From an uncultured Bacteroidota bacterium (GTDB taxonomy: Bacteria > Bacteroidota > Bacteroidia > Chitinophagales > Chitinophagaceae), in the NCBI GenBank assembly GCA_903887415.1, contig CAISPO010000055.1:1-64000 (forward strand): a DNA stretch of 64,000 nucleotides, read 5' to 3'. Of the stretch, positions 1-64,000 are shown piece by piece; within the stretch, counting starts at the first letter, position 1, and each line of letters starts with the position of its first letter. The translations under genes were made by a program, and so were the position numbers. The notes under the pieces are model-generated. The model was given only the letters and a program-made list of their open reading frames with translations, did not search any database and had not been told where the DNA came from.

Positions 1-139
1 GCCAATTGTATTTAGGGTAAAGCCTAAACCGCCTGACCTGCAAAAAGATATTTTCTGGAAAAACTCAACCTTGTTCCAGTAAAATCAGGCTTTCCCAAAG
101 ATATTTTGCCCTTTTTGAAAAAGTTCCGTATGTTCATGA

Positions 140-167
140 TTGTTTATATGAAAAAAGTGTATTTTTA
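140..167 (+). promoter_or_regulatory. Putative Bacteroidetes-type promoter
   Basis: A TTG at 140-142 is followed after 17 bases by TATTTTTA (160-167), one mismatch from the Bacteroidetes -7 consensus TAnnTTTG. It lies about 20 bases before the start codon at 186, so the leader would be very short. The rest of 1-185 shows no gene. Confidence 0.4.
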
Positions 168-185
168 TAAAAAAACTATAGCTAT

Positions 186-1565
186 ATGAAAAAACTAATT
201 ACTCTTTGTTTATCCCTTTTCGTTTGCTTTTCTGCAACACATGCGCAAACAACGATCTATTCGCAGAACTTCAATACCGGCAGCGCAACCGACTGGAGCC
301 TAAACACAACTGATCTCGGAGGTGATAACTCTATGTCCGACAATCAGTGGGTCATTAATAATGTATATGCCGGTGGTATCCTGGCAGCAGCAACTGCAAA
401 TGAGCCTTCCGGCATAACAGGATATCCTAACAGTTACTACATGCACATCTATAGCCAATTAGGCGTTTCAATCGGCCAGCCGGCAAATGATAATTTTGAT
501 GCAGGAAGCGGTTCCACGTTTTTCGCAGCACAGATCACTCCCGTTGTTACGACTGGTTACACAAACGTTTACTTTTCATTCTGGTGGCTGCGCAATGGCG
601 ATGCATCAAGTGTTGGTAAGGTGTATTACCGTACTTCAGCAGGAGGAACATGGACGCAAATACCGACTTCAACTACAACTTTTTTTGGCTCATCTGTATG
701 GGCTGTTGACTCATTCCATCTTGCTGCTTTTGACAACCAGGCATTCCTTGAATTTGGCTTTCAATTTACAGATGGCGGCACGGGCAACGACCCGGCATTC
801 GGCATAGATGACATCAGTGTTACAGGTACAAGTGGCACTGTTACCGCACCTGTTGCCAACTTTGAATCCTCATCCAGCACTGCCTGCACAGATAGCTGTA
901 TCTCATTTTCGAATAGCAGCGGCGGTACTATAGATAGTGTACGTTGGACCACAACACCCGCCGCTACAATAGCCGCCCCAACCAGCACTACCTCTACAAA
1001 TATCTGCTTCCCTGCATCCGGAGCTTATTCGGTTAGCATTACCGCTTATAACAGCGGCGGCTCTAATACCTACACCGCTGTAATAAATGTAACACCTACC
1101 CCGCATCCTGCAATCACGCAGACCGGCGCTGTGCTTTCTGTACCCGCCGCTTATACCAGCTACCAGTGGTACAATGGCCTGTCTCCAATTACGGGCGCTA
1201 CAACTAATACCTACACCATCACCACTACAAGCACTTATGGCGTTGTAGTTGATTCAGCGGGATGCCCGGGCGGCGATACGCTGACGACAGGCCCACTGCA
1301 TGTAACTACGCTGAATACCTTAGCAAGCCACTATTGGATTGCACAGCCAAACAGCAGCAGCGTTATCGTGAATGCATCAAAACCAATTGACGATGCCCTT
1401 GCAATCACTATTTATGATGCCACAGGCCGTAAAGTTCTTGATGAAGTATGGGATGCCGGCAGCTATACAAAACAGATCAATGGCCTTTCAGTTGCCAACG
1501 GCCTGTATATTATTAAGCTCAGCAACGTGTACACGTCTGCTGTGCTGAAATGGCAAAAACAATAA
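186..1565 (+). CDS. Secreted T9SS type A sorting-domain protein with PKD-like domain
   Basis: This 459-residue exported protein has a clear N-terminal signal peptide (residues 1-20, ending in THAQ). Residues about 22-215 form a beta-rich region of the MAM/jelly-roll kind often seen in Bacteroidetes surface proteins, with an early YSQNFNTG segment. A PKD-like segment follows (about 222-305), then an Ig-like stretch with the YQWYNG motif (about 320-370). The last 75 residues end with GLYIIKLSN and a basic tail, typical of a type A T9SS C-terminal sorting domain, so the protein should cross the outer membrane by T9SS and be anchored or released. No catalytic motif was recognised, so the role (adhesion or carbohydrate binding) is unknown. 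A strong terminator follows 20 bases after the stop. Confidence 0.88.
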   Translation: MKKLITLCLSLFVCFSATHAQTTIYSQNFNTGSATDWSLNTTDLGGDNSMSDNQWVINNVYAGGILAAATANEPSGITGYPNSYYMHIYSQLGVSIGQPANDNFDAGSGSTFFAAQITPVVTTGYTNVYFSFWWLRNGDASSVGKVYYRTSAGGTWTQIPTSTTTFFGSSVWAVDSFHLAAFDNQAFLEFGFQFTDGGTGNDPAFGIDDISVTGTSGTVTAPVANFESSSSTACTDSCISFSNSSGGTIDSVRWTTTPAATIAAPTSTTSTNICFPASGAYSVSITAYNSGGSNTYTAVINVTPTPHPAITQTGAVLSVPAAYTSYQWYNGLSPITGATTNTYTITTTSTYGVVVDSAGCPGGDTLTTGPLHVTTLNTLASHYWIAQPNSSSVIVNASKPIDDALAITIYDATGRKVLDEVWDAGSYTKQINGLSVANGLYIIKLSNVYTSAVLKWQKQ

Positions 1566-1583
1566 ATATATTTTAATGTAAAC

Positions 1584-1613
1584 AAAAAGACCCCGCCTTT
1601 GCGGGGTCTTTTT
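1584..1613 (+). terminator. Rho-independent terminator
   Basis: A 9-bp perfect stem (1588-1596 with 1601-1609, GC-rich, loop CTTT) is followed by a T run. It terminates the T9SS gene upstream and insulates it from atpD. The A run on the 5' side makes it potentially bidirectional. Confidence 0.9.
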
Positions 1614-1667
1614 GCTGTATAAAGTGTGGATTGCAGCGTTAAAAACCGTTTCTTTTAAATTTTTACT

Positions 1668-1698
1668 TTTGAATTTCAACCTCCGACCCTTACCTTTG
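1668..1698 (+). promoter_or_regulatory. atpDC promoter, Bacteroidetes -33/-7 type
   Basis: TTTG at 1668-1671 and TACCTTTG at 1691-1698 are separated by 19 bases, matching the primary sigma factor promoter of Bacteroidetes exactly. It lies 53 bases before the atpD start codon. Confidence 0.75.
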
Positions 1699-1742
1699 CG
1701 CAAAATTTCACACCGGTAGCTACCGGAACTTTCAATATATAA

Positions 1743-3257
<1,515 letters not shown>

Positions 3258-3335
3258 TGTGCTAATTCGGCAATTAGACAATGTGTCAATTCACGTGTCA
3301 TTGCCGAATTGCCGAATTATCAAATTCTAATTGAA
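3258..3335. repeat. Inverted-repeat element between atpD and atpC
   Basis: The 81-base spacer between the two ATP synthase genes contains the block CTAATTCGGCAATTAG near 3260 and its reverse-oriented counterpart ATTGCCGAATTGCCGAATTA at 3300-3319, separated by AT-rich, CAAT-containing sequence. It looks like one of the short palindromic elements scattered in Bacteroidetes intergenic spaces. Transcribed, it could fold into a hairpin that changes the ratio of AtpD to AtpC. Confidence 0.6.
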
Positions 3336-3338
3336 AAA

Positions 3339-3593
3339 ATGCAACTAGAAATATTAACACCGGAGCACAAAGTATTCAGCGGCGAAGTATATGGCATATT
3401 ATTGCCGGGTACTGAAGGCGCTTTTGAGATATTGGACAAGCACGCGCCAATGATCGCATCACTGGGCAAGGGCAAAATGAAAGTGCTGAAGGACAAGAGC
3501 CATTCTGAAACTTACGAGATATCCGGCGGATTTATTGAAATGCTGAATAACAAAGCCAGTGTGCTGATAGAAGACGCGACAGCGCTTGATTAA
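3339..3593 (+). CDS. atpC: F1Fo ATP synthase subunit epsilon (short form)
   Basis: Epsilon is part of the central stalk of F1 and binds gamma. The MQLEILTPEHKVFSGE beginning and the LPGTEGAFEILDKHAPM segment are diagnostic of its N-terminal beta-sandwich. I chose the ATG at 3339 rather than the TTG at 3309 because homology begins there and the upstream codons lie in a repeat. The 84-residue protein ends after the beta-sandwich. The C-terminal two-helix domain, which in E. coli (about 139 aa) inhibits ATP hydrolysis, is absent, as is usual in Bacteroidetes. A terminator follows. Confidence 0.95.
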   Translation: MQLEILTPEHKVFSGEVYGILLPGTEGAFEILDKHAPMIASLGKGKMKVLKDKSHSETYEISGGFIEMLNNKASVLIEDATALD

Positions 3594-3615
3594 GCAATAC
3601 TTTCTGAATGATATT

Positions 3616-3646
3616 ACAATGCCGGGAACAGCCCGGCATTTTTTAT
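3616..3646 (+). terminator. Rho-independent terminator after atpC
   Basis: A 9-bp stem (3618-3626 with 3632-3640, loop AACAG) is followed by six T residues. It ends the atpDC transcript. Confidence 0.88.
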
Positions 3647-3661
3647 TCATTTCATGGCCAC

Positions 3662-3967
3662 TTAATCCGCTGCTATAGACTGTATGGAGAGATAATGGTA
3701 GCTGGCGTCGCAAGAACCAGTTTCAACATAATTGAAACTCACATGGATCGGAAAATGCGTCGAATCAATTGCGCTCCCGGCAGGAAAAGAAAAAAAACGA
3801 TAAATACTGTCATTACCATCCATTGTTAATTTATATCCGCCACAGCAGGAACATGCGCCAAAGTCAACTCCGGTAATAGTGCCCGATGCCGCAAAATGTG
3901 CTACACGGTCTTTTGTGCATGATGCCATAATCATACAACTGGCAAAAAGAATGAGCAAGGGTTTCAT
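3662..3967 (-). CDS. Small cysteine-rich lipoprotein, unknown function
   Basis: This 101-residue protein has a short hydrophobic signal ending in a lipobox (MIMASC, lipidated Cys about residue 16), so it should be a periplasm-facing or surface lipoprotein. The mature part contains a tight CSCCGGY cluster near residues 39-45 and a further Cys about residue 87, which could form disulfides or bind a metal. No family was recognised. It is transcribed convergently to atpC, with its stop 16 bases beyond the terminator. Confidence 0.75.
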   Translation of the reverse strand: MKPLLILFASCMIMASCTKDRVAHFAASGTITGVDFGACSCCGGYKLTMDGNDSIYRFFSFPAGSAIDSTHFPIHVSFNYVETGSCDASYHYLSIQSIAAD

Positions 3968-4063
3968 AAACTATATTTTTATCATGCAATTTATGAAACT
4001 ATTTTAAAATAAAAAAATATTTACTGAGGCCGAAAATAATTGCGCAACCAGCATACTGATTCG

Positions 4064-4891
4064 TTACCGGCCCTTATTCAGCATCACCAACGCTTTATAC
4101 ACAGCGTTGTGCAAAATGGTGAGGTGGTCTTCATCGGGCAGTTTGGCGAAGAGCACCTTATATTCTTTCGGTTTTAAAAGGTGATACAGCTCCCCTGCAT
4201 CATGTTCCATCTGCGGGCCTTCTTTACCAACCGATATATACACAGTTGCGGCGTTTTGTTTTTGTGTCTCTGATAATGAGCGCTCGTCCGGCAGCAGCGA
4301 TTCCCCATCCCACCACAGGCTGGGACTTACAATGATATACTGGTTAAACAGGCCGGGATGTTTCAGGAGCACTTCGGTTGCCAGCAGGCCACCAAGCGAT
4401 TGCCCGATTATTGTCTTAACCTCGCTAGTGCGGTACTTTCCTTCGATGTATGGCTCCAGCTCCTTTTCAAGGAACGACATGAATTTTGCAGACCCGCCGG
4501 TGGTAGGATAGGCTTTCTTGTCGCTGTCTATTGTGGTGGGAAAGGTAAAGTCGCGCCTCCGGTCTATATTGGCGATGCCCACAACAATTGTTTTTGGCAT
4601 GGCCTCTATCATAGTCAGAAACTGCACAACGCCAACAACATGGATGAAATCCTCATCCGCCGATCCATCGAGTAGGTATATAACTGGGTATCGTGCGGCC
4701 TTAGCGGTATCATATCCGCCGGGAAGGTAAATATTCAGCACACGATTTTCAGAGAGCTCATTTGAATGTATTTGTTCGGTAACACCCAGTACGAACGGCT
4801 TTTCCTGGGCATAGCCGCCCTTCGCTGCCAACGTCGAAACAATACAAAAAACAAACACTCTTACCGTAGGAAATCCTTTCAAAAAATACAT
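4064..4891 (-). CDS. Exported alpha/beta-hydrolase, putative esterase (Esterase_D family)
   Basis: A signal peptide (residues 1-28, ending GGYAQ) is followed by an esterase D/Fes-like alpha/beta-hydrolase fold of 275 residues in all. The strand RYPVIYLLDGSAD (about 66-78), the nucleophile elbow GQSLGG (Ser about residue 165) and a late DEDHLT (catalytic His) give a plausible Ser-Asp-His triad. Relatives hydrolyse ferric enterobactin, acyl-glutathione or feruloyl esters, and the substrate here cannot be told from sequence. No siderophore or polysaccharide genes are adjacent. It is probably periplasmic. Transcribed alone, with 40 bases to the next minus-strand gene upstream. Confidence 0.87.
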   Translation of the reverse strand: MYFLKGFPTVRVFVFCIVSTLAAKGGYAQEKPFVLGVTEQIHSNELSENRVLNIYLPGGYDTAKAARYPVIYLLDGSADEDFIHVVGVVQFLTMIEAMPKTIVVGIANIDRRRDFTFPTTIDSDKKAYPTTGGSAKFMSFLEKELEPYIEGKYRTSEVKTIIGQSLGGLLATEVLLKHPGLFNQYIIVSPSLWWDGESLLPDERSLSETQKQNAATVYISVGKEGPQMEHDAGELYHLLKPKEYKVLFAKLPDEDHLTILHNAVYKALVMLNKGR

Positions 4892-4931
4892 ATTTACACT
4901 TTATTGTTCAAGAAGAAAATCAGTTGTATCA

Positions 4932-5273
4932 CTAAAAAATCTTTACAAACCCTGCAAAAATGAAAATAACCCCCAAACTCGTAAGGCCATACAAAACTAT
5001 CGGGAAATTAAGATGAGTGGCCGACGATGTTATCGCAAGAACACAACTAACCAGGCAAATACAGGCACCGCCAAGGATCAGCGAAAGGCCTTGCTTCCGC
5101 ATTTTCATATGGTGAAGTTTGACAGCCTCTGCCACCAGCTCTTGCACGAACCGTGCATCATGGCCCTGCTGCAACAAGCGGCCTTCTATCTCCGCCTTTT
5201 TGTGCCCGGCCATAAGCAAGGTGACCACATAGGAGCAAAGCGGCAATGGCCCTGGTGTATCAGATAAGCTCAT
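4932..5273 (-). CDS. Small membrane protein, unknown function
   Basis: This 113-residue protein begins with a soluble stretch of about 58 residues. It contains a helix-turn-helix-like segment (MAGHKKAEIEGRLLQQGHD) that resembles the C-terminal part of short SHOCT/RecX-like repeats, but I cannot assign a family. Two predicted transmembrane helices follow (about 62-83 and 91-112), separated by a short loop, and the protein ends right after the second. It may be co-transcribed with the esterase gene 40 bases downstream. No catalytic residues were seen. Confidence 0.75.
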   Translation of the reverse strand: MSLSDTPGPLPLCSYVVTLLMAGHKKAEIEGRLLQQGHDARFVQELVAEAVKLHHMKMRKQGLSLILGGACICLVSCVLAITSSATHLNFPIVLYGLTSLGVIFIFAGFVKIF

Positions 5274-5423
5274 TATTAAAGAATTCTAAGTTAGTAAAAT
5301 TACAGAATAGAATGCTTCATGCGGCAAACCATTTTATTTGGCCGGAAATTAGTTATTGCAGCAAATATACTTGTGGCCGGTCGCCGATAGGTTAAACCGT
5401 ATAACCCATCTCTGAAAAAATAC

Positions 5424-5455
5424 TTGCAGCAAACGAACGATTTTTTATTAATTTG
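5424..5455 (+). promoter_or_regulatory. Putative coaX operon promoter
   Basis: TTG (5424-5426) and TTAATTTG (5448-5455, one mismatch to TAnnTTTG) are 21 bases apart and end 29 bases before the coaX start codon. Confidence 0.5.
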
Positions 5456-5484
5456 CTACTCCTTAACAAAAAACACACACTACC

Positions 5485-6228
5485 ATGTCCGTAAATCTTT
5501 GCATCGACTGGGGCAATACCAGCGTGAAAGCCGCAATTTTTGACAGCGAAACTTTGCAAAAACAATTTACTTTTTCACCTGCGGATGCGCTGGAAAAGAT
5601 AACCGCAATAATAAGCCAGCATACTCCTGTTAAGGCTATTATTTGTTCGGTAGTTCGCAAGAACGACGAACTGGAAAACCTGGTTCACTCGCATATAAAG
5701 CATGTAATCACACTGGACAGCAATACCCGCCTGCCTATACACAACGGCTATCTTTCCGGAGATACACTGGGGCCAGACCGTATAGCGCTGGTGGTTGCCG
5801 CCCATATGCAGCACCCGGACAAGAACAACCTGGTCATCAGCACGGGCACATGCGTTACTTACAACTTTGTACAAAAAAATAAAATGTTCCGCGGCGGTGC
5901 TATTTCTCCCGGCCTGAACATGAGGCTACAAGCCATGCACACCTTTACTGGCAAGCTGCCGGAGGTAAGCATGGATGGCGAGCTGATATTGCTGGGCTAT
6001 GATACGGCCACTTGTATGCGCAGCGGCGCCGCTTATGGCATTGCCTTTGAAATAGATGGCATGGTGAGTGAGTATGAGCGCACACAAACCGATTTTAACG
6101 CGATATTAACGGGCGGTGATGCCCCATTCTTTGCAAGCAAAATTAAAAGTAAGATATTTGCCGACCCTGACTTATTGTTGAAGGGATTGAATCTAATTTT
6201 AAACCATAATGTTTCTTCCCCACGCTAA
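5485..6228 (+). CDS. coaX: Type III pantothenate kinase
   Basis: CoaX phosphorylates pantothenate, the first step of coenzyme A synthesis, in the cytoplasm. The protein is an ASKHA-fold kinase of 247 residues. The phosphate-1 motif IDWGNTSVKAAIF is at residues 7-19, the pantothenate/dimer motif GDTLGPDRIA at about 92-101, the phosphate-2 motif STGTCVTYNFV at about 120-130, and the GGAISPGLNMRLQAM adenosine/pantothenate segment at about 140-154. All expected motifs are present. It overlaps the next gene by 20 bases, so translation is probably coupled. CoaX next to an outer-membrane protein and lptC is a recurring arrangement in Bacteroidetes. Confidence 0.96.
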   Translation: MSVNLCIDWGNTSVKAAIFDSETLQKQFTFSPADALEKITAIISQHTPVKAIICSVVRKNDELENLVHSHIKHVITLDSNTRLPIHNGYLSGDTLGPDRIALVVAAHMQHPDKNNLVISTGTCVTYNFVQKNKMFRGGAISPGLNMRLQAMHTFTGKLPEVSMDGELILLGYDTATCMRSGAAYGIAFEIDGMVSEYERTQTDFNAILTGGDAPFFASKIKSKIFADPDLLLKGLNLILNHNVSSPR

Positions 6229-7528
6229 GTCTTTATTAGTTGTCCTGTTCGTTTTTGCAGCATCCTCCCTGTTTGCCCAAACAGGGTCAACAAGCAACCC
6301 GCTTGCAGACAGGGAGAACAACCCCTATTCAAAATACGGCATTGGCGAGCTACAGAATGGCAACAGCACTGTTCTGAAGGGTATGGGTAATATTACTTCT
6401 GCTTTCGAGAATCCCTACGAAATAAACACTGATAATCCCGCATCATACTCATTCCTGAAACGCACCACTTACGAAGTGGGCATGACGGCCAGCACCCGCA
6501 ATGTGAGCAGCGATGGTTCATCTTATACCACCGGCACAGCAACACTTTCTTACCTTACTATTGGCCTGCCTGTAGGTAAAAACGCAGGGCTTTGTTTTGG
6601 GTTCAAACCATACTCGCACTCGTTTTATTCGCTGGTGGATACTATTTTTTCGGCCACTTCGCCGCTGGGGGAAACAGTAAGGTCTTATAATGGCGATGGC
6701 GGGCTGAATTATGCCTATATCGGCGCTGCTTATCAGTACAAGGGTTTCAGCATTGGCTTTAATGCCGGCTATATGTTTGGTACTATTACCAAAAATACAA
6801 ATGTTGCATCTATAGATACCGTGCTTACCGACAGGTCATACACTGCCGATTTCGCAAACTACACCCGCATAGGCGGTATCTACTGGAAAGGCGGCGCAAT
6901 GTGGGAACACAAGCTCGATTCAAACTTCACACTCCGCATAGGCGGTACGCTTACATTGAGTCAGAATATCAGTGAGCGGCTCAATGCCTACCAGGTAAGC
7001 ATATATAATTTTGGTGATACTATAGTGAATGACACCAGCACTTATTCTGGAGAATCTCACGGGAAATTAAAGCTGCCCATGTCCTACAGCCTGGGAGCAA
7101 TGCTGGTAAGCAACAATAAGTGGAGCATTGGCATTGATTATACGGCTACGCAATGGAGCGGGTTCAACAGTTCACCCGATGCAACGATGAATGACTTTAT
7201 CGCAAAAAGCTCATACAAGGCCAGCATCGGCGGCGAACTCACTCCAGACGCCAATAATATTCGCAACTATTATTCCAGGATCACCTATCGCCTCGGCCTT
7301 TATTATGGCACAGATTACCTCACTTTTCAAAATACACAGTTACCGCTTTACGGTGTTACGCTCGGGGCCAGCTTGCCGTTCCGCCGTTCTTTCTCCCACC
7401 TGCACACCTCGCTTGATATTGGCCGCATCGGCACAAGTGCCAATAACCTGATACAGGAAACATACGTTCGCTTTTCCCTGGGTATGTCATTTAATGACCT
7501 TTGGTTCATTAAGCGCAAGTATGATTAA
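6209..7528 (+). CDS. Outer-membrane beta-barrel protein
   Basis: A 439-residue protein with a signal peptide (residues 1-23, ending SSLFAQ). The mature protein begins with an ENNPYSKYGIGELQ segment often seen in Bacteroidetes FadL-like or porin-like barrels, followed by about a dozen alternating amphipathic beta-strands (for example YEVGMTAS, NYAYIGAAY, YRLGLYYG) and an ending YVRFSLGMSFNDLWFIKRKYD, consistent with a transmembrane barrel closed by an aromatic C-terminal strand. The cargo is unknown. Overlap with coaX (20 bases) and with lptC (8 bases) shows that the three genes are one operon. Confidence 0.85.
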   Translation: MFLPHAKSLLVVLFVFAASSLFAQTGSTSNPLADRENNPYSKYGIGELQNGNSTVLKGMGNITSAFENPYEINTDNPASYSFLKRTTYEVGMTASTRNVSSDGSSYTTGTATLSYLTIGLPVGKNAGLCFGFKPYSHSFYSLVDTIFSATSPLGETVRSYNGDGGLNYAYIGAAYQYKGFSIGFNAGYMFGTITKNTNVASIDTVLTDRSYTADFANYTRIGGIYWKGGAMWEHKLDSNFTLRIGGTLTLSQNISERLNAYQVSIYNFGDTIVNDTSTYSGESHGKLKLPMSYSLGAMLVSNNKWSIGIDYTATQWSGFNSSPDATMNDFIAKSSYKASIGGELTPDANNIRNYYSRITYRLGLYYGTDYLTFQNTQLPLYGVTLGASLPFRRSFSHLHTSLDIGRIGTSANNLIQETYVRFSLGMSFNDLWFIKRKYD

Positions 7529-8114
7529 TTGGCGTTCAAAATATTCATATCGCGGTATTACACGGATACTCATTCCGGGCATTTTGTTTTTTGCCGCGCC
7601 TTCGTGTAAGAATGACCCTAATGAGATAAGGGCCCTCACCGGCAAGCCGAACCAGGCAGAAGACCACGCCCAGGATGTTACCGTTATTTATAGTAAGACC
7701 GGCAAAATAAATATGCGCATTTTCGCCCACGATTTTGTGCGCAACGAAAGCGCAAAACGCCCGTATATAGATATGAACACCCACCTGAAAGTGGAGTTCT
7801 TTAACGACAGTACCGGATCAGTGGATGATATACTTACTGCAGATTCATCCAGGTATTACGAAGCCCAGGGCGATATGATCATCTGGGACAGTGTGCAGAT
7901 CATTACCAAAAAAGGAGAGAAGCTGAATACAGACGAGCTTATATGGAATGCCGGGGCTCAAAAATTCTTTACCGAAAAACCAGTACGCATTACCACACCC
8001 ACTGAAGTGATCTATGGCGACGGAATGGAAGCAAATAGTGATTTCTCCTGGTACCAGATCACAAATCCGAAAGGCACGGTGCAGGTAAATAAAGGAGAAG
8101 TGCCCCAGCAATAG
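7521..8114 (+). CDS. lptC: LPS export ABC transporter periplasmic protein LptC
   Basis: LptC receives LPS from the LptB2FG transporter and passes it towards LptA. I chose the ATG at 7521, which overlaps the preceding stop by 8 bases. An N-terminal signal or anchor ends in a lipobox-like FFAAPSC, so this Bacteroidetes LptC is probably a lipoprotein rather than carrying an uncleaved helix. The rest is the OstA/LptC beta-jellyroll with the typical YIDMNTHLKVEFF, LTADSSRYYEAQGDMIIW and ELIWNAGAQKFFTEKPVRI pattern. Length (197 aa) is normal for the family. It is the last gene of the coaX operon. Confidence 0.88.
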   Translation: MINWRSKYSYRGITRILIPGILFFAAPSCKNDPNEIRALTGKPNQAEDHAQDVTVIYSKTGKINMRIFAHDFVRNESAKRPYIDMNTHLKVEFFNDSTGSVDDILTADSSRYYEAQGDMIIWDSVQIITKKGEKLNTDELIWNAGAQKFFTEKPVRITTPTEVIYGDGMEANSDFSWYQITNPKGTVQVNKGEVPQQ

Positions 8115-8170
8115 TGCATTACTCCCTGTACCAAAATCCCCGATGATAGCCTGATTGACATGAAATAGTG

Positions 8171-8246
8171 TTTCGCTAAAAATCTCTCGCCAAGACGCAA
8201 AGGCGCAATTCTCCTGTTTTGTTTTAAAGACCGCAAAGCGCAAGTA
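8171..8246 (-). repeat. Dispersed 75-bp element, copy A (inverted)
   Basis: Read on the minus strand, this stretch runs TTGCGCTTTGCGGTCTTTAA ... GCGCCTTTGCGTCTTGGCGA and aligns along its length with copies at 29521-29591 and 35255-35330. It is built from GCGCCTTTGCG-type words. A half copy (GAGCTTTGCGTCTTTGCGCG) follows at about 8327-8346. It lies in the 264-base gap between lptC and the histidine kinase, which holds no gene. Confidence 0.7.
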
Positions 8247-8378
8247 CGCTTCTTGTTCCTTGTTTTCAGGCACATGAATATTTACACATGCATTTGGCGG
8301 GCTTAAGAACGAAATGAGATGGCTGCGAGCTTTGCGTCTTTGCGCGAAACCTTTATGATTTAGCGAGAAAACCTTTTA

Positions 8379-9578
8379 TTACTTGGGAATAGTCACCAGG
8401 AAAGAGGACCCTTCTGATACTGCGGAATTGAGCTTTATGGTCCCGTCTAATTTTTCCACCAGTCTTTTTACTATGGCAAGGCCTATACCCATACTTTCAC
8501 CGTCTTTGATCTTTCCGCTCAGTTTTTCAAACAGCTCAAATATTTTTTCCCTGTCCTCTTCTGCGATGCCCGGCCCATTGTCTTTTACTTCAAACAAGTA
8601 TGCCGTATTATCTTCCTGAAAAGTCATATCCACTTTCACCGGGTCGCTTACATTATACCTGATGGCGTTGTGCAGCAGATGCAGGAATATCTGCTTCAGT
8701 GCCGTGCGCGAAGTGTACATCTCCGCATCTCCTTTAGGATAACTGATAATAATGTTGGGCGGCAGGTTAAGTTGCCCTATCACTTCTTCTGCAAGGCGCG
8801 GGATACTTATATTCTCTTTGGGTCCCACAGGCTGCAGCGAAGTTCTTGTATAGCTAAGGATACCGCTAACCAGGTCTGATAAGTGGTATGCGGCATCGTT
8901 CAGGTAATCAATATACCCCCGCCCGTCATCATCAAATTTAGGGGCATAATCTTCCTTGAGCAGGTGGGTTAACGAAATGATATTGTTCAGCGGGCTCTTC
9001 AGGTCGTGAGATGCAATATGGGCTATTTTGCCAAGGTCATCAAAAGCCATTCTTAACTCTGCCTGCTTTCTTTTGTACTGAGCGGTCATTTCACGCAACT
9101 CCATACGCGCCACTATATGCCTTGCCAGGGCTTGCAATGCACCTGTCTGATGGCTATCCAGCTTTCGTGCTATTTTATCCATGATACAAAGTGCGCCGGA
9201 TACATGCCCTGCGGCAGCAAGCAATGGAACTTCGGCATAAAAGACAATAGCGGCATCCCCATCCAGGCAGGGATGGCCCTGAAAACGTTTATCCTTAGTG
9301 AGGTCAGGGACAATAAATAACTCTCCGGGGTTACCGGCTACGCTCCGTGACAACGGCAGATACCCGCGCATTGCTGAAGTACTCAGCCCGTTAACGGATT
9401 TAAACCATTGACGGTCCGTGTCCATAACGCCTACCAGCGATTCGGGAGTATTGCAAATTTGCGATGCAATTTGAATAATATCAGCAAAATCAGCGTCAGG
9501 CAATGTACCTGGAACATAAGACATAGGCTTCCCAATTAAGCTCTCCTGTTCACTAGCCGGCGTCGGTGCAATTTTCAT
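8379..9578 (-). CDS. Cytoplasmic sensor histidine kinase with GAF domain
   Basis: A 399-residue soluble kinase without membrane segments. Residues about 25-165 form a GAF domain (LVGVMDTDRQWFKS, YAEVPLLAAAGHVSGALCIMD) of the type seen in cyanobacterial and Bacteroidetes kinases. A coiled linker and the HisKA dimerisation helix with IASHDLKSPLNN follow (phospho-acceptor His191). The HATPase domain shows the N-box HNAIRYN, the G1/F region DNGPGIAEEDREKIFELFEK and the G2 box GESMGIGLAIVKRL. All catalytic boxes are intact, so it should be an active kinase sensing a cytoplasmic ligand or redox state. No response regulator is adjacent; the receiver at 53801 is far away, so this is an orphan kinase. 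Confidence 0.93.
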   Translation of the reverse strand: MKIAPTPASEQESLIGKPMSYVPGTLPDADFADIIQIASQICNTPESLVGVMDTDRQWFKSVNGLSTSAMRGYLPLSRSVAGNPGELFIVPDLTKDKRFQGHPCLDGDAAIVFYAEVPLLAAAGHVSGALCIMDKIARKLDSHQTGALQALARHIVARMELREMTAQYKRKQAELRMAFDDLGKIAHIASHDLKSPLNNIISLTHLLKEDYAPKFDDDGRGYIDYLNDAAYHLSDLVSGILSYTRTSLQPVGPKENISIPRLAEEVIGQLNLPPNIIISYPKGDAEMYTSRTALKQIFLHLLHNAIRYNVSDPVKVDMTFQEDNTAYLFEVKDNGPGIAEEDREKIFELFEKLSGKIKDGESMGIGLAIVKRLVEKLDGTIKLNSAVSEGSSFLVTIPK

Positions 9579-9693
9579 TAATGCTTATGCAATTATTTGG
9601 TAAAGATAGTTTTTTGCTATGAATAAATTCGCGCCGTTCAGCAAGTTCCTGATTCTTTCCGGCACTAAATTAAGCTAAGAAACGGCGAATGAA

Positions 9694-9725
9694 CATACTA
9701 AATTGATAAACAACATTTTAGTATG
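9694..9725. terminator. Weak hairpin downstream of the Ldh-family gene
   Basis: CATACTAAA (9694-9702) and TTTAGTATG (9717-9725) form a 9-bp perfect inverted repeat 10 bases beyond the stop of the minus-strand gene at 9735. There is no clear T run, so it may be a weak terminator or an mRNA-stabilising hairpin. Confidence 0.35.
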
Positions 9726-9734
9726 CTAAATAAA

Positions 9735-10808
9735 TTATAATGTTATATCGAATTTTTCTCCTGCTCCTCTCAGTTCTTCCACCACGCTGTCCACAACGGG
9801 AATACCACTGCCCATTCTTTCTTTTTCCATTTCCCGCTCCGGGTCGCCGGGTATCAAAACCCTGTCTGCGCCCGCGGGCTTTGCATTCCGGAAGCGGGTT
9901 ATCCAGTTGTCCATATGTTGTTTAAATTCATCTGCAGTACGAAAAGCATCTATCCTCATCGCGCCGAAGAAGTGGCCAAGTCCTTGTCCTGGCATATTTT
10001 CCGGCATCGGTACATAGGCCGGGAAAGGAGGCGCCCAGGGGCCGTAGCTGGCGCCGCTGAGCACTGCGGAAAAAATATCTACTATGCCGCCCAGTGCATA
10101 ACCTTTATGGCTGCCATGCTCCCGGTCACTGCCCAGCGGAAGCATGGACCCGCCTTTTTTCAGCTCATTTGCATTTGTCGAAGCATTTCCCGCGTTATCC
10201 TGCACCCAGCCCAAAGGTGCCATGGCATTCTTGCGCTGCAGTATTTCCAGCTTACCATTCGAGGCTGTCGTTGTCGCAAAATCAGCGACAAATGACGGCT
10301 CCTTTCCTGCTGGTATCGCTACAGCGATAGGGTTGGTGCCCAGCATACGCTCTACGGAAAATGTAGGCGCTACCAGTGCACTGGCATTGGTCATAGCAAT
10401 ACCTATCATATCATGCGGCAGGGCCATCATAGCATGATAGCCTGCTATGCCAAAATGGTTGCTGTTTCTTACACTTACCCATCCAGTGCCAACATTCTTC
10501 GCCTTATCTATCGCTACCTGCATAGCAAATGGCGCAACCACCAGTCCCAGCCCTGCATCGCCATCTACTACTGCCGTTGATGGGGTTTCATGTACGATCT
10601 TTATTGAGGGAGTTGCATTTACCCGTTTGGCTTCCCACAGCCGGATATAGCCGGTAAGCCGCGCAACGCCATGACTATCAACACCCCTGAGATCGGCGGA
10701 CAATAAAACTTTTGCAGCCAGGGACGCATCATTCTCAGGGCAACCCATTGCAATAAAAACAGAATAAGTAAAATGATATAAATGATCGTAAGAAAATGTT
10801 TGCGGCAT
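9735..10808 (-). CDS. Ldh family oxidoreductase (malate/L-lactate dehydrogenase type)
   Basis: This 357-residue enzyme belongs to the NAD(P)-dependent malate/L-sulfolactate/ureidoglycolate dehydrogenase family, which is unrelated to classical Rossmann-fold lactate dehydrogenases. Diagnostic segments are DLRGVDSHGVARL (about 34-46, with the catalytic His), VDGDAGLGLVVAPFAM, NSNHFGIAGYHAMMA (about 115-129), MLGTNPIAVAIPA and the GSHKGYALGGIVDIF motif near residue 235. It is cytoplasmic and should oxidise a 2-hydroxy acid to the 2-keto acid; members differ widely in substrate, so malate, lactate or an unusual hydroxy acid are all possible. It is monocistronic, divergent from the secreted-protein gene at 10956. 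Confidence 0.92.
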   Translation of the reverse strand: MPQTFSYDHLYHFTYSVFIAMGCPENDASLAAKVLLSADLRGVDSHGVARLTGYIRLWEAKRVNATPSIKIVHETPSTAVVDGDAGLGLVVAPFAMQVAIDKAKNVGTGWVSVRNSNHFGIAGYHAMMALPHDMIGIAMTNASALVAPTFSVERMLGTNPIAVAIPAGKEPSFVADFATTTASNGKLEILQRKNAMAPLGWVQDNAGNASTNANELKKGGSMLPLGSDREHGSHKGYALGGIVDIFSAVLSGASYGPWAPPFPAYVPMPENMPGQGLGHFFGAMRIDAFRTADEFKQHMDNWITRFRNAKPAGADRVLIPGDPEREMEKERMGSGIPVVDSVVEELRGAGEKFDITL

Positions 10809-10910
10809 GGGCGCAAATTACTTAGAAACCAATTCTGATAAAAAGGACATTTTGGTAACAAATGTGCATAACCATTTGCAGGAATGTTCCCCTGTAATGG
10901 TTATTATACC

Positions 10911-10918
10911 TACTTTTG
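10911..10918 (+). promoter_or_regulatory. -7 box before the FN3/TonB operon
   Basis: TACTTTTG followed by CG matches TAnnTTTG exactly, 37 bases before the start codon at 10956. No TTG stands at the expected -33 spacing, so activity may need an activator. Confidence 0.5.
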
Positions 10919-10955
10919 CGCCACAATATTCTAAAATCGATTCAATCCATTTAAA

Positions 10956-12518
10956 ATGAAAATTATTTCTACACTTGTTTTGTGTGCTGCTTTCGGATGC
11001 AGCGCAGTGGCGCAAACTACCATCACGAACGGCGGATTTGAGAATTGGGGGAACGCTAGCCCTGGAATTTCCGGACCAGTTGGCGAACCCACAAGTTGGT
11101 ATTCCAACAAATCGGGCGGAGGGCTTGCAGATCTTGGGCCGCAAACTTGCTTTAAAGACAGTATAGATCAACACTCTGGCCTTTACTGTGTAAAACTAAT
11201 TACAGAAAGTGGTATAGCAGTCGTGAATGGTGTTGTAACAACAGGTGTGGTAGATGCTCCTTCCGCGACAATAACCACTAAAGATAGTGGCTATGTCGGC
11301 ACTGTTAAATATGTATCATCCGGGACATCAACAGACGACAGGCGCATGGCTTTCACAGGACGCCCTGATAGCCTTGTTGGATGGTATAAATATACACCAG
11401 GCGGCAGTGGAGAAATGGGTAAGATACGTTGCATACTGCACACGGGCGATTACTTTGATCCTGAAACACCTACTAACTCTTATCACCCAATCACATTTGC
11501 TAACAGAATAGCAGATGATACATTTTTTACCCCATCTGCTACTGTAAGTACATGGACCCGTTTCAGTGTTCCGTTTACTTATTATAGCACCAGCAGTCCG
11601 ACATACATAATGATCAATGCAACCTCATCGGCCAACCAGGCAACTACCATATCGGGCAGTACACTTTGGCTTGACGATTTGGAAGTAGTGTATGCACCAG
11701 CAATCACATGCAATACCGTTACCAGCCTTGCTGCAAGTGCCATAACAGCCACAAGCGCCACTATTAGCTGGACAGCAGTTTCCGGGTCGCTGGGATATGT
11801 ATATGCGGTTGACATGAGCGCTACCCCTCCGGCCTCAGGCACATTTACTACATCCACAAGCGTATCTGTAACCGGCCTTACCGCCGGTACCGCTTATTAT
11901 GCACATGTATATGACAGTTGTGCTGTTGGCAGCGCATCGGGATGGGTAACAGTGCCATTTGCGACTACATCTGCCAGCGGCTGCAATGCAGTAACCAGCC
12001 TTGCCGCCAGCACCATTACCTCCAACTCCGCTACAATAACCTGGGGGGCACCATCTGGCTCTGTGGGTGCCGAATATGAAATAAATACGACTTCCTCTGA
12101 CCCAACAGATAATGGCACAGCTACCACAGCATCAACCTATAATGCTACTGGCCTTACTTCAGCTACTAATTACTACGCGCATGTTCGCGATAGCTGCGGG
12201 GCTACCTCGCTTTCAGCATGGGTCACAACACCGTTTACTACTTTGAGTACTGCCGGCTTCAATAACAGCGTTGCGCTCGGATTTGGTGTTACCGCTTACC
12301 CTAACCCGGTAAAAGATGAATTGACGATAAATATTACAGGTGTTGAAAACATCTCCGGCCGCATTGAACTCATGGATTTATCAGGCCGTATCATTAAAGC
12401 CGTGGCCGTGAATACAGACGTTGCAAATATGAGCATGTCGGGTCTCCCTGCCGGGGTTTACGTTATACGGTACACTGACTCAAAACATACACAAACAATA
12501 AAGGTTAGCAAACAATAA
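10956..12518 (+). CDS. Secreted T9SS type A protein with two fibronectin type III domains
   Basis: A 520-residue exported protein with signal peptide (residues 1-20, ending SAVAQ). Residues about 22-250 form a carbohydrate-binding-like jelly roll (TITNGGFENWGN opening, PDSLVGWYKYTPGG, SGSTLWLDDLEVVY ending) of the type named PCMD or Glyco_hydro-associated in Bacteroidetes. Two FN3 repeats follow (about 252-335 and 340-425), each with the CNAVTSLAASxIT opening, and the last 75 residues are a T9SS type A sorting domain with a GLPAGVYVIRYTDSKH ending. No catalytic residues were seen. The gene lies 16 bases upstream of a TonB-dependent receptor gene and is surely co-transcribed with it, which suggests a secreted binding protein feeding that receptor. 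Confidence 0.88.
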   Translation: MKIISTLVLCAAFGCSAVAQTTITNGGFENWGNASPGISGPVGEPTSWYSNKSGGGLADLGPQTCFKDSIDQHSGLYCVKLITESGIAVVNGVVTTGVVDAPSATITTKDSGYVGTVKYVSSGTSTDDRRMAFTGRPDSLVGWYKYTPGGSGEMGKIRCILHTGDYFDPETPTNSYHPITFANRIADDTFFTPSATVSTWTRFSVPFTYYSTSSPTYIMINATSSANQATTISGSTLWLDDLEVVYAPAITCNTVTSLAASAITATSATISWTAVSGSLGYVYAVDMSATPPASGTFTTSTSVSVTGLTAGTAYYAHVYDSCAVGSASGWVTVPFATTSASGCNAVTSLAASTITSNSATITWGAPSGSVGAEYEINTTSSDPTDNGTATTASTYNATGLTSATNYYAHVRDSCGATSLSAWVTTPFTTLSTAGFNNSVALGFGVTAYPNPVKDELTINITGVENISGRIELMDLSGRIIKAVAVNTDVANMSMSGLPAGVYVIRYTDSKHTQTIKVSKQ

Positions 12519-12534
12519 AACTATATTTCAGGGA

Positions 12535-15045
12535 ATGTTTTTTAGAACACTTGCTGTTTGCACAGCATTAACGGTGATGGCTACCTTTAATTCACCTGCG
12601 CAAACTACAGGTGTTCTGAAAGGCAGGGTTACGACCTCAAGCAACAACGAAGCACTCACTAATGCCACCATTCGGCTTGTGAATAATCCTGCCAAGGGGA
12701 CAGTAACTGACCCTGACGGTATTTATTCGCTGGTGCTGGACACCGGGTATCAAAAACTGACATGTGAATATATAGGGCTGTTGCCTGACACATTTGTCGT
12801 GCATATTAGCAAAGACGCCATTACCGATAAGAACATTCCGCTACAGCCATCCTCCGGATTATTGAACACTGTGGTGATTTCCTCAGGAAAATTCAACCAG
12901 AAACTAAATGAGCTGACCGTATCAATGGAGGTGCTTAAGCCTGCAATGATCGCCAATAAAAACACTACCAGTATAGAAACAGCATTGGAGCAAGTACCCG
13001 GCGTTACCATTATTGACAATGACCCACAAATACGCGGCGGCAGCGGTTTCACATTTGGGGTTGGCAGCAGGGTGGCAATTTTACTTGATGGCCTTCCCAT
13101 GTTAAGTGCGGATGCGGGCAGGCCGGAATGGAATTACATGCCTGTAGAGAATATATCGCAGGTGGAGGTGATAAAGGGTACATCGTCGGTACTCTATGGA
13201 TCATCGGCTATAAACGGAGTGATCAATCTGCGTACAGCCTATCCTACAAGCGAACCAAAAACCATTATCAGTTATTCAGCGGGCGGTTATAGCGCACCGG
13301 CGCAACCGGCACAAAACTGGTACGACGGCTCCATACCCGGCTTTACGAACCTCAACTTTCTTCATTCAGAAATAATAAACAAAAACATAGACTTCGTAAT
13401 AGGGGGCAATTTCAATATTGACCAGGGATATATCGGGCCTCCACCGGCCCAAGGCTACCTGCCACAATACGTAAAAACCGCCTTTCTGCTCCCTGATACT
13501 ACCCCCGGCCTTTCTAATAAAGATATGCTGAAAGAAAGGGCACGGCTAAATTTCAATCTTCGATTCCGAAATAAAAAAATAACCGGCCTCAGCTATGGTA
13601 TTAATGGCAATGGCATGCTTAATAAAACAAATATGCCCCTGGCGTGGCTGAACGATTCATCGGGACTGTATAAAGCATATCCGGGGGCCGTACTATTGGA
13701 AAACCAGACCTATTATAATATCGATCCCTTTATAAGATATGATGCCGGCAACGGGGTGGTACACAGCTTACAGGCCAGGGTCTTTCATACCAATGATCAA
13801 GTGACTGGCAACCAACTGAAAGGCGATACGTTGACCGGCAGTAACCGATCGCCTGGAGATACAGTATCTAACCAATCTACCCGCGGCACCGTATATTATG
13901 CAGAATACCAGTTGCAAAAAAAATATCCTGACCTTGATGCTACATTCACCGGAGGTGTCGTGGCTAATATCGCTACATCACATTCCCAGATATACGACTC
14001 GAGTGGAACCCCAGACAATAGAATGACTAACCTCGCCGGATATATACAGCTTGACAAAAAAGCATGGGACATACTGAACTTATCCGGAGGTGTCAGGTAC
14101 GAATACTATCAGACAAATAATCAACAGGGTGTTTCTACTCCCATATACAGGGCTGGCGCCAGCCTGCAGATACTACCCGGCACCTGGATACGCACATCCA
14201 TAGGCGACGGCTTTCGTTATCCCACCATCACGGAAAGATTTATAACTGACAAAGCGGGACTCTTTGGTATATTCCCTAATCCGGGTTTACAACCGGAGAC
14301 TAGCAGGAATTTCGAATTGGGTATCAAGCAGGGTTTTAAGATAGGCAATTGCATGGGGTATTTTGACCTTGCAGGCTTTCAGCAAAACTATCACAATACT
14401 ATCGAATATCTGTTTGGCACGTGGGACCCAAGTGTAGCAATAGTCGGTTTTAAATTTGTAAATACCGGCGATTCCAGGGTTAGTGGCGTTGATATGTCTA
14501 TGGCTTGCTCTACGCCGGAAAGCAACAAAAATTTTGGACTAACCGCATTGGTGGGGTACACTTATATTGACCCGGTATGTCTGAATCCAAACTATGTTTA
14601 CGATACCACTCATAACCTTTCCGGTACCACCGTCGCCAATACATTTAAAAACACAAGCCTGAACCCGGCCGGAAATGTATTGAAATACAGATTTAAGAAT
14701 ATGGTCAAGCTGGACATCGAAGCACGCGTGCATAAGTTCGCGGCGGGTGTGAGCTATCGGTATTACAGCAAAATGCAGAATATTGATACTGCATTTGCTG
14801 AAATAGAGGGCCTTACAAATACTATCAACGGCGTCTATTCACAATTTCAATCTATTAGCATCGTCAATTACTGGCAAACGCATAAAAGTTTCAGTATTTT
14901 TGATGCACGCATCAGCTACAAGCTCAGCCTGAAACATAAGCTGTCTGTGATCTGCAACAACATCTTCAATGTAGCGTACTTCCTCAGGCCTCTGAAAATA
15001 GAGCCGCCGCGTACAACTTCGGTACAATATGTATATACCTTTTAA
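12535..15045 (+). CDS. TonB-dependent outer-membrane receptor
   Basis: An 836-residue energised transporter. After a signal peptide (about 1-22) comes a carboxypeptidase-regulatory-like domain (about 24-110; VLKGRVTTSSNNEALTNATI), typical of Bacteroidetes TonB receptors. The plug (about 125-235) has ALEQVPGVTIIDNDPQIRGG and VEVIKGTSSVLYGSSAINGV. The rest is a 22-strand barrel, ending with FNVAYFLRPLKIEPPRTTSV and an aromatic terminal strand. No extended SusC signature is seen and no SusD gene is adjacent, so it is more like a siderophore, cobalamin or peptide receptor than a glycan importer. No riboswitch is visible in the 16-base spacer upstream. It forms an operon with the FN3 protein before it. 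Confidence 0.94.
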   Translation: MFFRTLAVCTALTVMATFNSPAQTTGVLKGRVTTSSNNEALTNATIRLVNNPAKGTVTDPDGIYSLVLDTGYQKLTCEYIGLLPDTFVVHISKDAITDKNIPLQPSSGLLNTVVISSGKFNQKLNELTVSMEVLKPAMIANKNTTSIETALEQVPGVTIIDNDPQIRGGSGFTFGVGSRVAILLDGLPMLSADAGRPEWNYMPVENISQVEVIKGTSSVLYGSSAINGVINLRTAYPTSEPKTIISYSAGGYSAPAQPAQNWYDGSIPGFTNLNFLHSEIINKNIDFVIGGNFNIDQGYIGPPPAQGYLPQYVKTAFLLPDTTPGLSNKDMLKERARLNFNLRFRNKKITGLSYGINGNGMLNKTNMPLAWLNDSSGLYKAYPGAVLLENQTYYNIDPFIRYDAGNGVVHSLQARVFHTNDQVTGNQLKGDTLTGSNRSPGDTVSNQSTRGTVYYAEYQLQKKYPDLDATFTGGVVANIATSHSQIYDSSGTPDNRMTNLAGYIQLDKKAWDILNLSGGVRYEYYQTNNQQGVSTPIYRAGASLQILPGTWIRTSIGDGFRYPTITERFITDKAGLFGIFPNPGLQPETSRNFELGIKQGFKIGNCMGYFDLAGFQQNYHNTIEYLFGTWDPSVAIVGFKFVNTGDSRVSGVDMSMACSTPESNKNFGLTALVGYTYIDPVCLNPNYVYDTTHNLSGTTVANTFKNTSLNPAGNVLKYRFKNMVKLDIEARVHKFAAGVSYRYYSKMQNIDTAFAEIEGLTNTINGVYSQFQSISIVNYWQTHKSFSIFDARISYKLSLKHKLSVICNNIFNVAYFLRPLKIEPPRTTSVQYVYTF

Positions 15046-15059
15046 GGGGAGAATTCAGT

Positions 15060-15533
15060 TTAGTAATAAGAAAGCGTACCGTCGAACTGCCCATTAGTAA
15101 CAGTAGTACCGTCAGCCGTAGTAAGAGAAAATTTCCCTTCAAATCTGCCTGATGATGATTTTTCAACCACCTGTATCCAGCCAGATACCGCCGCTGTGCC
15201 ACCGCTGCCCGAAGCAGAGGTAACTACCGATGCCGTAGCGCTGCCCGGTACGGCATAATAACCCTCCGCATTCGGAACCCTAAGTGTAATACTTGGCTGT
15301 GTAGCAGTGCCGGGAGTGTAAATACTGGTAGTGCTCGTAATGATCGTCATCTGTGGGTTATGGGTAGTAGTATCTGCATGAAAGATAACCGCAGGCGTGC
15401 CCGATGCCGAATACGCGATCGTATCTATTGTTCCAACAACACTATTTGGATAGTCCGTTTGCTTATCGCAGCCGGTGAAAGAGTATAAACATATTATTGC
15501 AAGGGAAACAAAAACAAGTATTTTTTTCATCAT
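15060..15533 (-). CDS. Lipoprotein of unknown function
   Basis: I chose the ATG at 15533 (MMKKILVFVSL), since the codons before it lack a signal-peptide start. The product (157 residues) has a signal ending in a lipobox (SFTGC, Cys about residue 22). The mature part is small-residue and Thr/Ser-rich beta structure with repeats such as PSITLRVPNAEGYYAVPG and ASGSGGTAAVSGWIQVV, and it ends in GTLSYY. The pattern resembles other Bacteroidetes outer-membrane lipoproteins of unknown role. It runs convergently to the TonB receptor gene, with only 14 bases between the stops. Confidence 0.8.
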   Translation of the reverse strand: MMKKILVFVSLAIICLYSFTGCDKQTDYPNSVVGTIDTIAYSASGTPAVIFHADTTTHNPQMTIITSTTSIYTPGTATQPSITLRVPNAEGYYAVPGSATASVVTSASGSGGTAAVSGWIQVVEKSSSGRFEGKFSLTTADGTTVTNGQFDGTLSYY

Positions 15534-15644
15534 CGTTTTGATTATAAAGGCGAAAGATAATAAAAAATACGTTTTTGCAGCAATTGCAGCAAATGTTCTG
15601 TTCAAAAAATCAATAAATGGGAGACGAGCGCCGGAAAGCTGCTA

Positions 15645-15801
15645 TTACTTATAACCGAAATTCGCTGAAAACTTTTTAGCTTCTTCAACCTTTCCAAACA
15701 ACGGGACAACATACTTTTTCAAATCATTATTGATTACCGCATGAGGAAACAGCTCGGAAAAAATCTTCTTAATTCCCCCTATTGTCTTTCGTTGCTCTCA
15801 T
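15645..15801 (-). pseudogene. Remnant of a small gene with a probable frameshift
   Basis: On the minus strand an ATG at 15801 opens MRATKDNRG and then hits a stop. One base out of phase, the same strand reads on for about 44 good codons, including KKIFSELFPHAVINNDLKKY and ending KKFSANFGYK before TAA at 15645. Removing one G from the run of five near 15771 would join the two into a roughly 51-residue ORF. It lies just downstream of hicA on the same strand. I do not recognise the product; it may be a decayed accessory gene of the toxin-antitoxin locus. Confidence 0.4.
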
Positions 15802-15825
15802 AGTATGAATTCAAAAAGCTTGCTC

Positions 15826-16056
15826 TTATTTTCTAAGAAATTTTTCATATTCATCTGATGATAACTCTGCCTGCTTTAAAATGTCAAGAATCAGCGACCG
15901 TTTCAAATCTGAGCTACCATGAAACGGAATAGTTGTATATCTGCCATCAGGATGACGGTAAAACTTGTGACTACCTTTTTGACGGATAAATGAAAAACCC
16001 ATTTTCAATAAAATCCGCTCAAGCGACCTTGCATCGGTAAGTGGAAATCGGCTCAT
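15826..16056 (-). CDS. hicA: Type II toxin-antitoxin mRNA interferase, HicA family
   Basis: This 76-residue toxin belongs to the HicA/YcfA family, a double-stranded-RNA-binding fold that cleaves mRNA. The family core LLKMGFSFIRQKGSHKFYRH (about 17-36) contains the catalytic His of GSHKFY, followed by TTIPFHGSSDLKRSLILDIL (about 42-61). Length is typical and no key residue is missing. It overlaps the upstream hicB by 4 bases (ATGA-type), so antitoxin is made first and translation is coupled. Confidence 0.93.
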   Translation of the reverse strand: MSRFPLTDARSLERILLKMGFSFIRQKGSHKFYRHPDGRYTTIPFHGSSDLKRSLILDILKQAELSSDEYEKFLRK

Positions 16057-16280
16057 CTATCCACCATTATTTGTTGAAGCCCGACAAATTCAGGTAAACA
16101 TGCCAATTCTTCATCAGTTAATTCTTCAAGGCATAACTCCACCACTTCTTTAAGGTTAGTATTCAATTCGTCAAGAGTTTCTGCCTGGGTATGGGCACCC
16201 GGCAAAGCGGGAACCCGTGCCGTATATCCGCCCGACTCATTGTCGCGTTCTATTTGCGCTGTAAAAGAATAACGTTGCAT
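16053..16280 (-). CDS. hicB: Type II toxin-antitoxin antitoxin, HicB family (short form)
   Basis: A 75-residue HicB antitoxin. The partial RNase H-like fold is visible in YSFTAQIERDNESGGYTARV followed by PALPGAHTQAETLDELNTNL, and the helix LKEVVELCLEE. The C-terminal helix-turn-helix or ribbon-helix-helix DNA-binding domain found in longer HicB proteins is absent, so autoregulation may be weak or use a different mode. I took the ATG at 16280 over a TTG two codons upstream. It is the first gene of the hicBA operon, divergent from the ABC-F gene. Confidence 0.9.
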   Translation of the reverse strand: MQRYSFTAQIERDNESGGYTARVPALPGAHTQAETLDELNTNLKEVVELCLEELTDEELACLPEFVGLQQIMVDR

Positions 16281-16367
16281 ATTCAAATTTACACCAAAAA
16301 ATTATATCTCTTATCAACCTATCCACCTTTTAACTTATCTCCCTATCAACCTCTCATGTTATCCTCG

Positions 16368-16375
16368 TACCTTTG
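16368..16375 (+). promoter_or_regulatory. -7 box before the ABC-F gene
   Basis: TACCTTTG followed by CG matches the Bacteroidetes -7 element exactly, only 9 bases before the ATG at 16384, which predicts a leaderless or nearly leaderless mRNA. The AT-rich stretch just upstream (about 16300-16365) is made of imperfect repeats of the words TATCAACCT and CTTATCT. Confidence 0.55.
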
Positions 16376-16383
16376 CGCCTCTT

Positions 16384-18288
16384 ATGCACTACGTTTCAGC
16401 AGACCGGATCAGCAAATCTTACGGAATAAAGCCTCTTTTCACCAATATCACTTTTCACATTAGCGAAGGGGATAAAATAGCCCTTATTGCCCGTAATGGC
16501 AGCGGCAAGTCAACACTGCTCAAAATACTCGCAGGAAAAGACACACTGGATGATGGCACACTTTGGGTGCATAAGGACGTTACCGTGGCGTTGTTTGAGC
16601 AGGAGCCACAGTTTGCAGAAGAACTGTCTGTGCTGGATAATATCTTTCATTACCGGCACCCTGTTGCCGAGGCAATGCGCAATTATGAGAAGATACTTGC
16701 TGATGGATCCAAAGACCACGTAGCGCTTTCGGCCGCCCTGGCCAAAATAGATGAGCTCGGCGCATGGGATTTTGAAGCCAAGGTGCACCAGATACTCAAT
16801 AAGCTCAACATAAAAGAGCTGGACCAGAAAGTAAAAACGCTCTCCGGCGGACAGCGCAAGCGGGTAGCGCTTGCACAAGTGCTCATAGATATTGGTTTTG
16901 AACACAAGCATGTGCTGCTGATAATGGACGAGCCCACCAACCACTTGGATGTGGGTATGGTAGAATGGCTGGAGAATTACCTCAACCAGCAAAAGGTAAC
17001 GCTGCTGATGGTAACCCACGACCGCTACTTCCTGGAAGATGTGTGCGATGAAATATGGGAACTGGACAACGAGGTGCTCTACACTTACGAAGGCGACTAC
17101 CAGTCTTACCTGGAGAAGAAAGCGGCGCGTATAGAAAACACAATTGCCAACATAGATAAAGCACGCAACCAGTTTCGCAAAGAGCTGGAATGGATGCGCA
17201 AGCAGCCCAAGGCAAGAACCACTAAATCAAAGAGCAGGCAAGACAACTTCTATGAGATAGAAACCAAAGCCAAGCAAAAGGTAGTGGACAACCAGGTGGA
17301 GCTGCAAATGAAGATGAGCCGCCTGGGCGGCAAAATAGCCGAGCTGAAGAAAGTATATAAAAGCTATGGGGATAAAGTAATACTGAAAGGCTTTGATTAT
17401 ACCTTCAAAAAAGGTGAGCGTATTGGCATCATAGGCCAGAATGGCGCAGGCAAAAGCACCTTTCTGCAGATGCTACAGGGCCTGGAACCGCAGGACAGCG
17501 GCAAAATAAACATTGGCGAAACGGTGATTTTCGGCAACTTCTCGCAGCAGGGCTTGGAAATAAAAGAGGATATGCGGCTGATAGAATTCGTGAAAAACAT
17601 AGCCGAAAACTTCCCCCTCGCTGATGGAAGCACGATCACAGCTTCGCAATTCCTGACGCTTTTCCTTTTCCCGCCGGAGCAGCAATATACCTACCTTTCC
17701 AAGCTGAGCGGGGGCGAGAAAAAACGCCTGCAACTGCTGGCCGTCCTCTTCCGAAACCCCAACTTCCTTATTCTTGATGAGCCCACTAACGACCTCGACC
17801 TCCCTACCCTTTCTGTGCTTGAAAACTTCCTGGATGACTATCCTGGCTGCCTCGTCATTGTATCGCACGACAGGTACTTTATGGATCGGCTGGTGGACCA
17901 TTTGTTCGTGTTTGAAGGCGATGGCGTAGTACGCGATTTCCCCGGCAATTATTCCAATTACCGCATAGAAGAAAGAGCAAAAGAAAAGAAGATCCCGATC
18001 ACCGGAACTAAAAAAGCGGAGGACGAAGTGCCCAAGCCGGTGGCAAAACCCGTTGCCGTGATTCCTGAAAAAAAGAAGTTCTCTTTTAAAGACAAGCGGG
18101 AATACGACCAACTGGAAAAAGAGATAGCCGCACTGGAAGCAGAGAAAGTAACCATCACCGAAAAAATGATGGACGCAAACCTCAACTACGACCAGGTGCA
18201 GCAGCTCAGCAACCGCATGGTGCATATCACCCAATTACTCGAAGAAAAAGAAATGCGCTGGCTGGAGCTGAGTGAGTATATTTCTTAG
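16384..18288 (+). CDS. ABC-F family ATPase (Uup-like)
   Basis: A 634-residue soluble protein with two ABC cassettes in tandem and no membrane segment. Cassette 1 has Walker A RNGSGKSTLL (about 38-47), signature LSGGQRKRVALAQVL (about 154-168) and Walker B LLIMDEPTNHLD. The linker (about 235-315) is a charged coiled coil, the P-site tRNA-interaction motif region. Cassette 2 has GQNGAGKSTFLQM (about 351-363), LSGGEKKRLQLLAVL and FLILDEPTNDLDL. A C-terminal coiled coil (about 560-634) resembles the Uup DNA/ribosome-binding tail. ABC-F proteins act on ribosomes to rescue stalling; the C-terminal extension and EPTND variant fit Uup better than EttA. It is monocistronic. Confidence 0.94.
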   Translation: MHYVSADRISKSYGIKPLFTNITFHISEGDKIALIARNGSGKSTLLKILAGKDTLDDGTLWVHKDVTVALFEQEPQFAEELSVLDNIFHYRHPVAEAMRNYEKILADGSKDHVALSAALAKIDELGAWDFEAKVHQILNKLNIKELDQKVKTLSGGQRKRVALAQVLIDIGFEHKHVLLIMDEPTNHLDVGMVEWLENYLNQQKVTLLMVTHDRYFLEDVCDEIWELDNEVLYTYEGDYQSYLEKKAARIENTIANIDKARNQFRKELEWMRKQPKARTTKSKSRQDNFYEIETKAKQKVVDNQVELQMKMSRLGGKIAELKKVYKSYGDKVILKGFDYTFKKGERIGIIGQNGAGKSTFLQMLQGLEPQDSGKINIGETVIFGNFSQQGLEIKEDMRLIEFVKNIAENFPLADGSTITASQFLTLFLFPPEQQYTYLSKLSGGEKKRLQLLAVLFRNPNFLILDEPTNDLDLPTLSVLENFLDDYPGCLVIVSHDRYFMDRLVDHLFVFEGDGVVRDFPGNYSNYRIEERAKEKKIPITGTKKAEDEVPKPVAKPVAVIPEKKKFSFKDKREYDQLEKEIAALEAEKVTITEKMMDANLNYDQVQQLSNRMVHITQLLEEKEMRWLELSEYIS

Positions 18289-18414
18289 CAGTAAAAGTAG
18301 TAGCCGCTAATAATATCCGTAACTCATCCTACTTCACCCGCTCCCTCGGAGAGGAACGGGGAGAAGTCGCTGTTAATATTTCTATATAAAATTCCTCCAA
18401 CGGGTATTTTCCTC

Positions 18415-18422
18415 TATTTTTG
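18415..18422 (+). promoter_or_regulatory. -7 box before the LolA-like gene
   Basis: TATTTTTG matches TAnnTTTG exactly, 26 bases before the ATG at 18448. No TTG is visible at -33. Confidence 0.45.
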
Positions 18423-18447
18423 CACTCTAAAATTTAAAAAACGAAAG

Positions 18448-19167
18448 ATGAAAGCAATTAAATTATCCATACTGTCTGCCCTGATGCTGACAGCAGGGGT
18501 TACCGCGGTGAAGGCACAAACAGCCGATGAGATCATCCAGAAACATATAGACGCTATTGGCGGTACTGACAATTGGAATAAGATCACCTCCATGAAGAAG
18601 GTATGCAGCATGAGCATACAGGGCATGGATATTGGCTATACCGAAACTATCGTCAATTCTAAATTGTATCGGACTGATGTTTCTGCCATGGGCATGAACG
18701 GCTACGTGATCGTTACGCCGAAAGAAGGATGGATGTACCTGCCTATGCAGGGCATGGACAAAGTAACCCCAGTACCAGCCGAACAACTGAAAGGCGCAGG
18801 AGAGAAAATGAATACCCGGATCTTCATGCTTGCCGACAAAGCGGGCATTGATAAGTCGGAATACATCGGCAGGGACACGATCACCAACATACCGTGCTTT
18901 AAAGTGAAGATCACCAACAAAGACGGCAATGTACAGACCGACTATTTTGATGCAGCTACTTATTACCTGGTACGCACAGAAATGACTGCCGGCGACCAGG
19001 AGCTTGCCCTGAGTTTTAGCGACTTTAAAAAACAGCCCGAAGGCATTGTAATGCCGATGACCATGACCTCCCCTATGGGTATGGGCGACCTGACTGTAAA
19101 GTCAGTGGAAATAAATAAGCCTGTAGCAGATGACGCCTATAAGCCTAACCCTACGGATAAAAAATAA
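18448..19167 (+). CDS. Periplasmic LolA-like lipoprotein-sorting-fold protein
   Basis: A 239-residue exported protein with signal peptide (about 1-23, ending VKAQ). The mature part begins ADEIIQKHIDAIGGTDNW and has beta strands such as EGWMYLPMQGMDKV and DTITNIPCFKVKITNKDGN typical of the half-open beta-barrel of LolA/LolB-like proteins, with VKSVEINKPVADDAYKP at the end. True LolA binds lipoprotein acyl chains, but this subgroup in Bacteroidetes has no proven role. Its opening pattern (helix, then xAIGGxxxW/M, then a beta strand ending IQGM) recurs at the C-terminus of the M16 protein at 47218. It is monocistronic, with a terminator downstream. Confidence 0.82.
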   Translation: MKAIKLSILSALMLTAGVTAVKAQTADEIIQKHIDAIGGTDNWNKITSMKKVCSMSIQGMDIGYTETIVNSKLYRTDVSAMGMNGYVIVTPKEGWMYLPMQGMDKVTPVPAEQLKGAGEKMNTRIFMLADKAGIDKSEYIGRDTITNIPCFKVKITNKDGNVQTDYFDAATYYLVRTEMTAGDQELALSFSDFKKQPEGIVMPMTMTSPMGMGDLTVKSVEINKPVADDAYKPNPTDKK

Positions 19168-19190
19168 TTCCTGCTGTAGAGAACTCATAA

Positions 19191-19227
19191 AAAAACCATC
19201 CCGGCAGTTGCCGGGATGGTTTTTTTA
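19191..19227. terminator. Bidirectional terminator
   Basis: A near-perfect 12-bp palindromic stem (ACCATCCCGGCA at 19195-19206 with its complement to 19220) is flanked by A5 on the left and T7 on the right, serving the LolA-like gene and the convergent gene at 19253. Confidence 0.9.
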
Positions 19228-19252
19228 TGCAATGTCATACCTGCAAACAGAT

Positions 19253-21436
19253 TCATCTTATCAATTCAAAATCTCCCTTCATAATATGCGGTTGACCAAC
19301 AAGGTCATAATTTATCAGGTAGAAATAAGTCCCTATTTCCTGGGGCACGCCATTAAACATGCCATCCCATCCGGCATAGATATCCTGGGTATAAAAAACA
19401 CGTTGCCCCCAACGATTGAAAATACTAAATGAAAAATTCCGAAACAGCGCTAACTGGCCACCAACACGGATTATATCATTCCGGCCATCATTATTAGGTG
19501 TAAATGCATTTGGCAGCCATATAAAACAACTGTTGTTGAAATCGGCCTTTACTGAATCGCTTATACTTCCGCAAATGTTGCTCATGGTAGCAATATATAC
19601 TCCTGTCTTTGAAACGGTAATATTGGCAGCAGTATCGCCTGTGCTCCATACTGTTGAGTTTACACCCGATGTAATAGTATATTGCGACCCTGCACATAGT
19701 GTGGTGTCAGGACCCAGATAAAAAGGTCCGGGAGAAGATAGCGACTGAACAATGAAGGTATCTGCAAGGACAGGGATACTGCACGTGCTGCTACAATACA
19801 CCACGTATGTGCCGGGCTGAGCAATATTTAGTTTTTGGGTTGTATCACCATTAGCCCAGTAATAGTTTGAATACCCACCGGGCGCTGATATAACACTGTT
19901 CAAAGAGTTACACAAATAGGCATGTTGCTGAATAAAACCCGTATCTGCAACTCCAAGAACGCTGCTATATTTTCCAACATAAAAAAGTTCAGTTCCGGTT
20001 GAGCCTCCTGAAAATGTGTCGGGGCCTAACACAAAAGCGGGAGCGCCATACCAATCGCTGCAAATAAATACATTGCCCTTGGGATCTACGGCTATGCTAT
20101 TCTGATCATCGCCACCCGAGCCAAGGCCGGAATAGCTAATGACACCACCGGCAAGCGTGTAACCGGCAATAAATATCGGATCATTGCCACTGACTAACGA
20201 TAATATATGGTCATCTATATTTACGTCCTGTGAATATTCGCCGCTCACCCACACTTCTCCACATCCAGAAAGACCGATAGAAAATCCATATACTTGATTT
20301 GCCGTAGAGCCTATTGTCTTACTCCACGTCGCTACGTTTCCCGGAGAATATTGCACCAGGTACAACGCCAGAAATGGCACAGCGTCTGGGTAAGTACGTC
20401 TGACAGTCGCTGCGCCAAAACTTATAGAAGTATCCCCAAATCCTCCGGTCATATATATGTTTCCATAAGGATCGCTGGCTAAACCTACTGCATAAGCACC
20501 ATTGCTGCCACCAGCCGCTTCCGCCCACAGTGGTGTACCAGCCGGTGAAAACTCAGCAATATACGCACGGGCAGCACCCGAGCTAACCCCAGCACCGCCG
20601 CTGCTGACAAACGAATCCGTAATCACGGAAGTGCCTACTGTAACGGAAGGTGATGAGAAAGAACCTGAAATATAAATGTTTCCAGAAGGGACAACAGTAA
20701 TACCACAAGCATAGTCATTAGATGTACCTCCAATGCTGCTAGCCCAGGCCAATGCGCCGGATGGATCATATTTGGCGATGAAAACATCTTCTGTGAGCCC
20801 GCTGCTTGCGTCAGCATTTGTTAAAGTATAGGAACCTATGCTAATAGCCGTTTTGCGAAAGCTCGAAGTGATATAAATGTTACCGTAGGAATCAGTAACA
20901 ACCCCGCCGCCGCTTATAACGCCAGGGCCTACAGAACCATAATCGCCGGAGACATTTCCATCACTTATTGCCCAAAGTAATGCGCCGGTAGGGCTATATT
21001 TTGCAAGAAAATATTGGTTATCCAATGAGCCGTAAATATTTGTAAGAGTTGTCGCACCAATAGTTAAAGCCGGGCTGTCGAATGAACCAAAAACAATAAG
21101 ATCTCCGTACAGATCGGTGGCCATATTATACAAAACAGCATCTCCATTCTGAGTACCGTCCGCCCATAAAACAGTTCCACTACTATCATATTTTACCCAT
21201 ATAGCCTGTGACCCACTGCCAATGGGTAGGTGTGGAACAGTGACGGTTCCAAATGTGGCCGGAATGCCTTCATAATTAAATCCGCCGCCGTAAACATTTC
21301 CCCATATATCCGTAGCCACGGCATAGGCGTCAACTCCGGATCCTGTATTGCTTCTCCCCCATAGCCATTGGCCAGATTGTGCGGTTGCGACGGGTAGTAA
21401 AAATGCGGAGAATAATAGGGTAAAAATAAACTTCAT
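19253..21436 (-). CDS. Secreted beta-propeller (SBBP) protein with T9SS type B (CHU_C) domain
   Basis: A 727-residue exported protein. Signal peptide about 1-19 (ending VATAQ). Residues about 25-480 carry repeated SBBP-type blades, each with a DxxGNVYxxG or DPYGNIYMTG core, a strand and an AKYxPxGxLLWA strand; about seven copies are visible. Two Ig-like segments follow, with YYWANGDTTQKLNI and SSPGPFYLGPDTTLC. The last 90 residues contain LPNAFTPNNDGRNDIIRV and FNRWGQRVFYTQD, the hallmark of a gliding-motility-associated CHU_C domain (type B sorting signal). It should be secreted by T9SS. No partner gene is adjacent. Confidence 0.9.
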   Translation of the reverse strand: MKFIFTLLFSAFLLPVATAQSGQWLWGRSNTGSGVDAYAVATDIWGNVYGGGFNYEGIPATFGTVTVPHLPIGSGSQAIWVKYDSSGTVLWADGTQNGDAVLYNMATDLYGDLIVFGSFDSPALTIGATTLTNIYGSLDNQYFLAKYSPTGALLWAISDGNVSGDYGSVGPGVISGGGVVTDSYGNIYITSSFRKTAISIGSYTLTNADASSGLTEDVFIAKYDPSGALAWASSIGGTSNDYACGITVVPSGNIYISGSFSSPSVTVGTSVITDSFVSSGGAGVSSGAARAYIAEFSPAGTPLWAEAAGGSNGAYAVGLASDPYGNIYMTGGFGDTSISFGAATVRRTYPDAVPFLALYLVQYSPGNVATWSKTIGSTANQVYGFSIGLSGCGEVWVSGEYSQDVNIDDHILSLVSGNDPIFIAGYTLAGGVISYSGLGSGGDDQNSIAVDPKGNVFICSDWYGAPAFVLGPDTFSGGSTGTELFYVGKYSSVLGVADTGFIQQHAYLCNSLNSVISAPGGYSNYYWANGDTTQKLNIAQPGTYVVYCSSTCSIPVLADTFIVQSLSSPGPFYLGPDTTLCAGSQYTITSGVNSTVWSTGDTAANITVSKTGVYIATMSNICGSISDSVKADFNNSCFIWLPNAFTPNNDGRNDIIRVGGQLALFRNFSFSIFNRWGQRVFYTQDIYAGWDGMFNGVPQEIGTYFYLINYDLVGQPHIMKGDFELIR

Positions 21437-21552
21437 AGGTTAGGTGTATAAGAATAAGCAGAAAAGGAAAAAATGCTATAATTCTGCATTAGTCAATGTA
21501 AATATACGGACAATATGAACATTCATTGGGTTGAAGAATTCCTGATAACTTC

Positions 21553-21585
21553 ATAAAAAACCATCGCGCTCTGCGATGGTTTTTA
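21553..21585 (-). terminator. Rho-independent terminator for the giant adhesin gene
   Basis: An 8-bp stem (ACCATCGC at 21560-21567 with GCGATGGT at 21573-21580, loop GCTCT) is followed on the minus strand by a T run. It lies about 55 bases beyond the stop of the 21640 gene. Confidence 0.85.
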
Positions 21586-21639
21586 CGGAAATTATTTCTT
21601 CGCTCTGAGAATTTGCACATTATCTCATTTGCGCATTGT

Positions 21640-24600
21640 TTACCTCACCAGCGTCAGGTCACCTTTCTCTTCTATGGTGTTACCGCCGCAATCATAACTG
21701 ATAAAATAGTAGTACACGCCCATATCCTGCGGCACTCCCCCAAAGCTGCCGTCCCATTGCGGGTCCGAATTGGCGCTCTCAAATACGGTCTGTCCCCAGC
21801 GGTTCACAATACGGAATTCATGGAAATTATGATAGCCGTTGAATATTGGCCGGAACTTGTCGTTTAGCCCGTCCCCATTGGGTGTGAACGCAGTGGGGAA
21901 CAATACAGAGCAGCACGCATCCGGGCTAAACTGCTGGCTGGCAGAAGCTGTGCAGCCAAAAGGATCTGTAACCGTCAGTGTGATATTCGTTCTTCCCTGC
22001 TGCAGCTTGCCCCATATGTTTGGCTGATTGTTGTTGTTGAAGCAATGCTCCGGCTGCCACAAATAAGAGCAGGTCGCATCCTGGTAATGTGCTTTGAATA
22101 GGATGCTGTCCTCCAGACACAATGTGCCGGTTGACTTAGGTATAGCAGTAAACGTAGCGTCTGGCTGTGGATGAACATCTATCGTATCTATTATAGGCAC
22201 CGAAGGGCAAAGCAGGTTGGAAACTGCAGTAAGCGTAACAGAATAGATACCTGCAGATGGGAAGGTAACAATGAACGGCCCTCCGTGATTGGATGAACCT
22301 GCTAATACGGTAGCTCCGCCAAAATTCCAGGTATAGTCCGTAACGCCCGGTCCCACATACGACAGCGCAACGGTAACCGAATCTCCAAAGCACACATTTG
22401 GTTTCACATAAAAAGCCGCATTCGGTGAATTGATATATACGGTCATTGGCAGTGTGTCTTTTGCATTACATGCAGCATATCCGTCCCCTACGGTCAGCAT
22501 AATGTAGTTGGCTCCCGATACGGTGTCGTAATACATAGTTATACTTGGATCAGACGCAGACGAACCGGCATAGAGAACACCGTTTGAGGGCAGCGTCCAT
22601 GAGTATATTTCGCCAGGGAAAGTAGGGCCTGAATAAGTGAAGCTGATGGTATCGCCCTGGCAAGCTGTTGGCCGCGCAGGTACTATAGAAAATACAGGGT
22701 GTATGTGCACCGTAACCACAAGCGGCGCGCGGGCGCCTTCGCAGCCTGTCACATTCTGACTCACATACCAGGTAGTAATACCCGGGGTGCCTGTAGGCGG
22801 TACCGGCGCTGTTGCTGTACCTGCTCCACCGGCAGGGACTGTGTACCACATCAGGTTTATTCCTGTTGCTGTTAATGGCCCGGCAGTTTCATTCTGGCAA
22901 TAATCAAGATTTGAAGTAATCGGCGCCGCCGGCAGCGGGATAACCATCATTGGCGCTGTGATGATACAACCTGTCCCCAGCGTATAGGTAATGGTTGCAG
23001 TTCCAGCCGAAACGCCGGTAACCAATCCTGTGGCATCTATGGTGGCTATAGCCGTATTGTTACTCACCCACGTACCACCGGGGCTGGCGTCATTCAAGGA
23101 TACAGTTGCACCCTGGCACACACTGGCACCACCGCCGATGGCAGCAGGAAGCGGGTTCACCAACACAGGAATAGTAGTGTAACAGCCGCCTGATAGTGTA
23201 TAAGTGATCGTCACAACACCTGCCGAAACGCCGGTGACAACAACCGACCCGCTCACCGTAGCAGTGCCGGGACTGCTGCTGGCCCAGGTGCCGCCTGCTG
23301 AAAGATCTGATAATGTTGTTGTAAGGCCAACGCAAACATTTGTGATACCCGTGATTGCCACAGGTAAAGCATTGACGGTAACAACGCGGGTACTAAAGCA
23401 GCCGGTGCCCGATGTATAACTGATAGTGGTGGTGCCGGCGGATACGCCTGTCACGATGCCGGAACCCGCACCGATAGTAGCAATCGCAGGCAAGGTGCTG
23501 GCCCATGCACCGCCTCCGGTTGCATCTGCAAGTGTAGTTGTGCCACCTACGCACAATACCGCTGTACCGGTTATGGGTGCAGTATTGTCAACCGTAAATG
23601 TTACGGCTGCTGAACAGCCCGCAGCTGTAATATAGCTTATCGTGGTTGTTCCGTTAGAGACGCCCGTTACAAGCCCTGCCCCGCTCACTGTCGCCACCCC
23701 GGGTGTTGTGCTAGACCATGTGCCGCCACCGGCAGCATCATTCAGCAGAGAAGTATTGCCAACACAAGCCGTCGCTATCCCGGTAATGGGGGATATAGGG
23801 TTAACGGTAACAACTGCGTTCACTGAGCAGCCCGAAGCCGTAGTATAAACAATGGTGGACGTACCGCCTGATACACCTGTTACAATACCGGTGCCTGCGC
23901 CTATAGTAGCCACTGCCGGGGTGCCTGAAACCCATCCGCCGCCGCCGGCAGCATCAGCCAGCGTAGTAGAGCTGCCCTGGCATACGGTTAATGTGCCTGT
24001 TATCGGCGAAAGGGGGTTTACGGTTACAACCGCAGATGCCGTGCAGCCCGCCGCAGTAGTATAAACAACAGTAGTGGTACCATTAGAGATTCCTGTAACA
24101 AGGCCGGTACCCGCACCTATCGTGGCAACTGCAGGCGTACCGCTACTCCACGTACCGCCCGGCGCTGCGTCTGCTAATGTTGAAGTCGCTCCCGCACACA
24201 AGGCCAGCGTTCCGGTTATGGGTGATATCGGATTTACCGTTACAACCGCAGTTGCTGTGCACCCGCCACCAACGCCGGTGGAAGCACCCAGGGTAGTAAA
24301 TGTGATAGTAGCAGTGCCAGGTGCGATCCCGGTCACTAACCCTGTACCCGCGCCTATGGTTGCCACGCCAATATTGCTGCTGCTCCATGTGCCGCCCAAT
24401 ATCGCGTCTGTAAGCGTTGTTGTAGCACCCTGGCATACGGTTAGGGTGCCCATGATCGGCGCAATAGGATTAACGGTAACCACCGCACTCGCAGTGCAGC
24501 CAGCAGCAGTGTAAACAATGGTTGATGTACCTCCGGCAATACCGCTTACAACGCCCGTACCTGCTCCTATAGTTGCAACCGTTGTTGTGCCGCTGCTCCA

Positions 24601-27591
24601 GGTGCCGCCGCCAGTGGCATCAGCTAATGTTGAAGTTGTGCCCGCGCACAGTAGCAGCGTTCCTGTTATAGGAGATATCGGATTAACAGTTACAACTGCA
24701 CTCACCGTACAGCCTGCGCCTGTAGTATAAACTATTGTGGACGTACCGCCCGAAACGCCTGTTACAACACCGGTTCCAAGGCCGATGGTAGCCACCGCCG
24801 TGTTGCTTGAGTTCCAGGTGCCGCCGCCTGCGGCATCAGCAAGTGTTGTGGTACTGCCCTGGCATACAGACAAAGTACCGGTTATTGGCGAAAGCGGGGT
24901 CACCGTTACCACTGCGGTTGCCGTGCAACCGGCTGCGGTTGTATATACTATCGTGGACGTTCCATTTGTAAGGCCGCTGACAAGCCCGGTACCTGCGCCA
25001 ATTGTAGCCACAGCGGGATTGCTGCTGCTCCAGGCCCCGCCCGGGGTTGCATCATTAAGTGTTGTTGTACTGCCTGCGCATAAAGATAATATGCCGGTTA
25101 TCGGGGAAATTGGATTGACGGTAACAATCGCCGAAGCCGTGCATCCCGCAGCGGTAGTATAAACTATGGTTGAAGTGCCGCTGGCAACACCGGTGACCAC
25201 TCCCGTTCCTGCGCCAATAGTGGCTACCCCGGTTGTGCCTGAACTCCAGGTACCGCCACCAGCGGCATCAGCAAGTGTAGTTGTATTTCCGGGGCATACC
25301 TTCAATGTTCCGGTTATCGGCGCAATGTTGCTTACAGTAAGTGTCGCGGTTACATAACAAGTAGCGCTGCCGTAGGTGATCGTGGTTACACCTGCGGCTA
25401 CTCCTGTTACTAGTCCGCCCGCGCTTATGGTGGCTACACCCGGATTGCTGCTGCTCCACGCCCCGCCTGAGGTGGCGTCTGTGAGCAAAGTGGTAGCCCC
25501 AGGACATATGGTCAGTGTGCCCAGAATTGCTGTTGGCAATGCAGTTACTGTCACGATTGCAGTAGCTGAACATCCGGTACCCGTTGTCGTGTAGCTGATG
25601 GTAGTAGTACCTGCGCCAACTGCCGTTACTACCCCGCCGGGGCTGGTTATTGTAGCCACACCGGTATTACTGCTGGTCCAGGTATGTGCGCCTGCGGCCG
25701 TTTCTCCAAGTGTGGTTGTGTTGCCAACGCAGAGCGACAAAGTGCCTATAATAGGCGGCTCATTGATGACGGTAACAGTAGTAGCGCCAGTAGCAGTAAT
25801 ACCACAAGCATCAGTGATGGTAAGATTGTAAGTGGTAGTTGTACCGGGCGATACTGTAACTGGGGTACCGGTCAGTGGCCCCGGCGTCCAGGTATAGGTA
25901 TATGGAGGCACTCCATATTGGCCCACGGCAGATAGCGACGTGGAATTACCGGCACATATCGTAGCCGGAGCCGCAGTAGCGGAAACGAACTCAACAGTAT
26001 GGCCTTCAACTATAATATCGAGGTCAGAACCAGAAGTAATGTACTTAGGGCCGCACGCAGCTTTTGCACCAAGTGTTTCGTAAAAATACATAGTGATTCC
26101 TAGATCATGTGGCGCACATTGTGGAGGTGGTATGCATCCGCCAAAATCAGCGAACATTGTGTATGGAGCTGTTCCATCAGCAGTACATGTTCCCGGCCCT
26201 GCATAATTACAAAACCAATATAAACCACCGAAACCTGTGGGCGGTGCGGGGCTCCTGCATCCGCCAGTGATGTAAAAATCCATCGAGCCATCAGTTAGCC
26301 AGGCGCCGCTATTGGTCACATAGGTGAATGCATATCTGATGTCTGTAAGCGTGCAATTTGAAGGAGTTGTAGCTGCATTGTAATATGGGCAACCTGACAT
26401 CGGTGCAAGAGCAGCACTATATGATGAACCGTTTACAGGCGTTGTTACGGTAGTCGCTGACACAAGCGGGTCAATAATTACAGGGTAAGATGCTACTGTA
26501 CGGTTTAGAAAATCTCCGGGGACAGCAATATCAAGCACACTGCCCGAAATATAGTAATCCAGCAATTGCATGGTGCTTGCCATGTTGTTCTTTTCACAAG
26601 CATTTGCAGCAGAGATTACATATTCTTCCCCACCTGCCGCGTTTCTTATTTCCAGGTTATCCGCGATTTTAGTTTTACCTCCTGAGAACAATGACAACCC
26701 GTTGTCCATTTTCAGATGATCTCTTATCAGCAGTTTCCCGCCGGCATATTCCGGCATTGCATGATTTATGTAAAAGTTTGTTTTTACCGCTCCGCGAACC
26801 GTATGCATTTCGATATCTATCCCTGGCCATGCATTGGTTACATATACACCATCGCTGCCCGCTGTGTGGCTGGTCCAGTTTGCAGTACCTAGCGAGACCA
26901 GGTTACCATCAGGTTGTTGAAATACAAGCTCCAGGTTATGGTTGAATTGCAGGGCTTTTCCTTCCTTTCCTAATGACGAGAAAGTCTCCACACTGCCGGC
27001 ATTGATCGTCACCGGTACTTCCTGATCATTTGCAGCGTAAATGCCACTATGGTTGTTATCAGGAGAAAGTGTCGCTTTCACTGTTATCCAGTTCCCCTGC
27101 TTATCCTTCATATGCATTGGGCGGGATGAAGTTTGCACTAATATATCTTTCCCGCCATCGGCCCCACTGGTCCCCTCTCTCATGAATGTTTTTGAATATT
27201 CGGTGCGCTTCCCGATAAGTTCGTAACAATTACTGCATGGAACGTTGTCAAAAATTAGGCCTGCCTCAGGATGACTGGCGTATGCTGCGTTTGCAGCAAT
27301 AGCCTCAATCGTATTATTTTTTTTCTGGCTTCTGAAAGTGCTGTAATTCCCCGGTTTATTCCCGGATACACCGCTGGCCCGCTCCCTATCAGGGGCGTGC
27401 ACTGAAGCTGAGGGCAATGCTGGTGTGGCATGAGATAAGTCAGAAAACAAAACACCTCCACCGCTATGGGGTGTGCTTATTTCCATAGGATATTTTCCCA
27501 TTACGCCCTGTCCATAGGAATCAGAACAAACAAACAATGCAGCCCCAATGATAGCAGGTAAAATAAACGGCCGGGTAGAAAAGAAATTCAT
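21640..27591 (-). CDS. Giant Ig-repeat surface protein with T9SS type B (CHU_C) domain
   Basis: I start at the ATG at 27591 (MNFFSTRPFILPAIIG), which opens a signal peptide of about 28 residues (ending SDSYGQ); an upstream ATG at 27708 would add a non-signal stretch. The product is about 1983 residues. After an N-terminal region of about 570 residues (pattern DYYISGSVLDIAVPGDFLN seen in the gliding-type SprB-like family) comes a PKD-like domain. Then follow thirteen tandem Ig-like (Big_2-type) repeats of about 70 residues, PITGTLxVCxGxTTTLADAx... ending AVVTVNPI, then more Ig/PKD segments, and a CHU_C domain with FPTAFTPNGDGLNDKF. This is a typical long surface fibre or adhesin of gliding Bacteroidetes. 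Size and sorting type suggest T9SS export to the cell surface. Confidence 0.9.
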   Translation of the reverse strand: MNFFSTRPFILPAIIGAALFVCSDSYGQGVMGKYPMEISTPHSGGGVLFSDLSHATPALPSASVHAPDRERASGVSGNKPGNYSTFRSQKKNNTIEAIAANAAYASHPEAGLIFDNVPCSNCYELIGKRTEYSKTFMREGTSGADGGKDILVQTSSRPMHMKDKQGNWITVKATLSPDNNHSGIYAANDQEVPVTINAGSVETFSSLGKEGKALQFNHNLELVFQQPDGNLVSLGTANWTSHTAGSDGVYVTNAWPGIDIEMHTVRGAVKTNFYINHAMPEYAGGKLLIRDHLKMDNGLSLFSGGKTKIADNLEIRNAAGGEEYVISAANACEKNNMASTMQLLDYYISGSVLDIAVPGDFLNRTVASYPVIIDPLVSATTVTTPVNGSSYSAALAPMSGCPYYNAATTPSNCTLTDIRYAFTYVTNSGAWLTDGSMDFYITGGCRSPAPPTGFGGLYWFCNYAGPGTCTADGTAPYTMFADFGGCIPPPQCAPHDLGITMYFYETLGAKAACGPKYITSGSDLDIIVEGHTVEFVSATAAPATICAGNSTSLSAVGQYGVPPYTYTWTPGPLTGTPVTVSPGTTTTYNLTITDACGITATGATTVTVINEPPIIGTLSLCVGNTTTLGETAAGAHTWTSSNTGVATITSPGGVVTAVGAGTTTISYTTTGTGCSATAIVTVTALPTAILGTLTICPGATTLLTDATSGGAWSSSNPGVATISAGGLVTGVAAGVTTITYGSATCYVTATLTVSNIAPITGTLKVCPGNTTTLADAAGGGTWSSGTTGVATIGAGTGVVTGVASGTSTIVYTTAAGCTASAIVTVNPISPITGILSLCAGSTTTLNDATPGGAWSSSNPAVATIGAGTGLVSGLTNGTSTIVYTTAAGCTATAVVTVTPLSPITGTLSVCQGSTTTLADAAGGGTWNSSNTAVATIGLGTGVVTGVSGGTSTIVYTTGAGCTVSAVVTVNPISPITGTLLLCAGTTSTLADATGGGTWSSGTTTVATIGAGTGVVSGIAGGTSTIVYTAAGCTASAVVTVNPIAPIMGTLTVCQGATTTLTDAILGGTWSSSNIGVATIGAGTGLVTGIAPGTATITFTTLGASTGVGGGCTATAVVTVNPISPITGTLALCAGATSTLADAAPGGTWSSGTPAVATIGAGTGLVTGISNGTTTVVYTTAAGCTASAVVTVNPLSPITGTLTVCQGSSTTLADAAGGGGWVSGTPAVATIGAGTGIVTGVSGGTSTIVYTTASGCSVNAVVTVNPISPITGIATACVGNTSLLNDAAGGGTWSSTTPGVATVSGAGLVTGVSNGTTTISYITAAGCSAAVTFTVDNTAPITGTAVLCVGGTTTLADATGGGAWASTLPAIATIGAGSGIVTGVSAGTTTISYTSGTGCFSTRVVTVNALPVAITGITNVCVGLTTTLSDLSAGGTWASSSPGTATVSGSVVVTGVSAGVVTITYTLSGGCYTTIPVLVNPLPAAIGGGASVCQGATVSLNDASPGGTWVSNNTAIATIDATGLVTGVSAGTATITYTLGTGCIITAPMMVIPLPAAPITSNLDYCQNETAGPLTATGINLMWYTVPAGGAGTATAPVPPTGTPGITTWYVSQNVTGCEGARAPLVVTVHIHPVFSIVPARPTACQGDTISFTYSGPTFPGEIYSWTLPSNGVLYAGSSASDPSITMYYDTVSGANYIMLTVGDGYAACNAKDTLPMTVYINSPNAAFYVKPNVCFGDSVTVALSYVGPGVTDYTWNFGGATVLAGSSNHGGPFIVTFPSAGIYSVTLTAVSNLLCPSVPIIDTIDVHPQPDATFTAIPKSTGTLCLEDSILFKAHYQDATCSYLWQPEHCFNNNNQPNIWGKLQQGRTNITLTVTDPFGCTASASQQFSPDACCSVLFPTAFTPNGDGLNDKFRPIFNGYHNFHEFRIVNRWGQTVFESANSDPQWDGSFGGVPQDMGVYYYFISYDCGGNTIEEKGDLTLVR
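22930..25761 (-). repeat. Thirteen tandem Ig-like coding repeats (about 210 bp each)
   Basis: Within the giant surface protein, thirteen consecutive units of about 70 residues share the core GGTWSSxxxxVATIGAGTGxV, with each unit starting PI(T/M)G and ending with xVTVNP(I/L). Units 3 to 9 are the most alike and differ mainly in a few positions; one (about 24240-24300) has an insertion near SCxxxGVGGGC. At DNA level the spacing is nearly constant, which makes the locus open to copy-number change by recombination. Confidence 0.93.
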
Positions 27592-27875
27592 GAGTTTCTT
27601 ATTTATAAAAAGACTAAAATAAATACCAATAATAAAGACAATAGATAAAGCAAAGAAGTTGGGTACAACTTCAATTACTATAGGTATTTGCCTGTATAAA
27701 ATCAACATAAAAATACACTATATCAACATATTATTAAAGCATTTTCACCCCTTTTTTATTAACATTGCAAAATATCGCCAACTAATTGCAGCCGTAATAC
27801 TTGGAAGCTAATAATCTATGGAAATATTATTTTAAGGTTATCACCGTTATTGCAATCGTTGCCTAATTTCACAAA

Positions 27876-28463
27876 ATCAACAACTTCATTTCAGAACTAA
27901 GATCAGGCGCGGAAGGAGCGTACAAAGAGCTGGTAGCCACCTACCGGCAAAAGGTGTTTAATACCGCAATCAGCATGGTGCAGGACGAAGGGTTGGCTGA
28001 AGATATTACACAGGAGGTTTTTGTTACTGTATTCAGGTCCATACTTTCTTTTAATGAGCAGTCGTCCCTGTCCACATGGGTTTATCGCATCACAGTAAAT
28101 AAATGCCTGGACCACCTCCGCGGCAAAAAAAGGCAGCGGTTCACACTTTTTAGCCAGTTATTTCAAGGTACAGGGGAGCCATTCAGCGAAAAAACGGCAT
28201 TTGACCATCCAGGCATAAAATTGGAGCAAAGAGAAAATGCCCGCTACTTGTTCAAAGCCATAGAAGAACTGCCCGATAACCAGAAAACTATCTTTATACT
28301 CGCGCATATAGAAGAATTACCTCAGAAAGAAATAGCAGAGATCATGAATATGTCTCTGAAAGCAGTGGAATCTGTGCTGCAGAGAGCCAAAGTAAACCTT
28401 AGAAAAAAACTATCTGCCATCTATGACAGAAGGAAAATTGATCAATCAGCGTCTAAAAAATGA
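27876..28463 (+). CDS. RNA polymerase sigma factor, ECF type
   Basis: A sigma-70-family ECF factor. Region 2 is visible in TAISMVQDEGLAEDITQEVFV and STWVYRITVNKCLDHLRGKK, and region 4 in EELPDNQKTIFILAHIEELP then QKEIAEIMNMSLKAVESVLQR. The start is a puzzle. Homologous-looking codons (RSGAEGAYKELVATYRQKV) extend back to a stop at 27864-27866 with no ATG, GTG or TTG before the GTG at 27954. The likely start is therefore ATC at 27876 or ATT at 27888, which would be non-canonical; the GTG at 27954 would lose region 2.1. A small membrane protein and a CpxP-like protein follow, the usual sigma plus anti-sigma-like layout. Confidence 0.88.
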   Translation: MNNFISELRSGAEGAYKELVATYRQKVFNTAISMVQDEGLAEDITQEVFVTVFRSILSFNEQSSLSTWVYRITVNKCLDHLRGKKRQRFTLFSQLFQGTGEPFSEKTAFDHPGIKLEQRENARYLFKAIEELPDNQKTIFILAHIEELPQKEIAEIMNMSLKAVESVLQRAKVNLRKKLSAIYDRRKIDQSASKK

Positions 28464-28520
28464 CCAAAGCAATTTTATTGAAAATATCATGCAACTGTTA
28501 GTTTACGAAATAAAAGGGGG

Positions 28521-28567
28521 CGCAACACCTCCCCTCCTGTTTTCAAGCTGGGGTGGTTGAATCGTGC
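28521..28567 (+). repeat. Dispersed repeat: CTCCCCTCCTG...GGGGTGGTTGA
   Basis: CGCAACACCTCCCCTCCTGTTTT and GGGGTGGTTGA are shared with 53608-53695, where the middle is expanded. Both copies lie just after a stop codon or between genes. Type of element: short Bacteroidetes palindromic repeat. Confidence 0.6.
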
Positions 28568-28609
28568 AAGGCAGGTAACTCAAGATTACTCTGGTTAATT
28601 ACAAACATC

Positions 28610-28906
28610 ATGGAAAACAAAACGAACAAAGAAAACTGGATAAACGGGGTGCTGAACAGCACCTCAGGAATGCAGCGCGCCACTCCCCACCCTGATCTTT
28701 ACAACCGCGTGATGGCGGGTGTTTACGCCCCTAAAACTGCAGTGCAATTGCCGGCAAAGCACTGGATCGCAGCAGCGATACTGCTGCTGGCATTTAATAT
28801 CGGATCCATTATTTATGTATTGGAGCAAAATAAAAAAATACCCAACACGGCTATTTCCAGCTCATTATTAACCGAAATGCAATCGGCTACCACTTATAAT
28901 TACTAA
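28610..28906 (+). CDS. Small single-pass membrane protein, possible anti-sigma factor
   Basis: A 98-residue protein starting at the ATG at 28610. It has a soluble segment of about 54 residues (MENKTNKENWINGVLNSTSG, HPDLYNRVMAGV), then one membrane helix (HWIAAAILLLAFNIGSIIYV, about 55-75) and a short outer tail of 20 residues. The layout of a cytoplasmic helix followed by a single TM segment is that of a small anti-sigma factor, and it directly follows an ECF sigma gene, but no zinc-binding HxxxCxxC is present, so the anti-sigma role is inferred from context only. The next gene begins 3 bases after its stop. Confidence 0.75.
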   Translation: MENKTNKENWINGVLNSTSGMQRATPHPDLYNRVMAGVYAPKTAVQLPAKHWIAAAILLLAFNIGSIIYVLEQNKKIPNTAISSSLLTEMQSATTYNY

Positions 28907-28909
28907 CCC

Positions 28910-29479
28910 ATGAGCGCACAAAACGGATCGAAATTCTGGAAATGGGCTGTACTGTTATTAGTGGTTTGCAACATTGGCCTTTTGCTGGCTATATGGCTAA
29001 AGCCACGCATGCCGTTCGGCCATCCCGGCGGAGAAGGCCCACGCGATTTTGTGATACACAGCCTTAAATTCTCAGGCGAACAGGTAAAATCGTATGATGC
29101 GCTGATAAATGTCCACAAGCACACAATGGACTCACTTCGGGATGAGTCGATGAAATACCGTCAGCAGCTTTTCGGGAACCTGAAAAACGAAGGACGCAGC
29201 GACGCCGATGCGGATTCATTGGCCGGCCTCATTGCAAACGGCCAGCGCCAGATAGAACTCGTCACCTACAATCATTTTGCGCAGGTAAGGGCATTATGCA
29301 CAGCTCCCCAGAAGGCCGAATTTGATAAAATAATAGGTGAAGTAACAAAACAAATGAACGGCGACGGCCGTGGGGCTCCGCCCCCGCATGGCCCCGGAAA
29401 TGGCACGCCCGGCAGAAGGGATGACGGCAATCCCCCACCCCCTCCGCGCGATCGCCCCGGGCCGCCGGAAAATGAATAA
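28910..29479 (+). CDS. Membrane-anchored periplasmic protein, CpxP/Spy-like (heavy-metal-sensor fold)
   Basis: This 189-residue protein has an N-terminal membrane anchor (WAVLLLVVCNIGLLLAIWL, about 12-30) and an all-helical periplasmic domain (about 45-150) with FSGEQVKSYDALINVHKHTM and AEFDKIIGEVTKQM, similar in layout to the CpxP/Spy/ZraP family (LTxxQ-like motifs are degenerate). The last 40 residues are low-complexity, Pro/Gly/Arg-rich (PPPHGPGNGTPGRRDDGNPP). Spy-type proteins act as periplasmic chaperones or stress sensors. It shares an operon with the ECF sigma factor and the small membrane protein, so it may sense the envelope stress that controls the sigma factor. Confidence 0.8.
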   Translation: MSAQNGSKFWKWAVLLLVVCNIGLLLAIWLKPRMPFGHPGGEGPRDFVIHSLKFSGEQVKSYDALINVHKHTMDSLRDESMKYRQQLFGNLKNEGRSDADADSLAGLIANGQRQIELVTYNHFAQVRALCTAPQKAEFDKIIGEVTKQMNGDGRGAPPPHGPGNGTPGRRDDGNPPPPPRDRPGPPENE

Positions 29480-29520
29480 TTGTTCTATGCCGGACATATT
29501 GAGTTAACCCATACTCACGC

Positions 29521-29591
29521 TTGGCGGCCTTAAAAACAAAATGCGGGAAATTGCGAGCATTGCGCCTTTGCGAGAGAAAACCTTTGCGCGG
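29521..29591 (+). repeat. Dispersed 75-bp element, copy B
   Basis: Direct-orientation copy of the element at 35255 (shared words GCGGCCTTAAAAACAAAATG, GCGCCTTTGCG, TTTGCGCGG). It sits in the short gap before tmk, ending about 20 bases before the start codon. Confidence 0.7.
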
Positions 29592-29611
29592 AAAAACGTA
29601 CTTTCGGTACA

Positions 29612-30229
29612 ATGAAAAACTTATTCGTAGCCCTTGAGGGAATAGACGGCAGCGGCAAAAGCACACAAGCAAAGCTACTCGCGCAGAAACTTACCGAAGC
29701 CGGCCATAACGTATATACCACCTTCGAGCCCACCGATGGCATGATCGGCGCCGTACTGCGCAACATTTTGAAAGGCAATATCAAAGCCGACCACCGGACA
29801 ATAGCCGGCCTCTTCCTCGCTGACCGCCTGGATCATCTGCTGAATGAAGAGACAGGCCTTGTAAAAAAAATGCAGGAGGGCTACACAATTATCACAGACC
29901 GTTATTACTTTTCTTCCTACGCCTACCACGGCACACATATGGATATGGATTGGGTTATTGCCGCAAATAAAATGTGCGCGGAAATCCTCAAACCGGACGT
30001 GTCCTTATTTATTGATGTAACGCCAACGACCGCCATGCAGCGCATCAATACCAACCGCTCTTCCACCGAATTATTTGAAAACAGGGACAGCCTGGAGGCC
30101 ATCAGGGAAAAATACTTTGAGGCCTTCACAAAACTAAAGCACGAAGAAAGCTTATTCATCACCAATGGCGACCGCGCGCAGGATGAAGTAGCCAATGAGC
30201 TTTGGATCAAAGTTAGCTCGTTATTATAA
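29612..30229 (+). CDS. tmk: dTMP kinase (thymidylate kinase)
   Basis: Phosphorylates dTMP to dTDP for DNA synthesis, in the cytoplasm. P-loop FVALEGIDGSGKSTQAK at residues 4-20 with the type-specific extended glycine loop, the DRYYFSSYAY motif (about 90-99, substrate and DR(Y/H) active-site residues), and the lid region. The AAAAA-Thr rich LID of type II enzymes is replaced by VTPTTAMQRINTNRSSTE (about 134-151), which carries Arg residues as in type II. At 205 residues it has the usual length and nothing is missing. It is monocistronic between repeats. Confidence 0.96.
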   Translation: MKNLFVALEGIDGSGKSTQAKLLAQKLTEAGHNVYTTFEPTDGMIGAVLRNILKGNIKADHRTIAGLFLADRLDHLLNEETGLVKKMQEGYTIITDRYYFSSYAYHGTHMDMDWVIAANKMCAEILKPDVSLFIDVTPTTAMQRINTNRSSTELFENRDSLEAIREKYFEAFTKLKHEESLFITNGDRAQDEVANELWIKVSSLL

Positions 30230-30253
30230 AATATTATTCGCTCATTCTTTTTA

Positions 30254-30283
30254 CGTAGAGACATAGCAATGCTACGTCTCTGC
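30254..30283. repeat. Palindromic repeat: GTAGAGAC...GTCTC
   Basis: GAGAC (30258-30262), TAGC-AAT-GCTA and GTCTC (30276-30280) form a nested hairpin. A related sequence, GTAGAGACGGCATGCCTGCA followed by GTCTC, lies near 59103-59127. This is a well-known Bacteroidetes intergenic palindrome family. Confidence 0.6.
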
Positions 30284-30342
30284 TCCCGTATTTCGCTTGC
30301 GTATTGACCTCCTCAATTCGCCTCCACAAAATAGTTACACCA

Positions 30343-30372
30343 CAAAAAAGCGCCCCACGAGGAGCGCTCTTC
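30343..30372 (-). terminator. Terminator for the 1530-aa secreted-protein gene
   Basis: Stem 30349-30356 with 30361-30368 (loop ACGA, one G-U), followed on the minus strand by six T residues. It is 22 bases beyond the stop at 30395. Confidence 0.85.
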
Positions 30373-30394
30373 TTAAAACCAGTTTGAAATAAAA

Positions 30395-33300
30395 TTACTT
30401 ATCGATCACGACATGGAACACCACCCTGCTCTCTCCTGAAGTAACCGTCACAAGATACATACCTGAAGGGACCGATTTCGCCAGCGCCACCTGTTCATAT
30501 ACTTTCCCATTGTTCACCGCTGCGGTTCTCTTATAGATGGTCTGCCCCAGCATATTCGTCACAACTATATTCACATTGTCTGACTGCGCTTTTAAGATGC
30601 CCTCTATCGTAAACGAACCGGCATTAGGATTAGGCATTAAGGTAAACGTATTTACTCCGCCTACTTCTGAAATACCTGCCGGTATCACTTGCACAGAGAT
30701 GCCGCCGCTTATTAAACTATGAGGGTCAGAGCATACAAAGCTGCTGGTTTCTTGGCAGTTTACTATCTGCCCCTGTTGCAGAGAATCAGTAATATAAACA
30801 TTGCCGGTAGCTCCCGGCACCGACGTGCCATTAATATACCATTGGAACGATGGAGACGAACCAGCGCCTGAGGCCACCGCGGTAAAGGTATCCACACTCC
30901 CCGCCACAACAGATGATTGGGATACGCTCACTGAAAGCGTATTTGAGCTTTGGGTAAATACATGCACAATGAACGTATCGCTCACAGCAACGCTGTCTGT
31001 CAGGCAGGGAACATCATGGGCAGTCATCGTCAAAACCAAAATATCCCCGTCCAGTGGTGCATAAACATAATAGGGGCCGGTAGCCACATTTATTCCGTTC
31101 TCCGTCCACAGATAAGTTGGGGCTGCGCCTCCATAAACGGGCACTGATATAAACTCTACCGTATCCCCCGCACAGGTACTGTCCCCATGTACCGAAGTAA
31201 TGCTTACAGATGGTGTCAGCATCGCGCTGATGCTCATCGTCACGCTATTCACTGCCGTATCAGGGAACGCGCATATATCATTGCTGGTTAGCACAACTTT
31301 CACTACATCACCATTCGCTGGTGTATAGGAATAGGTTACGCCTGTACCTGTGGCTGTGCCGTTTACATACCATTGATAGGTTGGCCCGCCGCCGCCGTAA
31401 GTTGGCACTGCGGTAAATGTTTCCGGTGAGGTTGTCAGGCAAAGCACAGTGCCGAGGCTTGCAGAAATATTAACCGTCGGCACCACGATCGGGCTTGGGT
31501 TCACCGTCACAGTAACGCCCAATGACGTAGAGGCGCAGCCGGTAGCATTGGTAATGATAACTGTATAGTTACCGCTGGTGCTGGCAGTATATGCCGCAGA
31601 TGTAGCTCCGCTAATATTAACGCCGCCGACCTGCCATTGGTAAGTGTAGCCTGCACCTGCCGTTGCATTAAGCACTACAAATCCGCCAGTACAGAAAGTA
31701 GTAGAGCTTGCCGGCGTAATGCTTGCTGTAAACGGAGTAACAATAGTAACGGTAACTACAGCATCCGATACGCATCCCGCTGCATTGGTAACCGTATAGC
31801 TGATGTTGTCTGTTCCCACAGCGATCCCGGTCACCAACCCGCTTGCCGACACCGTGGCAATAGCTGGCGTTGCACTGCTCCAGGCCCCGCTTGCGGTAGC
31901 ATCCGAGAGCGGAGAGGTCTGTCCTACACAAATAGTTGTATTACCTGATATGCCGGAAACTACGGTAGCTGCGTTTACAGTCATGCCAAATGTTGCGTTT
32001 ACGCTGCCGCAGATATTAGACTCAGTATAAGTAATAATTGCGGTGCCTGCATTTACCCCGGTCACATCACCTGACCCATCCACTGATGCGATAGTCGCAT
32101 CACTGCTGCTCCAGGTACCCGCTGCGGTGGCATCTGTCAGGGTTGTGACCTGCCCGACACAAATATTGGATGCGCCGTTTATAGCGGTCACCGTCGGTAG
32201 GCTAAGCACGTTAACGGTAGTAATAGCGGAGGTGACAACGCATGCTCCCTGGCTCACTATAACCGCATAGTTGCCGCCTGTAGTGGCTGTGTAGCCGGAC
32301 GATGTTGCGCCCGGTATATTCACGCCACCCAGCAGCCACTGGTAAGTGATCCCTGCTCCGGTATTCGCATTCAGCAGCACACTTCCGCCTGCACAGAATG
32401 TTGTAGGCCCTGCCGGAGTAATCGTAGCACCCGGCCCGGCAGTGATCGTGACTGTCGTGATCGCAGATGCGGAATTACATCCGCTGCTGTAAACAATTAC
32501 GGTATAATTGCCCGCCAGGGTAGCTGTATAAGATGAGGTTGTAGCGCCGGCAATATTAGTTCCGCCAAGCTGCCATTGGTAGGTATATCCTGCGCCGGTG
32601 TTGGCATCGAGAACAACATTGCCGCCTGTGCAGAAAGTAGTAGGCCCTTCAGGAGTAATGGTCGCACCGGGAGGTGTGCCTACAGTTACTGTCGTTATCG
32701 CAGATGTAGAACTGCAGCCTGCCCCACTAACTATCACAGTATAATTACCACCTAAAGTAGCCGTGTAAGATGAAAGTGTAGCCCCGGCAATATTACCACC
32801 GCCCAGTTGCCATTGATACGTAAGCCCGGTGCCTGTATTAGCATTGAGCACTACGCTTCCTCCGGTGCAGAATGTTGTTGGCCCGGCTGGTGTAATTGTT
32901 GCACCCGGAAGCGCATTCACCGTAACTATGGCGGTAACTGCACAGCCAGTACCCAGTGTATAAGAGATGGTTGACGTTCCCGCCGCAACTCCGGTGACAT
33001 TACCGCTGGTCGCAATTGTCGCAACAGAAGTAGTTACGCTGCTCCAGGCACCGCCGGCGGTTGCATCGCTCAGGCTCGTGCCCGAACCTGCGCATACAGA
33101 CAGTGTGCCAAGAATAGCCGATGGCATTGGGTTCACAGATACAACTACCGGCAGGGAAACACTGTCGCAGGTGGCGCTGTTATAAACGATCACATTATAA
33201 GTGCCCGTAACTGTTGCAGTATAAGAAGCCGTTGTGGCTCCGGCAATCGCAGTTCCGCCCTGCTCCCATTGATAGGTAAGCCCTGTGCCTGTATTCGCAT

Positions 33301-34987
33301 TGAGCACCACTGTAGCCGGTGAGCAAACCGAAGTAGATCCTGCAGGTGTTATAGTTGCCACTGGAGGCACACATATTTTTATATAGGCCCACCAGGTATC
33401 CCAGGTATTCGTGGCCGCTGCGCTGCACTCTTGTATGGTCCAGAAGTCGGTGCTGTTTAGCGGATCCAGTACTGTTCCGGAATAGTCACCCCACCTGTCG
33501 CGTGTACTCCCGAAATTCTTAAAGTAAGTGTTTTGCCCATGCCGGTAAATATATGCAGGCCGCATAGAGTCAACAGCATCTGTATGCATATGCAATGTAT
33601 AGGCAGCACAAGGATGTATGAGCTTAGAAGTAACTGTAAACCCGATCAATGCATCATTATAGGTATTAACTGCGACCGTAGGAAAAGTATAAAAATTATT
33701 ATTGGTTGCAGATGGGTCGTCTATCAGCCCGATCTGCGCCGGTACGCCCAGTGTATCTATCTGCCACCATTGTGCGGAAACGCGGGTAGGGTTCACGGTC
33801 GTACTGTAAGGAAGAAATACTTCATGTGCAAACCAAAGATTACCATTCATCTGTATCACCTGAGTCACACGGTCATCATTAGCCTGTATCAGGTTGGTAG
33901 TTCCCAATTGCGGCACAAAATCTGCCCCGCCTGTACCGGTTACGGCATTAGATTCGCCCTGCCAGTTAAAACCCGCAGATGCCGGGAAACCAACCGACGT
34001 CATTGTCTCAGAGCCGACTGCACCCGATATTTTCCATAACTGCATTTGCCCGCCGCCGGCTGCTGTCCCGTCCCAGCTTTCTATCATGTACTGGTTCTGC
34101 TCGGCAACATCATACGTTATTGCAGGGGCAATTGAAAAAGAAGATGCCTGGGTAAAACTGGTATAAGTTGCGCTTGTACCGGCAAGCAAATTCGCCTTAT
34201 TAAACGCGAAAACTTTGGCGCCATTATAGCCCGTGCCGGTAACCGGGAATAGGTTGCCGGTAACTGTTACCCACTTCCCGTTAAAACCAACCTCCGGATA
34301 ATCCAGCCAGCTAACGCCGGTCGCATCCACCAGCACTTTGAACATCCACCACCCACCCGTAGGGTTACTTGTCTTTGATACAGCAATAAGTATTGATGAT
34401 GTCGCAGATTCAGCGCCCCAATCTGTAATAAATATCCAGCGATTGCTGGTAGCGTCATAGTGTATCCTCGGATCATAAGACCCCGAGCCCACAATAGGTG
34501 CCCAGAAAGCATTCAGCGATACCGTGGAAACGGTAGCGCTGGCCCGGGTCTGTATGCGAACATTACTGTTTATCGCGGTAATACAATAATTGGAATCGAC
34601 TGAACCATGAGTGTCTGGCGGAATAACAGAACCGGGGTCCAGCACGGCTTCGAATGTGTCTGCAGGAGCTGGAGACACCGGCAATGTTGGCGGTGAGAAA
34701 GTAAAATGCGGCGCGCCTGTCGGTGGTGTCGGCCGGTAAAATATCAATGACGGGTCCAATGCTGTTCCATGCGCCGGGCGCTCATTTTCATCCTCATCAT
34801 TTTCCGGTTCTTGCACAACGAACGGGTCAGGATGAGCAAGATAGTGACTTGCCAGGTCGGCAAAGTTCATCTCGCCTCTTATCTCCTCATGCCCGTGACC
34901 AACAATTATTTGTGCAGATACCTTCAGATTTGAGAGTATCAAAACACTGATCACAAGTGTGCATAGCCTGGTTAGTTTCATCCGCAT
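30395..34987 (-). CDS. Large secreted T9SS type A protein with many Ig-like domains
   Basis: A 1530-residue exported protein. Signal peptide about 1-25 (KVSAQ). Residues about 90-540 form a non-repetitive domain ([37 protein letters not shown] and [20 protein letters not shown]) that resembles the six-bladed beta-propeller region seen in similar secreted proteins. About twelve Ig-like repeats follow in two types: YQWQLGGxxIAGATxxSYTA and GTWSSxxxxIATVxxxGxVTGV (the Big_2 kind found in the giant adhesin at 21640). The end is a T9SS type A sorting domain ([20 protein letters not shown]). No enzyme motifs. It probably acts at the cell surface. Confidence 0.88.
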
Positions 34988-35254
34988 TAATTATTTTTCG
35001 CAAATAGGAAGCATCAGGATCAGAGGCCTGATCAATGTTCGTCGTTGCCGTTAAGAAAGATAGTAACAGGAAAATTAACAAATCTATAGAAAAAATCACC
35101 CGATGCGGGGGTGAATCGCAATTATTTAGTGGCGAATCGATCTTATCATAATGGTAACGGTTATATGTACACTCCGAGATGTATATTGCATGTAAATTAG
35201 AAAACCACGCTTACTTTTATACCGTTTGAACATTAAAATCGATAAACAAATGGA
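34988..35254. other. Gene-free upstream spacer
   Basis: Between the secreted-protein gene and the repeat at 35255 I see no gene or clear promoter. The stretch is AT-rich, with GATTCACCCCCGCATCGGG-like sequence on the minus strand near 35095-35115. The gap to 35359 continues with the repeat element. Confidence 0.5.
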
Positions 35255-35330
35255 CTCGCGCTTTGCGGCCTTGAAAACAAAATGGGGGAACTGCGCCTTT
35301 GCGCCTTCGCAAGAGATTTTTTTGCGCGGC
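35255..35330 (+). repeat. Dispersed 75-bp element, copy C
   Basis: GCGCTTTGCGGCCTTGAAAA ... CTGCGCCTTTGCGCCTTCGC, the most complete copy. Copies A (8171-8246, inverted) and B (29521-29591) align with it over most of its length. Confidence 0.75.
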
Positions 35331-35359
35331 ACCTTGTTTGTTGACCCTGAACAAGACTA

Positions 35360-37279
35360 ATGATGAAAAAGATACGGATACTATCTGTGATTGTGGCGGT
35401 CGTAGTTTGTTCTTTTACCCTTGGAAAACAGGTTACCACCTATCATACGCATTATACCAATGCGCTTGGCAGCTTTGAAGATGCAGACCGGGATCTGTAC
35501 AACAAAATAAAAAACTCAGATCTCGCTTCCCCACTTGGCAAAGCACAGGTCAAAGAAGAGATCGGCCGCGCCCGCTTAAAGCTGAAAGGAATAGACATAT
35601 GGCTGCGCTACCTGGAGCCGGTTACGTATAATAAGATCAACGGCCCACTTCCTGTGGAGTGGGAAAATGAAGTATTCGAAAAATTTGAAAAGCCCTACCG
35701 CAGGGAAGGCGCCGGCCTTTCGCTTGCCCAGATATACCTGGATAACCCTGTTATAAGCAAAGATACATTGCTGCGCCTGGTAGCGCAATCGCTTACGGCC
35801 ATCAAAACATTCCAGGCCGACTCTATAACCGGGCAACTGGATACTTTCGACCATTTCTTTCTTGCCAACAGGCTCTACTTGCTCAATCTCGCCGCCGTTT
35901 ACACCACCAGCTTTGAATGCCCTGACCCTAAAAATGTAATTCCCGAGCTGCGCTCCATGCTCACAGATATAAAAGGCATTTACACGGATTTCAACCGCTC
36001 TTTCCCGGCAACTCCACTGACTAAAGATTACCTGGACCTCTACGACAAAACAATAGCCTTTGTCAATGCACAGCCCTCCGACCACACCCTATTTGACCAT
36101 TACACATTCATCAAAGATTATGTAAACCCACTGTTCGCCATCAACCAAAAGCTCATAAATACCTACAACGTCATTTCAAAAAGCTATAACGATTACACAC
36201 TGAATAATGATGCCCCTTCTATTTTCGACAAACAGCTATATACGCCGCAGAACTCGAAGGGTATATTTTCACTCGTAAAAAACCCCGAAACACTGGAAGA
36301 AATAAAACACATCGGCAAGCTGCTTTTTTATGACCCTATCCTTTCCGGCAACAACCGCCGTAGTTGCATCTCCTGCCACAGGTCCACCCAGTATTTTACA
36401 GATACCGCGGTGCAGACAAGCTTACAATTCAATGAAAAGGAAAGGCTCGCAAGAAATACCCCCTCGCTGGTAAACGTGATCTACAATCACCTCCTGATGC
36501 TGGATGGTAAGCACATATCGCTGCAGGCGCAGGGCAAGGCCGTAATGACCAACCCGATAGAAATGGGCGGCAAGGAAGAAGAAATCCTGGCCAAAGTGCT
36601 AAGCTGCAAAGAGTACAAAACCGCCTTCAAAAAATTCCTGAAATATACACCTGAAGAAAAAAATATTTCCTTTGACCACATTGTTTCTGCCGTCACTTAT
36701 TATTACAGCGAATTCAGTAATTATTATGCCCCTTTCGATGAAGCTATGAATGCCAACAAGCCTATCAGCCGGGAAAGCGTAAGCGGTTTCAACCTGTTTA
36801 TGGGTAAAGCACGGTGCGCCACTTGTCATTTCGTACCGCAGTTCAACGGCGTAAAACCACCCTACATCAGCTCTGAATTTGAGGTGCTTGGCGTGCCTGA
36901 TGATACCACCTATCAAAAATTGAGCGCCGACCGGGGCAGGTATGAAGTAAACCCGGCCGATGAAACAATGAACGCCTTCAGAACGGGCTCTATACGCAAT
37001 GCTGAATATACAAAGCCCTACATGCATAATGGTGTATTCACTACCCTGGAGCAGGTGGTTGACTTTTATGATGCCGGCGGCGGCGTGGGAAAAAAGCTCA
37101 ATGTTGCCAACCAGACCCTTTCTGCTGATTCGTTAAAACTAACCGCTTCGGAAAAAAAAGAATTAATTTCGTTCATGCATTCGCTGAACGAGAAGGTCAT
37201 CTTTCAGAAGCCGCCTGAAACATTGCCGACCTCCTCCAGCAAGGAACTGAACGGCAGAAAAGTGGGCGGCGAATATTAG
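35360..37279 (+). CDS. Di-haem cytochrome c peroxidase (MauG/CcpA type) with N-terminal helical domain
   Basis: A 639-residue exported protein. The first about 30 residues are a signal or anchor segment (IVAVVVCSFTLG). Residues about 40-285 form a helical domain of unknown role found in Bacteroidetes peroxidase relatives. The C-terminal part is the di-haem peroxidase fold. It has two covalent haem c motifs, CISCH (about residues 336-340) and CATCH (about 490-494), RNTPSLVNV (a conserved segment of the family), GxxxLFYDPILSGN near the first haem and NGVFTTLEQVVDFYDAGGG near the end. It reduces H2O2 with electrons from cytochrome c, in the periplasm. A cytochrome c lipoprotein gene follows at 18 bases, a likely electron donor. 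Confidence 0.92.
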   Translation: MMKKIRILSVIVAVVVCSFTLGKQVTTYHTHYTNALGSFEDADRDLYNKIKNSDLASPLGKAQVKEEIGRARLKLKGIDIWLRYLEPVTYNKINGPLPVEWENEVFEKFEKPYRREGAGLSLAQIYLDNPVISKDTLLRLVAQSLTAIKTFQADSITGQLDTFDHFFLANRLYLLNLAAVYTTSFECPDPKNVIPELRSMLTDIKGIYTDFNRSFPATPLTKDYLDLYDKTIAFVNAQPSDHTLFDHYTFIKDYVNPLFAINQKLINTYNVISKSYNDYTLNNDAPSIFDKQLYTPQNSKGIFSLVKNPETLEEIKHIGKLLFYDPILSGNNRRSCISCHRSTQYFTDTAVQTSLQFNEKERLARNTPSLVNVIYNHLLMLDGKHISLQAQGKAVMTNPIEMGGKEEEILAKVLSCKEYKTAFKKFLKYTPEEKNISFDHIVSAVTYYYSEFSNYYAPFDEAMNANKPISRESVSGFNLFMGKARCATCHFVPQFNGVKPPYISSEFEVLGVPDDTTYQKLSADRGRYEVNPADETMNAFRTGSIRNAEYTKPYMHNGVFTTLEQVVDFYDAGGGVGKKLNVANQTLSADSLKLTASEKKELISFMHSLNEKVIFQKPPETLPTSSSKELNGRKVGGEY

Positions 37280-37297
37280 TGCTGAAAAAACGAACCG

Positions 37298-37696
37298 ATG
37301 AACAAACGATACCCCATCCCGCTATTCCTGTTTGCAGCTGCTATTTTCATGCAGTGCAAAAGCAGTAATAAGATAACCTACAATTTCCCGGCCACCCTGT
37401 CAAAAACGCAGCGCGATGAGCTGATGGACAAATGCCAGAAAGGCAAAGAGCTATTTAAAGCCAACTGCTCAGGCTGCCATGGGATATTTACTAAAGGGCA
37501 AGACAATGTTCCCAATTTCACTGCCGCACAAATAGACAATTATTCGGCCCGCTTCCTTCGGCACGACCCCAAAAACCATGCGGTTACCAAAGAAATGAGT
37601 CCAGACCAGATGAATGATGTGCTCATGTTCCTTCGCTTCCGCAATGTGAAAAAACCGGACAATACAGTGGCTACCGGTGCTTCAAAAAAGCGCTGA
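37298..37696 (+). CDS. Cytochrome c lipoprotein
   Basis: A 132-residue protein with a signal ending in a lipobox (IFMQC, Cys about residue 20), then a short linker and a single cytochrome c domain. The haem-binding CSGCH is at about residues 56-60 (after GKELFKAN), and a Met-containing region EMSPDQMNDVLMFL (about 100-113) supplies the distal ligand. The C-terminal tail is basic and low-complexity. As a lipid-anchored c-type cytochrome encoded 18 bases after a di-haem peroxidase, it probably feeds electrons to it. It is co-transcribed with 35360. Confidence 0.9.
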   Translation: MNKRYPIPLFLFAAAIFMQCKSSNKITYNFPATLSKTQRDELMDKCQKGKELFKANCSGCHGIFTKGQDNVPNFTAAQIDNYSARFLRHDPKNHAVTKEMSPDQMNDVLMFLRFRNVKKPDNTVATGASKKR

Positions 37697-37730
37697 ACTC
37701 AAAACAATCATTTTACTAAAAACCAGAGCT

Positions 37731-37761
37731 TTTGCTGATATAAAATATATCTTTACCTTTA
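37731..37761 (+). promoter_or_regulatory. Promoter before the GPx-like gene
   Basis: TTTG (37731-37734) and TACCTTTA (37754-37761, one mismatch) are 19 bases apart, ending 22 bases before the first ATG at 37784. The downstream gene therefore probably has its own transcript. Confidence 0.6.
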
Positions 37762-37783
37762 ACGAAACTAAATATACCGGGTT

Positions 37784-38320
37784 ATGCGAATGAATATAGT
37801 GTTCCTCTTTATTTTGCTTCCATTTGTAGTGTCTGCCAAAGGTCGTGTGCCTAAGAGCATTTACGATTTTAAGGTTAAAGGGCTTGATGGTAATACCATC
37901 AACTTTGCAAAGTTCAAAGGCAAGAAAATACTGATCGTGAACACACCCTCAATGGCCGATGACAACCCGCAATATGCCGAGGTGGAAGCCCTGTATCAGA
38001 AATATAAAGACAAACTCGTAGTAGTTGGTTTCCTGGATGATGATTATGGCCCTCCTCCGGGCTCTAAGAGAGAGGTGGACTATTCAAAGAAGAACTACCA
38101 CGTCACCTTTCCCCTTGCGGCAAAAGTGGTGGTAAATGGCGACGATCCGGCACCTATATACAAATGGCTGCTTAACAGTAAATACAGCAAGTATAAAGAC
38201 ACTGAAATAAAATGGGATTTTCAGAAATACCTCGTCAACGAAAAAGGCCAGTTAGTAGCCGAATTTGACCCCAAAATAAGGGTTACAAGCCCTGCTATAA
38301 TAGAAGCAGTAGAAAAATAA
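37784..38320 (+). CDS. Exported glutathione-peroxidase-fold protein lacking the peroxidatic residue
   Basis: A 178-residue protein with signal peptide (about 1-18, ending VVSA) and a GPx-like thioredoxin fold: IYDFKVKGLDGNTINFAKFK, GKKILIVNTPS, AEVEALYQKYKDKLVVVGF, WDFQKYLVNEKGQLV. In true peroxidases the segment after KILIVN reads VAS(C/U)G. Here it reads TPSMADD, so the peroxidatic Cys or Sec is replaced by Met. The second conserved NQFG stretch is DDDYG. The Trp of the W(N/D)F motif is kept. It is therefore probably not a peroxidase; a structural, binding or regulatory role is possible. It lies 87 bases after the cytochrome c gene of the peroxidase cluster. Confidence 0.85.
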   Translation: MRMNIVFLFILLPFVVSAKGRVPKSIYDFKVKGLDGNTINFAKFKGKKILIVNTPSMADDNPQYAEVEALYQKYKDKLVVVGFLDDDYGPPPGSKREVDYSKKNYHVTFPLAAKVVVNGDDPAPIYKWLLNSKYSKYKDTEIKWDFQKYLVNEKGQLVAEFDPKIRVTSPAIIEAVEK

Positions 38321-38340
38321 CATCCATCATACCTCACTCG

Positions 38341-38370
38341 AGCCTCCGGACATCCCGGGGGCTTTTTTGT
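38341..38370 (+). terminator. Terminator after the GPx-like gene
   Basis: A 9-bp stem (38341-38349 with 38355-38363 region, GC-rich with one G-U, loop about 5 bases) is followed by TTTTTT. Confidence 0.88.
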
Positions 38371-38547
38371 GCGTACGCACTATTAAACCGGGCTATCTGC
38401 TACCTCAACCTGCCCCAAACCATTCTGCGAGGCCTAACAATGCAGCTCTAAAGAAAAGGAGGTATAACAGGATTGCTTAAGGTTTTATACCACTCGGCGA
38501 TATATGTGCTGATAGCAGAACTTCCCCCACTCAAAAATTACCTGAAA

Positions 38548-38586
38548 CAAAAAAAGAAAGCTGTCCCAACATAGTTAGGACAGCCC
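38548..38586 (-). terminator. Terminator for rplS
   Basis: GCTGTCC (38560-38566) pairs with GGACAGC (38578-38584), with a further 3-bp inner stem. On the minus strand it is followed by a T-rich run, 22 bases beyond the rplS stop. Confidence 0.85.
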
Positions 38587-38607
38587 GGTATTGAAAGTAT
38601 GTATAGC

Positions 38608-38994
38608 TTATGCGGAGGCCTTGGCAGTATTGCGCTGCGTAGCGTGTATCTGCTTCTTTTCCTTGATACGTGCAGACTTGCCCTGGCGCTCACGGAGATA
38701 GAACAGCTTGGCGCGGCGCACACGGCCAGACTTGTTCAGGATTATCGAATCGATGTTTGGTGAAAACAGCGGAAACAGACGCTCTACACCTACACCGTCC
38801 GACATCTTACGAACCGTAAAGGTCTGTGTATGGCCGGTACCCTGGCGCTTCAGCACGTCGCCCTTGAATGACTGGATACGCTCTTTAGTGCCTTCAATAA
38901 TTTTATAGTTAACCGTGATGTTATCCCCAGCCTTAAACTTTGGGAATTCCTTCTTGCCGGTAAGTTGTTCGTGTACAAATGCTACAGCGTTCAT
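38608..38994 (-). CDS. rplS: Large ribosomal subunit protein bL19
   Basis: 128 residues, slightly longer than E. coli L19 owing to a basic tail. It has the family segments FKAGDNITVNYKIIEGTKER (about 20-39), IQSFKGDVLKRQGTG, TVRKMSDGVGVERLFPLFSP and IVRRAKLFYLRERQGKSARI-like ending. It sits at the 30S-50S interface of the ribosome. In the usual rpsP-rimM-trmD-rplS order it follows trmD, here at 120 bases, and a -7 box (39018) suggests an independent promoter. It ends at a terminator. Confidence 0.97.
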   Translation of the reverse strand: MNAVAFVHEQLTGKKEFPKFKAGDNITVNYKIIEGTKERIQSFKGDVLKRQGTGHTQTFTVRKMSDGVGVERLFPLFSPNIDSIILNKSGRVRRAKLFYLRERQGKSARIKEKKQIHATQRNTAKASA

Positions 38995-39017
38995 TTTGTT
39001 ATGATTTTTTCGGACTG

Positions 39018-39025
39018 CAAAGGTA
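39018..39025 (-). promoter_or_regulatory. -7 box of an internal rplS promoter
   Basis: CAAAGGTA on the plus strand is TACCTTTG on the minus strand, 24 bases before the rplS ATG. It implies that rplS can be transcribed apart from trmD and rimM. Confidence 0.5.
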
Positions 39026-39114
39026 ATGAAAAATTAAAGATAAAAGCGAAAAAAATAAAAAAATGATTTCCCGGCTAATGAAATATGCACAAAATCCATA
39101 CCGTCGTTTCTCAC

Positions 39115-39792
39115 CTAATCCTCCAGCAGCCCGGGCCTGCGCTCCGCCGTTCTTTTCAGCGACTCCTCATGCCGCCATGCGTCTATCTTCTTCGGGTCGC
39201 CGCACATCAGTATCTCCGGCACCTTCCACCCCCGGAAGTCGGCAGGACGGGTATAGACCGGTGGCGCCAGCAGCCCATCCTGGAAAGAATCAAAAAGGGC
39301 AGAGGTCTCGTCATTGAGCACGCCGGGCAGCAGCCGCCCCACGGAATCCACCACCACTGCGGCTGCCAGCTCTCCCCCACTCAGCACATAGTCGCCTATA
39401 GATATTTCCATGGTCACAAAATGCTGGCGGATGCGCTCATCGATACCCTTGTAATGCCCACAGATAATAATGATGTTTTCTTTTAATGAGAGTGTATTTG
39501 CCGTTTTCTGGCTGAACAGCGGGCCATCTGGCGTCATGTATATGACCTCGTCGTACTTTCGTTCTTTTTGCAATAACTCCAGCAATATGGCCAGTGGCTC
39601 CGGCATCATCACCATACCTGCACCGCCGCCAAACTGGTAGTCATCCACTTGCCCCTGCTTGTAGGGGGTATGGTCGCGCAGGTTGTGGAGCCGCACATCC
39701 AGCAGCCCTCTCGCCTGGGCCCGTTTCATCATAGAATGATTGAAAGGGCTTTCCAGCAACTCAGGAAGAACAGTTATTATATCTATGCGCAT
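39115..39792 (-). CDS. trmD: tRNA (guanine-N1)-methyltransferase
   Basis: TrmD methylates G37 of tRNAs reading CNN/pro-type codons, preventing +1 frameshifts. 225 residues, usual length. The SPOUT knot is visible in [18 protein letters not shown] (start), [18 protein letters not shown] (about 43-60), [33 protein letters not shown] (about 108-125) and the SAM pocket loop [12 protein letters not shown] (about 132-143). The [11 protein letters not shown] stretch lines the G37 site. It is followed by rplS and preceded by rimM. Confidence 0.97.
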
Positions 39793-39878
39793 TTTCTAAA
39801 TTCAAAAGTAAAAATTCAAAATTCAAAAGCAGTGTCAGTAAAGCACAGCGGGCATTTTTTACTCTTAAATTTTGAATT
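39793..39878. repeat. Inverted-repeat element between rimM and trmD
   Basis: The 87-base spacer contains AAATTCAAAAGTAAAAATTC near the left end and its reverse-oriented counterpart TACTCTTAAATTTTGAATTT near 39860. It can fold into a long AT-rich hairpin in the middle of the rimM-trmD message. Confidence 0.6.
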
Positions 39879-39879
39879 T

Positions 39880-40392
39880 TTAATTATCTAAATAGACCTC
39901 AAGTAATCCTTCAGGTAGGTTTACGTTGATCGTCCTGGTTTTAATGTCCACCTTTTCTATCATCTGGTCAATAAGTGGCACCAGCACCTCCGAACCTTTA
40001 TAATTAACCCTTGCAAGCCATTGAAAACCAGTTTGTGATACATCTTCTATCTCTCCTATCCTGCCGTTATTTTTATCTATTACTGTAAATCCTATCCAAA
40101 GCAGCGGAGATTCCTTTGCATAACCCGCCAAAATGGATTCATCAACATACACCTGTTTGGTTACCAGCTTTTTAGCCGACTCCATCTTATCAATATCTTC
40201 AACAGTGATAATGTACTCTTTATCATTGCTGGCCTTGCATTGCGAAACAAAATAGGGGATGTAACTGCCTTTCTGCATTTCCACATGCAGTATATGCTCC
40301 TTCTTCAGCCACTTCGAATTGCCAACTACATGGGTAAGTATCAGCGACCCGTTCAGGCCATGGGTGGCCACTATTTTTCCTATCCTTATCAT
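39880..40392 (-). CDS. rimM: Ribosome maturation factor RimM
   Basis: RimM assists 30S maturation, binding S19. 170 residues, normal length. The RimM domain opens with IRIGKIVATHGLNGSLIL (about 2-19) and the C-terminal PRC-barrel domain (about 95-170) has LLWIGFTVIDKNNGRIGEIE and the strands GSEVLVPLIDQMIEKVDI, ending in the typical GLLEVYLDN. It is the first gene of the rimM-trmD pair; rpsP, which usually precedes it, is not in this window. Confidence 0.95.
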   Translation of the reverse strand: MIRIGKIVATHGLNGSLILTHVVGNSKWLKKEHILHVEMQKGSYIPYFVSQCKASNDKEYIITVEDIDKMESAKKLVTKQVYVDESILAGYAKESPLLWIGFTVIDKNNGRIGEIEDVSQTGFQWLARVNYKGSEVLVPLIDQMIEKVDIKTRTINVNLPEGLLEVYLDN

Positions 40393-40418
40393 TTAGGGTG
40401 CGAAGGTACCGAATATTG

Positions 40419-40937
40419 CTATTCGGTCACGGTGAGCAGTTGCCAGTTGGAATAAACAGGCGGCATTTTAGTGTTTTCATTCACCGGCGTTGTCCGGTTA
40501 CCGGAAGGGTCATATACCCATCGGAGCTTATACTTGCCGGGGCTAAACTGGTAGGCAGACGTGTTTATTTTTTCAGATATCTTATCATAATGTTTGACGT
40601 TCTCATCCAGCGGGTCGTAGGCAAATTCCATGTCTTCATCCCCATCAATGTCCACATGGTTGTTGTCCATATCCACAGCTTCCATGTAAAAGTCGTGGGT
40701 ATGGAACTTTTTATAACCGTAATGGATCACCGTACCAAAGTCTTCGTGGTTACCTGTATGATTTACCACAGTGACCGTAAAAATAAGATTGCTGGTGTCT
40801 TCGGTCAGGCTGATGTGTGAACGCAATAATTTAAGCTCAATGGTGTATTTAGGATCTTTCTGCTGGCCGTAACAGTGCGCAGCGGCAGCGAAACAAAGCA
40901 GCGAAATAAACAAAAGTTTTGTGCAGATGCTTTTCAT
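40419..40937 (-). CDS. Exported protein of unknown function
   Basis: I took the ATG at 40937 (MKSICTKLLFISLL), since the signal peptide begins there; it ends near AAHCYGQ. The mature 145-residue domain looks like an all-beta Ig-like fold of the type that buttresses periplasmic or cell-surface binding: IELKLLRSHISLTEDTSNLI, TVTVVNHTGNHEDFGTVI, KYKLRWVYDPSGNRTTPV. Acidic DMDNNHVDIDGDED stretch (about 105-118) might bind calcium. No family recognised. The gene is 27 bases upstream of rimM on the same strand, so the two may be co-transcribed. Confidence 0.75.
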   Translation of the reverse strand: MKSICTKLLFISLLCFAAAAHCYGQQKDPKYTIELKLLRSHISLTEDTSNLIFTVTVVNHTGNHEDFGTVIHYGYKKFHTHDFYMEAVDMDNNHVDIDGDEDMEFAYDPLDENVKHYDKISEKINTSAYQFSPGKYKLRWVYDPSGNRTTPVNENTKMPPVYSNWQLLTVTE

Positions 40938-41082
40938 ATAAAGATGGTTAACGTTCAGTTCTGTTCCCACCGCTCCAACCTTGGGTGTTATGATACAAAT
41001 GTAATAAAAAAATGAGCCTCCATTACTTTATAGTCAATAACTTATTTTTCAAAAGCTATGCGTTTATGCAACCTGTCGCCCA

Positions 41083-41120
41083 AAAAAAGCCAGGGGCGGA
41101 GATAAATCCGCCCCTGCCTG
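41083..41120 (-). terminator. Terminator of the T9SS repeat-protein gene
   Basis: A 10-bp GC-rich stem (CAGGGGCGGA at 41091-41100 with its complement at 41107-41116, loop GATAAA) is followed on the minus strand by seven T residues. Confidence 0.88.
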
Positions 41121-41136
41121 TTTTTAAGCGTACGCC

Positions 41137-42549
41137 TTATTTTATTACCACAAATTGTTTCACCATATTGCTGCTGGCCCCATTCAATTTTAAAAAATAA
41201 AATCCTGGCTGCAGATCGAGCGGAATGTATATATTATAACTGGAACATGCAGGTACCTGCCATTGGTTTACCACCGCCCCGGCGATGTTGTAGATTGCCG
41301 CGCTGAAGGGCTGTGCCTCCCGCCAGTTAACGCTGATATTCAACCCATCAGCGGCCGGAACCGGGTACAGCATAACTTCATCATTACCGGCAGTTATTGC
41401 CGCGACACCGGTGACATAATTTTGGTAATAAAACCTGCTTTCCCGGTCTGATGTGGTGGGCTGCCAGAAGCCGCCTATGTTCCAGCTTGTGCTTGCGGAG
41501 CTTGTCTCCTGGTTGAAGCTGTTGTAAGTATATGTGAACATTTGGCTGTTGTCAAACGCAAGTGTGGACGTGTTCCAGGTTTGGTCTATCTCGGTCTGCG
41601 GTAATTGCGCTACAAAACTGCTGTAGGTAGCCAATGAGTAATTGTCCCAGGAAGTGCCGTTCCAGGTCTGTGCCAGGGCGGTGAGCTGATCGTTCATACC
41701 ATCATAGGTGTATATATGCTGGCTGTAGTTTACCCAGGAGCTTGAGCCGGAATTCCACAGTTGGCTCAACTGCGATAATACATAGGTATTTGTGACGTCG
41801 TAGGTGTAGGTCTGTTTGTCCTGGTTGATCCAGCTATTGGAAACAGTATCCCAGCTTTGGTCTATTTGAGTCGTTATTTTGTTATTGGCATTGTAGGTAT
41901 ATATGTAGCTGTAACTATTTACCCAAGCGCTGGTAGATCCATCCCAGTTCTGGTCTGTCTCGGATAAAATGTTGCCCGCCCCGTCGTAAGTATATACTGT
42001 CTTCGCATTGTTTGTCCACATGCTGCCTGCAGAATCCCAGACCTGGTAAACATAAGACTGCAGATTGCCTCCAGACCATATATAAATATTTTCATCAGCA
42101 TTGACCCAGGTGCTGGTAGTGGCATTCCAGGTCTGCGCGACGGTGGATTGAACTTCGTCTGATGCATCGAACGTCTGGTATTCGTAAGTAGCGTTTACCC
42201 AGGATGTACCATTATAGTTATAGATATAGGCATTATCAAACTTTAACTGGGTGCCCAGGTGATTGAGATCGCCGCCGCGTGAGCCGGAATAAGTGAGAAT
42301 AATGGAATCGCTATAGACAAAGGCTGCGCCGTTATTGTCCAGGTCTGTCTCACCGGTAATGCGGGAGCCGGTAGCTGACGTAGTGCGCAGATACCTGTCT
42401 ATCTCCGCATTTGGGTTGCGATAAATGCCACCGTTTAGATCTTTGATGCTTTGTAATGGTGAGCCATGGACGGAACTGGTTTGTGCGCTGGCGGGAGCCA
42501 GGGAAAATAAAATAAGTATGACCGGTAAAGTAAAGTTTATCGTTTTCAT
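41137..42549 (-). CDS. Secreted T9SS type A protein with YD-like repeats
   Basis: The ATG at 42549 opens a signal peptide (MKTINFTLPVILILFSLAPA). About nine imperfect repeats of 30-33 residues follow (about 90-390), each with a core Q(T/S)WDxxxSxWVN ... YTYD or IYTYN. This is the Bacteroidetes cousin of YD/RHS-like repeats, predicted to form a beta solenoid or helical array. The C-terminal 75 residues, beginning VMLYPVPAADGLNISVN and ending GFYFLKLNGAS, are a type A T9SS sorting domain. The length is 470 residues. The role is unknown; no enzymatic motif is visible. A short spacer with no other gene lies on either side. Confidence 0.85.
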   Translation of the reverse strand: MKTINFTLPVILILFSLAPASAQTSSVHGSPLQSIKDLNGGIYRNPNAEIDRYLRTTSATGSRITGETDLDNNGAAFVYSDSIILTYSGSRGGDLNHLGTQLKFDNAYIYNYNGTSWVNATYEYQTFDASDEVQSTVAQTWNATTSTWVNADENIYIWSGGNLQSYVYQVWDSAGSMWTNNAKTVYTYDGAGNILSETDQNWDGSTSAWVNSYSYIYTYNANNKITTQIDQSWDTVSNSWINQDKQTYTYDVTNTYVLSQLSQLWNSGSSSWVNYSQHIYTYDGMNDQLTALAQTWNGTSWDNYSLATYSSFVAQLPQTEIDQTWNTSTLAFDNSQMFTYTYNSFNQETSSASTSWNIGGFWQPTTSDRESRFYYQNYVTGVAAITAGNDEVMLYPVPAADGLNISVNWREAQPFSAAIYNIAGAVVNQWQVPACSSYNIYIPLDLQPGFYFLKLNGASSNMVKQFVVIK

Positions 42550-43283
42550 AAACATAGTTTTAATGGTTAAACAATAAAAAAGGACTCAGGAAAACGGGCA
42601 AAAAAAGTGTGCCAGTAATAGGTCTGAACTAAGATTCTAAGGATAAAAGGATTTTAGGATTTTCGCTCATTATCTCCCCTCTTGAAGAGTTTTGAAGATA
42701 TGCCCCATGCTGATCACATTTTTTCAGTGAATATATGGGGCATTTTGTTTGCGGTGTAAATCGCTTGTAATGCTTTGCTGTGGCTGGTTTTGGTGTATTT
42801 ATTATCTATTTTTTGCATTTCCCATTAGGTAACAGTATGGGGCAATATCTGAATCAGGATTTTCAGGATGCAACAGCGGAAATTGAATGCCACACTTTAT
42901 GCCCCAAAATGCCCCATGATCAATCTGCAGACGGCAATGGGCAATTGTCAAGCAGGCTCGATAGCCATCGGGAGTAAACGAAAATGCAAAACTATGAGGT
43001 ATAAAAAAAGGTTATTGCGGCACAAAGGTAGTAAGCAAAATAACACGCCCCAACACCTTTTAATTATATCAGGGGCGGGTTTTGTTTATGGTACCCGTTG
43101 TTCCTGATGTTCAGCAGGGCATCAGGAAATATTGATAAAAGCCGTTCTCCGAACGGAATTCTTAGTACTGTTGTTTATTTGAAGTGTGTTAGGTCAATTA
43201 ATCCTTTGTAGCCGTAAAAATCTCTTGCTGCAATATGCTGCCTGCTAATCTGTTATTTTGTATTCAAATCTCATTGCTTATGC
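42550..43283. other. Gene-free region with GCCCCAT palindromes and AGGATTTTAGG words
   Basis: No gene is supported. ATGCCCCAT and ATGGGGCAT (about 42698-42740) form a hairpin with a long loop, followed by TTTTGTTTG. The same 7-mer recurs at about 42836-42842 and twice at about 42900-42916. ATCAGGATTTTCAGGAT-type words (42640-42670, 42853-42870) are common Bacteroidetes repeats. At the right end is the first copy of the 43094 duplication. Confidence 0.5.
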
Positions 43284-43366
43284 CTATTCATTTTGCTTCG
43301 GTTCATTGAATGCCCCTTCGGCAAGCTCAGGGCAGGCTGCAAATCGGGTTTTTATTTCCGCGTTCC
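43094..43366. repeat. Direct repeat unit 1 (3' end of YwqK-like gene and its downstream flank)
   Basis: This stretch is repeated with about 85% visible similarity at 44165-44459. It covers the palindrome GTTCCTGATGTTCAGCAGGG, GGAATTCTTAGTACTG, CAATTAATCCTT, and the last ~28 codons of the gene at 43284. The two copies differ by a swapped palindrome in the middle. Confidence 0.8.
43100..43127. repeat. REP-like palindrome, copy 1
   Basis: TTCCTGATGTTCAGCAGGGC then ATCAGGAA, an imperfect palindrome of the family GTTCCTGATGTTCCGCAGGG...CATCAGGAAC. Other copies are at 44171, 44455, 44510 and 45502. Confidence 0.7.
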
Positions 43367-44081
43367 TATCAATTATTTCGCCAATACAAATGACTTGATA
43401 AACTCCTTTTTCACTAAAAATTCCGTAATAGGGAACTGCTGAATGCTGTACGTTATATTCTTTAAACGGCTCAATAGTTTCTTTGTTTACAGTTTTACAA
43501 AAGACGGCGGTATCTGATAATTCGTTAATTTTATAAATCGCGACTAAGGCACGCGAATCATAGTTAGGAGGCTGTGGAATCAGAAAAATCAAAATTAGGC
43601 TATCTCCTGTGCGATATTTTTTTTTAAAACCGTGCTTTACCCCATAATTTTTACTAATCGCTAAGCCTTTTTCTGATTTTTTTTCTCCTGATAATGAATC
43701 ATAATTTATTTGGTAAAATAACTGATGTACAAAATCAGAAGCTGAATATCTTTTTATATTTTTATTGGTATAATATTCATAATATGAAATAGGATAAGAC
43801 TGAAAAAAAGATATATTCTTTTCCACAGTTCCATTCGGGTAATAAATTATAATTGCACTATCATGTTTGTCATTTTTGTAATATTCTCGTTTAATGATAC
43901 TTCCCTGAATATCATAATAAATTGCTTCTCCATCTTTAACCTTCCCATTAAGGAAACTTATTTCACTTTTTAAATGTCCATTTGAGTAAAAGCTTTTTTT
44001 CACGGTATGAATTTGCTTTGCAGTACACTTAACCCCTACAAATACTAAACTGAAAGTAATAAATGAATATAGCACATTCAT
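43284..44081 (-). CDS. Exported MORN-like (YwqK family) repeat protein
   Basis: A 265-residue protein with a weak signal peptide (about 1-17, FVGVKCTA). Residues about 28-115 hold repeats of MORN/YwqK type: FYSNGHLKSEISFLNGKVKD, GEAIYYDIQGSIIKREYY, IIIYYPNGTVEKNISFF and YYEYYTNKNIKRYS. The rest is non-repetitive and ends in CPELAEGAFNEPKQNE; the CPELAEG part is encoded by a dispersed DNA repeat (43312-43342), so the C-terminus was probably extended by an inserted element. The YwqK family is often annotated as toxin-antitoxin antitoxins, but function here is unknown. Confidence 0.8.
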   Translation of the reverse strand: MNVLYSFITFSLVFVGVKCTAKQIHTVKKSFYSNGHLKSEISFLNGKVKDGEAIYYDIQGSIIKREYYKNDKHDSAIIIYYPNGTVEKNISFFQSYPISYYEYYTNKNIKRYSASDFVHQLFYQINYDSLSGEKKSEKGLAISKNYGVKHGFKKKYRTGDSLILIFLIPQPPNYDSRALVAIYKINELSDTAVFCKTVNKETIEPFKEYNVQHSAVPYYGIFSEKGVYQVICIGEIIDRNAEIKTRFAACPELAEGAFNEPKQNE

Positions 44082-44170
44082 GATACAACATTGGTTAAAT
44101 TATAAATACATTGTCATTCTACTTTTATTCCCCAACTTGGCCCTGTATAATGCTCCCACACTTCCCCGTT

Positions 44171-44200
44171 GTTCCTGATGTTCCGCAGGGCATCAGGAAC
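44171..44200. repeat. REP-like palindrome, copy 2
   Basis: GTTCCTGATGTTCCGCAGGG then CATCAGGAAC, the most complete copy of the family. Confidence 0.75.
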
Positions 44201-44344
44201 CATTGATAAAGGCCTCCCGATAGCTATCGGGATCGACGGAATTCTTAGTACTGTAGTTCATTCGAAGTGTGTTATTTCAATTAATCCTTCCACGCTGCAA
44301 AAATCTCCTGTGCCACTGTATCTGTATGCACTGCCTGCTGATCT

Positions 44345-44459
44345 TTTATTTTGCTCACAAATCCCACTACTTATGCCTATTCATTTAGCTTCGGTTCATT
44401 GAATACCCCTTCGGCAAGCTCAGGGCAGGCTGCAAATCGGGTTTTTATTTCTGCGTTCC
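44345..44459 (-). pseudogene. 3' remnant of a YwqK-like paralogue
   Basis: About 25 codons matching the C-terminus of the 43284 gene (NAEIKTRFAACPELAEGVFN) remain in frame up to a stop at about 44378-44380. The 5' side is cut at 44459 by palindromic repeats at 44455 and 44510. This is what would be left if a second copy lost most of its body. Confidence 0.6.
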
Positions 44460-44484
44460 CGATGCCCTGCGGAACATCAGGAAC
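44455..44484. repeat. REP-like palindrome, copy 3 (inverted)
   Basis: GTTCCCGATGCCCTGCGGAA then CATCAGGAAC, the reverse-oriented form of copy 2, lying 25 bases before copy 4. Confidence 0.75.
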
Positions 44485-44509
44485 AACGGGGTCACAACGG
44501 GGTCTCTGC

Positions 44510-44539
44510 GTTCCTGATGCCCTGCGGAACATCAGGAAC
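44510..44539. repeat. REP-like palindrome, copy 4 (inverted)
   Basis: GTTCCTGATGCCCTGCGGAA then CATCAGGAAC, reverse-oriented form of copy 2. It is followed by AACGGGGTC, as copy 3 is, so copies 3 and 4 are a small tandem duplication ending 15 bases from the next gene's stop. Confidence 0.75.
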
Positions 44540-44554
44540 AACGGGGTCTTGTGA

Positions 44555-45466
44555 CTATTTGTAATACTTATACATTCGTGTCATCGATGTTTTTTTTTCG
44601 TCCGCAAAACATTCCGAAACAACTTTTTTTAAGTTCGTTTTGTCGTCATAATAGTATTTTTCGTCCTTATTTTTTTTATTGTCTTCATACCTAACATGCC
44701 GTACCAGCAAGTTTTTGTCGTTAACGAAAAATGAATCCACTGTGAAGTATGTTTTGGTAATGTAATCCCTTTCTGCATATCCTCTATTGAAGTAAGTGTA
44801 CTTGGTTTTGCTAAACAATTCAGATATATATCTTATGCCATCGAACATTACAGTGTCATTTCGGGATTCATTTTTAGTCCCGAGGTCCATATCAAGTTTA
44901 AGAACTTTTTCATTACCCTTTGAAATCACAGTATTAGAGGTAAAGCTGTCTAAGAGAATTTTTCTATTCTTATCATATTTGTAATAATCAAAACTAGCAG
45001 GCCCTTTTGGTTCTTTTTTATCTCCCGAGATATAATACCGCTGTTTCATTTTTAAAAGGCCATCATTGTCGTATTTATAAACCGTCCACTGCTCCCTTTT
45101 TGACCCACTTGCGTAGTTGTCAATTTCCTTTACAATTTTATTAAATGCATCATAATAATAAGTATGAATTATTGTATCTTTAACCTCAGGTTCGATCAAT
45201 AATTTTTTTGATAGAAGTGTATCATTATAGAAATAATATTCATCAATAGGAAAACGCATTTCATCAAAAAAATCACAATCAATAGACGTTTTGTATCCTA
45301 AATTATGCTGTGAAATCTTCCGCCCATTTGAGAATTTCATTTCAGAGACTACTTTGCCGTTCACACTGTCGTTATCAGAGAATTGATAAATTTCATGCTT
45401 ACTATAGTTTTGTGCGTTAACCGCAACGGATGCCAGACAAAGTAAGAACGTTTTAATGAGTCGCAT
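44555..45466 (-). CDS. Exported YD-like protein of unknown function
   Basis: A 303-residue exported protein (signal about 1-18, ending SVAVNAQ). The mature part is a string of beta-strand pairs with Lys/Asp/Tyr-rich turns (TYYYDAFNKIVKEIDNYASG, YKYDNDGLLKMKQRYYISGD, KYYYDDKTNLKKVVSECF), a Bacteroidetes cousin of the YD-repeat. It is lower in GC than the neighbours, with many AAA/GAT/TAT codons, and it lies among palindromes, so it may be transferred or fast-evolving. No catalytic motif was recognised. Confidence 0.8.
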   Translation of the reverse strand: MRLIKTFLLCLASVAVNAQNYSKHEIYQFSDNDSVNGKVVSEMKFSNGRKISQHNLGYKTSIDCDFFDEMRFPIDEYYFYNDTLLSKKLLIEPEVKDTIIHTYYYDAFNKIVKEIDNYASGSKREQWTVYKYDNDGLLKMKQRYYISGDKKEPKGPASFDYYKYDKNRKILLDSFTSNTVISKGNEKVLKLDMDLGTKNESRNDTVMFDGIRYISELFSKTKYTYFNRGYAERDYITKTYFTVDSFFVNDKNLLVRHVRYEDNKKNKDEKYYYDDKTNLKKVVSECFADEKKTSMTRMYKYYK

Positions 45467-45501
45467 ATTTTTTTGTTTATTTAGATACCAGTCCCCCCGT
45501 T

Positions 45502-45532
45502 GTTCCTGATGTTCCGCCGGGCCATCAAGAAC
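45502..45532. repeat. REP-like palindrome, copy 5
   Basis: GTTCCTGATGTTCCGCCGGG then CCATCAAGAAC, a degenerate copy lying just upstream of the gene at 44555. The rest of the gap (45467-45743) holds the -7 box of the protease genes and otherwise shows nothing. Confidence 0.65.
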
Positions 45533-45716
45533 TATTGATAATATAAAGTTATGAAGTGTATAGAAACTATCCGCATCTAAATTATCAACAGTTGTACGCG
45601 CGAAATCCTGTAATATAACTACGGCGTTTCCTGTAGATTTCTTCCGCTATGAAATGGCAATTAGTGACTTTTCGGGGGAATTTTTATAAAAAAACTACTA
45701 ATACGCCCCCAATTCC

Positions 45717-45724
45717 TACTTTTG
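45717..45724 (+). promoter_or_regulatory. -7 box of the M16 protease operon
   Basis: TACTTTTG, 19 bases before the ATG at 45744. No clear -33 TTG. Confidence 0.5.
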
Positions 45725-45743
45725 CACAAAATTTACTTTACTT

Positions 45744-47144
45744 ATGAAGCGAAATGCTTTTTTTCCCGTCTTGGCGGGATTCCTGGGCGCGTCTTTACTG
45801 ACTTTGAGCGCAAAACAGGCGGCTGCCACGATCACGTTTACGGAATACACCATGCCCAACGGGCTGCATGTGATCCTGCAGGAAGACCACTCCACTCCCA
45901 TAGTGGCGGTTTCCGTAATGTATCATGTAGGGTCTAAGAATGAAGACCCGCAGCGCACAGGCTTCGCACACTTCTTTGAGCACCTGCTTTTTGAGGGCAG
46001 CGAGAACATAAAGCGCGGTGAGTACATGAAGTTCATACAGAGCGCGGGCGGCCAGCTTAATGCCAATACCACGCAGGACCGTACTTTTTATTACGAGGTG
46101 CTGCCGAGCAACCAACTGGAACTGGGCCTGTGGATGGAAAGCGAGCGTATGCTCCATGCCAAAATAGACACAGTGGGTGTGGAAACGCAGCGCAAGGTGG
46201 TGAAGGAAGAAAAGAAGCAGAGCTTCGACAACCGCCCTTACGGCCAGCTCATCAATGTGATCTATGAGAATGCCTATACCAAGTATCCGTACCGCTGGAG
46301 CCCCATAGGCAAGGAGCAGTATATAGACCAGGCTACCCTGGCGGAGTTCATGAATTTTTATAAGACGTTCTATGCGCCCAATAATGCGGTGCTGGTAATA
46401 TCAGGCGATATAAATGTGGCGCAAACCAAGGACCTGATCACCAAGTACTATGGTGATATACCCAAGGGCACCAAGGCTATACCCCGCCCTACAGAAACAG
46501 AGCCTGCACAGAAGGCGGAGAAACGCGTGAACTTTTACGACAATGTGCAACTGCCTGCAGTGATACTGGCTTACCACATACCCAAGCAGGGCACCGCCGA
46601 TTACTACGCAGTGCAATTGCTGACCCAACTGCTGTCGCAGGGCAAGAGCTCCCGTTTTGAGAAAGAGATCACCGACAAGCAACAACTTGCCGTGCAAACC
46701 GCTTCCTTCGACCTGGGCAATGAAGAGCCAGGGCTGGCCATCATGCTGGGTATTGCCAACATGGGCATAAAACCTGCCGCTTTGGAAAAAGCTATGGAAG
46801 ATGAGATAGAAAAAGTGAAAAAAGACGGCATTAGCGATGAAGAATACAAGAAACTGGAAAACCAGGCTGAGAATGACTTTGTAGAGCAAAACCAGAAAGA
46901 CCTGGGCGTGGCTACCAACCTGGCTACCTACTATACCTTCCAGGGCAATGCCAACCTGATAAACACAGAATTGGAGCGCTACAAAAAAGTGACCAGGGAT
47001 GATATAAAGCGCGTAGCCAATAAATACCTCTCAAAAGAAAACAGGCTGGTGGTGTACTACCTGCCAAAAAGCGAGGAAAAGAAAGAAAAAACTACAAAAA
47101 GCGCCGAAAAACCAGGCTCCAGGACAAAAGCTACAGGTAAATAA
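45744..47144 (+). CDS. M16 family zinc metalloprotease (catalytic subunit)
   Basis: A 466-residue exported peptidase (signal about 1-28, ending QAAA). The inverted zinc motif HxxEH is present as HFFEHLLFEG (His76, Glu79, His80) and the third ligand Glu lies in VVKEEKKQSFDNRPYGQL (about 152). The domain order is the two-fold repeated M16 layout (N-terminal active half about 30-240; C-terminal half about 245-430). It cleaves unfolded or small peptides, probably in the periplasm. It is followed 73 bases on by a second M16-like gene without the motif; such pairs form heterodimers like the mitochondrial processing peptidase. Confidence 0.94.
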   Translation: MKRNAFFPVLAGFLGASLLTLSAKQAAATITFTEYTMPNGLHVILQEDHSTPIVAVSVMYHVGSKNEDPQRTGFAHFFEHLLFEGSENIKRGEYMKFIQSAGGQLNANTTQDRTFYYEVLPSNQLELGLWMESERMLHAKIDTVGVETQRKVVKEEKKQSFDNRPYGQLINVIYENAYTKYPYRWSPIGKEQYIDQATLAEFMNFYKTFYAPNNAVLVISGDINVAQTKDLITKYYGDIPKGTKAIPRPTETEPAQKAEKRVNFYDNVQLPAVILAYHIPKQGTADYYAVQLLTQLLSQGKSSRFEKEITDKQQLAVQTASFDLGNEEPGLAIMLGIANMGIKPAALEKAMEDEIEKVKKDGISDEEYKKLENQAENDFVEQNQKDLGVATNLATYYTFQGNANLINTELERYKKVTRDDIKRVANKYLSKENRLVVYYLPKSEEKKEKTTKSAEKPGSRTKATGK

Positions 47145-47217
47145 GGGAGGAAATTCCAAAAAAGGAAAATCCAAAATCCAAATGAATTAACAGCTCACAA
47201 GCTTAAAAATATTTAAA

Positions 47218-49323
47218 ATGAAAAAGATAACATTATCCATAATAACCATAGCGCTGGTAAGCGCTGCTTGGGGCCAGAAGCTGGACCGCAGCATGAAACC
47301 AAAACCAGGCCCCGCCCCGGAAATAAAGCTGGGAAAAACAGAGAGCTTTACCCTCCCGAACGGTATGCAGGTATTTGTAGTAGAGAACCACAAGCTGCCC
47401 ACCATTGAGTGCAATATAGAGCTGGCTGTGAGGCCGGAACTGCAGGGCGATATGGCGGGCTACCGCGAAATGATGCCGGAGCTGCTGCTGTCTGGCACTG
47501 CTACGCGCTCTAAAGACAAGCTGAATGAAGAGATAGACAATATGGGCGCCAGTATTAATGTGAACGATGAAGGCATGGCTGGCAGCGGACTGAAGAAATA
47601 TACTGAAAAGATATTGGACCTGATGGCTGATATTGCGATGAATACCACTATCAGCCAGGATGAGCTGGACAAGGCTAAAAAGAAAACCTTATCTGGCCTG
47701 GAAACACAAAAGAACGACCCGGATGCTATGGTACGCAATGTAAGCGCGATAGTGAATTTCGGTAAAAACCATCCAAATGGCGAAATACCTACAGACGAGA
47801 CCGTAAAGAAAATAACGCTGGACCGCTGCAACCGCTATTACAAAACATATTTCCGCCCCAATGTGGCCTATATGGCGATCGTAGGCGATGTGACCATGGC
47901 TGAAATAAAACCGATGATAGAAAAATATTTTGGCAAATGGCAGAAGGCAGATGTGCCGGTGGCTACTTATTCTATCCCAGCCCTGAGCGCTACCAGGCTC
48001 ACCAAAGTAGCCTTTGCACCACGCACAGCAGCCGTGCAGAGCGTAGTGAGCGTTACCTATCCCGTGGACCTGAAACCCGGCGACGCTGATGTGATCAAAG
48101 CGCGTGTAGCCAACGTAGTATTGGGCGGAGGCTCGCAAGGCCGCCTGTTCCTGGACTTGCGCGAAAAACACGCCTGGACTTATGGCGCCTACTCCTCATT
48201 GCGCGAAGATGAACTGGGTGGTACCTTCTCCGCAACCGTTAAATGCCGCAACATAGTTTCCGATAGCTCGGTGGGCGCTTTGCTGGATGAAATGCGCACT
48301 ATGCAGACCGAAAAAGTAAACGATACTGCCCTGCAGAATTCCATCACTTACCTTTCCGGGAACTTTGCTATAGCCCTCGAAGACCCACGCCGCGTAGCGC
48401 AGAACGCTATAAACATAGAGCGTTACCACATGCCCAAAGATTTTTACCAGAACTATCTTAAAAACCTGGCGGCAGTGACCAGCGATGATGTGATAGAAAT
48501 GTCGAAGAAATATATAACACCCGACCACGCCAACATAGTAGTAGCCGGCAGCAAAGAAGAAGTAGCCAACAAACTGGCGCGCTTCTCTGCCGATGGCAAA
48601 ATAGATTATTATGATTACTCTGGCAAAACAATAGTAGCCAGCGAAGCAAAGGCAGCTCCGCCCGGGCTCACTGCTGAAGCTGTTTATAAAAACTATGTGA
48701 ATGCCATAGGCGGCGAAAAAGCCATGAATGACCTGAAAAGTCTGAAATTGATAGCTAGCGGCGAAATACAAGGTATGCCGTTGTCAATCACGATCCTGAA
48801 GTCGAATACGGGCAAGTTCAAGGAAGTAGCCGACATAACCATGAACGGAAACAAAATGACCGTTCAGAAAAAAGTGTTTGACGGCAAAGCCGGCTACCAG
48901 GAAGCGCAGGGTAACAAAAAAGCGCTGGAGGCAGACGATATCGATGAGGTAAAACAGGAAACAGACCTTCAGTCTGACCTGCACCCGGAGAAATATGGCA
49001 TCAAGCGCACACTTGTTGGCATGGAAACCGTAGAGGGCGCAGACACTTATAAGATAGACGCAGTGGACGGCAAAGGTGAAAAAACAACCGAATACTACGA
49101 TGCGAAAACTTCGCTGAAAGTACGCGAAACAAAGTATCAGAAAGGCCCGGATGGAACCGTTGCACCAGCAACTTCCGACTATTCCGACTACCGCGAAGTA
49201 CCAGGAGCTAATGGATACAAAATACCGTACTTCTTCAGCATCCCCGGCCCTGGAGCAAACATTAACTTAAAGGTGCAATCGGCAGATGTTAACAAGGACA
49301 TGCCTGATAGCGAATTCCAATAG
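47218..49323 (+). CDS. M16-like protein (non-catalytic) fused to a LolA-like domain
   Basis: 701 residues with a signal peptide (about 1-19, ALVSAAWGQ). Residues about 35-475 are an M16 fold: GKTESFTLPNGMQVFVVENH and IVNFGKNHPNGEIPTDETV are visible, and a YGAYSSLREDELGG segment (about 320) matches the glycine-rich active-half motif. The zinc motif is gone: where HxxEH should lie, the sequence reads EMMPELLLSG (about 83-92). From about 485 to 701 there is a LolA-like lipoprotein-sorting domain starting AVYKNYVNAIGGEKAMNDLK, like the stand-alone protein at 18448. It probably partners the active protease encoded before it. Confidence 0.9.
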   Translation: MKKITLSIITIALVSAAWGQKLDRSMKPKPGPAPEIKLGKTESFTLPNGMQVFVVENHKLPTIECNIELAVRPELQGDMAGYREMMPELLLSGTATRSKDKLNEEIDNMGASINVNDEGMAGSGLKKYTEKILDLMADIAMNTTISQDELDKAKKKTLSGLETQKNDPDAMVRNVSAIVNFGKNHPNGEIPTDETVKKITLDRCNRYYKTYFRPNVAYMAIVGDVTMAEIKPMIEKYFGKWQKADVPVATYSIPALSATRLTKVAFAPRTAAVQSVVSVTYPVDLKPGDADVIKARVANVVLGGGSQGRLFLDLREKHAWTYGAYSSLREDELGGTFSATVKCRNIVSDSSVGALLDEMRTMQTEKVNDTALQNSITYLSGNFAIALEDPRRVAQNAINIERYHMPKDFYQNYLKNLAAVTSDDVIEMSKKYITPDHANIVVAGSKEEVANKLARFSADGKIDYYDYSGKTIVASEAKAAPPGLTAEAVYKNYVNAIGGEKAMNDLKSLKLIASGEIQGMPLSITILKSNTGKFKEVADITMNGNKMTVQKKVFDGKAGYQEAQGNKKALEADDIDEVKQETDLQSDLHPEKYGIKRTLVGMETVEGADTYKIDAVDGKGEKTTEYYDAKTSLKVRETKYQKGPDGTVAPATSDYSDYREVPGANGYKIPYFFSIPGPGANINLKVQSADVNKDMPDSEFQ

Positions 49324-49338
49324 CAGTATTTAGTACAC

Positions 49339-49375
49339 TGAATAAAAAGGGATGCTTCGGTGTCCCTTTTTATTG
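49339..49375 (+). terminator. Terminator after the M16 pair
   Basis: Stem AATAAAAAGGGA (49341-49352) with TCCCTTTTTATT, short loop GCTTCGGTG, about 18 bases after the stop. Confidence 0.85.
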
Positions 49376-49490
49376 ATCAAAAATCACGGCAGGCACAAAA
49401 ACTCCATAGTATCCACCCCATCTGCATCGCTCAAAACATACCATAGTATTACAAAATAGGTTAAATTTGCAATATCCAATCGAGGTAGTT

Positions 49491-49718
49491 ATGTACAGAG
49501 AATCAAGGGTAATACATTTGATAGAAGAGGTGCTTAAGGTAGATAGTGATACTACTCTAAGTGAACTTGAAACAGTATTAAAAAAATCTAAGAAAGCAAA
49601 ACCAGCAAAGTGGAGCATCTATGACTATGTGGGCATGATATCTGATAAAGAGGCTAAAAAAATGACTATGGTTATTCAGGAAACCAGCGAAATCATTAAT
49701 GAAGATGATTGGAGATAA
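49491..49718 (+). CDS. Putative antitoxin partner of the PIN toxin
   Basis: I chose the ATG at 49491 (MYRESRVIHLIEEVLKV) over a TTG upstream. The 75-residue product is mostly helical and charged, with TLSELETVLKKSKKAKPAKW in the middle and the acidic end ETSEIINEDDWR, a usual antitoxin layout in which the C-terminus wraps the toxin. No DNA-binding family was recognised with certainty, so the call rests on size, charge and the 20-base overlap with the PIN-domain gene. Confidence 0.75.
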   Translation: MYRESRVIHLIEEVLKVDSDTTLSELETVLKKSKKAKPAKWSIYDYVGMISDKEAKKMTMVIQETSEIINEDDWR

Positions 49719-50097
49719 AATAGCTCTTGATACAAATATTGTTATAGAAGTGCTTAGTGGCAACACGGAGATCGCTCGTAAAATAAATGAATTACCGGTC
49801 GTCCTTATTAGTAGCATTGTATTGGGAGAATTATATATTGGCATAAATAGGGTAACAAATAAGAAAAAGCATCTAAAGCGTTTTAATTCTTTTCTAAGCG
49901 GATGCACCGTAATAGACATTGATGCGGAAACTGCAGTGCATTATGGTGAAATGGTGGCTAAACTATATAAAAAGGGTAAACTAATACCAACCAATGACAT
50001 TTGGATAGCAGCATCTGCAAAGCAGCATGGGCACACGCTAATCACTCGGGATAAACACTTCAAAGAAATAGATGGCGTTGAAATCCAACACTGGTAA
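49699..50097 (+). CDS. PIN-domain ribonuclease toxin, VapC family
   Basis: 132 residues, the normal VapC length. The four acidic PIN residues are visible: ALDTNIVIEVL (Asp near residue 10), GELYIG (Glu about 44), PTNDIWIAASA (Asp about 98) and ITRDKHF (Asp about 116). It cleaves structured RNA, often tRNA or rRNA, and is held inactive by the antitoxin encoded upstream. The start ATG at 49699 overlaps the antitoxin end by 20 bases; a second ATG at 49705 is possible. The neighbours are housekeeping genes, so this is a small isolated TA module. Confidence 0.92.
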   Translation: MKMIGDKIALDTNIVIEVLSGNTEIARKINELPVVLISSIVLGELYIGINRVTNKKKHLKRFNSFLSGCTVIDIDAETAVHYGEMVAKLYKKGKLIPTNDIWIAASAKQHGHTLITRDKHFKEIDGVEIQHW

Positions 50098-50108
50098 CAT
50101 TTACCTTT

Positions 50109-51110
50109 CTACAACCCGCACAAAAACGCCATTGTATCCATCCCATCAGCATACTCGCTCAGCGCAGGCTTTTGCGAGTCGCCGAAAGGAACGAATCCTC
50201 TGCCTATTATTGCCTGGATGTCCTCACTGGCCTGCAACTGTTTTATCAGCGCTTCTTTGTCGTCATAATATTTGTAGTGCAGCACACTCACGGCAGAGAA
50301 CGGCAGGTCGTTTTCCACCAACAGGAGGGACTCATTACTCATATAGGGCACCCGATTCAGCAGGTATATAGCAAGGTGGTAGTCATAGTTATTTTTGTAT
50401 TTATTGAGGTCTGCGTAGTTGTTGTGCTTATTGAAAACCTGGAGCAGGCGCTCAAAGTTGTAACCCCGCGGCACGCATACCTGCGTCACATTCCGGCAGC
50501 CAAGCCCATAGTATAAATAGACATCATCCGCTAGTAATGCCAGTTCTTCATCAGTTTCTGTGCCATCAAGCACAGCCACAGAGGTGCGGTTCTTGCGGAT
50601 GATGTGCGGGTACTTACCAAAGTACTGCTCAAAATAACGCGCCGTATTGTTGCTCCCGGTAGCTATGTAGGCATCACAGTCATTAAGCCGTTCTGCTATT
50701 GCTACTTGGTCGGTTACTTCCGGCTCCCATTCGCCCAGTTTCAGCAGCAGGTATTTCAGCAATACTTCATCTTTTGAAGATTGTTTTATGAGCAGGTGGT
50801 GGCCGCTCACAAAGCCACACAGAAAATCATGGAAGCCTACCAGTGGTATATTCCCCGCCATTACAATACCCACTTTTTTTACCGTTTTGGGTAAAGTATA
50901 GTTTGCTACCCACTGCTCCAGTTTCTCTTTCTTCAGGAATTGGTCTGCGATATTCTCTATGGCCAGCGATATATGGTCTGCTGTAAACCAGGGATTCGCA
51001 TTCACTGCCCTGTCCTGCGCATCCATCCAGTTTACATCATTTCGTTCAAGATAGGCGCCAAGATTGGCCAGCAGGTCCAGTCGGCGGCTCAATGGTAAGT
51101 TATTTGTCAT
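50109..51110 (-). CDS. Acyl-CoA reductase (LuxC-like)
   Basis: A 333-residue protein of the LuxC/aldehyde dehydrogenase-like acyl-CoA reductase group. Segments include VGIVMAGNIPLVGFHDFLCG (about 76-95, NAD(P)-binding loop), YIATGSNNTARYFEQYFGK, NRTSVAVLDGTETDEELALL and the nucleophile stretch YYGLGCRNVTQVCVPRGYN (Cys about residue 207). It reduces an acyl-CoA to the aldehyde using NADPH. In Bacteroidetes this gene commonly sits next to a ferredoxin gene, as here, suggesting linked redox use, though the substrate is unknown. It is divergent from the ferredoxin gene. Confidence 0.9.
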   Translation of the reverse strand: MTNNLPLSRRLDLLANLGAYLERNDVNWMDAQDRAVNANPWFTADHISLAIENIADQFLKKEKLEQWVANYTLPKTVKKVGIVMAGNIPLVGFHDFLCGFVSGHHLLIKQSSKDEVLLKYLLLKLGEWEPEVTDQVAIAERLNDCDAYIATGSNNTARYFEQYFGKYPHIIRKNRTSVAVLDGTETDEELALLADDVYLYYGLGCRNVTQVCVPRGYNFERLLQVFNKHNNYADLNKYKNNYDYHLAIYLLNRVPYMSNESLLLVENDLPFSAVSVLHYKYYDDKEALIKQLQASEDIQAIIGRGFVPFGDSQKPALSEYADGMDTMAFLCGL

Positions 51111-51197
51111 AAGTAGTAAGTTCTATACGGAAATTGGCCTCTATCAGATTTTGGTTTTATTTAGAAAACAGGAGTTAGGGTATTTGATGCGAAGTTG

Positions 51198-51205
51198 TAA
51201 CTTTG
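51198..51205 (+). promoter_or_regulatory. -7 box of the ferredoxin gene
   Basis: TAACTTTG followed by TG lies 31 bases before the ATG at 51237. Confidence 0.55.
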
Positions 51206-51236
51206 TGCGCACATAAACTAAACATAAAGACTTCTT

Positions 51237-51584
51237 ATGGCTATTAAGATCACCGATGAATGTATCAACTGCGGCGCCTGTGAACCTGAATGTCCTAATA
51301 ACGCGATCTATGAAGGCGGTGTAGAATGGGCTATTGCAGATGGTACCGCTGTAAAAGGCGCCTATACCCTTATGGACGGATCTGTTACCGATGCACTTGC
51401 GCCCCATGCCCCTATAGCTGTAGATGTGTATTATATCACCCCCAATAAGTGTACCGAGTGCCAGGGTTTCCACGAAGAGCCACAATGTGCCGCCGTTTGT
51501 CCTGTTGACTGCTGCGTGCCCGATGAGATGTACCGGGAAACAGTTGATGAACTGCTGGCCAAAAAAGCGCATCTGCACTTGTAA
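51237..51584 (+). CDS. 2x[4Fe-4S] ferredoxin
   Basis: A 115-residue ferredoxin with two cluster motifs. The first is [16 protein letters not shown] (residues 10-25), the classic CxxCxxCxxxCP. The second is [20 protein letters not shown] (about 73-92), with a long insertion between the second and third Cys as in Alvin-type ferredoxins. The C-terminal helix is also as in that type. It carries low-potential electrons in the cytoplasm; the neighbour acyl-CoA reductase suggests the direction of use, but that is only an inference. All eight ligands are present. Confidence 0.96.
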
Positions 51585-51612
51585 GTTAGTCGTGAGTCAT
51601 AAGTCGTAAGTC
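51585..51612 (+). repeat. Simple-word repeat TAGTCGTGAGTCATAAGTC
   Basis: GTTAGTCGTGAGTCATAAGT then CGTAAGTC directly follows the ferredoxin stop. The same words recur after the dprA stop near 53560-53577. This is a widespread Bacteroidetes post-gene repeat. Confidence 0.5.
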
Positions 51613-51665
51613 TGCGAACTGCTCATTACGAAATATATTAGGTCTCCCTGCTCTGTTGGCTTATC

Positions 51666-52157
51666 TCAATCCTTTTTGGGGGCATCTGTTTTTGTCCACG
51701 AATCGTCTGTTTTCTTACCGGCATCGTCTATTGCGGTTGCGAGTGTTCTCAAAAAGGCTGGCCCCATCTGTGCATTCATAATTCTCTTTGTGCTATCCTG
51801 GTATTTGATGGTGAGCATAATGCCCGGAAGGTCGGAAGAGCGATTCCGGTAACCATCCTGGCAGGTATCCACACGGTATGATTTGAATTGATCAAATATA
51901 CTTTTAGCCTTTTCAGCCCCGATGTTTTTTGTAAAAGTACCTGTATCCGGCATGAAGCGGATCGCCGTGTATGTGGCGGTGCCATCAACATCCAGTTGTA
52001 TTTCATAGTTGGGGCAGCGGCCATAGCAAGGTGTGCGGCGCATGGTCACAGATGTTATCGCCCCTCCGGCTTGTTGTTTTTTTCTACGCTTATGGTGTTT
52101 TGCATACACCGGGAACCCAACCAGTAATGCCAAAATGATCAATGCTGTTTTCTTCAT
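51666..52157 (-). CDS. Exported DUF6438-like protein
   Basis: A 163-residue exported protein (signal about 1-19). The mature part has a basic start (KHHKRRKKQQAGG), then the diagnostic TPCYGRCPNYEIQLDVDGTA stretch with two Cys, FMPDTGTFTKNI, and a helix-beta ending SDLPGIMLTIKYQDSTKRIM. This is the DUF6438 pattern; its role is unknown. It is transcribed convergently to the ferredoxin gene and probably lies in the periplasm. Confidence 0.85.
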   Translation of the reverse strand: MKKTALIILALLVGFPVYAKHHKRRKKQQAGGAITSVTMRRTPCYGRCPNYEIQLDVDGTATYTAIRFMPDTGTFTKNIGAEKAKSIFDQFKSYRVDTCQDGYRNRSSDLPGIMLTIKYQDSTKRIMNAQMGPAFLRTLATAIDDAGKKTDDSWTKTDAPKKD

Positions 52158-52352
52158 TTTTTATATTTTAGTAACGTTAACGAAATAAAATCTATCAAGT
52201 TGCGAAGTTATTTTTCTTTTTTTCAAGGCCGTAAAAGCTGCGAATATCAAGAATATTTAAAGATTTTACAACGACGAAAAAATGAAAAAGAACGAGTAAA
52301 TTGGTAAATTTTATTTTGTTATCGTTCCTTATACACTCAAAGATACCTTTTA

Positions 52353-52377
52353 AACTGTACCCTAAGAAAGTACAGTT
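52353..52377. promoter_or_regulatory. Inverted repeat upstream of dprA
   Basis: AACTGTAC (52353-52360) and GTACAGTT (52370-52377) form an 8-bp perfect inverted repeat with a 9-base spacer, 27 bases before the dprA ATG. It is not followed by a T run, so it is more like an operator than a terminator. The rest of the gap 52158-52404 is AT-rich with no gene. Confidence 0.4.
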
Positions 52378-52404
52378 GCTATCACTTACGTAATTATCAA
52401 GCAG

Positions 52405-53517
52405 ATGCCGCCAAAAGAAGAACACGAAGAATTATTTTACCAGCTTGCACTCACGTTTGTGCCGGGCATAGGTGCTAAAACTGGCCGTGTACTGCTGGAG
52501 CATTTCGGGAGTGCGACGGCAATTTTCAAAACACCGCTGAAAGAACTCAGGCACATTGATGGCATAGGCGAAGTAAAAGTAAAAGGTTTCAAAGATCCCG
52601 AAGTGATGGTGAAGGCAGAACACGAACTGAACTTTGTACTCAAAAAAGACATCACCGTATTTTATCACAAACACAACTACCCTACCCGCCTCAGCAATTG
52701 CAGCGATGCGCCGCTGGTGCTGTTTTACAAGGGCAATGCTAACCTTGAAGGCACCAAAGTAGTAGCCATAGTAGGCACCCGCAAGAACACAGACTATGGC
52801 CATAAGCTTTGCGAAGAACTGGTAGAAGGCCTGCAGTCGCTGAGCAATGTGCTGGTAGTAAGCGGCCTGGCGCTGGGCATAGATGCTATAGCGCATAAAA
52901 AGTGTGTGTCGCTGGGCATACCCACCATAGGTGTACTGGGCCATGGCCTTGACCGCATTTACCCCTACAACCATAAAGATCTCTCTGAGCAAATGATGGA
53001 GAACGGTGGCATCCTCGCCGAGTTCCCCTCCGAAACATTGCCCGACCGCAATAATTTCCCCATGAGAAATCGAATTGTTGCGGGCCTGAGCGACGTAACC
53101 GTGGTGGTTGAGAGCCATGTGGCAGGTGGCGCCCTTATAACCGCACACATGGCCAGCGGCTACAACCGAGAAGTAGCAGCCTTCCCCGGCAGAGTGAACG
53201 ACAGCCGCAGCGCCGGCTGCAACGAACTGATACGCACCAACATAGCCGGCATGATCACAAAGGCTGAAGACCTGGCCGAGATGATGAACTGGAATAAAGA
53301 AGGCAAGCCAAAAGCTGTACAAAAGCAACTGTTCATCAACCTATCGCCCGATGAGCAGAAGATAGTGGACATGCTGCAAGGCAAAGATAACGTTCATGCC
53401 GATGAACTGTTTTACAGCACCGGCTTTGCCAACTCCCAGCTCGCCGCCACCCTCCTCCAACTGGAAATGCAGGGCGTCATAAAGTCGCTCCCGGGTAAGC
53501 TGTATAGGATGTATTGA
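52405..53517 (+). CDS. dprA: DNA-processing protein DprA
   Basis: DprA loads RecA on incoming single-stranded DNA during natural transformation. 370 residues. An N-terminal HhH/SAM-like region is seen in LTFVPGIGAKTGRVLLEHFG, then the Rossmann-like core: VVAIVGTRKNTDYGHKLCEE (about 119-138), VVSGLALGIDAIAHKK (about 152-167), VLGHGLDRIYPYNHKDL and EFPSETLPDRNNFPMRNRIV (about 210-229). A C-terminal winged-helix-like DML1 domain ends the protein. The whole family core is intact. Other competence genes are not in the window. Confidence 0.95.
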   Translation: MPPKEEHEELFYQLALTFVPGIGAKTGRVLLEHFGSATAIFKTPLKELRHIDGIGEVKVKGFKDPEVMVKAEHELNFVLKKDITVFYHKHNYPTRLSNCSDAPLVLFYKGNANLEGTKVVAIVGTRKNTDYGHKLCEELVEGLQSLSNVLVVSGLALGIDAIAHKKCVSLGIPTIGVLGHGLDRIYPYNHKDLSEQMMENGGILAEFPSETLPDRNNFPMRNRIVAGLSDVTVVVESHVAGGALITAHMASGYNREVAAFPGRVNDSRSAGCNELIRTNIAGMITKAEDLAEMMNWNKEGKPKAVQKQLFINLSPDEQKIVDMLQGKDNVHADELFYSTGFANSQLAATLLQLEMQGVIKSLPGKLYRMY

Positions 53518-53607
53518 GTTAGTCGCCCTCCTTCGCTAAAGCTTCGGCGGGTAAATAAGTAGTGAGTCGTAAGTCTCGAGAGCAATAGTTCGAAAAACAT
53601 GGTTGAT

Positions 53608-53695
53608 GCGTAACACCTCCCCTCCTGTTTTTAGGAGGGGACGCTCGAAAACATAGCGAAGCAGTGTTTTCGGGCCGGGGTGGTTGACGCGCGCA
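53608..53695 (+). repeat. Dispersed repeat, expanded copy
   Basis: GCGTAACACCTCCCCTCCTG ... GGGGTGGTTGACGC, shared with 28521-28567, but here with a middle insertion (AGGAGGGG plus a GAAAAC...GTTTTC hairpin, 53647-53671). It lies in the 283-base gene-free gap after dprA, which also has TTCGCTAAAGCTTCGGCGGG-type repeats at 53529-53549. Confidence 0.6.
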
Positions 53696-53773
53696 GAACA
53701 ATATACATTCCACTCATTTTTACCGGGTGGTTTTGACCATTCAAGAAATAACCCTACCATTCACTGGTTTTTA

Positions 53774-53781
53774 TATATTTG
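53774..53781 (+). promoter_or_regulatory. -7 box of the response regulator gene
   Basis: TATATTTG, 20 bases before the ATG at 53801. Confidence 0.5.
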
Positions 53782-53800
53782 TGAACGTTAGAAATTCACT

Positions 53801-54202
53801 ATGGCCGTTCATAACCTACAGCGCATACTACTTATTGATGATGACGCAGGTAACAATACCGTAAGCAGGATATTCTTAAAAAGAGTAGTCATAGAAACGG
53901 AGATCGTCGCGTTCACTGATCCGGTGCTGGGGTTGGAGTATATAGCTACTGAATATGCCAAGGCGCCGGTTACCACTATCCTGCTGCTGGACATCAATAT
54001 GCCCGTGCTCTCTGGCTGGGATGTACTTGAAAAGTTTGAGCAGATGCCGGAAGATATCAAGAAACACTTCACCATCTACATCCTCACCTCCTCTATCAAC
54101 AAAGAAGATAAAGACAAAGCCGCCGCCCACCCCCTCATCGGCGCCTACATCGAAAAGCCCATGTCTATTGGCCTTTTAAATAGCCTGTTCCTAGGGGATT
54201 GA
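53801..54202 (+). CDS. Single-domain response regulator
   Basis: A 133-residue CheY-like receiver with no output domain. The acidic pair is in LLIDDDAGNN (about 10-19), the phospho-acceptor Asp in LLLDINMPVLSGWDVLEKF (Asp about 64), the conserved Thr/Ser in ILTSSINKED (about 97-106) and the Lys in YIEKPMSI (about 119). It should be phosphorylated by a histidine kinase, but none is adjacent. In Bacteroidetes such one-domain regulators often pair with hybrid kinases elsewhere. Monocistronic. Confidence 0.93.
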   Translation: MAVHNLQRILLIDDDAGNNTVSRIFLKRVVIETEIVAFTDPVLGLEYIATEYAKAPVTTILLLDINMPVLSGWDVLEKFEQMPEDIKKHFTIYILTSSINKEDKDKAAAHPLIGAYIEKPMSIGLLNSLFLGD

Positions 54203-54585
54203 GCAGGGGCAGGAACAGTAAGCAGGGGCAGTAAGTAGAAGCAGCGGTTACGGCAATAATTTTTCCACGCAACAACTGATCATAGAAGCAAGAAAAGTCC
54301 AGCCCATGATGGCGCCTTAAGGCTGTCGTAGATGTGGATTCTGTAGCTTGATTTGTACCATAAAGCCGATATGGCAGAAGCGCTCAATGCCAGCAAGGAT
54401 AGGCAGAATTTCAGCGCCATGCAGATGATAGAAGTTTTGCGAAAACAGCGTAGAGCTATGTTTTGGCCGGCGGAGCCTTTGGCCAAAACTCGCCTTTTCT
54501 TTGTTTCTTTCTTTTGGCGAAGCAAAAGAAAGAAAAGACAACGCGAGCTGCGAAACGCCTGCTTCTACAGTTGTGGAAAGCGACG
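54203..54585. other. Gene-free region with a compound hairpin element
   Basis: No gene is supported. GTTTTGGCC (54460-54468) pairs with GGCCAAAAC (54481-54489), and a second 12-bp perfect stem lies at 54504-54535 (TTTCTTTCTTTT with AAAAGAAAGAAA, loop GGCGAAGC). The two adjacent stems form a compound palindromic element found widely in Bacteroidetes. The first 200 bases (54203-54420) show no recognisable feature. Confidence 0.55.
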
Positions 54586-55893
54586 CTACACTACTTCCCC
54601 CTCCAGGTCATAATCAAACGCCTTCGTGATCTTCACTGTCACAAAGTCCCCTATCGGCAGCGCCTTCTTACTCTCTATGATCACCTCATTATCCACCTCT
54701 ACACTGTCAAACTCTGTGCGGCCCAGGTAGCGGCCGCTTTCTTTTTTGTCTATCATCACCTTGTAGGTCTGGCCTATGCGCTCCTGGTTCTTTTCGTAGC
54801 TTATCTCCTGCTGCACCTCCATTATCTCCTGCGCACGTGCTTCTTTCTCTTCAGCCGGAATATTATCCACCAGCTCATGGGCTGTGGTGTTCTCCTCATG
54901 ACTGTAGGTGAATATCCCTACCCTGTCCAGGCGCATATCTGTGAGGAACTCTTTCAGGTCTTCCACATCGTCCCGCGTCTCACCGGGGAAACCCGTGATG
55001 AGCGTAGTGCGGATGCAGATACCCGGCACACGCTCGCGCACATTGGCGATGAGGTCGGTTATTTCATTTCGTGTTATCTGGCGCTTCATGGCCTTCAGCA
55101 TATTGTCAGATATGTGCTGCAGCGGCATGTCCAGGTAGTTGCATATGTTGTCGCGCTCGCGCATCACGTCCAGTATCTCCAGCGGGAATTTTGATGGGTA
55201 CGCATAGTGCAGCCTTATCCAGTGCAGGCCTTCCACATCGCTCAGATGCTTTAGCAGGTCCGGCAGCATACGCTTTTTGTAGATGTCCAGGCCGTAGTAG
55301 GTCAGCTCTTGCGCTATCAGCATCACCTCCTTCACACCCTTCTTCACCAGCCCTTTAGCCTCCGCTATTACTTCCTCTATCGTTTTCGACACATGGCCGC
55401 CCCGCATCAGCGGTATAGCACAAAACGAGCACGTACGGTTGCACCCTTCCGATATTTTCAGGTACGCATAGTGCTTCGGCGTGCTCAGCATACGCTCGCC
55501 TACCAGTTCCGCTTTATAGTCGGCATTCAGTTGTTTCAGCATCAGCGGCAGCTCCATCGTGCCAAACCACGCATCCACCTCCGGTATCTCCTTCAGCAGG
55601 TCGTGGCGGTAGCGCTCGCTCAGGCAGCCGGTTACATATACCTTGTCCAGCTTGCCATTGCGCTTCAGCGCCACCTGCTCCAGTATAGTATTTACGCTCT
55701 CTTCCTTTGCCTTGTCTATGAACCCACAGGTGTTCACCACCACTATGTTGTGGTCCAGCTTGCGGTTTTCGTGGGCCACATCTATGCCATTGGCGCTGAG
55801 CTGGCCGCCCAGCGTCTCGCTGTCCACCATATTCTTGCTGCAGCCCAGGGTGATGATATTCACCTTGTCGTTCTTTAATGTTCTCGTTTTCAA
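54586..55893 (-). CDS. rimO: Ribosomal protein uS12 methylthiotransferase RimO
   Basis: RimO is a radical-SAM enzyme that adds a methylthio group to Asp88 (E. coli numbering) of ribosomal protein S12. I place the start at TTG 55893 (KTRTLKNDKVNIITLGCSKN), since this is where family homology begins and no ATG is present; a GTG at 55863 is the alternative. The UPF0004 domain shows GCSKN and NTCGFIDKAKEESV, with the third Cys in VTGCLSERY. The radical-SAM Cys triad is in CNRTCSFCAIP (about 149-159). The TRAM domain closes the C-terminus (about 370-434). The 435-residue length is normal. Confidence 0.94.
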   Translation of the reverse strand: MKTRTLKNDKVNIITLGCSKNMVDSETLGGQLSANGIDVAHENRKLDHNIVVVNTCGFIDKAKEESVNTILEQVALKRNGKLDKVYVTGCLSERYRHDLLKEIPEVDAWFGTMELPLMLKQLNADYKAELVGERMLSTPKHYAYLKISEGCNRTCSFCAIPLMRGGHVSKTIEEVIAEAKGLVKKGVKEVMLIAQELTYYGLDIYKKRMLPDLLKHLSDVEGLHWIRLHYAYPSKFPLEILDVMRERDNICNYLDMPLQHISDNMLKAMKRQITRNEITDLIANVRERVPGICIRTTLITGFPGETRDDVEDLKEFLTDMRLDRVGIFTYSHEENTTAHELVDNIPAEEKEARAQEIMEVQQEISYEKNQERIGQTYKVMIDKKESGRYLGRTEFDSVEVDNEVIIESKKALPIGDFVTVKITKAFDYDLEGEVV

Positions 55894-56059
55894 ATATTTA
55901 ATTTTAACCGCCGAAGCCCCCAGCGGGCGAAGGCTGGTCTTTGCGGGGTGCAAAGGTCGGATAGTAGAATGAAAGAAAAAACTAAAGTTTGATCAATCCT
56001 TCTACATCGCGAACAAGCAATAATAAAAACAACTAGTTTTATAGAGTTTTATTTTTGAA

Positions 56060-57001
56060 ATGAAATTTTATCTCGGAGTAACGAACAATAGTTGGTATAA
56101 CTATTTGAGTACCATAAATCCCGAAGACGTAAACTTTTGGCAGCCTGGTGGTAATCGGGAATTCAAGGTCATACCGTCCATGGCTCCTTTCTTATTTAAG
56201 CTAAAGAGCCCGCTAAATGTGATTGGCGGAGTTGGCTTCTTTTCCAGCTACTCTAATTTGCCATTATCTGTGGCTTGGGAAATATTTGGGAATAGAAACG
56301 GTTGCAAAACTTATGAAGAATTTCGAAGGATTATTGTCAATTATAGAAAAGATAAAGAGAATGTAAATCCTACTATCGGCTGTATAGTGCTTACGAATCC
56401 GCTCTTCTTTAAGAAAAGCGATTGGATTGAAACTCCTTCAAATTGGAGCGGTAGCATCGTTCAGGGTAAATCATATTCAACTGATGAGGAGATAGGGCAA
56501 CAAATATGGGCTCAAGTAAATGTTTTAATTCAAAAATATCTCTCGGGCAATGGACTTGATGAGCAAAAAAGCTTCATTCTTAGCGAACCGGAATCTCCCG
56601 CCTATGGAAATTCAATCTTGCAAAAAGTGAGGAGGGGGCAGGGTGCATTCCGAGTTTTAGTGACTGATACGTATAATAAACGATGCTCGATAACGGGGGA
56701 GAAAACCTTACCGGTACTGGAAGCTGCACACATTAAACCTTACGCTGAGTCTTTGTCGCACGAAGTATCGAACGGAATTCTCCTGAGATCAGATATTCAT
56801 AAGCTGTTTGATTCAGGTTATATGACGATTACCAACGATTTAGTCGTGGAAGTTAGTAACAGAATAAAAGAAGAATTTCACAATGGCAAGGAATACTACC
56901 AATACCATGGGAAAAGCCTCCTTTACATCCCTACGCGAGAGATTGACAAGCCGTCAGCAAAGTATATTGAATGGCATAACAATAATGTTTTCAGACGATA
57001 G
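56060..57001 (+). CDS. HNH endonuclease with N-terminal putative reader domain
   Basis: A 313-residue protein with two regions. Residues about 190-270 are an HNH nuclease: GQGAFRVLVTDTYNKRCSIT, LEAAHIKPYAE (His about 223) and SNGILLRSDIHKLFDSGYMT give the beta-beta-alpha metal site (HNH_2/PF13391-like). The first about 165 residues (FYLGVTNNSWYNYL, DVNFWQPGGNREFKVIPSM, VIGGVGFFSSYSNLPL) resemble the beta-barrel readers of modified bases (PUA/EVE-like), which suggests a modification-dependent restriction enzyme. This is an inference by layout only. It stands alone with a -7 box (TATTTTTG, 56050-56057) just before the ATG. Confidence 0.85.
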   Translation: MKFYLGVTNNSWYNYLSTINPEDVNFWQPGGNREFKVIPSMAPFLFKLKSPLNVIGGVGFFSSYSNLPLSVAWEIFGNRNGCKTYEEFRRIIVNYRKDKENVNPTIGCIVLTNPLFFKKSDWIETPSNWSGSIVQGKSYSTDEEIGQQIWAQVNVLIQKYLSGNGLDEQKSFILSEPESPAYGNSILQKVRRGQGAFRVLVTDTYNKRCSITGEKTLPVLEAAHIKPYAESLSHEVSNGILLRSDIHKLFDSGYMTITNDLVVEVSNRIKEEFHNGKEYYQYHGKSLLYIPTREIDKPSAKYIEWHNNNVFRR

Positions 57002-57090
57002 CAAATTCTATTGACAAAATATTTACGAAATCTACTTGAAAGATGATTAATTGGGTAGCCGCCTATAATAGGCTATATAAATTACCCACT

Positions 57091-57113
57091 CGTCCTTGTT
57101 TGCAACGAGGATG
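57091..57113. repeat. REP-like palindrome CGTCCTTGTTTGCAACGAGG
   Basis: CGTCCTTG then TTTGCAACGAGGATG form an imperfect hairpin (CGTCCT with AGGATG, TTGCAA centre), a Bacteroidetes palindrome family. A second short hairpin follows (about 57150-57162, GGTGGGCGCGTCACC). Confidence 0.55.
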
Positions 57114-57184
57114 CCACGGTGCCGCGTCTGTGACGCCAGTACTTTTGGTGGGCGCGTCACCAGGTTTTGTTTTTTACAATAATG

Positions 57185-57192
57185 TATATTTG
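57185..57192 (+). promoter_or_regulatory. Orphan -7 box in front of the structured region
   Basis: TATATTTG matches TAnnTTTG exactly. A TTTG at 57166-57169 is only 15 bases before it, shorter than usual. No coding start follows; the next 150 bases are hairpin-rich. Confidence 0.4.
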
Positions 57193-57341
57193 CAATGGAC
57201 CGGCTTACGGGCCGGTACACCTTCGGGAAAACGATACTGCGGTGGCTTGTTGCCATTTGCGAGGGCTTTACCTGTAATGGTTAAGTGATACTGCGAGGGC
57301 TTGAGGCCCTTGGCGAGGGCTCTTAACCATTTTTTGATTTT
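57193..57341 (+). ncRNA. Candidate structured RNA with covarying tandem hairpin units
   Basis: Downstream of a -7 box lies ACCGGC-TTACGG-GCCGGT-type hairpin (57199-57217), then two 35-nt tandem units (57233-57267 and 57287-57321) that share 29 of 35 bases and begin GATACTGCG. Each folds to a 5-bp stem with a 5-nt loop: TGGC-TTGTT-GCCA in unit 1, GGGC-TTGAG-GCCC in unit 2. The U-A to G-C change in the stem is compensatory. Unit 2 is enclosed in a 10-bp stem (AATGGTTAAG 57276-57285 with CTTAACCATT 57322-57331) and followed by a T run, a terminator. No ORF explains the sequence. Strand is inferred from the T run. Confidence 0.5.
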
Positions 57342-57344
57342 AGT

Positions 57345-57408
57345 AGTGCCGGAGATTTTCAAGCAAGGCTACTTACCTGCAATTGGGATTTTCGGCACTT
57401 TTTTTTAG
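57345..57408 (+). terminator. Second terminator-like hairpin
   Basis: AGTGCCG (57345-57351) pairs with CGGCACT (57393-57399), with a long loop, and is followed by eight T residues. It follows directly on the structured region, so transcripts from either side may stop here. Confidence 0.55.
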
Positions 57409-57433
57409 TATCCCTTGTCATTAATTTTCTAAA

Positions 57434-57468
57434 AATAAAAAAAGAAACAGTTGGGCGTACGTCTCCGG
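57434..57468 (+). repeat. Direct repeat AATAAAAAAAGAAACAGTTG...GTACGTCTC
   Basis: A related copy (AAATAAAAAAGATACAGTTG followed by CGTATGTCTC) is at 59360-59390. Neither copy is coding. Confidence 0.5.
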
Positions 57469-57554
57469 CTACGTACCGTTAGCGATCACATCCATCGAAA
57501 AATGTGGATATCTTATCGCGGTTTTTGTTGGCTATTATTACCGCACAGTCTATC

Positions 57555-57584
57555 TTTAATTATGGCGAATTCGCCATAATTAAA
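57555..57584. promoter_or_regulatory. 30-bp perfect palindrome, putative operator 1
   Basis: TTTAATTATGGCGAA then TTCGCCATAATTAAA is a perfect 30-bp inverted repeat with no spacer, centred on GAATTC. Its centre is 50 bp from that of palindrome 2, and it lies 114 bases before the KilA-N start codon. Confidence 0.75.
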
Positions 57585-57601
57585 TTGAAAAAATCGCTAC
57601 T

Positions 57602-57637
57602 TTTTTTAAATGGGTCGAATTCGACCCATTTAAAAAA
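57602..57637. promoter_or_regulatory. 36-bp perfect palindrome, putative operator 2
   Basis: TTTTTTAAATGGGTCGAA then TTCGACCCATTTAAAAAA is a perfect 36-bp inverted repeat centred on GAATTC. It ends 26 bases before a -7-like TATATTTT (57663-57670) and 61 bases before the KilA-N start. Short GCTA/TAGC flanks extend the symmetry further. Confidence 0.78.
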
Positions 57638-57697
57638 GGAAATAGCAATAGTAACCCGCAAATATATTTTAAAGGAAGGATTCGATAGGTCTAAAAA

Positions 57698-58519
57698 ATG
57701 TGTATGGCTAAAAACAAAACCATAAATGTTCAGGGTTCCGAAATAACCATTATTAAGCATAATAGTGAGGATTTTATTTCTATGACCGACATGATAAAAC
57801 CATTCGGTGATGAATCCATAATCAAAAACTGGCTTCGTAATCGCAACACCGTAGAATTCCTTGGAATTTGGGAGCAGATTTACAACCCCGATTTTAATCC
57901 GGTCGAATTCGACCAGATTAGAAAACAAACGGGACTCAATTCTTTTGTTCTTTCCGCTAAAAAATGGATAGAAAGTGTGAATGCAAAAGGCATAGTGTCC
58001 AGTGCTGGCAGATACGGCGGCACATTTGCGCATCGGGATATCGCCTTCGAATTCGGCTCCTGGCTCAGCCCGGAATTCAAATTATACCTCATAAGAGAAT
58101 TCCAGCGCCTCAAAGAAGATGAGAACGACCGGCTGAAACTGGACTGGAACCTGCAACGCACCCTCTCCAAGATCAACTACCGCATACATACCGATGCCAT
58201 AAAAGAAACACTGGTGCCACCAACTATAACAAAGGCGCAGGCAGGTATGGTATATGCCAGCGAAGCAGACATGCTTAACGTAGCCCTGTTCGGCATCACT
58301 GCAAAGCAATGGCGCGAAGCCAACCCCACAAAAGACGGCAACATCCGCGACTATGCCGAGCTCGAACAATTAGTAGTCCTCACCAACCTCGAAAGTATTA
58401 ATTCAGTACTTGTTCGCCAGCAACTCCCACAAACCGAGCGACTCATGAAACTGAACGAAATCGCCATTACACAAATGAAATCCTTGCTCAACAACAACAA
58501 TCTGAAGAAACTAAAATAA
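57698..58519 (+). CDS. KilA-N domain protein
   Basis: A 273-residue protein with an N-terminal KilA-N DNA-binding domain (about 5-135): EITIIKHNSEDFISMTDMIK, SIIKNWLRNRNTVEFLGIWE, GRYGGTFAHRDIAFEFGSWL and SPEFKLYLIREFQRLKEDE. The C-terminal half is helical, with KETLVPPTITKAQAGMVYAS and a long helix ending in LLNNNNLKKLK, of a kind found in Bacteroidetes KilA-N proteins of unknown role. KilA-N is a phage-type DNA-binding fold. The gene is solitary, with two large perfect palindromes upstream, which suggests autoregulation. The ATG at 57698 precedes a second ATG two codons on. Confidence 0.88.
   Translation: MCMAKNKTINVQGSEITIIKHNSEDFISMTDMIKPFGDESIIKNWLRNRNTVEFLGIWEQIYNPDFNPVEFDQIRKQTGLNSFVLSAKKWIESVNAKGIVSSAGRYGGTFAHRDIAFEFGSWLSPEFKLYLIREFQRLKEDENDRLKLDWNLQRTLSKINYRIHTDAIKETLVPPTITKAQAGMVYASEADMLNVALFGITAKQWREANPTKDGNIRDYAELEQLVVLTNLESINSVLVRQQLPQTERLMKLNEIAITQMKSLLNNNNLKKLK
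57901..57914. promoter_or_regulatory. Intragenic copy of the operator-2 core
   Basis: GGTCGAATTCGACC, the 14-bp core of palindrome 2, lies inside the KilA-N coding sequence (codons for V-E-F-D). It may be a third binding site or coincidence. Confidence 0.35.
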
Positions 58520-58538
58520 AGGCCCATAGTGTAGCCCC

Positions 58539-58566
58539 CCCGGCGGAGCGCAATCTTCAGATTGCC
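58539..58566 (+). repeat. 28-bp direct repeat, left copy
   Basis: CCCGGCGGAGCGCAATCTTC then AGATTGCC. It contains a perfect short hairpin GCAATCT-TC-AGATTGC. The right copy (59396-59423) differs at two positions. Confidence 0.7.
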
Positions 58567-59395
58567 CGTGCACACTCGTATTTGCGCGAATAGGTTGCGC
58601 CCGCAACGGGGCGCCGAGTGCTGGGGGATCATATGTTTCTACAAACAGGTAGTCACCTAGCCTGCACTGAGTTTGCCGAAGTGGGGCAATTACATGTAAT
58701 TCTGCTAATTCTTAAATTCAACAAATTCCGGTTCAGACAATTTGTGGATATCATTATTTCAGCCGCATTGTTTTCCATCCTACCTTTGTGCCACATTTCA
58801 TAGCCTGGAGCTTGCTAAATGAAAACAGTTGCGGGTTCAGTACAAACCTTAGTGTAACGATATTTCAGCATATCAGCTCCTGGCCAGCCAGAACCTCTGC
58901 CGGTAGGCGGGGAAACCCGGAAGTTTCGATCATAAAAATCATAGTCAGACAGGCTGCAGTGAGCTCGCCGAACTGTGATACGAATGCGATACGTTTGTGA
59001 CATTTTTAAAAAACCAAACCCCTCATAACCAACAAAATAGCCGCTAATATCCACAAAACTTTTTTTCTATGAAAAATGTGATATTTCAAAATAGGAACAT
59101 TGGTAGAGACGGCATGCCTGCAGTCTCAGGACAACACCAAACCAGAAGAATACCGGAAGAAAAACCAGAAGAAAATCGGAAGTCTTTTGTGCAAAAGTGA
59201 GCAAGAAGTGAGCAACAATTATCCACATTATTTTGATAAAACACTGATAATCAATCGTAATGTGCGCAATAAAAAATTCTTGCCCACTCGTGCACCCGGA
59301 AGCTATCCGCAAACAGCTTCGATACTGTAGTATTCGGCCCCCTGCTGTAATCTTCGAGAAATAAAAAAGATACAGTTGCGTATGTCTCACGACAA

Positions 59396-59423
59396 CCCGG
59401 CGGAGTGCGATCTTCAGATTGCC
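59396..59423 (+). repeat. 28-bp direct repeat, right copy
   Basis: CCCGGCGGAGTGCGATCTTC then AGATTGCC. It matches the left copy at 26 of 28 positions, with the same internal palindrome weakened by the A-to-G change. Confidence 0.7.
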
Positions 59424-59492
59424 TAAGCATCATGTACCTGCACTGCTGAAGCGGGGATTCTGAAATGTTAGTCAAAAAAACAATTAGTTTTG

Positions 59493-60422
59493 ATGAAATT
59501 CTCTACTGTGGGCGTTTTGCGTACTGATCATTTTGTTTCTGGCATTTTATTATTATCACAACTGTTTTTGTCATCACTGGCATTCGGGCAAAATACGTTG
59601 CCTGTGCCTGACCATATTGTGATACTTTTTGAGGAAAACTCCGGGTACAGCCAGATAATAGGGAATAAGCATGCACCGCATATCAATGCGCTTGCGCATA
59701 TGCCCAATGCGGCGGTCTTTACACAGTTTTACGCGAAAGCGCACCCCAGCCAACCCAATTATCTGGTATTTTTCTCCGGCAGCTCCCAGGGGGTGGAAGA
59801 TGATGACCTGCCGGATGGTATCCCGTTCACCACGCCAAACTTATGCGCCGAGCTGATCGCTGCCGGCAGGACATTTAAAACATATTCAGAAGACCTACCG
59901 AAGGTGGGCTATAAAGAGACGTCCTATATGACCGGCAAGGGCAATTATGTGCGTAAGCACAACCCATGTATGAACTGGACAGGTACCGGCCCAAATCAAT
60001 TTCCGGATACGGTAAGCCAGCCATTCGGGGATTTTCCACATGCGGGCAATTACGCCTCATTGCCTACCGTATCTTATGTAGTGCCCAACTTAGAGGACGA
60101 CATGCATAATAATTATTGCGGTGTGCCGCCATGCCCCAAGACAGTGGCCCGCGCCGATGACTGGATGTACAGTAACCTGGACAGCCTGCAGCAATGGGCA
60201 ATGACACACAATTCACTGTTCATATTGATGTTTGATGAAGATGATAACTTTCATGGTAATAATATACCGGTAATATTCTTCGGGCCTATGGTAAAGGGAG
60301 GCGAGTATAACCAAAAGGTGGATCATCTAAACCTGCTGCATACCATAGAATCTATTTATGGCTTGGGCCATGCGGGCAATTCCGCGAACAGTAGTTCCAT
60401 TATTAATTGCTGGCTTAAATAG
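59493..60422 (+). CDS. Secreted phosphoesterase (acid phosphatase/phospholipase C superfamily)
   Basis: A 309-residue exported enzyme of the PF04185 phosphoesterase superfamily (signal about 1-33, ending LAFGQ). Metal and nucleophile segments are visible: HIVILFEENSGYSQIIGN (about 42-59), AKAHPSQPNYLVFFSGSSQG (about 86-105), VVPNLEDDMHN (about 191-201) and LFILMFDEDDNFHGNNIPVI (about 245-264) with Asp-Glu-Asp. The Asn in the PNYL segment is the usual catalytic position. It hydrolyses a phosphoester in the periplasm or outside the cell. I took the ATG at 59493. Convergent with the DUF892 gene. Confidence 0.9.
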   Translation: MKFSTVGVLRTDHFVSGILLLSQLFLSSLAFGQNTLPVPDHIVILFEENSGYSQIIGNKHAPHINALAHMPNAAVFTQFYAKAHPSQPNYLVFFSGSSQGVEDDDLPDGIPFTTPNLCAELIAAGRTFKTYSEDLPKVGYKETSYMTGKGNYVRKHNPCMNWTGTGPNQFPDTVSQPFGDFPHAGNYASLPTVSYVVPNLEDDMHNNYCGVPPCPKTVARADDWMYSNLDSLQQWAMTHNSLFILMFDEDDNFHGNNIPVIFFGPMVKGGEYNQKVDHLNLLHTIESIYGLGHAGNSANSSSIINCWLK

Positions 60423-60442
60423 GCGCGGTAAGTCAATAAAGC

Positions 60443-60497
60443 AAAAAAATGAGCATTACCCTACCCTTAGGAACAAGGATAAAGTAATGCTCATTGT
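60443..60497 (-). terminator. Terminator between phosphoesterase and DUF892 genes
   Basis: ATGAGCATTAC (60449-60459) pairs with GTAATGCTCAT (60484-60494), with a loop of about 24 bases. On the minus strand it is followed by seven T residues. Confidence 0.75.
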
Positions 60498-60518
60498 AAT
60501 GATGATCCAGTGTGCTGC

Positions 60519-61181
60519 CTAGCCTATCATATTGGCTATCCGCTCGAAGAATCCAGGATTTTCCTGTTCATGGCTGGCCTCCTCATTTATGCTTCTCACG
60601 GCCAGCTTGCTTAGTTCTTCGTCAGCTTCTTTCTCTTCGGCAAGGGTTTTATCTAAAATCTCTGATACCTTCTGCAGGCCCAGTGTGCGGGCAAGCTCAG
60701 CGAGGCTGCCATAAGTGGCTATTTCGTAGTGCTCCACCTTTTGGGCAGCGAAAATGAGGCCTACGTCCCTGGTCTCGGTTCCTTTTTCTGTTTCGCCTAC
60801 TATGTCATCGCCTTCCTTGGTTATCCCGGCCATTGCCTCGCATTTCTTAGCAACAGGTTTTTGTTTCAGTAAGCCAAATACGTCTTCGAGGCGTGTTATG
60901 TGCCCTTCGGTAACACCGCGGTGATTGGAAAATGCATCTTTCAAAGACGCAGCCGTAGCGCTTTTTTCCATTTTTGTCAGCGCCTTGATGAGGCGCTTCT
61001 CCGCCCAGTAAATGTCTTTAAGCTCATTGAGGAAAAAGTTTGACAGCATATCTTTATCAGATGGCTTCTGCGCGACTTTTTTCGCAGGTGCTGATTTCTT
61101 TTGTGCCACTTTTTTCAGAACGGGCGGTTGCTTAGCGGTAGCTTTCTTGTTTGGCGCTGGTGATTTTTTTACTGTGGGCAT
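60519..61181 (-). CDS. Ferritin-like DUF892 protein (YciE/YciF type)
   Basis: I took the ATG at 61181 (MPTVKKSPAP). The first about 40 residues are Lys/Ala/Pro-rich, low complexity, like a histone-H1 tail. The ferritin-like DUF892 bundle follows (about 45-210): LSNFFLNELKDIYWAEKRLI (Glu/Asp ligands), SLKDAFSNHRGVTEGHITRL, AQKVEHYEIATYGSLAELAR and LAEEKEADEELSKLA. The conserved Glu and His residues of the di-iron site are visible. YciE/YciF relatives are stress-induced and bind metal; the function is unproven. The basic tail may bind DNA. 220 residues. Divergent from the His-rich mini-gene. Confidence 0.9.
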   Translation of the reverse strand: MPTVKKSPAPNKKATAKQPPVLKKVAQKKSAPAKKVAQKPSDKDMLSNFFLNELKDIYWAEKRLIKALTKMEKSATAASLKDAFSNHRGVTEGHITRLEDVFGLLKQKPVAKKCEAMAGITKEGDDIVGETEKGTETRDVGLIFAAQKVEHYEIATYGSLAELARTLGLQKVSEILDKTLAEEKEADEELSKLAVRSINEEASHEQENPGFFERIANMIG

Positions 61182-61360
61182 AATTTGATTTTTTAGTTGC
61201 ACAACGGTATTAAATTATCGCGCCATCTTAGAAATCCGCCAATTACAAATGAGGTGTTGCAGGTATTCTATAAGGTTGTTATGGCATCTTCGCTTGCCGC
61301 GTAATTGTGGGGGGATATGGCATGATTATTTAACTGAGCAGGGCTAAACCAATTTAGTTT

Positions 61361-61576
61361 ATGAAACACAATCATCACGAAGAAGCAGCAAAGCACCACA
61401 CTGCCGCAGCAAAGCATCACACAGATGCACACAAGAACCACATGGATGGAGACGATGACAAAGCCGCGTCTGAAGCTCATGCCGCAAACGGCCATGCAGC
61501 CCTGGCTGAAGACCATTCGAGAGAAGCATCAAAGAAACATGCGGAAACGAAGAATGGCAAAAAATCCGGCAAATAG
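61361..61576 (+). CDS. Small His/Lys-rich protein
   Basis: A 71-residue, low-complexity protein with about 17 His (EAAKHHTAAAKHHTDAHKNH) followed by an Ala-rich helix (KAASEAHAANGHAALAEDHS) and a basic tail. It has no signal peptide. Proteins of this kind occur across Bacteroidetes, often near DUF892 ferritin-like genes, as here (180 bases away, divergent). It may bind metal ions or act as a disordered stress protein; neither is shown. A strong terminator follows within 20 bases, which supports that it is expressed. Confidence 0.72.
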   Translation: MKHNHHEEAAKHHTAAAKHHTDAHKNHMDGDDDKAASEAHAANGHAALAEDHSREASKKHAETKNGKKSGK

Positions 61577-61593
61577 CCTTTTGTGCGCAAAAA

Positions 61594-61633
61594 GCAGAGG
61601 GGTTGCGGCCCGGCTGCAACCCCTCTGTTTTCT
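61594..61633. terminator. Bidirectional-type terminator
   Basis: CAGAGGGGTTGC (61595-61606) pairs with GCAACCCCTCTG (61616-61627), about 10-base loop GGCCCGGCT, followed by TTTTCT. It ends the His-rich gene. It lies 19 bases before the stop of the NHL gene on the other strand. Confidence 0.88.
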
Positions 61634-61646
61634 GATAAAAGTAACC

Positions 61647-63814
61647 TTATTCCTTTATAAATTTCTTCACTTCGGTACCGCCGGTTTTTACGAAATAGAC
61701 ACCGGCCGGGAAAGAAGATATATCTATTTGCGTGTTGCCCGCTACTAAAGCCCCGCGATAAAGCTCACGGCCAGTAATATCCGTAATTGCTACAGAAGCA
61801 TTGCTGCCAGCGGGATCTGTCCACTGTACATCAACGACTGATGATGCAGGATTAGGATATACGTTAAGTGCAATTACTAAAGGTCGGGAACTGATGCCTG
61901 TAGTGGTGCAATCAGTGATAGTAACAACCTGCTCAGTAGTGGCGGTTCCGCAGGCATTTGTCACAGAATATTCAATGGCAGTTGCGCCAGGATACAACCC
62001 CGTAACTACACCTGAGGCGGATACAGAGGCATCACTACCCGTTGCGGACCAGGTTCCTCCCGGAACAGGATCTGCAAGCGTTATCTCGCTGCCGGCACAC
62101 ACCGTATTGCTTCCCGAAATGTTACCTGCTACAACTCCGGCAGTAATAACCGAATAATCGCAACCACCGGAATACATGTAATAGAATATGGTGTCTGTGC
62201 CATTACCAGTTGCGGTGACTAAACCACCAACAGGATCAATTGTAGCAATATTGTTATTGCTACTGGACCATACACCACCTGTAACCGCATCATTTAAAGC
62301 CAACGGAGAATCGAGGCATACAATGGAACCTCCTGAAATGGTGCCGGGGCTATTTGCGCCTATCGAAACATATACGGTAACCAGGCTTGAGGAAAAACCA
62401 TTTGAAACGCGGACCTGGAACGAATCTATGCCGGAATAAGACGCTGTTGGGGAATAAACGGTGCCACGGGGAATAGATACGGTGTCAACGCCGTGGGATA
62501 ATGCGGCTGCGGGGAAACCAGCCAGCGCACCATGCGCAGGCGGTGTGACAACCGTCCATATTTCTGTTGAACCTGCATCCATCCCGCCGACGGCAAGCTG
62601 GTAATCCAAAGGATGACTGACTCCCTGGCAAATATCAATGGTTTGGCCATTGCCATAAACAAAGACCGGTGAGCTTGTAAGCTGTAATGCAACACGCACA
62701 CGGTTATTGCCCTGGTCTGCTATTAAAATATTACCTGTTCCGTCAACAAAAACACCATACGGCCAGTTAAGGAGCCCGTTCACCGAATTAGCACCATCGC
62801 CACCATAGCCGTCCATGGAAAGTGACCCTGCTACGGTGTTGATCATACCGGTTGATACAGATATCTTGCGGCAAGCACAGCTAATATCACAGCAATAAAT
62901 ATCCCCTGATCCATCACAGCATATACCATAGATATTCCCCATGCAGGCAGTTAAAGCCGGGCCGCCATCACCGTTAGCGGGATAGCCGCCAGTGCCGGCA
63001 ATAGTAGTAATTATGCCTGTGCTACCGCTGATCTTCCTGATGAAAGCCCCCCCCCGCCAAATGATAACGCGCCTGGCTGGTCGGAAAAGTAAATATCTCC
63101 GGCGGCATTAACACATATTGCGATCGAGCTCTGAATCTGTGCAGCAGTTGCAAGGCCGCCGTCCCCGCTATATCCCGGGGTGCTGGTGCCTGCTATTGTA
63201 GTAATGATGCCGGTGGCCGCGGTAATTTTCCGTATATAAGTAGGCAGCGATCCTGATCCTGACCACACCGCACGACCGCCGTCCACAACATAAATATTGC
63301 CGGCAGCATCTAAACATATGCCGCCGGGCTGATTAAGATTAGCTGCGTTTGCCAGCCCACCATCTCCCGAATAACCTGCGGTGCCAGTACCGGCAACAGT
63401 GGTGATCAACCCGGTCGCTGCACTGACAACCCGTACCTGGTTGCCGGTGGACATATACAGGTTACCGGCTGCATCAATGCACATATAAGCAGGCGATAAA
63501 GCGGCGCTGGTAGCTGGCACGCCATCGGCAGTAGATGCGCCCCCACCTGCGTAGGTAGTGATTACACCATCTTTAGCAGATATTTTTCTGACTACGCCGT
63601 TTCCATTGTCAGCGATGTAAATATTATGTGCGGCATCGGCACATACATCCGTAGGCGAATATACCTGCGACATAAATCCCATACCGCCGTCACCGGTGTA
63701 CTGGCCCGTGCCGCTGCCGGCAAGGCTTACCATAATGTTCTGGGCATTCGTGCGTGCACTAAATGCCGTAACCAGTAAAGCAACAAAACAGAGTGTGCGT
63801 GTAATTTTTTTCAT
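61647..63814 (-). pseudogene. NHL-repeat T9SS type A secreted protein, interrupted by a frameshift
   Basis: Two ORFs on the minus strand (63814 to 63011 and 63046 to 61647) are halves of one protein of about 720 residues. The first half has a signal peptide (ending TNAQ) and NHL beta-propeller repeats of about 56 residues (GDGGLATAAxLxxPxGICxDA then GNIYVVD then TGIITTIAGTGxxGYS). The second half, from the run of nine Gs at 63047-63055 on, carries on the NHL pattern (FIRKISGSTGIITTIAGTG) and adds Ig-like domains and a T9SS type A sorting tail ending GVYFVKTGGTEVKKFIKE. With ten (or seven) Gs the reading frame would be whole. Either a phase-variation tract or a sequencing slip. Confidence 0.85.
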
Positions 63815-64000
63815 AACCAAATTTTAGGGGTGATATTCTCTTATTAAAGACGGCTAAATTTTGAATTTCGTTAGTATTAACCCTATTTTTTTTATTAAAG
63901 ATAAAATATTTTTATCTAAATATACTATGGCCGATATAAAGAATGTATCTCCATCATCGCGATGCATTTAGCATTTTATTACCCCTGATTGTATCGGAGG
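63815..64000. other. Upstream spacer of the NHL gene
   Basis: AT-rich sequence with no supported gene or exact -7 box. It is the leader side of the NHL gene; the window ends before another gene begins. Confidence 0.4.

Follow-up and report, generated by a model that had tools for sequence, protein, structure and literature searches.

What keeps two long perfect palindromes in front of a single KilA-N gene, and which protein, if any, do they address? The question arises from the window analysed here, a stretch of 64,000 nucleotides from an uncultured Chitinophagaceae bacterium. As the initial annotation described, two spacer-free perfect palindromes, both centred on GAATTC and with their centres 50 bp apart, occupy positions 57555-57584 and 57602-57637. 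Palindrome 1 is 30 bp long with 15-bp arms and reads TTTAA-TTATGG-CGAATTCG-CCATAA-TTAAA (half-site TTATGGC); palindrome 2 is 36 bp long with 18-bp arms (half-site ATGGGTC). They do precede a KilA-N gene, whose start follows palindromes 1 and 2 after 113 and 60 bases, respectively. No other zero-spacer perfect palindrome in the 64-kb window has arms longer than 9 bp. Per window, chance would supply 6e-5 with arms of at least 15 bp and 1e-6 with arms of at least 18 bp, and 100 simulated first-order Markov windows yielded no arm beyond 12 bp, a length reached once. The two palindromes are far beyond chance.

Both palindromes meet a general formula of about 30 letters, TTTAA-N6-CGAATTCG-N6-TTAAA, in which two 12-bp half-sites (TTTAA-N6-C) stand face to face across GAATTC. 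A decayed third site (AAAGGAAGGATTCGATAGGTCTAAA; 57666-57695; repeat family D1, 62%), missed by the initial annotation, lies between palindrome 2 and the KilA-N start codon and overlaps the TATATTTT proposed there. In alignment its counterpart is perfect in genome G020 and near-perfect in G001; the decayed site itself stands outside the scored sites of the upstream and downstream counts given below. Across the bacterium's own genome (4.73 Mb), both window palindromes fit the formula exactly, and a site inside the KilA-N gene fits it with one mismatch. Six other places match with two to three mismatches and are non-palindromic by eye, and a control pattern matched one place. A genome-wide repeat is rejected, since beyond the window sites this genome has no convincing match at up to three mismatches.

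The KilA-N gene (57698-58519, plus strand, start possibly at 57704) encodes 273 amino acids, and KilA-N (PF04383) is its sole Pfam domain (E 7e-23; 80.9 bits against a gathering score of 23.8). PHROG 2657, to which the protein is assigned, is annotated as a transcriptional regulator, and the PADLOC model PDC-S22 matches with an E-value of 1.8e-135. PADLOC ranks the PDC-S22 family as a defence candidate only, and its model reaches beyond the palindrome-bearing clade, as three palindrome-less paralogues match it too, more weakly. The one paper found to name PDC-S22 reports that it co-occurs with other systems in S. suis genomes. NCBIfam holds no match for the protein, and a sequence search of solved structures returned one match (E 0.09), taken as chance. 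A structure predicted for P0001 (pLDDT 85.6, pTM 0.55) places most of the palindrome-encoded residues in a predicted helix, 68-77. The top five solved structures returned for it by Foldseek are all entries of DdrC from Deinococcus radiodurans; these are weak matches (10-13% identity), the best at E 4e-4 and the last at 6e-3, with a query-normalised TM of only 0.26-0.36. DdrC is reported to form dimers and to bind and bridge DNA, with no specificity for sequence (PMC5436757). Further down, at rank 7, comes the APSES protein Mbp1, whose E of 0.16 is not significant.

The conserved member of the system is the site within the gene rather than those upstream. In the window gene this site (57893-57922), which the initial annotation also missed, spans codons 66-75 (FNPVEFDQIR) and is partly decayed, with 13 of 15 pairs; in relatives the palindrome lies in codon register, and both strands read F-(K/N)-x-x-E-F-x-x-(F/I)-K. 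Conservation was measured on those copies in the retrieved loci that spanned 85% or more of a query, which were aligned and scored at residues 66-75; this alignment-based scoring was chosen to avoid selecting for the motif, an earlier motif-filtered count having given 113 segments. Sampling of loci is incomplete because the best 80 of 580 protein-search candidates and 70 loci from a virus-contig search were taken. Among 180 distinct near-full-length protein-sampled genes, the window gene included (best 80 of 580 candidates and others), 178 retain at least 10 of 13 inner pairs and 146 at least 12. The mean of 12.14 inner pairs compares with 7.61 +/- 0.10 under a codon null, for which the same peptides were rewritten 1000 times with the genes' own codon usage; no rewriting brought more than 5 genes to 12 of 13. 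Elsewhere in these genes, 29,693 centres at codon boundaries averaged 3.5 pairs, and 6 of them reached 10. The two genes that lost the site are those of loci L173 and L174, and internal stops occur in 4 of the 180 copies. A wider set, 10 of whose members were found only via the DNA pattern, gave at least 10 of 13 inner pairs in 188 of 190 distinct genes.

Symmetry is kept at the level of individual bases, across amino acid changes and silent positions. Lys67 (AAA) is paired with Phe74 (TTT) in 74 of 75 cases and Asn67 (AAT) with Ile74 (ATT) in 91 of 95; the codon of Pro68 is CCC in 30 of 30 genes with Gly73 and CCT in 9 of 10 with Arg73, the one exception being CCC. Three to four Watson-Crick pair types are found at each symmetric position from 5 to 10, that is, within N6. 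Of 2340 pairing cells, 2186 are Watson-Crick, and the mismatches comprise 39 G-T, 46 A-C and 69 others; the near equality of G-T and A-C points to DNA rather than to an mRNA hairpin. Genes with the site come from records titled as Bacteroidetes, Verrucomicrobia, Nitrospirae, Pseudomonadota, cyanobacterial and archaeal MAGs, all among the best 80 of 580 candidates, and from virus contigs, with the proviso that phylum labels of MAGs may be wrong. The palindrome is absent at the homologous place in three paralogous KilA-N proteins (L030, L423 and L424; 37-39% identity). An origin of the site by insertion of eight codons, which L030 suggests, was rejected, L423 and L424 having the segment without the palindrome. 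The near-universal in-gene copy among close relatives suggests that a DNA-binding protein and its putative target travel together.

The variable part of the KilA-N domain, codons 36-104 (57803-58009, plus strand), co-varies with the N6 of the in-gene site. This was seen among 188 genes compared in pairs matched for C-terminal identity, pairs that are not independent of each other. At C-terminal identities of 0.75-0.85, 57 pairs with the same N6 show identities of 0.91 and 0.88 over residues 36-62 and 78-104, as against 0.49 and 0.55 in 738 pairs whose N6 differs. Pairs with different N6 remain at a steady 0.48-0.51 (residues 36-62) and 0.52-0.59 (residues 78-104) from a C-terminal identity of 0.35 upwards. 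The in-gene N6 bases track module identity, with fourfold sites elsewhere near 0.30. As N6 encodes residues 67-74 of the same domain, the covariation shows a co-inherited cassette, not recognition. Three genomes illustrate the exchange: G000, G001 and G020 have palindromes 1 and 2 in common and a C-terminal half that is mostly alike (mostly at least 90% per 60-base block). G020 departs from the other two just after palindrome 2, until about codon 108, and G000 and G001 diverge mainly from about codon 32 until about codon 108; the flanks beyond the unit are dissimilar. In G001, palindrome 1 has a symmetric one-base insertion in both arms and palindrome 2 has compensatory changes in both arms (both palindromes being orthologous in G001 and G020).

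Upstream copies are rarer and follow another pattern. Within 600 bp upstream, 51 sites were found in 29 of 189 distinct contexts, compared with 3 downstream, one of them seemingly spurious, and none in reversed upstream controls; protein-sampled genes alone give 50 upstream sites in 28 of 179 contexts and the same 3 downstream. This polarity bears out the earlier claim that the palindromes belong with the KilA-N gene. Of the 102 upstream half-sites, 80 fall within the in-gene N6 repertoire; the upstream N6 equals that of the gene itself in 4 of 51 sites, where 3.07 would be expected with owners drawn at random. Neither intact upstream site in the window carries the N6 of the window gene, and all 30 bp of palindrome 1 recur as the in-gene site of G008/L011. 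The same pair of palindromes occurs in G001 and G020 with a spacing of 48 bp, not the 50 bp that the initial annotation had singled out.

Among 99 relatives the formula was matched in 18 genomes and control patterns in none; among 344 genomes of the family it was matched in 42 (a control in 1), and the protein was found in 68. Of the 50 sites in these family genomes, 36 are contained in a KilA-N match, 7 stand no more than 1 kb from one and 7 are elsewhere; 26 of 395 phylum genomes have the pattern (a count of the pattern alone). The initial annotation had held that orthologues with no palindromes upstream, or palindromes scattered genome-wide away from KilA-N genes, would point to ordinary repeats. 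Neither was found in plain form, because relatives have upstream sites and 43 of the 50 family-genome sites lie at KilA-N matches; yet 160 of the 189 upstream contexts are without a detectable site within 600 bp. Its interpretation is thus partly supported. The exact palindrome 1 has no match in plasmids or E. coli genomes and matches 4 virus stretches.

Within the genus, the thiC-thiD gap was read by eye in 30 loci. It holds the KilA-N gene in 4 (G008, G026, G028 and G029), and intact or decayed sites only in G031, G014, G023, G017 and G003; G031 and G028 have different N6 at one comparable place. In G000 the KilA-N gene lies outside this gap. Sites remain in genomes in which no KilA-N gene was found, as in the thiC-thiD gap of G031 and G023. 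Loci L379, L382 and others of the same genus have, again by eye, a small ORF after thiC in place of the KilA-N gene or sites; its product includes GFQEVIYQ and resembles a GxxExxY protein, which would make the gap a possible landing site in general. At the start of one contig, L212 (G371:C18, 25-621) has eight near-identical tandem sites about 75 bp apart, followed by one with a different N6; at the very start of another, L026 in G022 has a 60-bp perfect palindrome, possibly an assembly-end artefact.

The sites are not confined to KilA-N loci. The exact pattern occurs in 118 IMG/VR stretches; removal of in-gene cases by a translation filter and of duplicates left an off-gene set of 73 sites, 8 of them from bacterial loci, and 8 of the 73 are in stretches with KilA-N similarity. 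In 72 strict off-gene sites, 96 of 144 halves belong to the in-gene N6 repertoire, itself 62 of 4096 possible sequences; 37 sites have both halves in the repertoire. The two halves agree in 16 of the strict sites, which are thus symmetric, and differ in the 56 others, which are hybrids. No relative of the KilA-N protein was found in 49 of 50 virus records searched that have an off-gene site, the remaining one giving a weak partial match; the 50 come from an initial 65, the contigs may be fragments, and absence of the gene is not proved because no record has a completeness class of 90% or more. Placed against mechanical ORFs, the 68 sites divide into 28 in co-directional gaps, 18 within ORFs, 16 in convergent gaps, 3 in divergent gaps and 3 at edges, and 10 of the 68 overlap the stop codon of such an ORF. 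One site lies in the variable linker of a phage helicase ORF (L413), and 7 of 7 aligned relatives are without it; no clean insertion, and no clean insertion length, was seen here, the relatives having a different linker that varies in length. At the phage locus L263, decayed versions (L407, L409) and relatives with the gene ending elsewhere (L404, L406, L408) were found, and no clean empty site. Searches for relatives of L276 and L346 returned only themselves, no near-identical phage records to L305 were found, and a hybrid site sought in phages gave weak matches only, among them one between genes of Xanthomonas phage SU1. Virus contigs L276 (1217-1241), L284 (7896-7920) and L313 (12177-12201) have tandem sites that share the TTTAA between them, so that their centres are exactly 24 bp from each other.

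Any explanation has to accommodate what is established, namely the anatomy of the sites, their conservation, their symmetry at the DNA level, the cassette linkage, the upstream polarity and a half-site repertoire common to virus contigs. Judged from sequence, we put at about even the probability that the palindromes are cis-acting recognition sites of this KilA-N family, with module and target inherited together. A protein dimer, or pairs of related proteins, would bind each site with one subunit per half-site, the variable module (residues 36-104) would set the N6 preference, and module and target would be exchanged as one cassette because the site is written into the module's codons. The two intact upstream sites of the window would then be non-cognate or cross-regulatory, left from or aimed at other alleles, rather than simple operators of the protein that the gene encodes today; the virus copies may be sites for host KilA-N proteins, with a role as decoys or sensors, or may be traces of earlier contact. 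Recognition is supported by the in-gene symmetry, the 51:3 polarity, the module linkage, the swap among G000, G001 and G020 and the off-gene N6 repertoire. A further point in favour is the weak match of the predicted model to DdrC, a dimeric DNA-binding protein. Recognition is weakened by the persistence of sites in genomes where no gene was found, by upstream self-N6 at the chance level and by the rarity, unlike operators, of off-gene copies in divergent gaps, where promoters lie (3 of 68), and symmetric changes could also arise by hairpin template switching without selection. More tentatively, the system may be self-addressed, the protein keeping its target palindrome in the codons of its own specificity module so that the two always change together, and the half-sites serving as exchangeable labels across phyla and gene-less phages; in a defence system, the labels on phages would perhaps work as decoys, as passes or as sensors.

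The strongest competitor, which we think somewhat unlikely, is a mobile palindromic element similar to REP sequences or Rickettsia elements, with its main residence in the KilA-N gene and with upstream and virus copies as insertions or scars of a kind that gene ends and variable linkers can tolerate. It would fit the 72 strict off-gene sites, a few of them beside KilA-N sequence and largely drawn from the same half-site repertoire, the failure to find the gene in 49 of 50 virus records, the helicase linker site missing in 7 of 7 relatives, the 10 of 68 sites on stop codons with few in divergent gaps, the tandem sites 24 bp apart in three contigs, and the thiC-thiD copies, which by eye are decaying and, where places can be compared, belong to different alleles. 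It sits poorly with a tiny copy number, the window sites alone being convincing in their own genome, with the position of 43 of 50 family-genome sites inside a KilA-N match or no more than 1 kb from one, and with the absence of any clean insertion length and of a Pfam domain other than KilA-N in the gene; the 51:3 polarity would also be odd under random insertion. The initial annotation had proposed a simple autoregulatory operator array. In such an array the window's own protein would bind both upstream sites through the constant TTTAA and CGAATTCG, whatever the N6, and control its own promoter. This draws support from the upstream polarity, the conservation of the constant bases, the closeness of the sites to the start codon and a DNA-binding type of protein with a PHROG regulator label. 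We nonetheless find it improbable: it leaves unexplained the symmetry of N6, a limited N6 repertoire that follows the module, the many site-less upstream contexts and the in-gene and virus copies. The upstream N6 belongs mostly to other family members, the spacing is unconserved, the most conserved site is in coding sequence, and many virus copies occur where no gene was found.

Perfection might instead be neutral, kept by template switching (quasi-palindrome correction) in the absence of selection or a binding protein. The symmetric insertion and the double changes in G001 resemble such correction events, and the about equal G-T and A-C frequencies agree with them; we nevertheless hold this to be very doubtful, as it accounts neither for presence in 178 of 180 genes from records labelled many phyla nor for the off-gene recurrence of the same N6 set and the absence in three palindrome-less paralogues. 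Least probable of all, and by our estimate very nearly negligible, is an RNA hairpin or transcription terminator. Several off-gene virus copies adjoin terminator-like hairpins by eye; against this, the G-T excess that a selected mRNA hairpin would give is missing (39 against 46 A-C), the stems in the window have no following T run, and no Rfam family reached its gathering score, the four matches being far below it and the best (E 0.0093) a microRNA model.

Recognition sites inherited with their protein would have partial parallels in known systems. Specificity proteins of restriction-modification systems carry a variable target-recognition module between conserved sequence, exchanged as a cassette and tracking a short DNA sequence; in the KilA-N family, unlike in those systems, the gene of the module itself contains that DNA sequence. 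Operators of the gal and lac operons stand inside coding sequence as well as upstream, all with one common sequence, whereas the N6 of the KilA-N sites differs from site to site and mostly matches other alleles. Rickettsia palindromic elements are in-frame palindromes within many unrelated genes of one genus, in contrast to one site fixed in one gene family in records labelled many phyla. REP sequences are likewise short palindromes (20-40 bp) with a gene thought to handle them (RAYT/TnpA-REP) and with copies elsewhere. They differ in being highly repeated per genome, against two perfect sites and an in-gene one here, and in being tied to a tyrosine (HuH) transposase rather than to a KilA-N gene with the key copy in its coding sequence. 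No description of the present sites was found in the open PMC papers searched, none of which combined KilA-N, palindrome and Bacteroidetes or printed any of six site stretches.

A coding-sequence palindrome conserved across records of many phyla, tying residues to silent bases, is unusual. If the site is the target of the protein, it shows a DNA-binding protein changing its specificity yet keeping its own site, and the roughly 60 half-sites, catalogued together with their protein modules, would be material for learning a recognition code. As virus contigs carry the same labels, such recognition, if true, would also offer a direct route to asking what role this uncharacterised defence-candidate family plays.

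Some features of the surrounding DNA are recorded for completeness. The intergenic region that holds the palindromes also has imperfect direct repeats (GATACTGCG..GAGGGCT) at 57233-57321, and part of the leader (57432-57473) recurs at 83% on contig C33. Upstream of the KilA-N gene lies an HNH_2 endonuclease gene (56060-57001), the C-terminal part of which matches PADLOC models for HNH and type II restriction enzymes.
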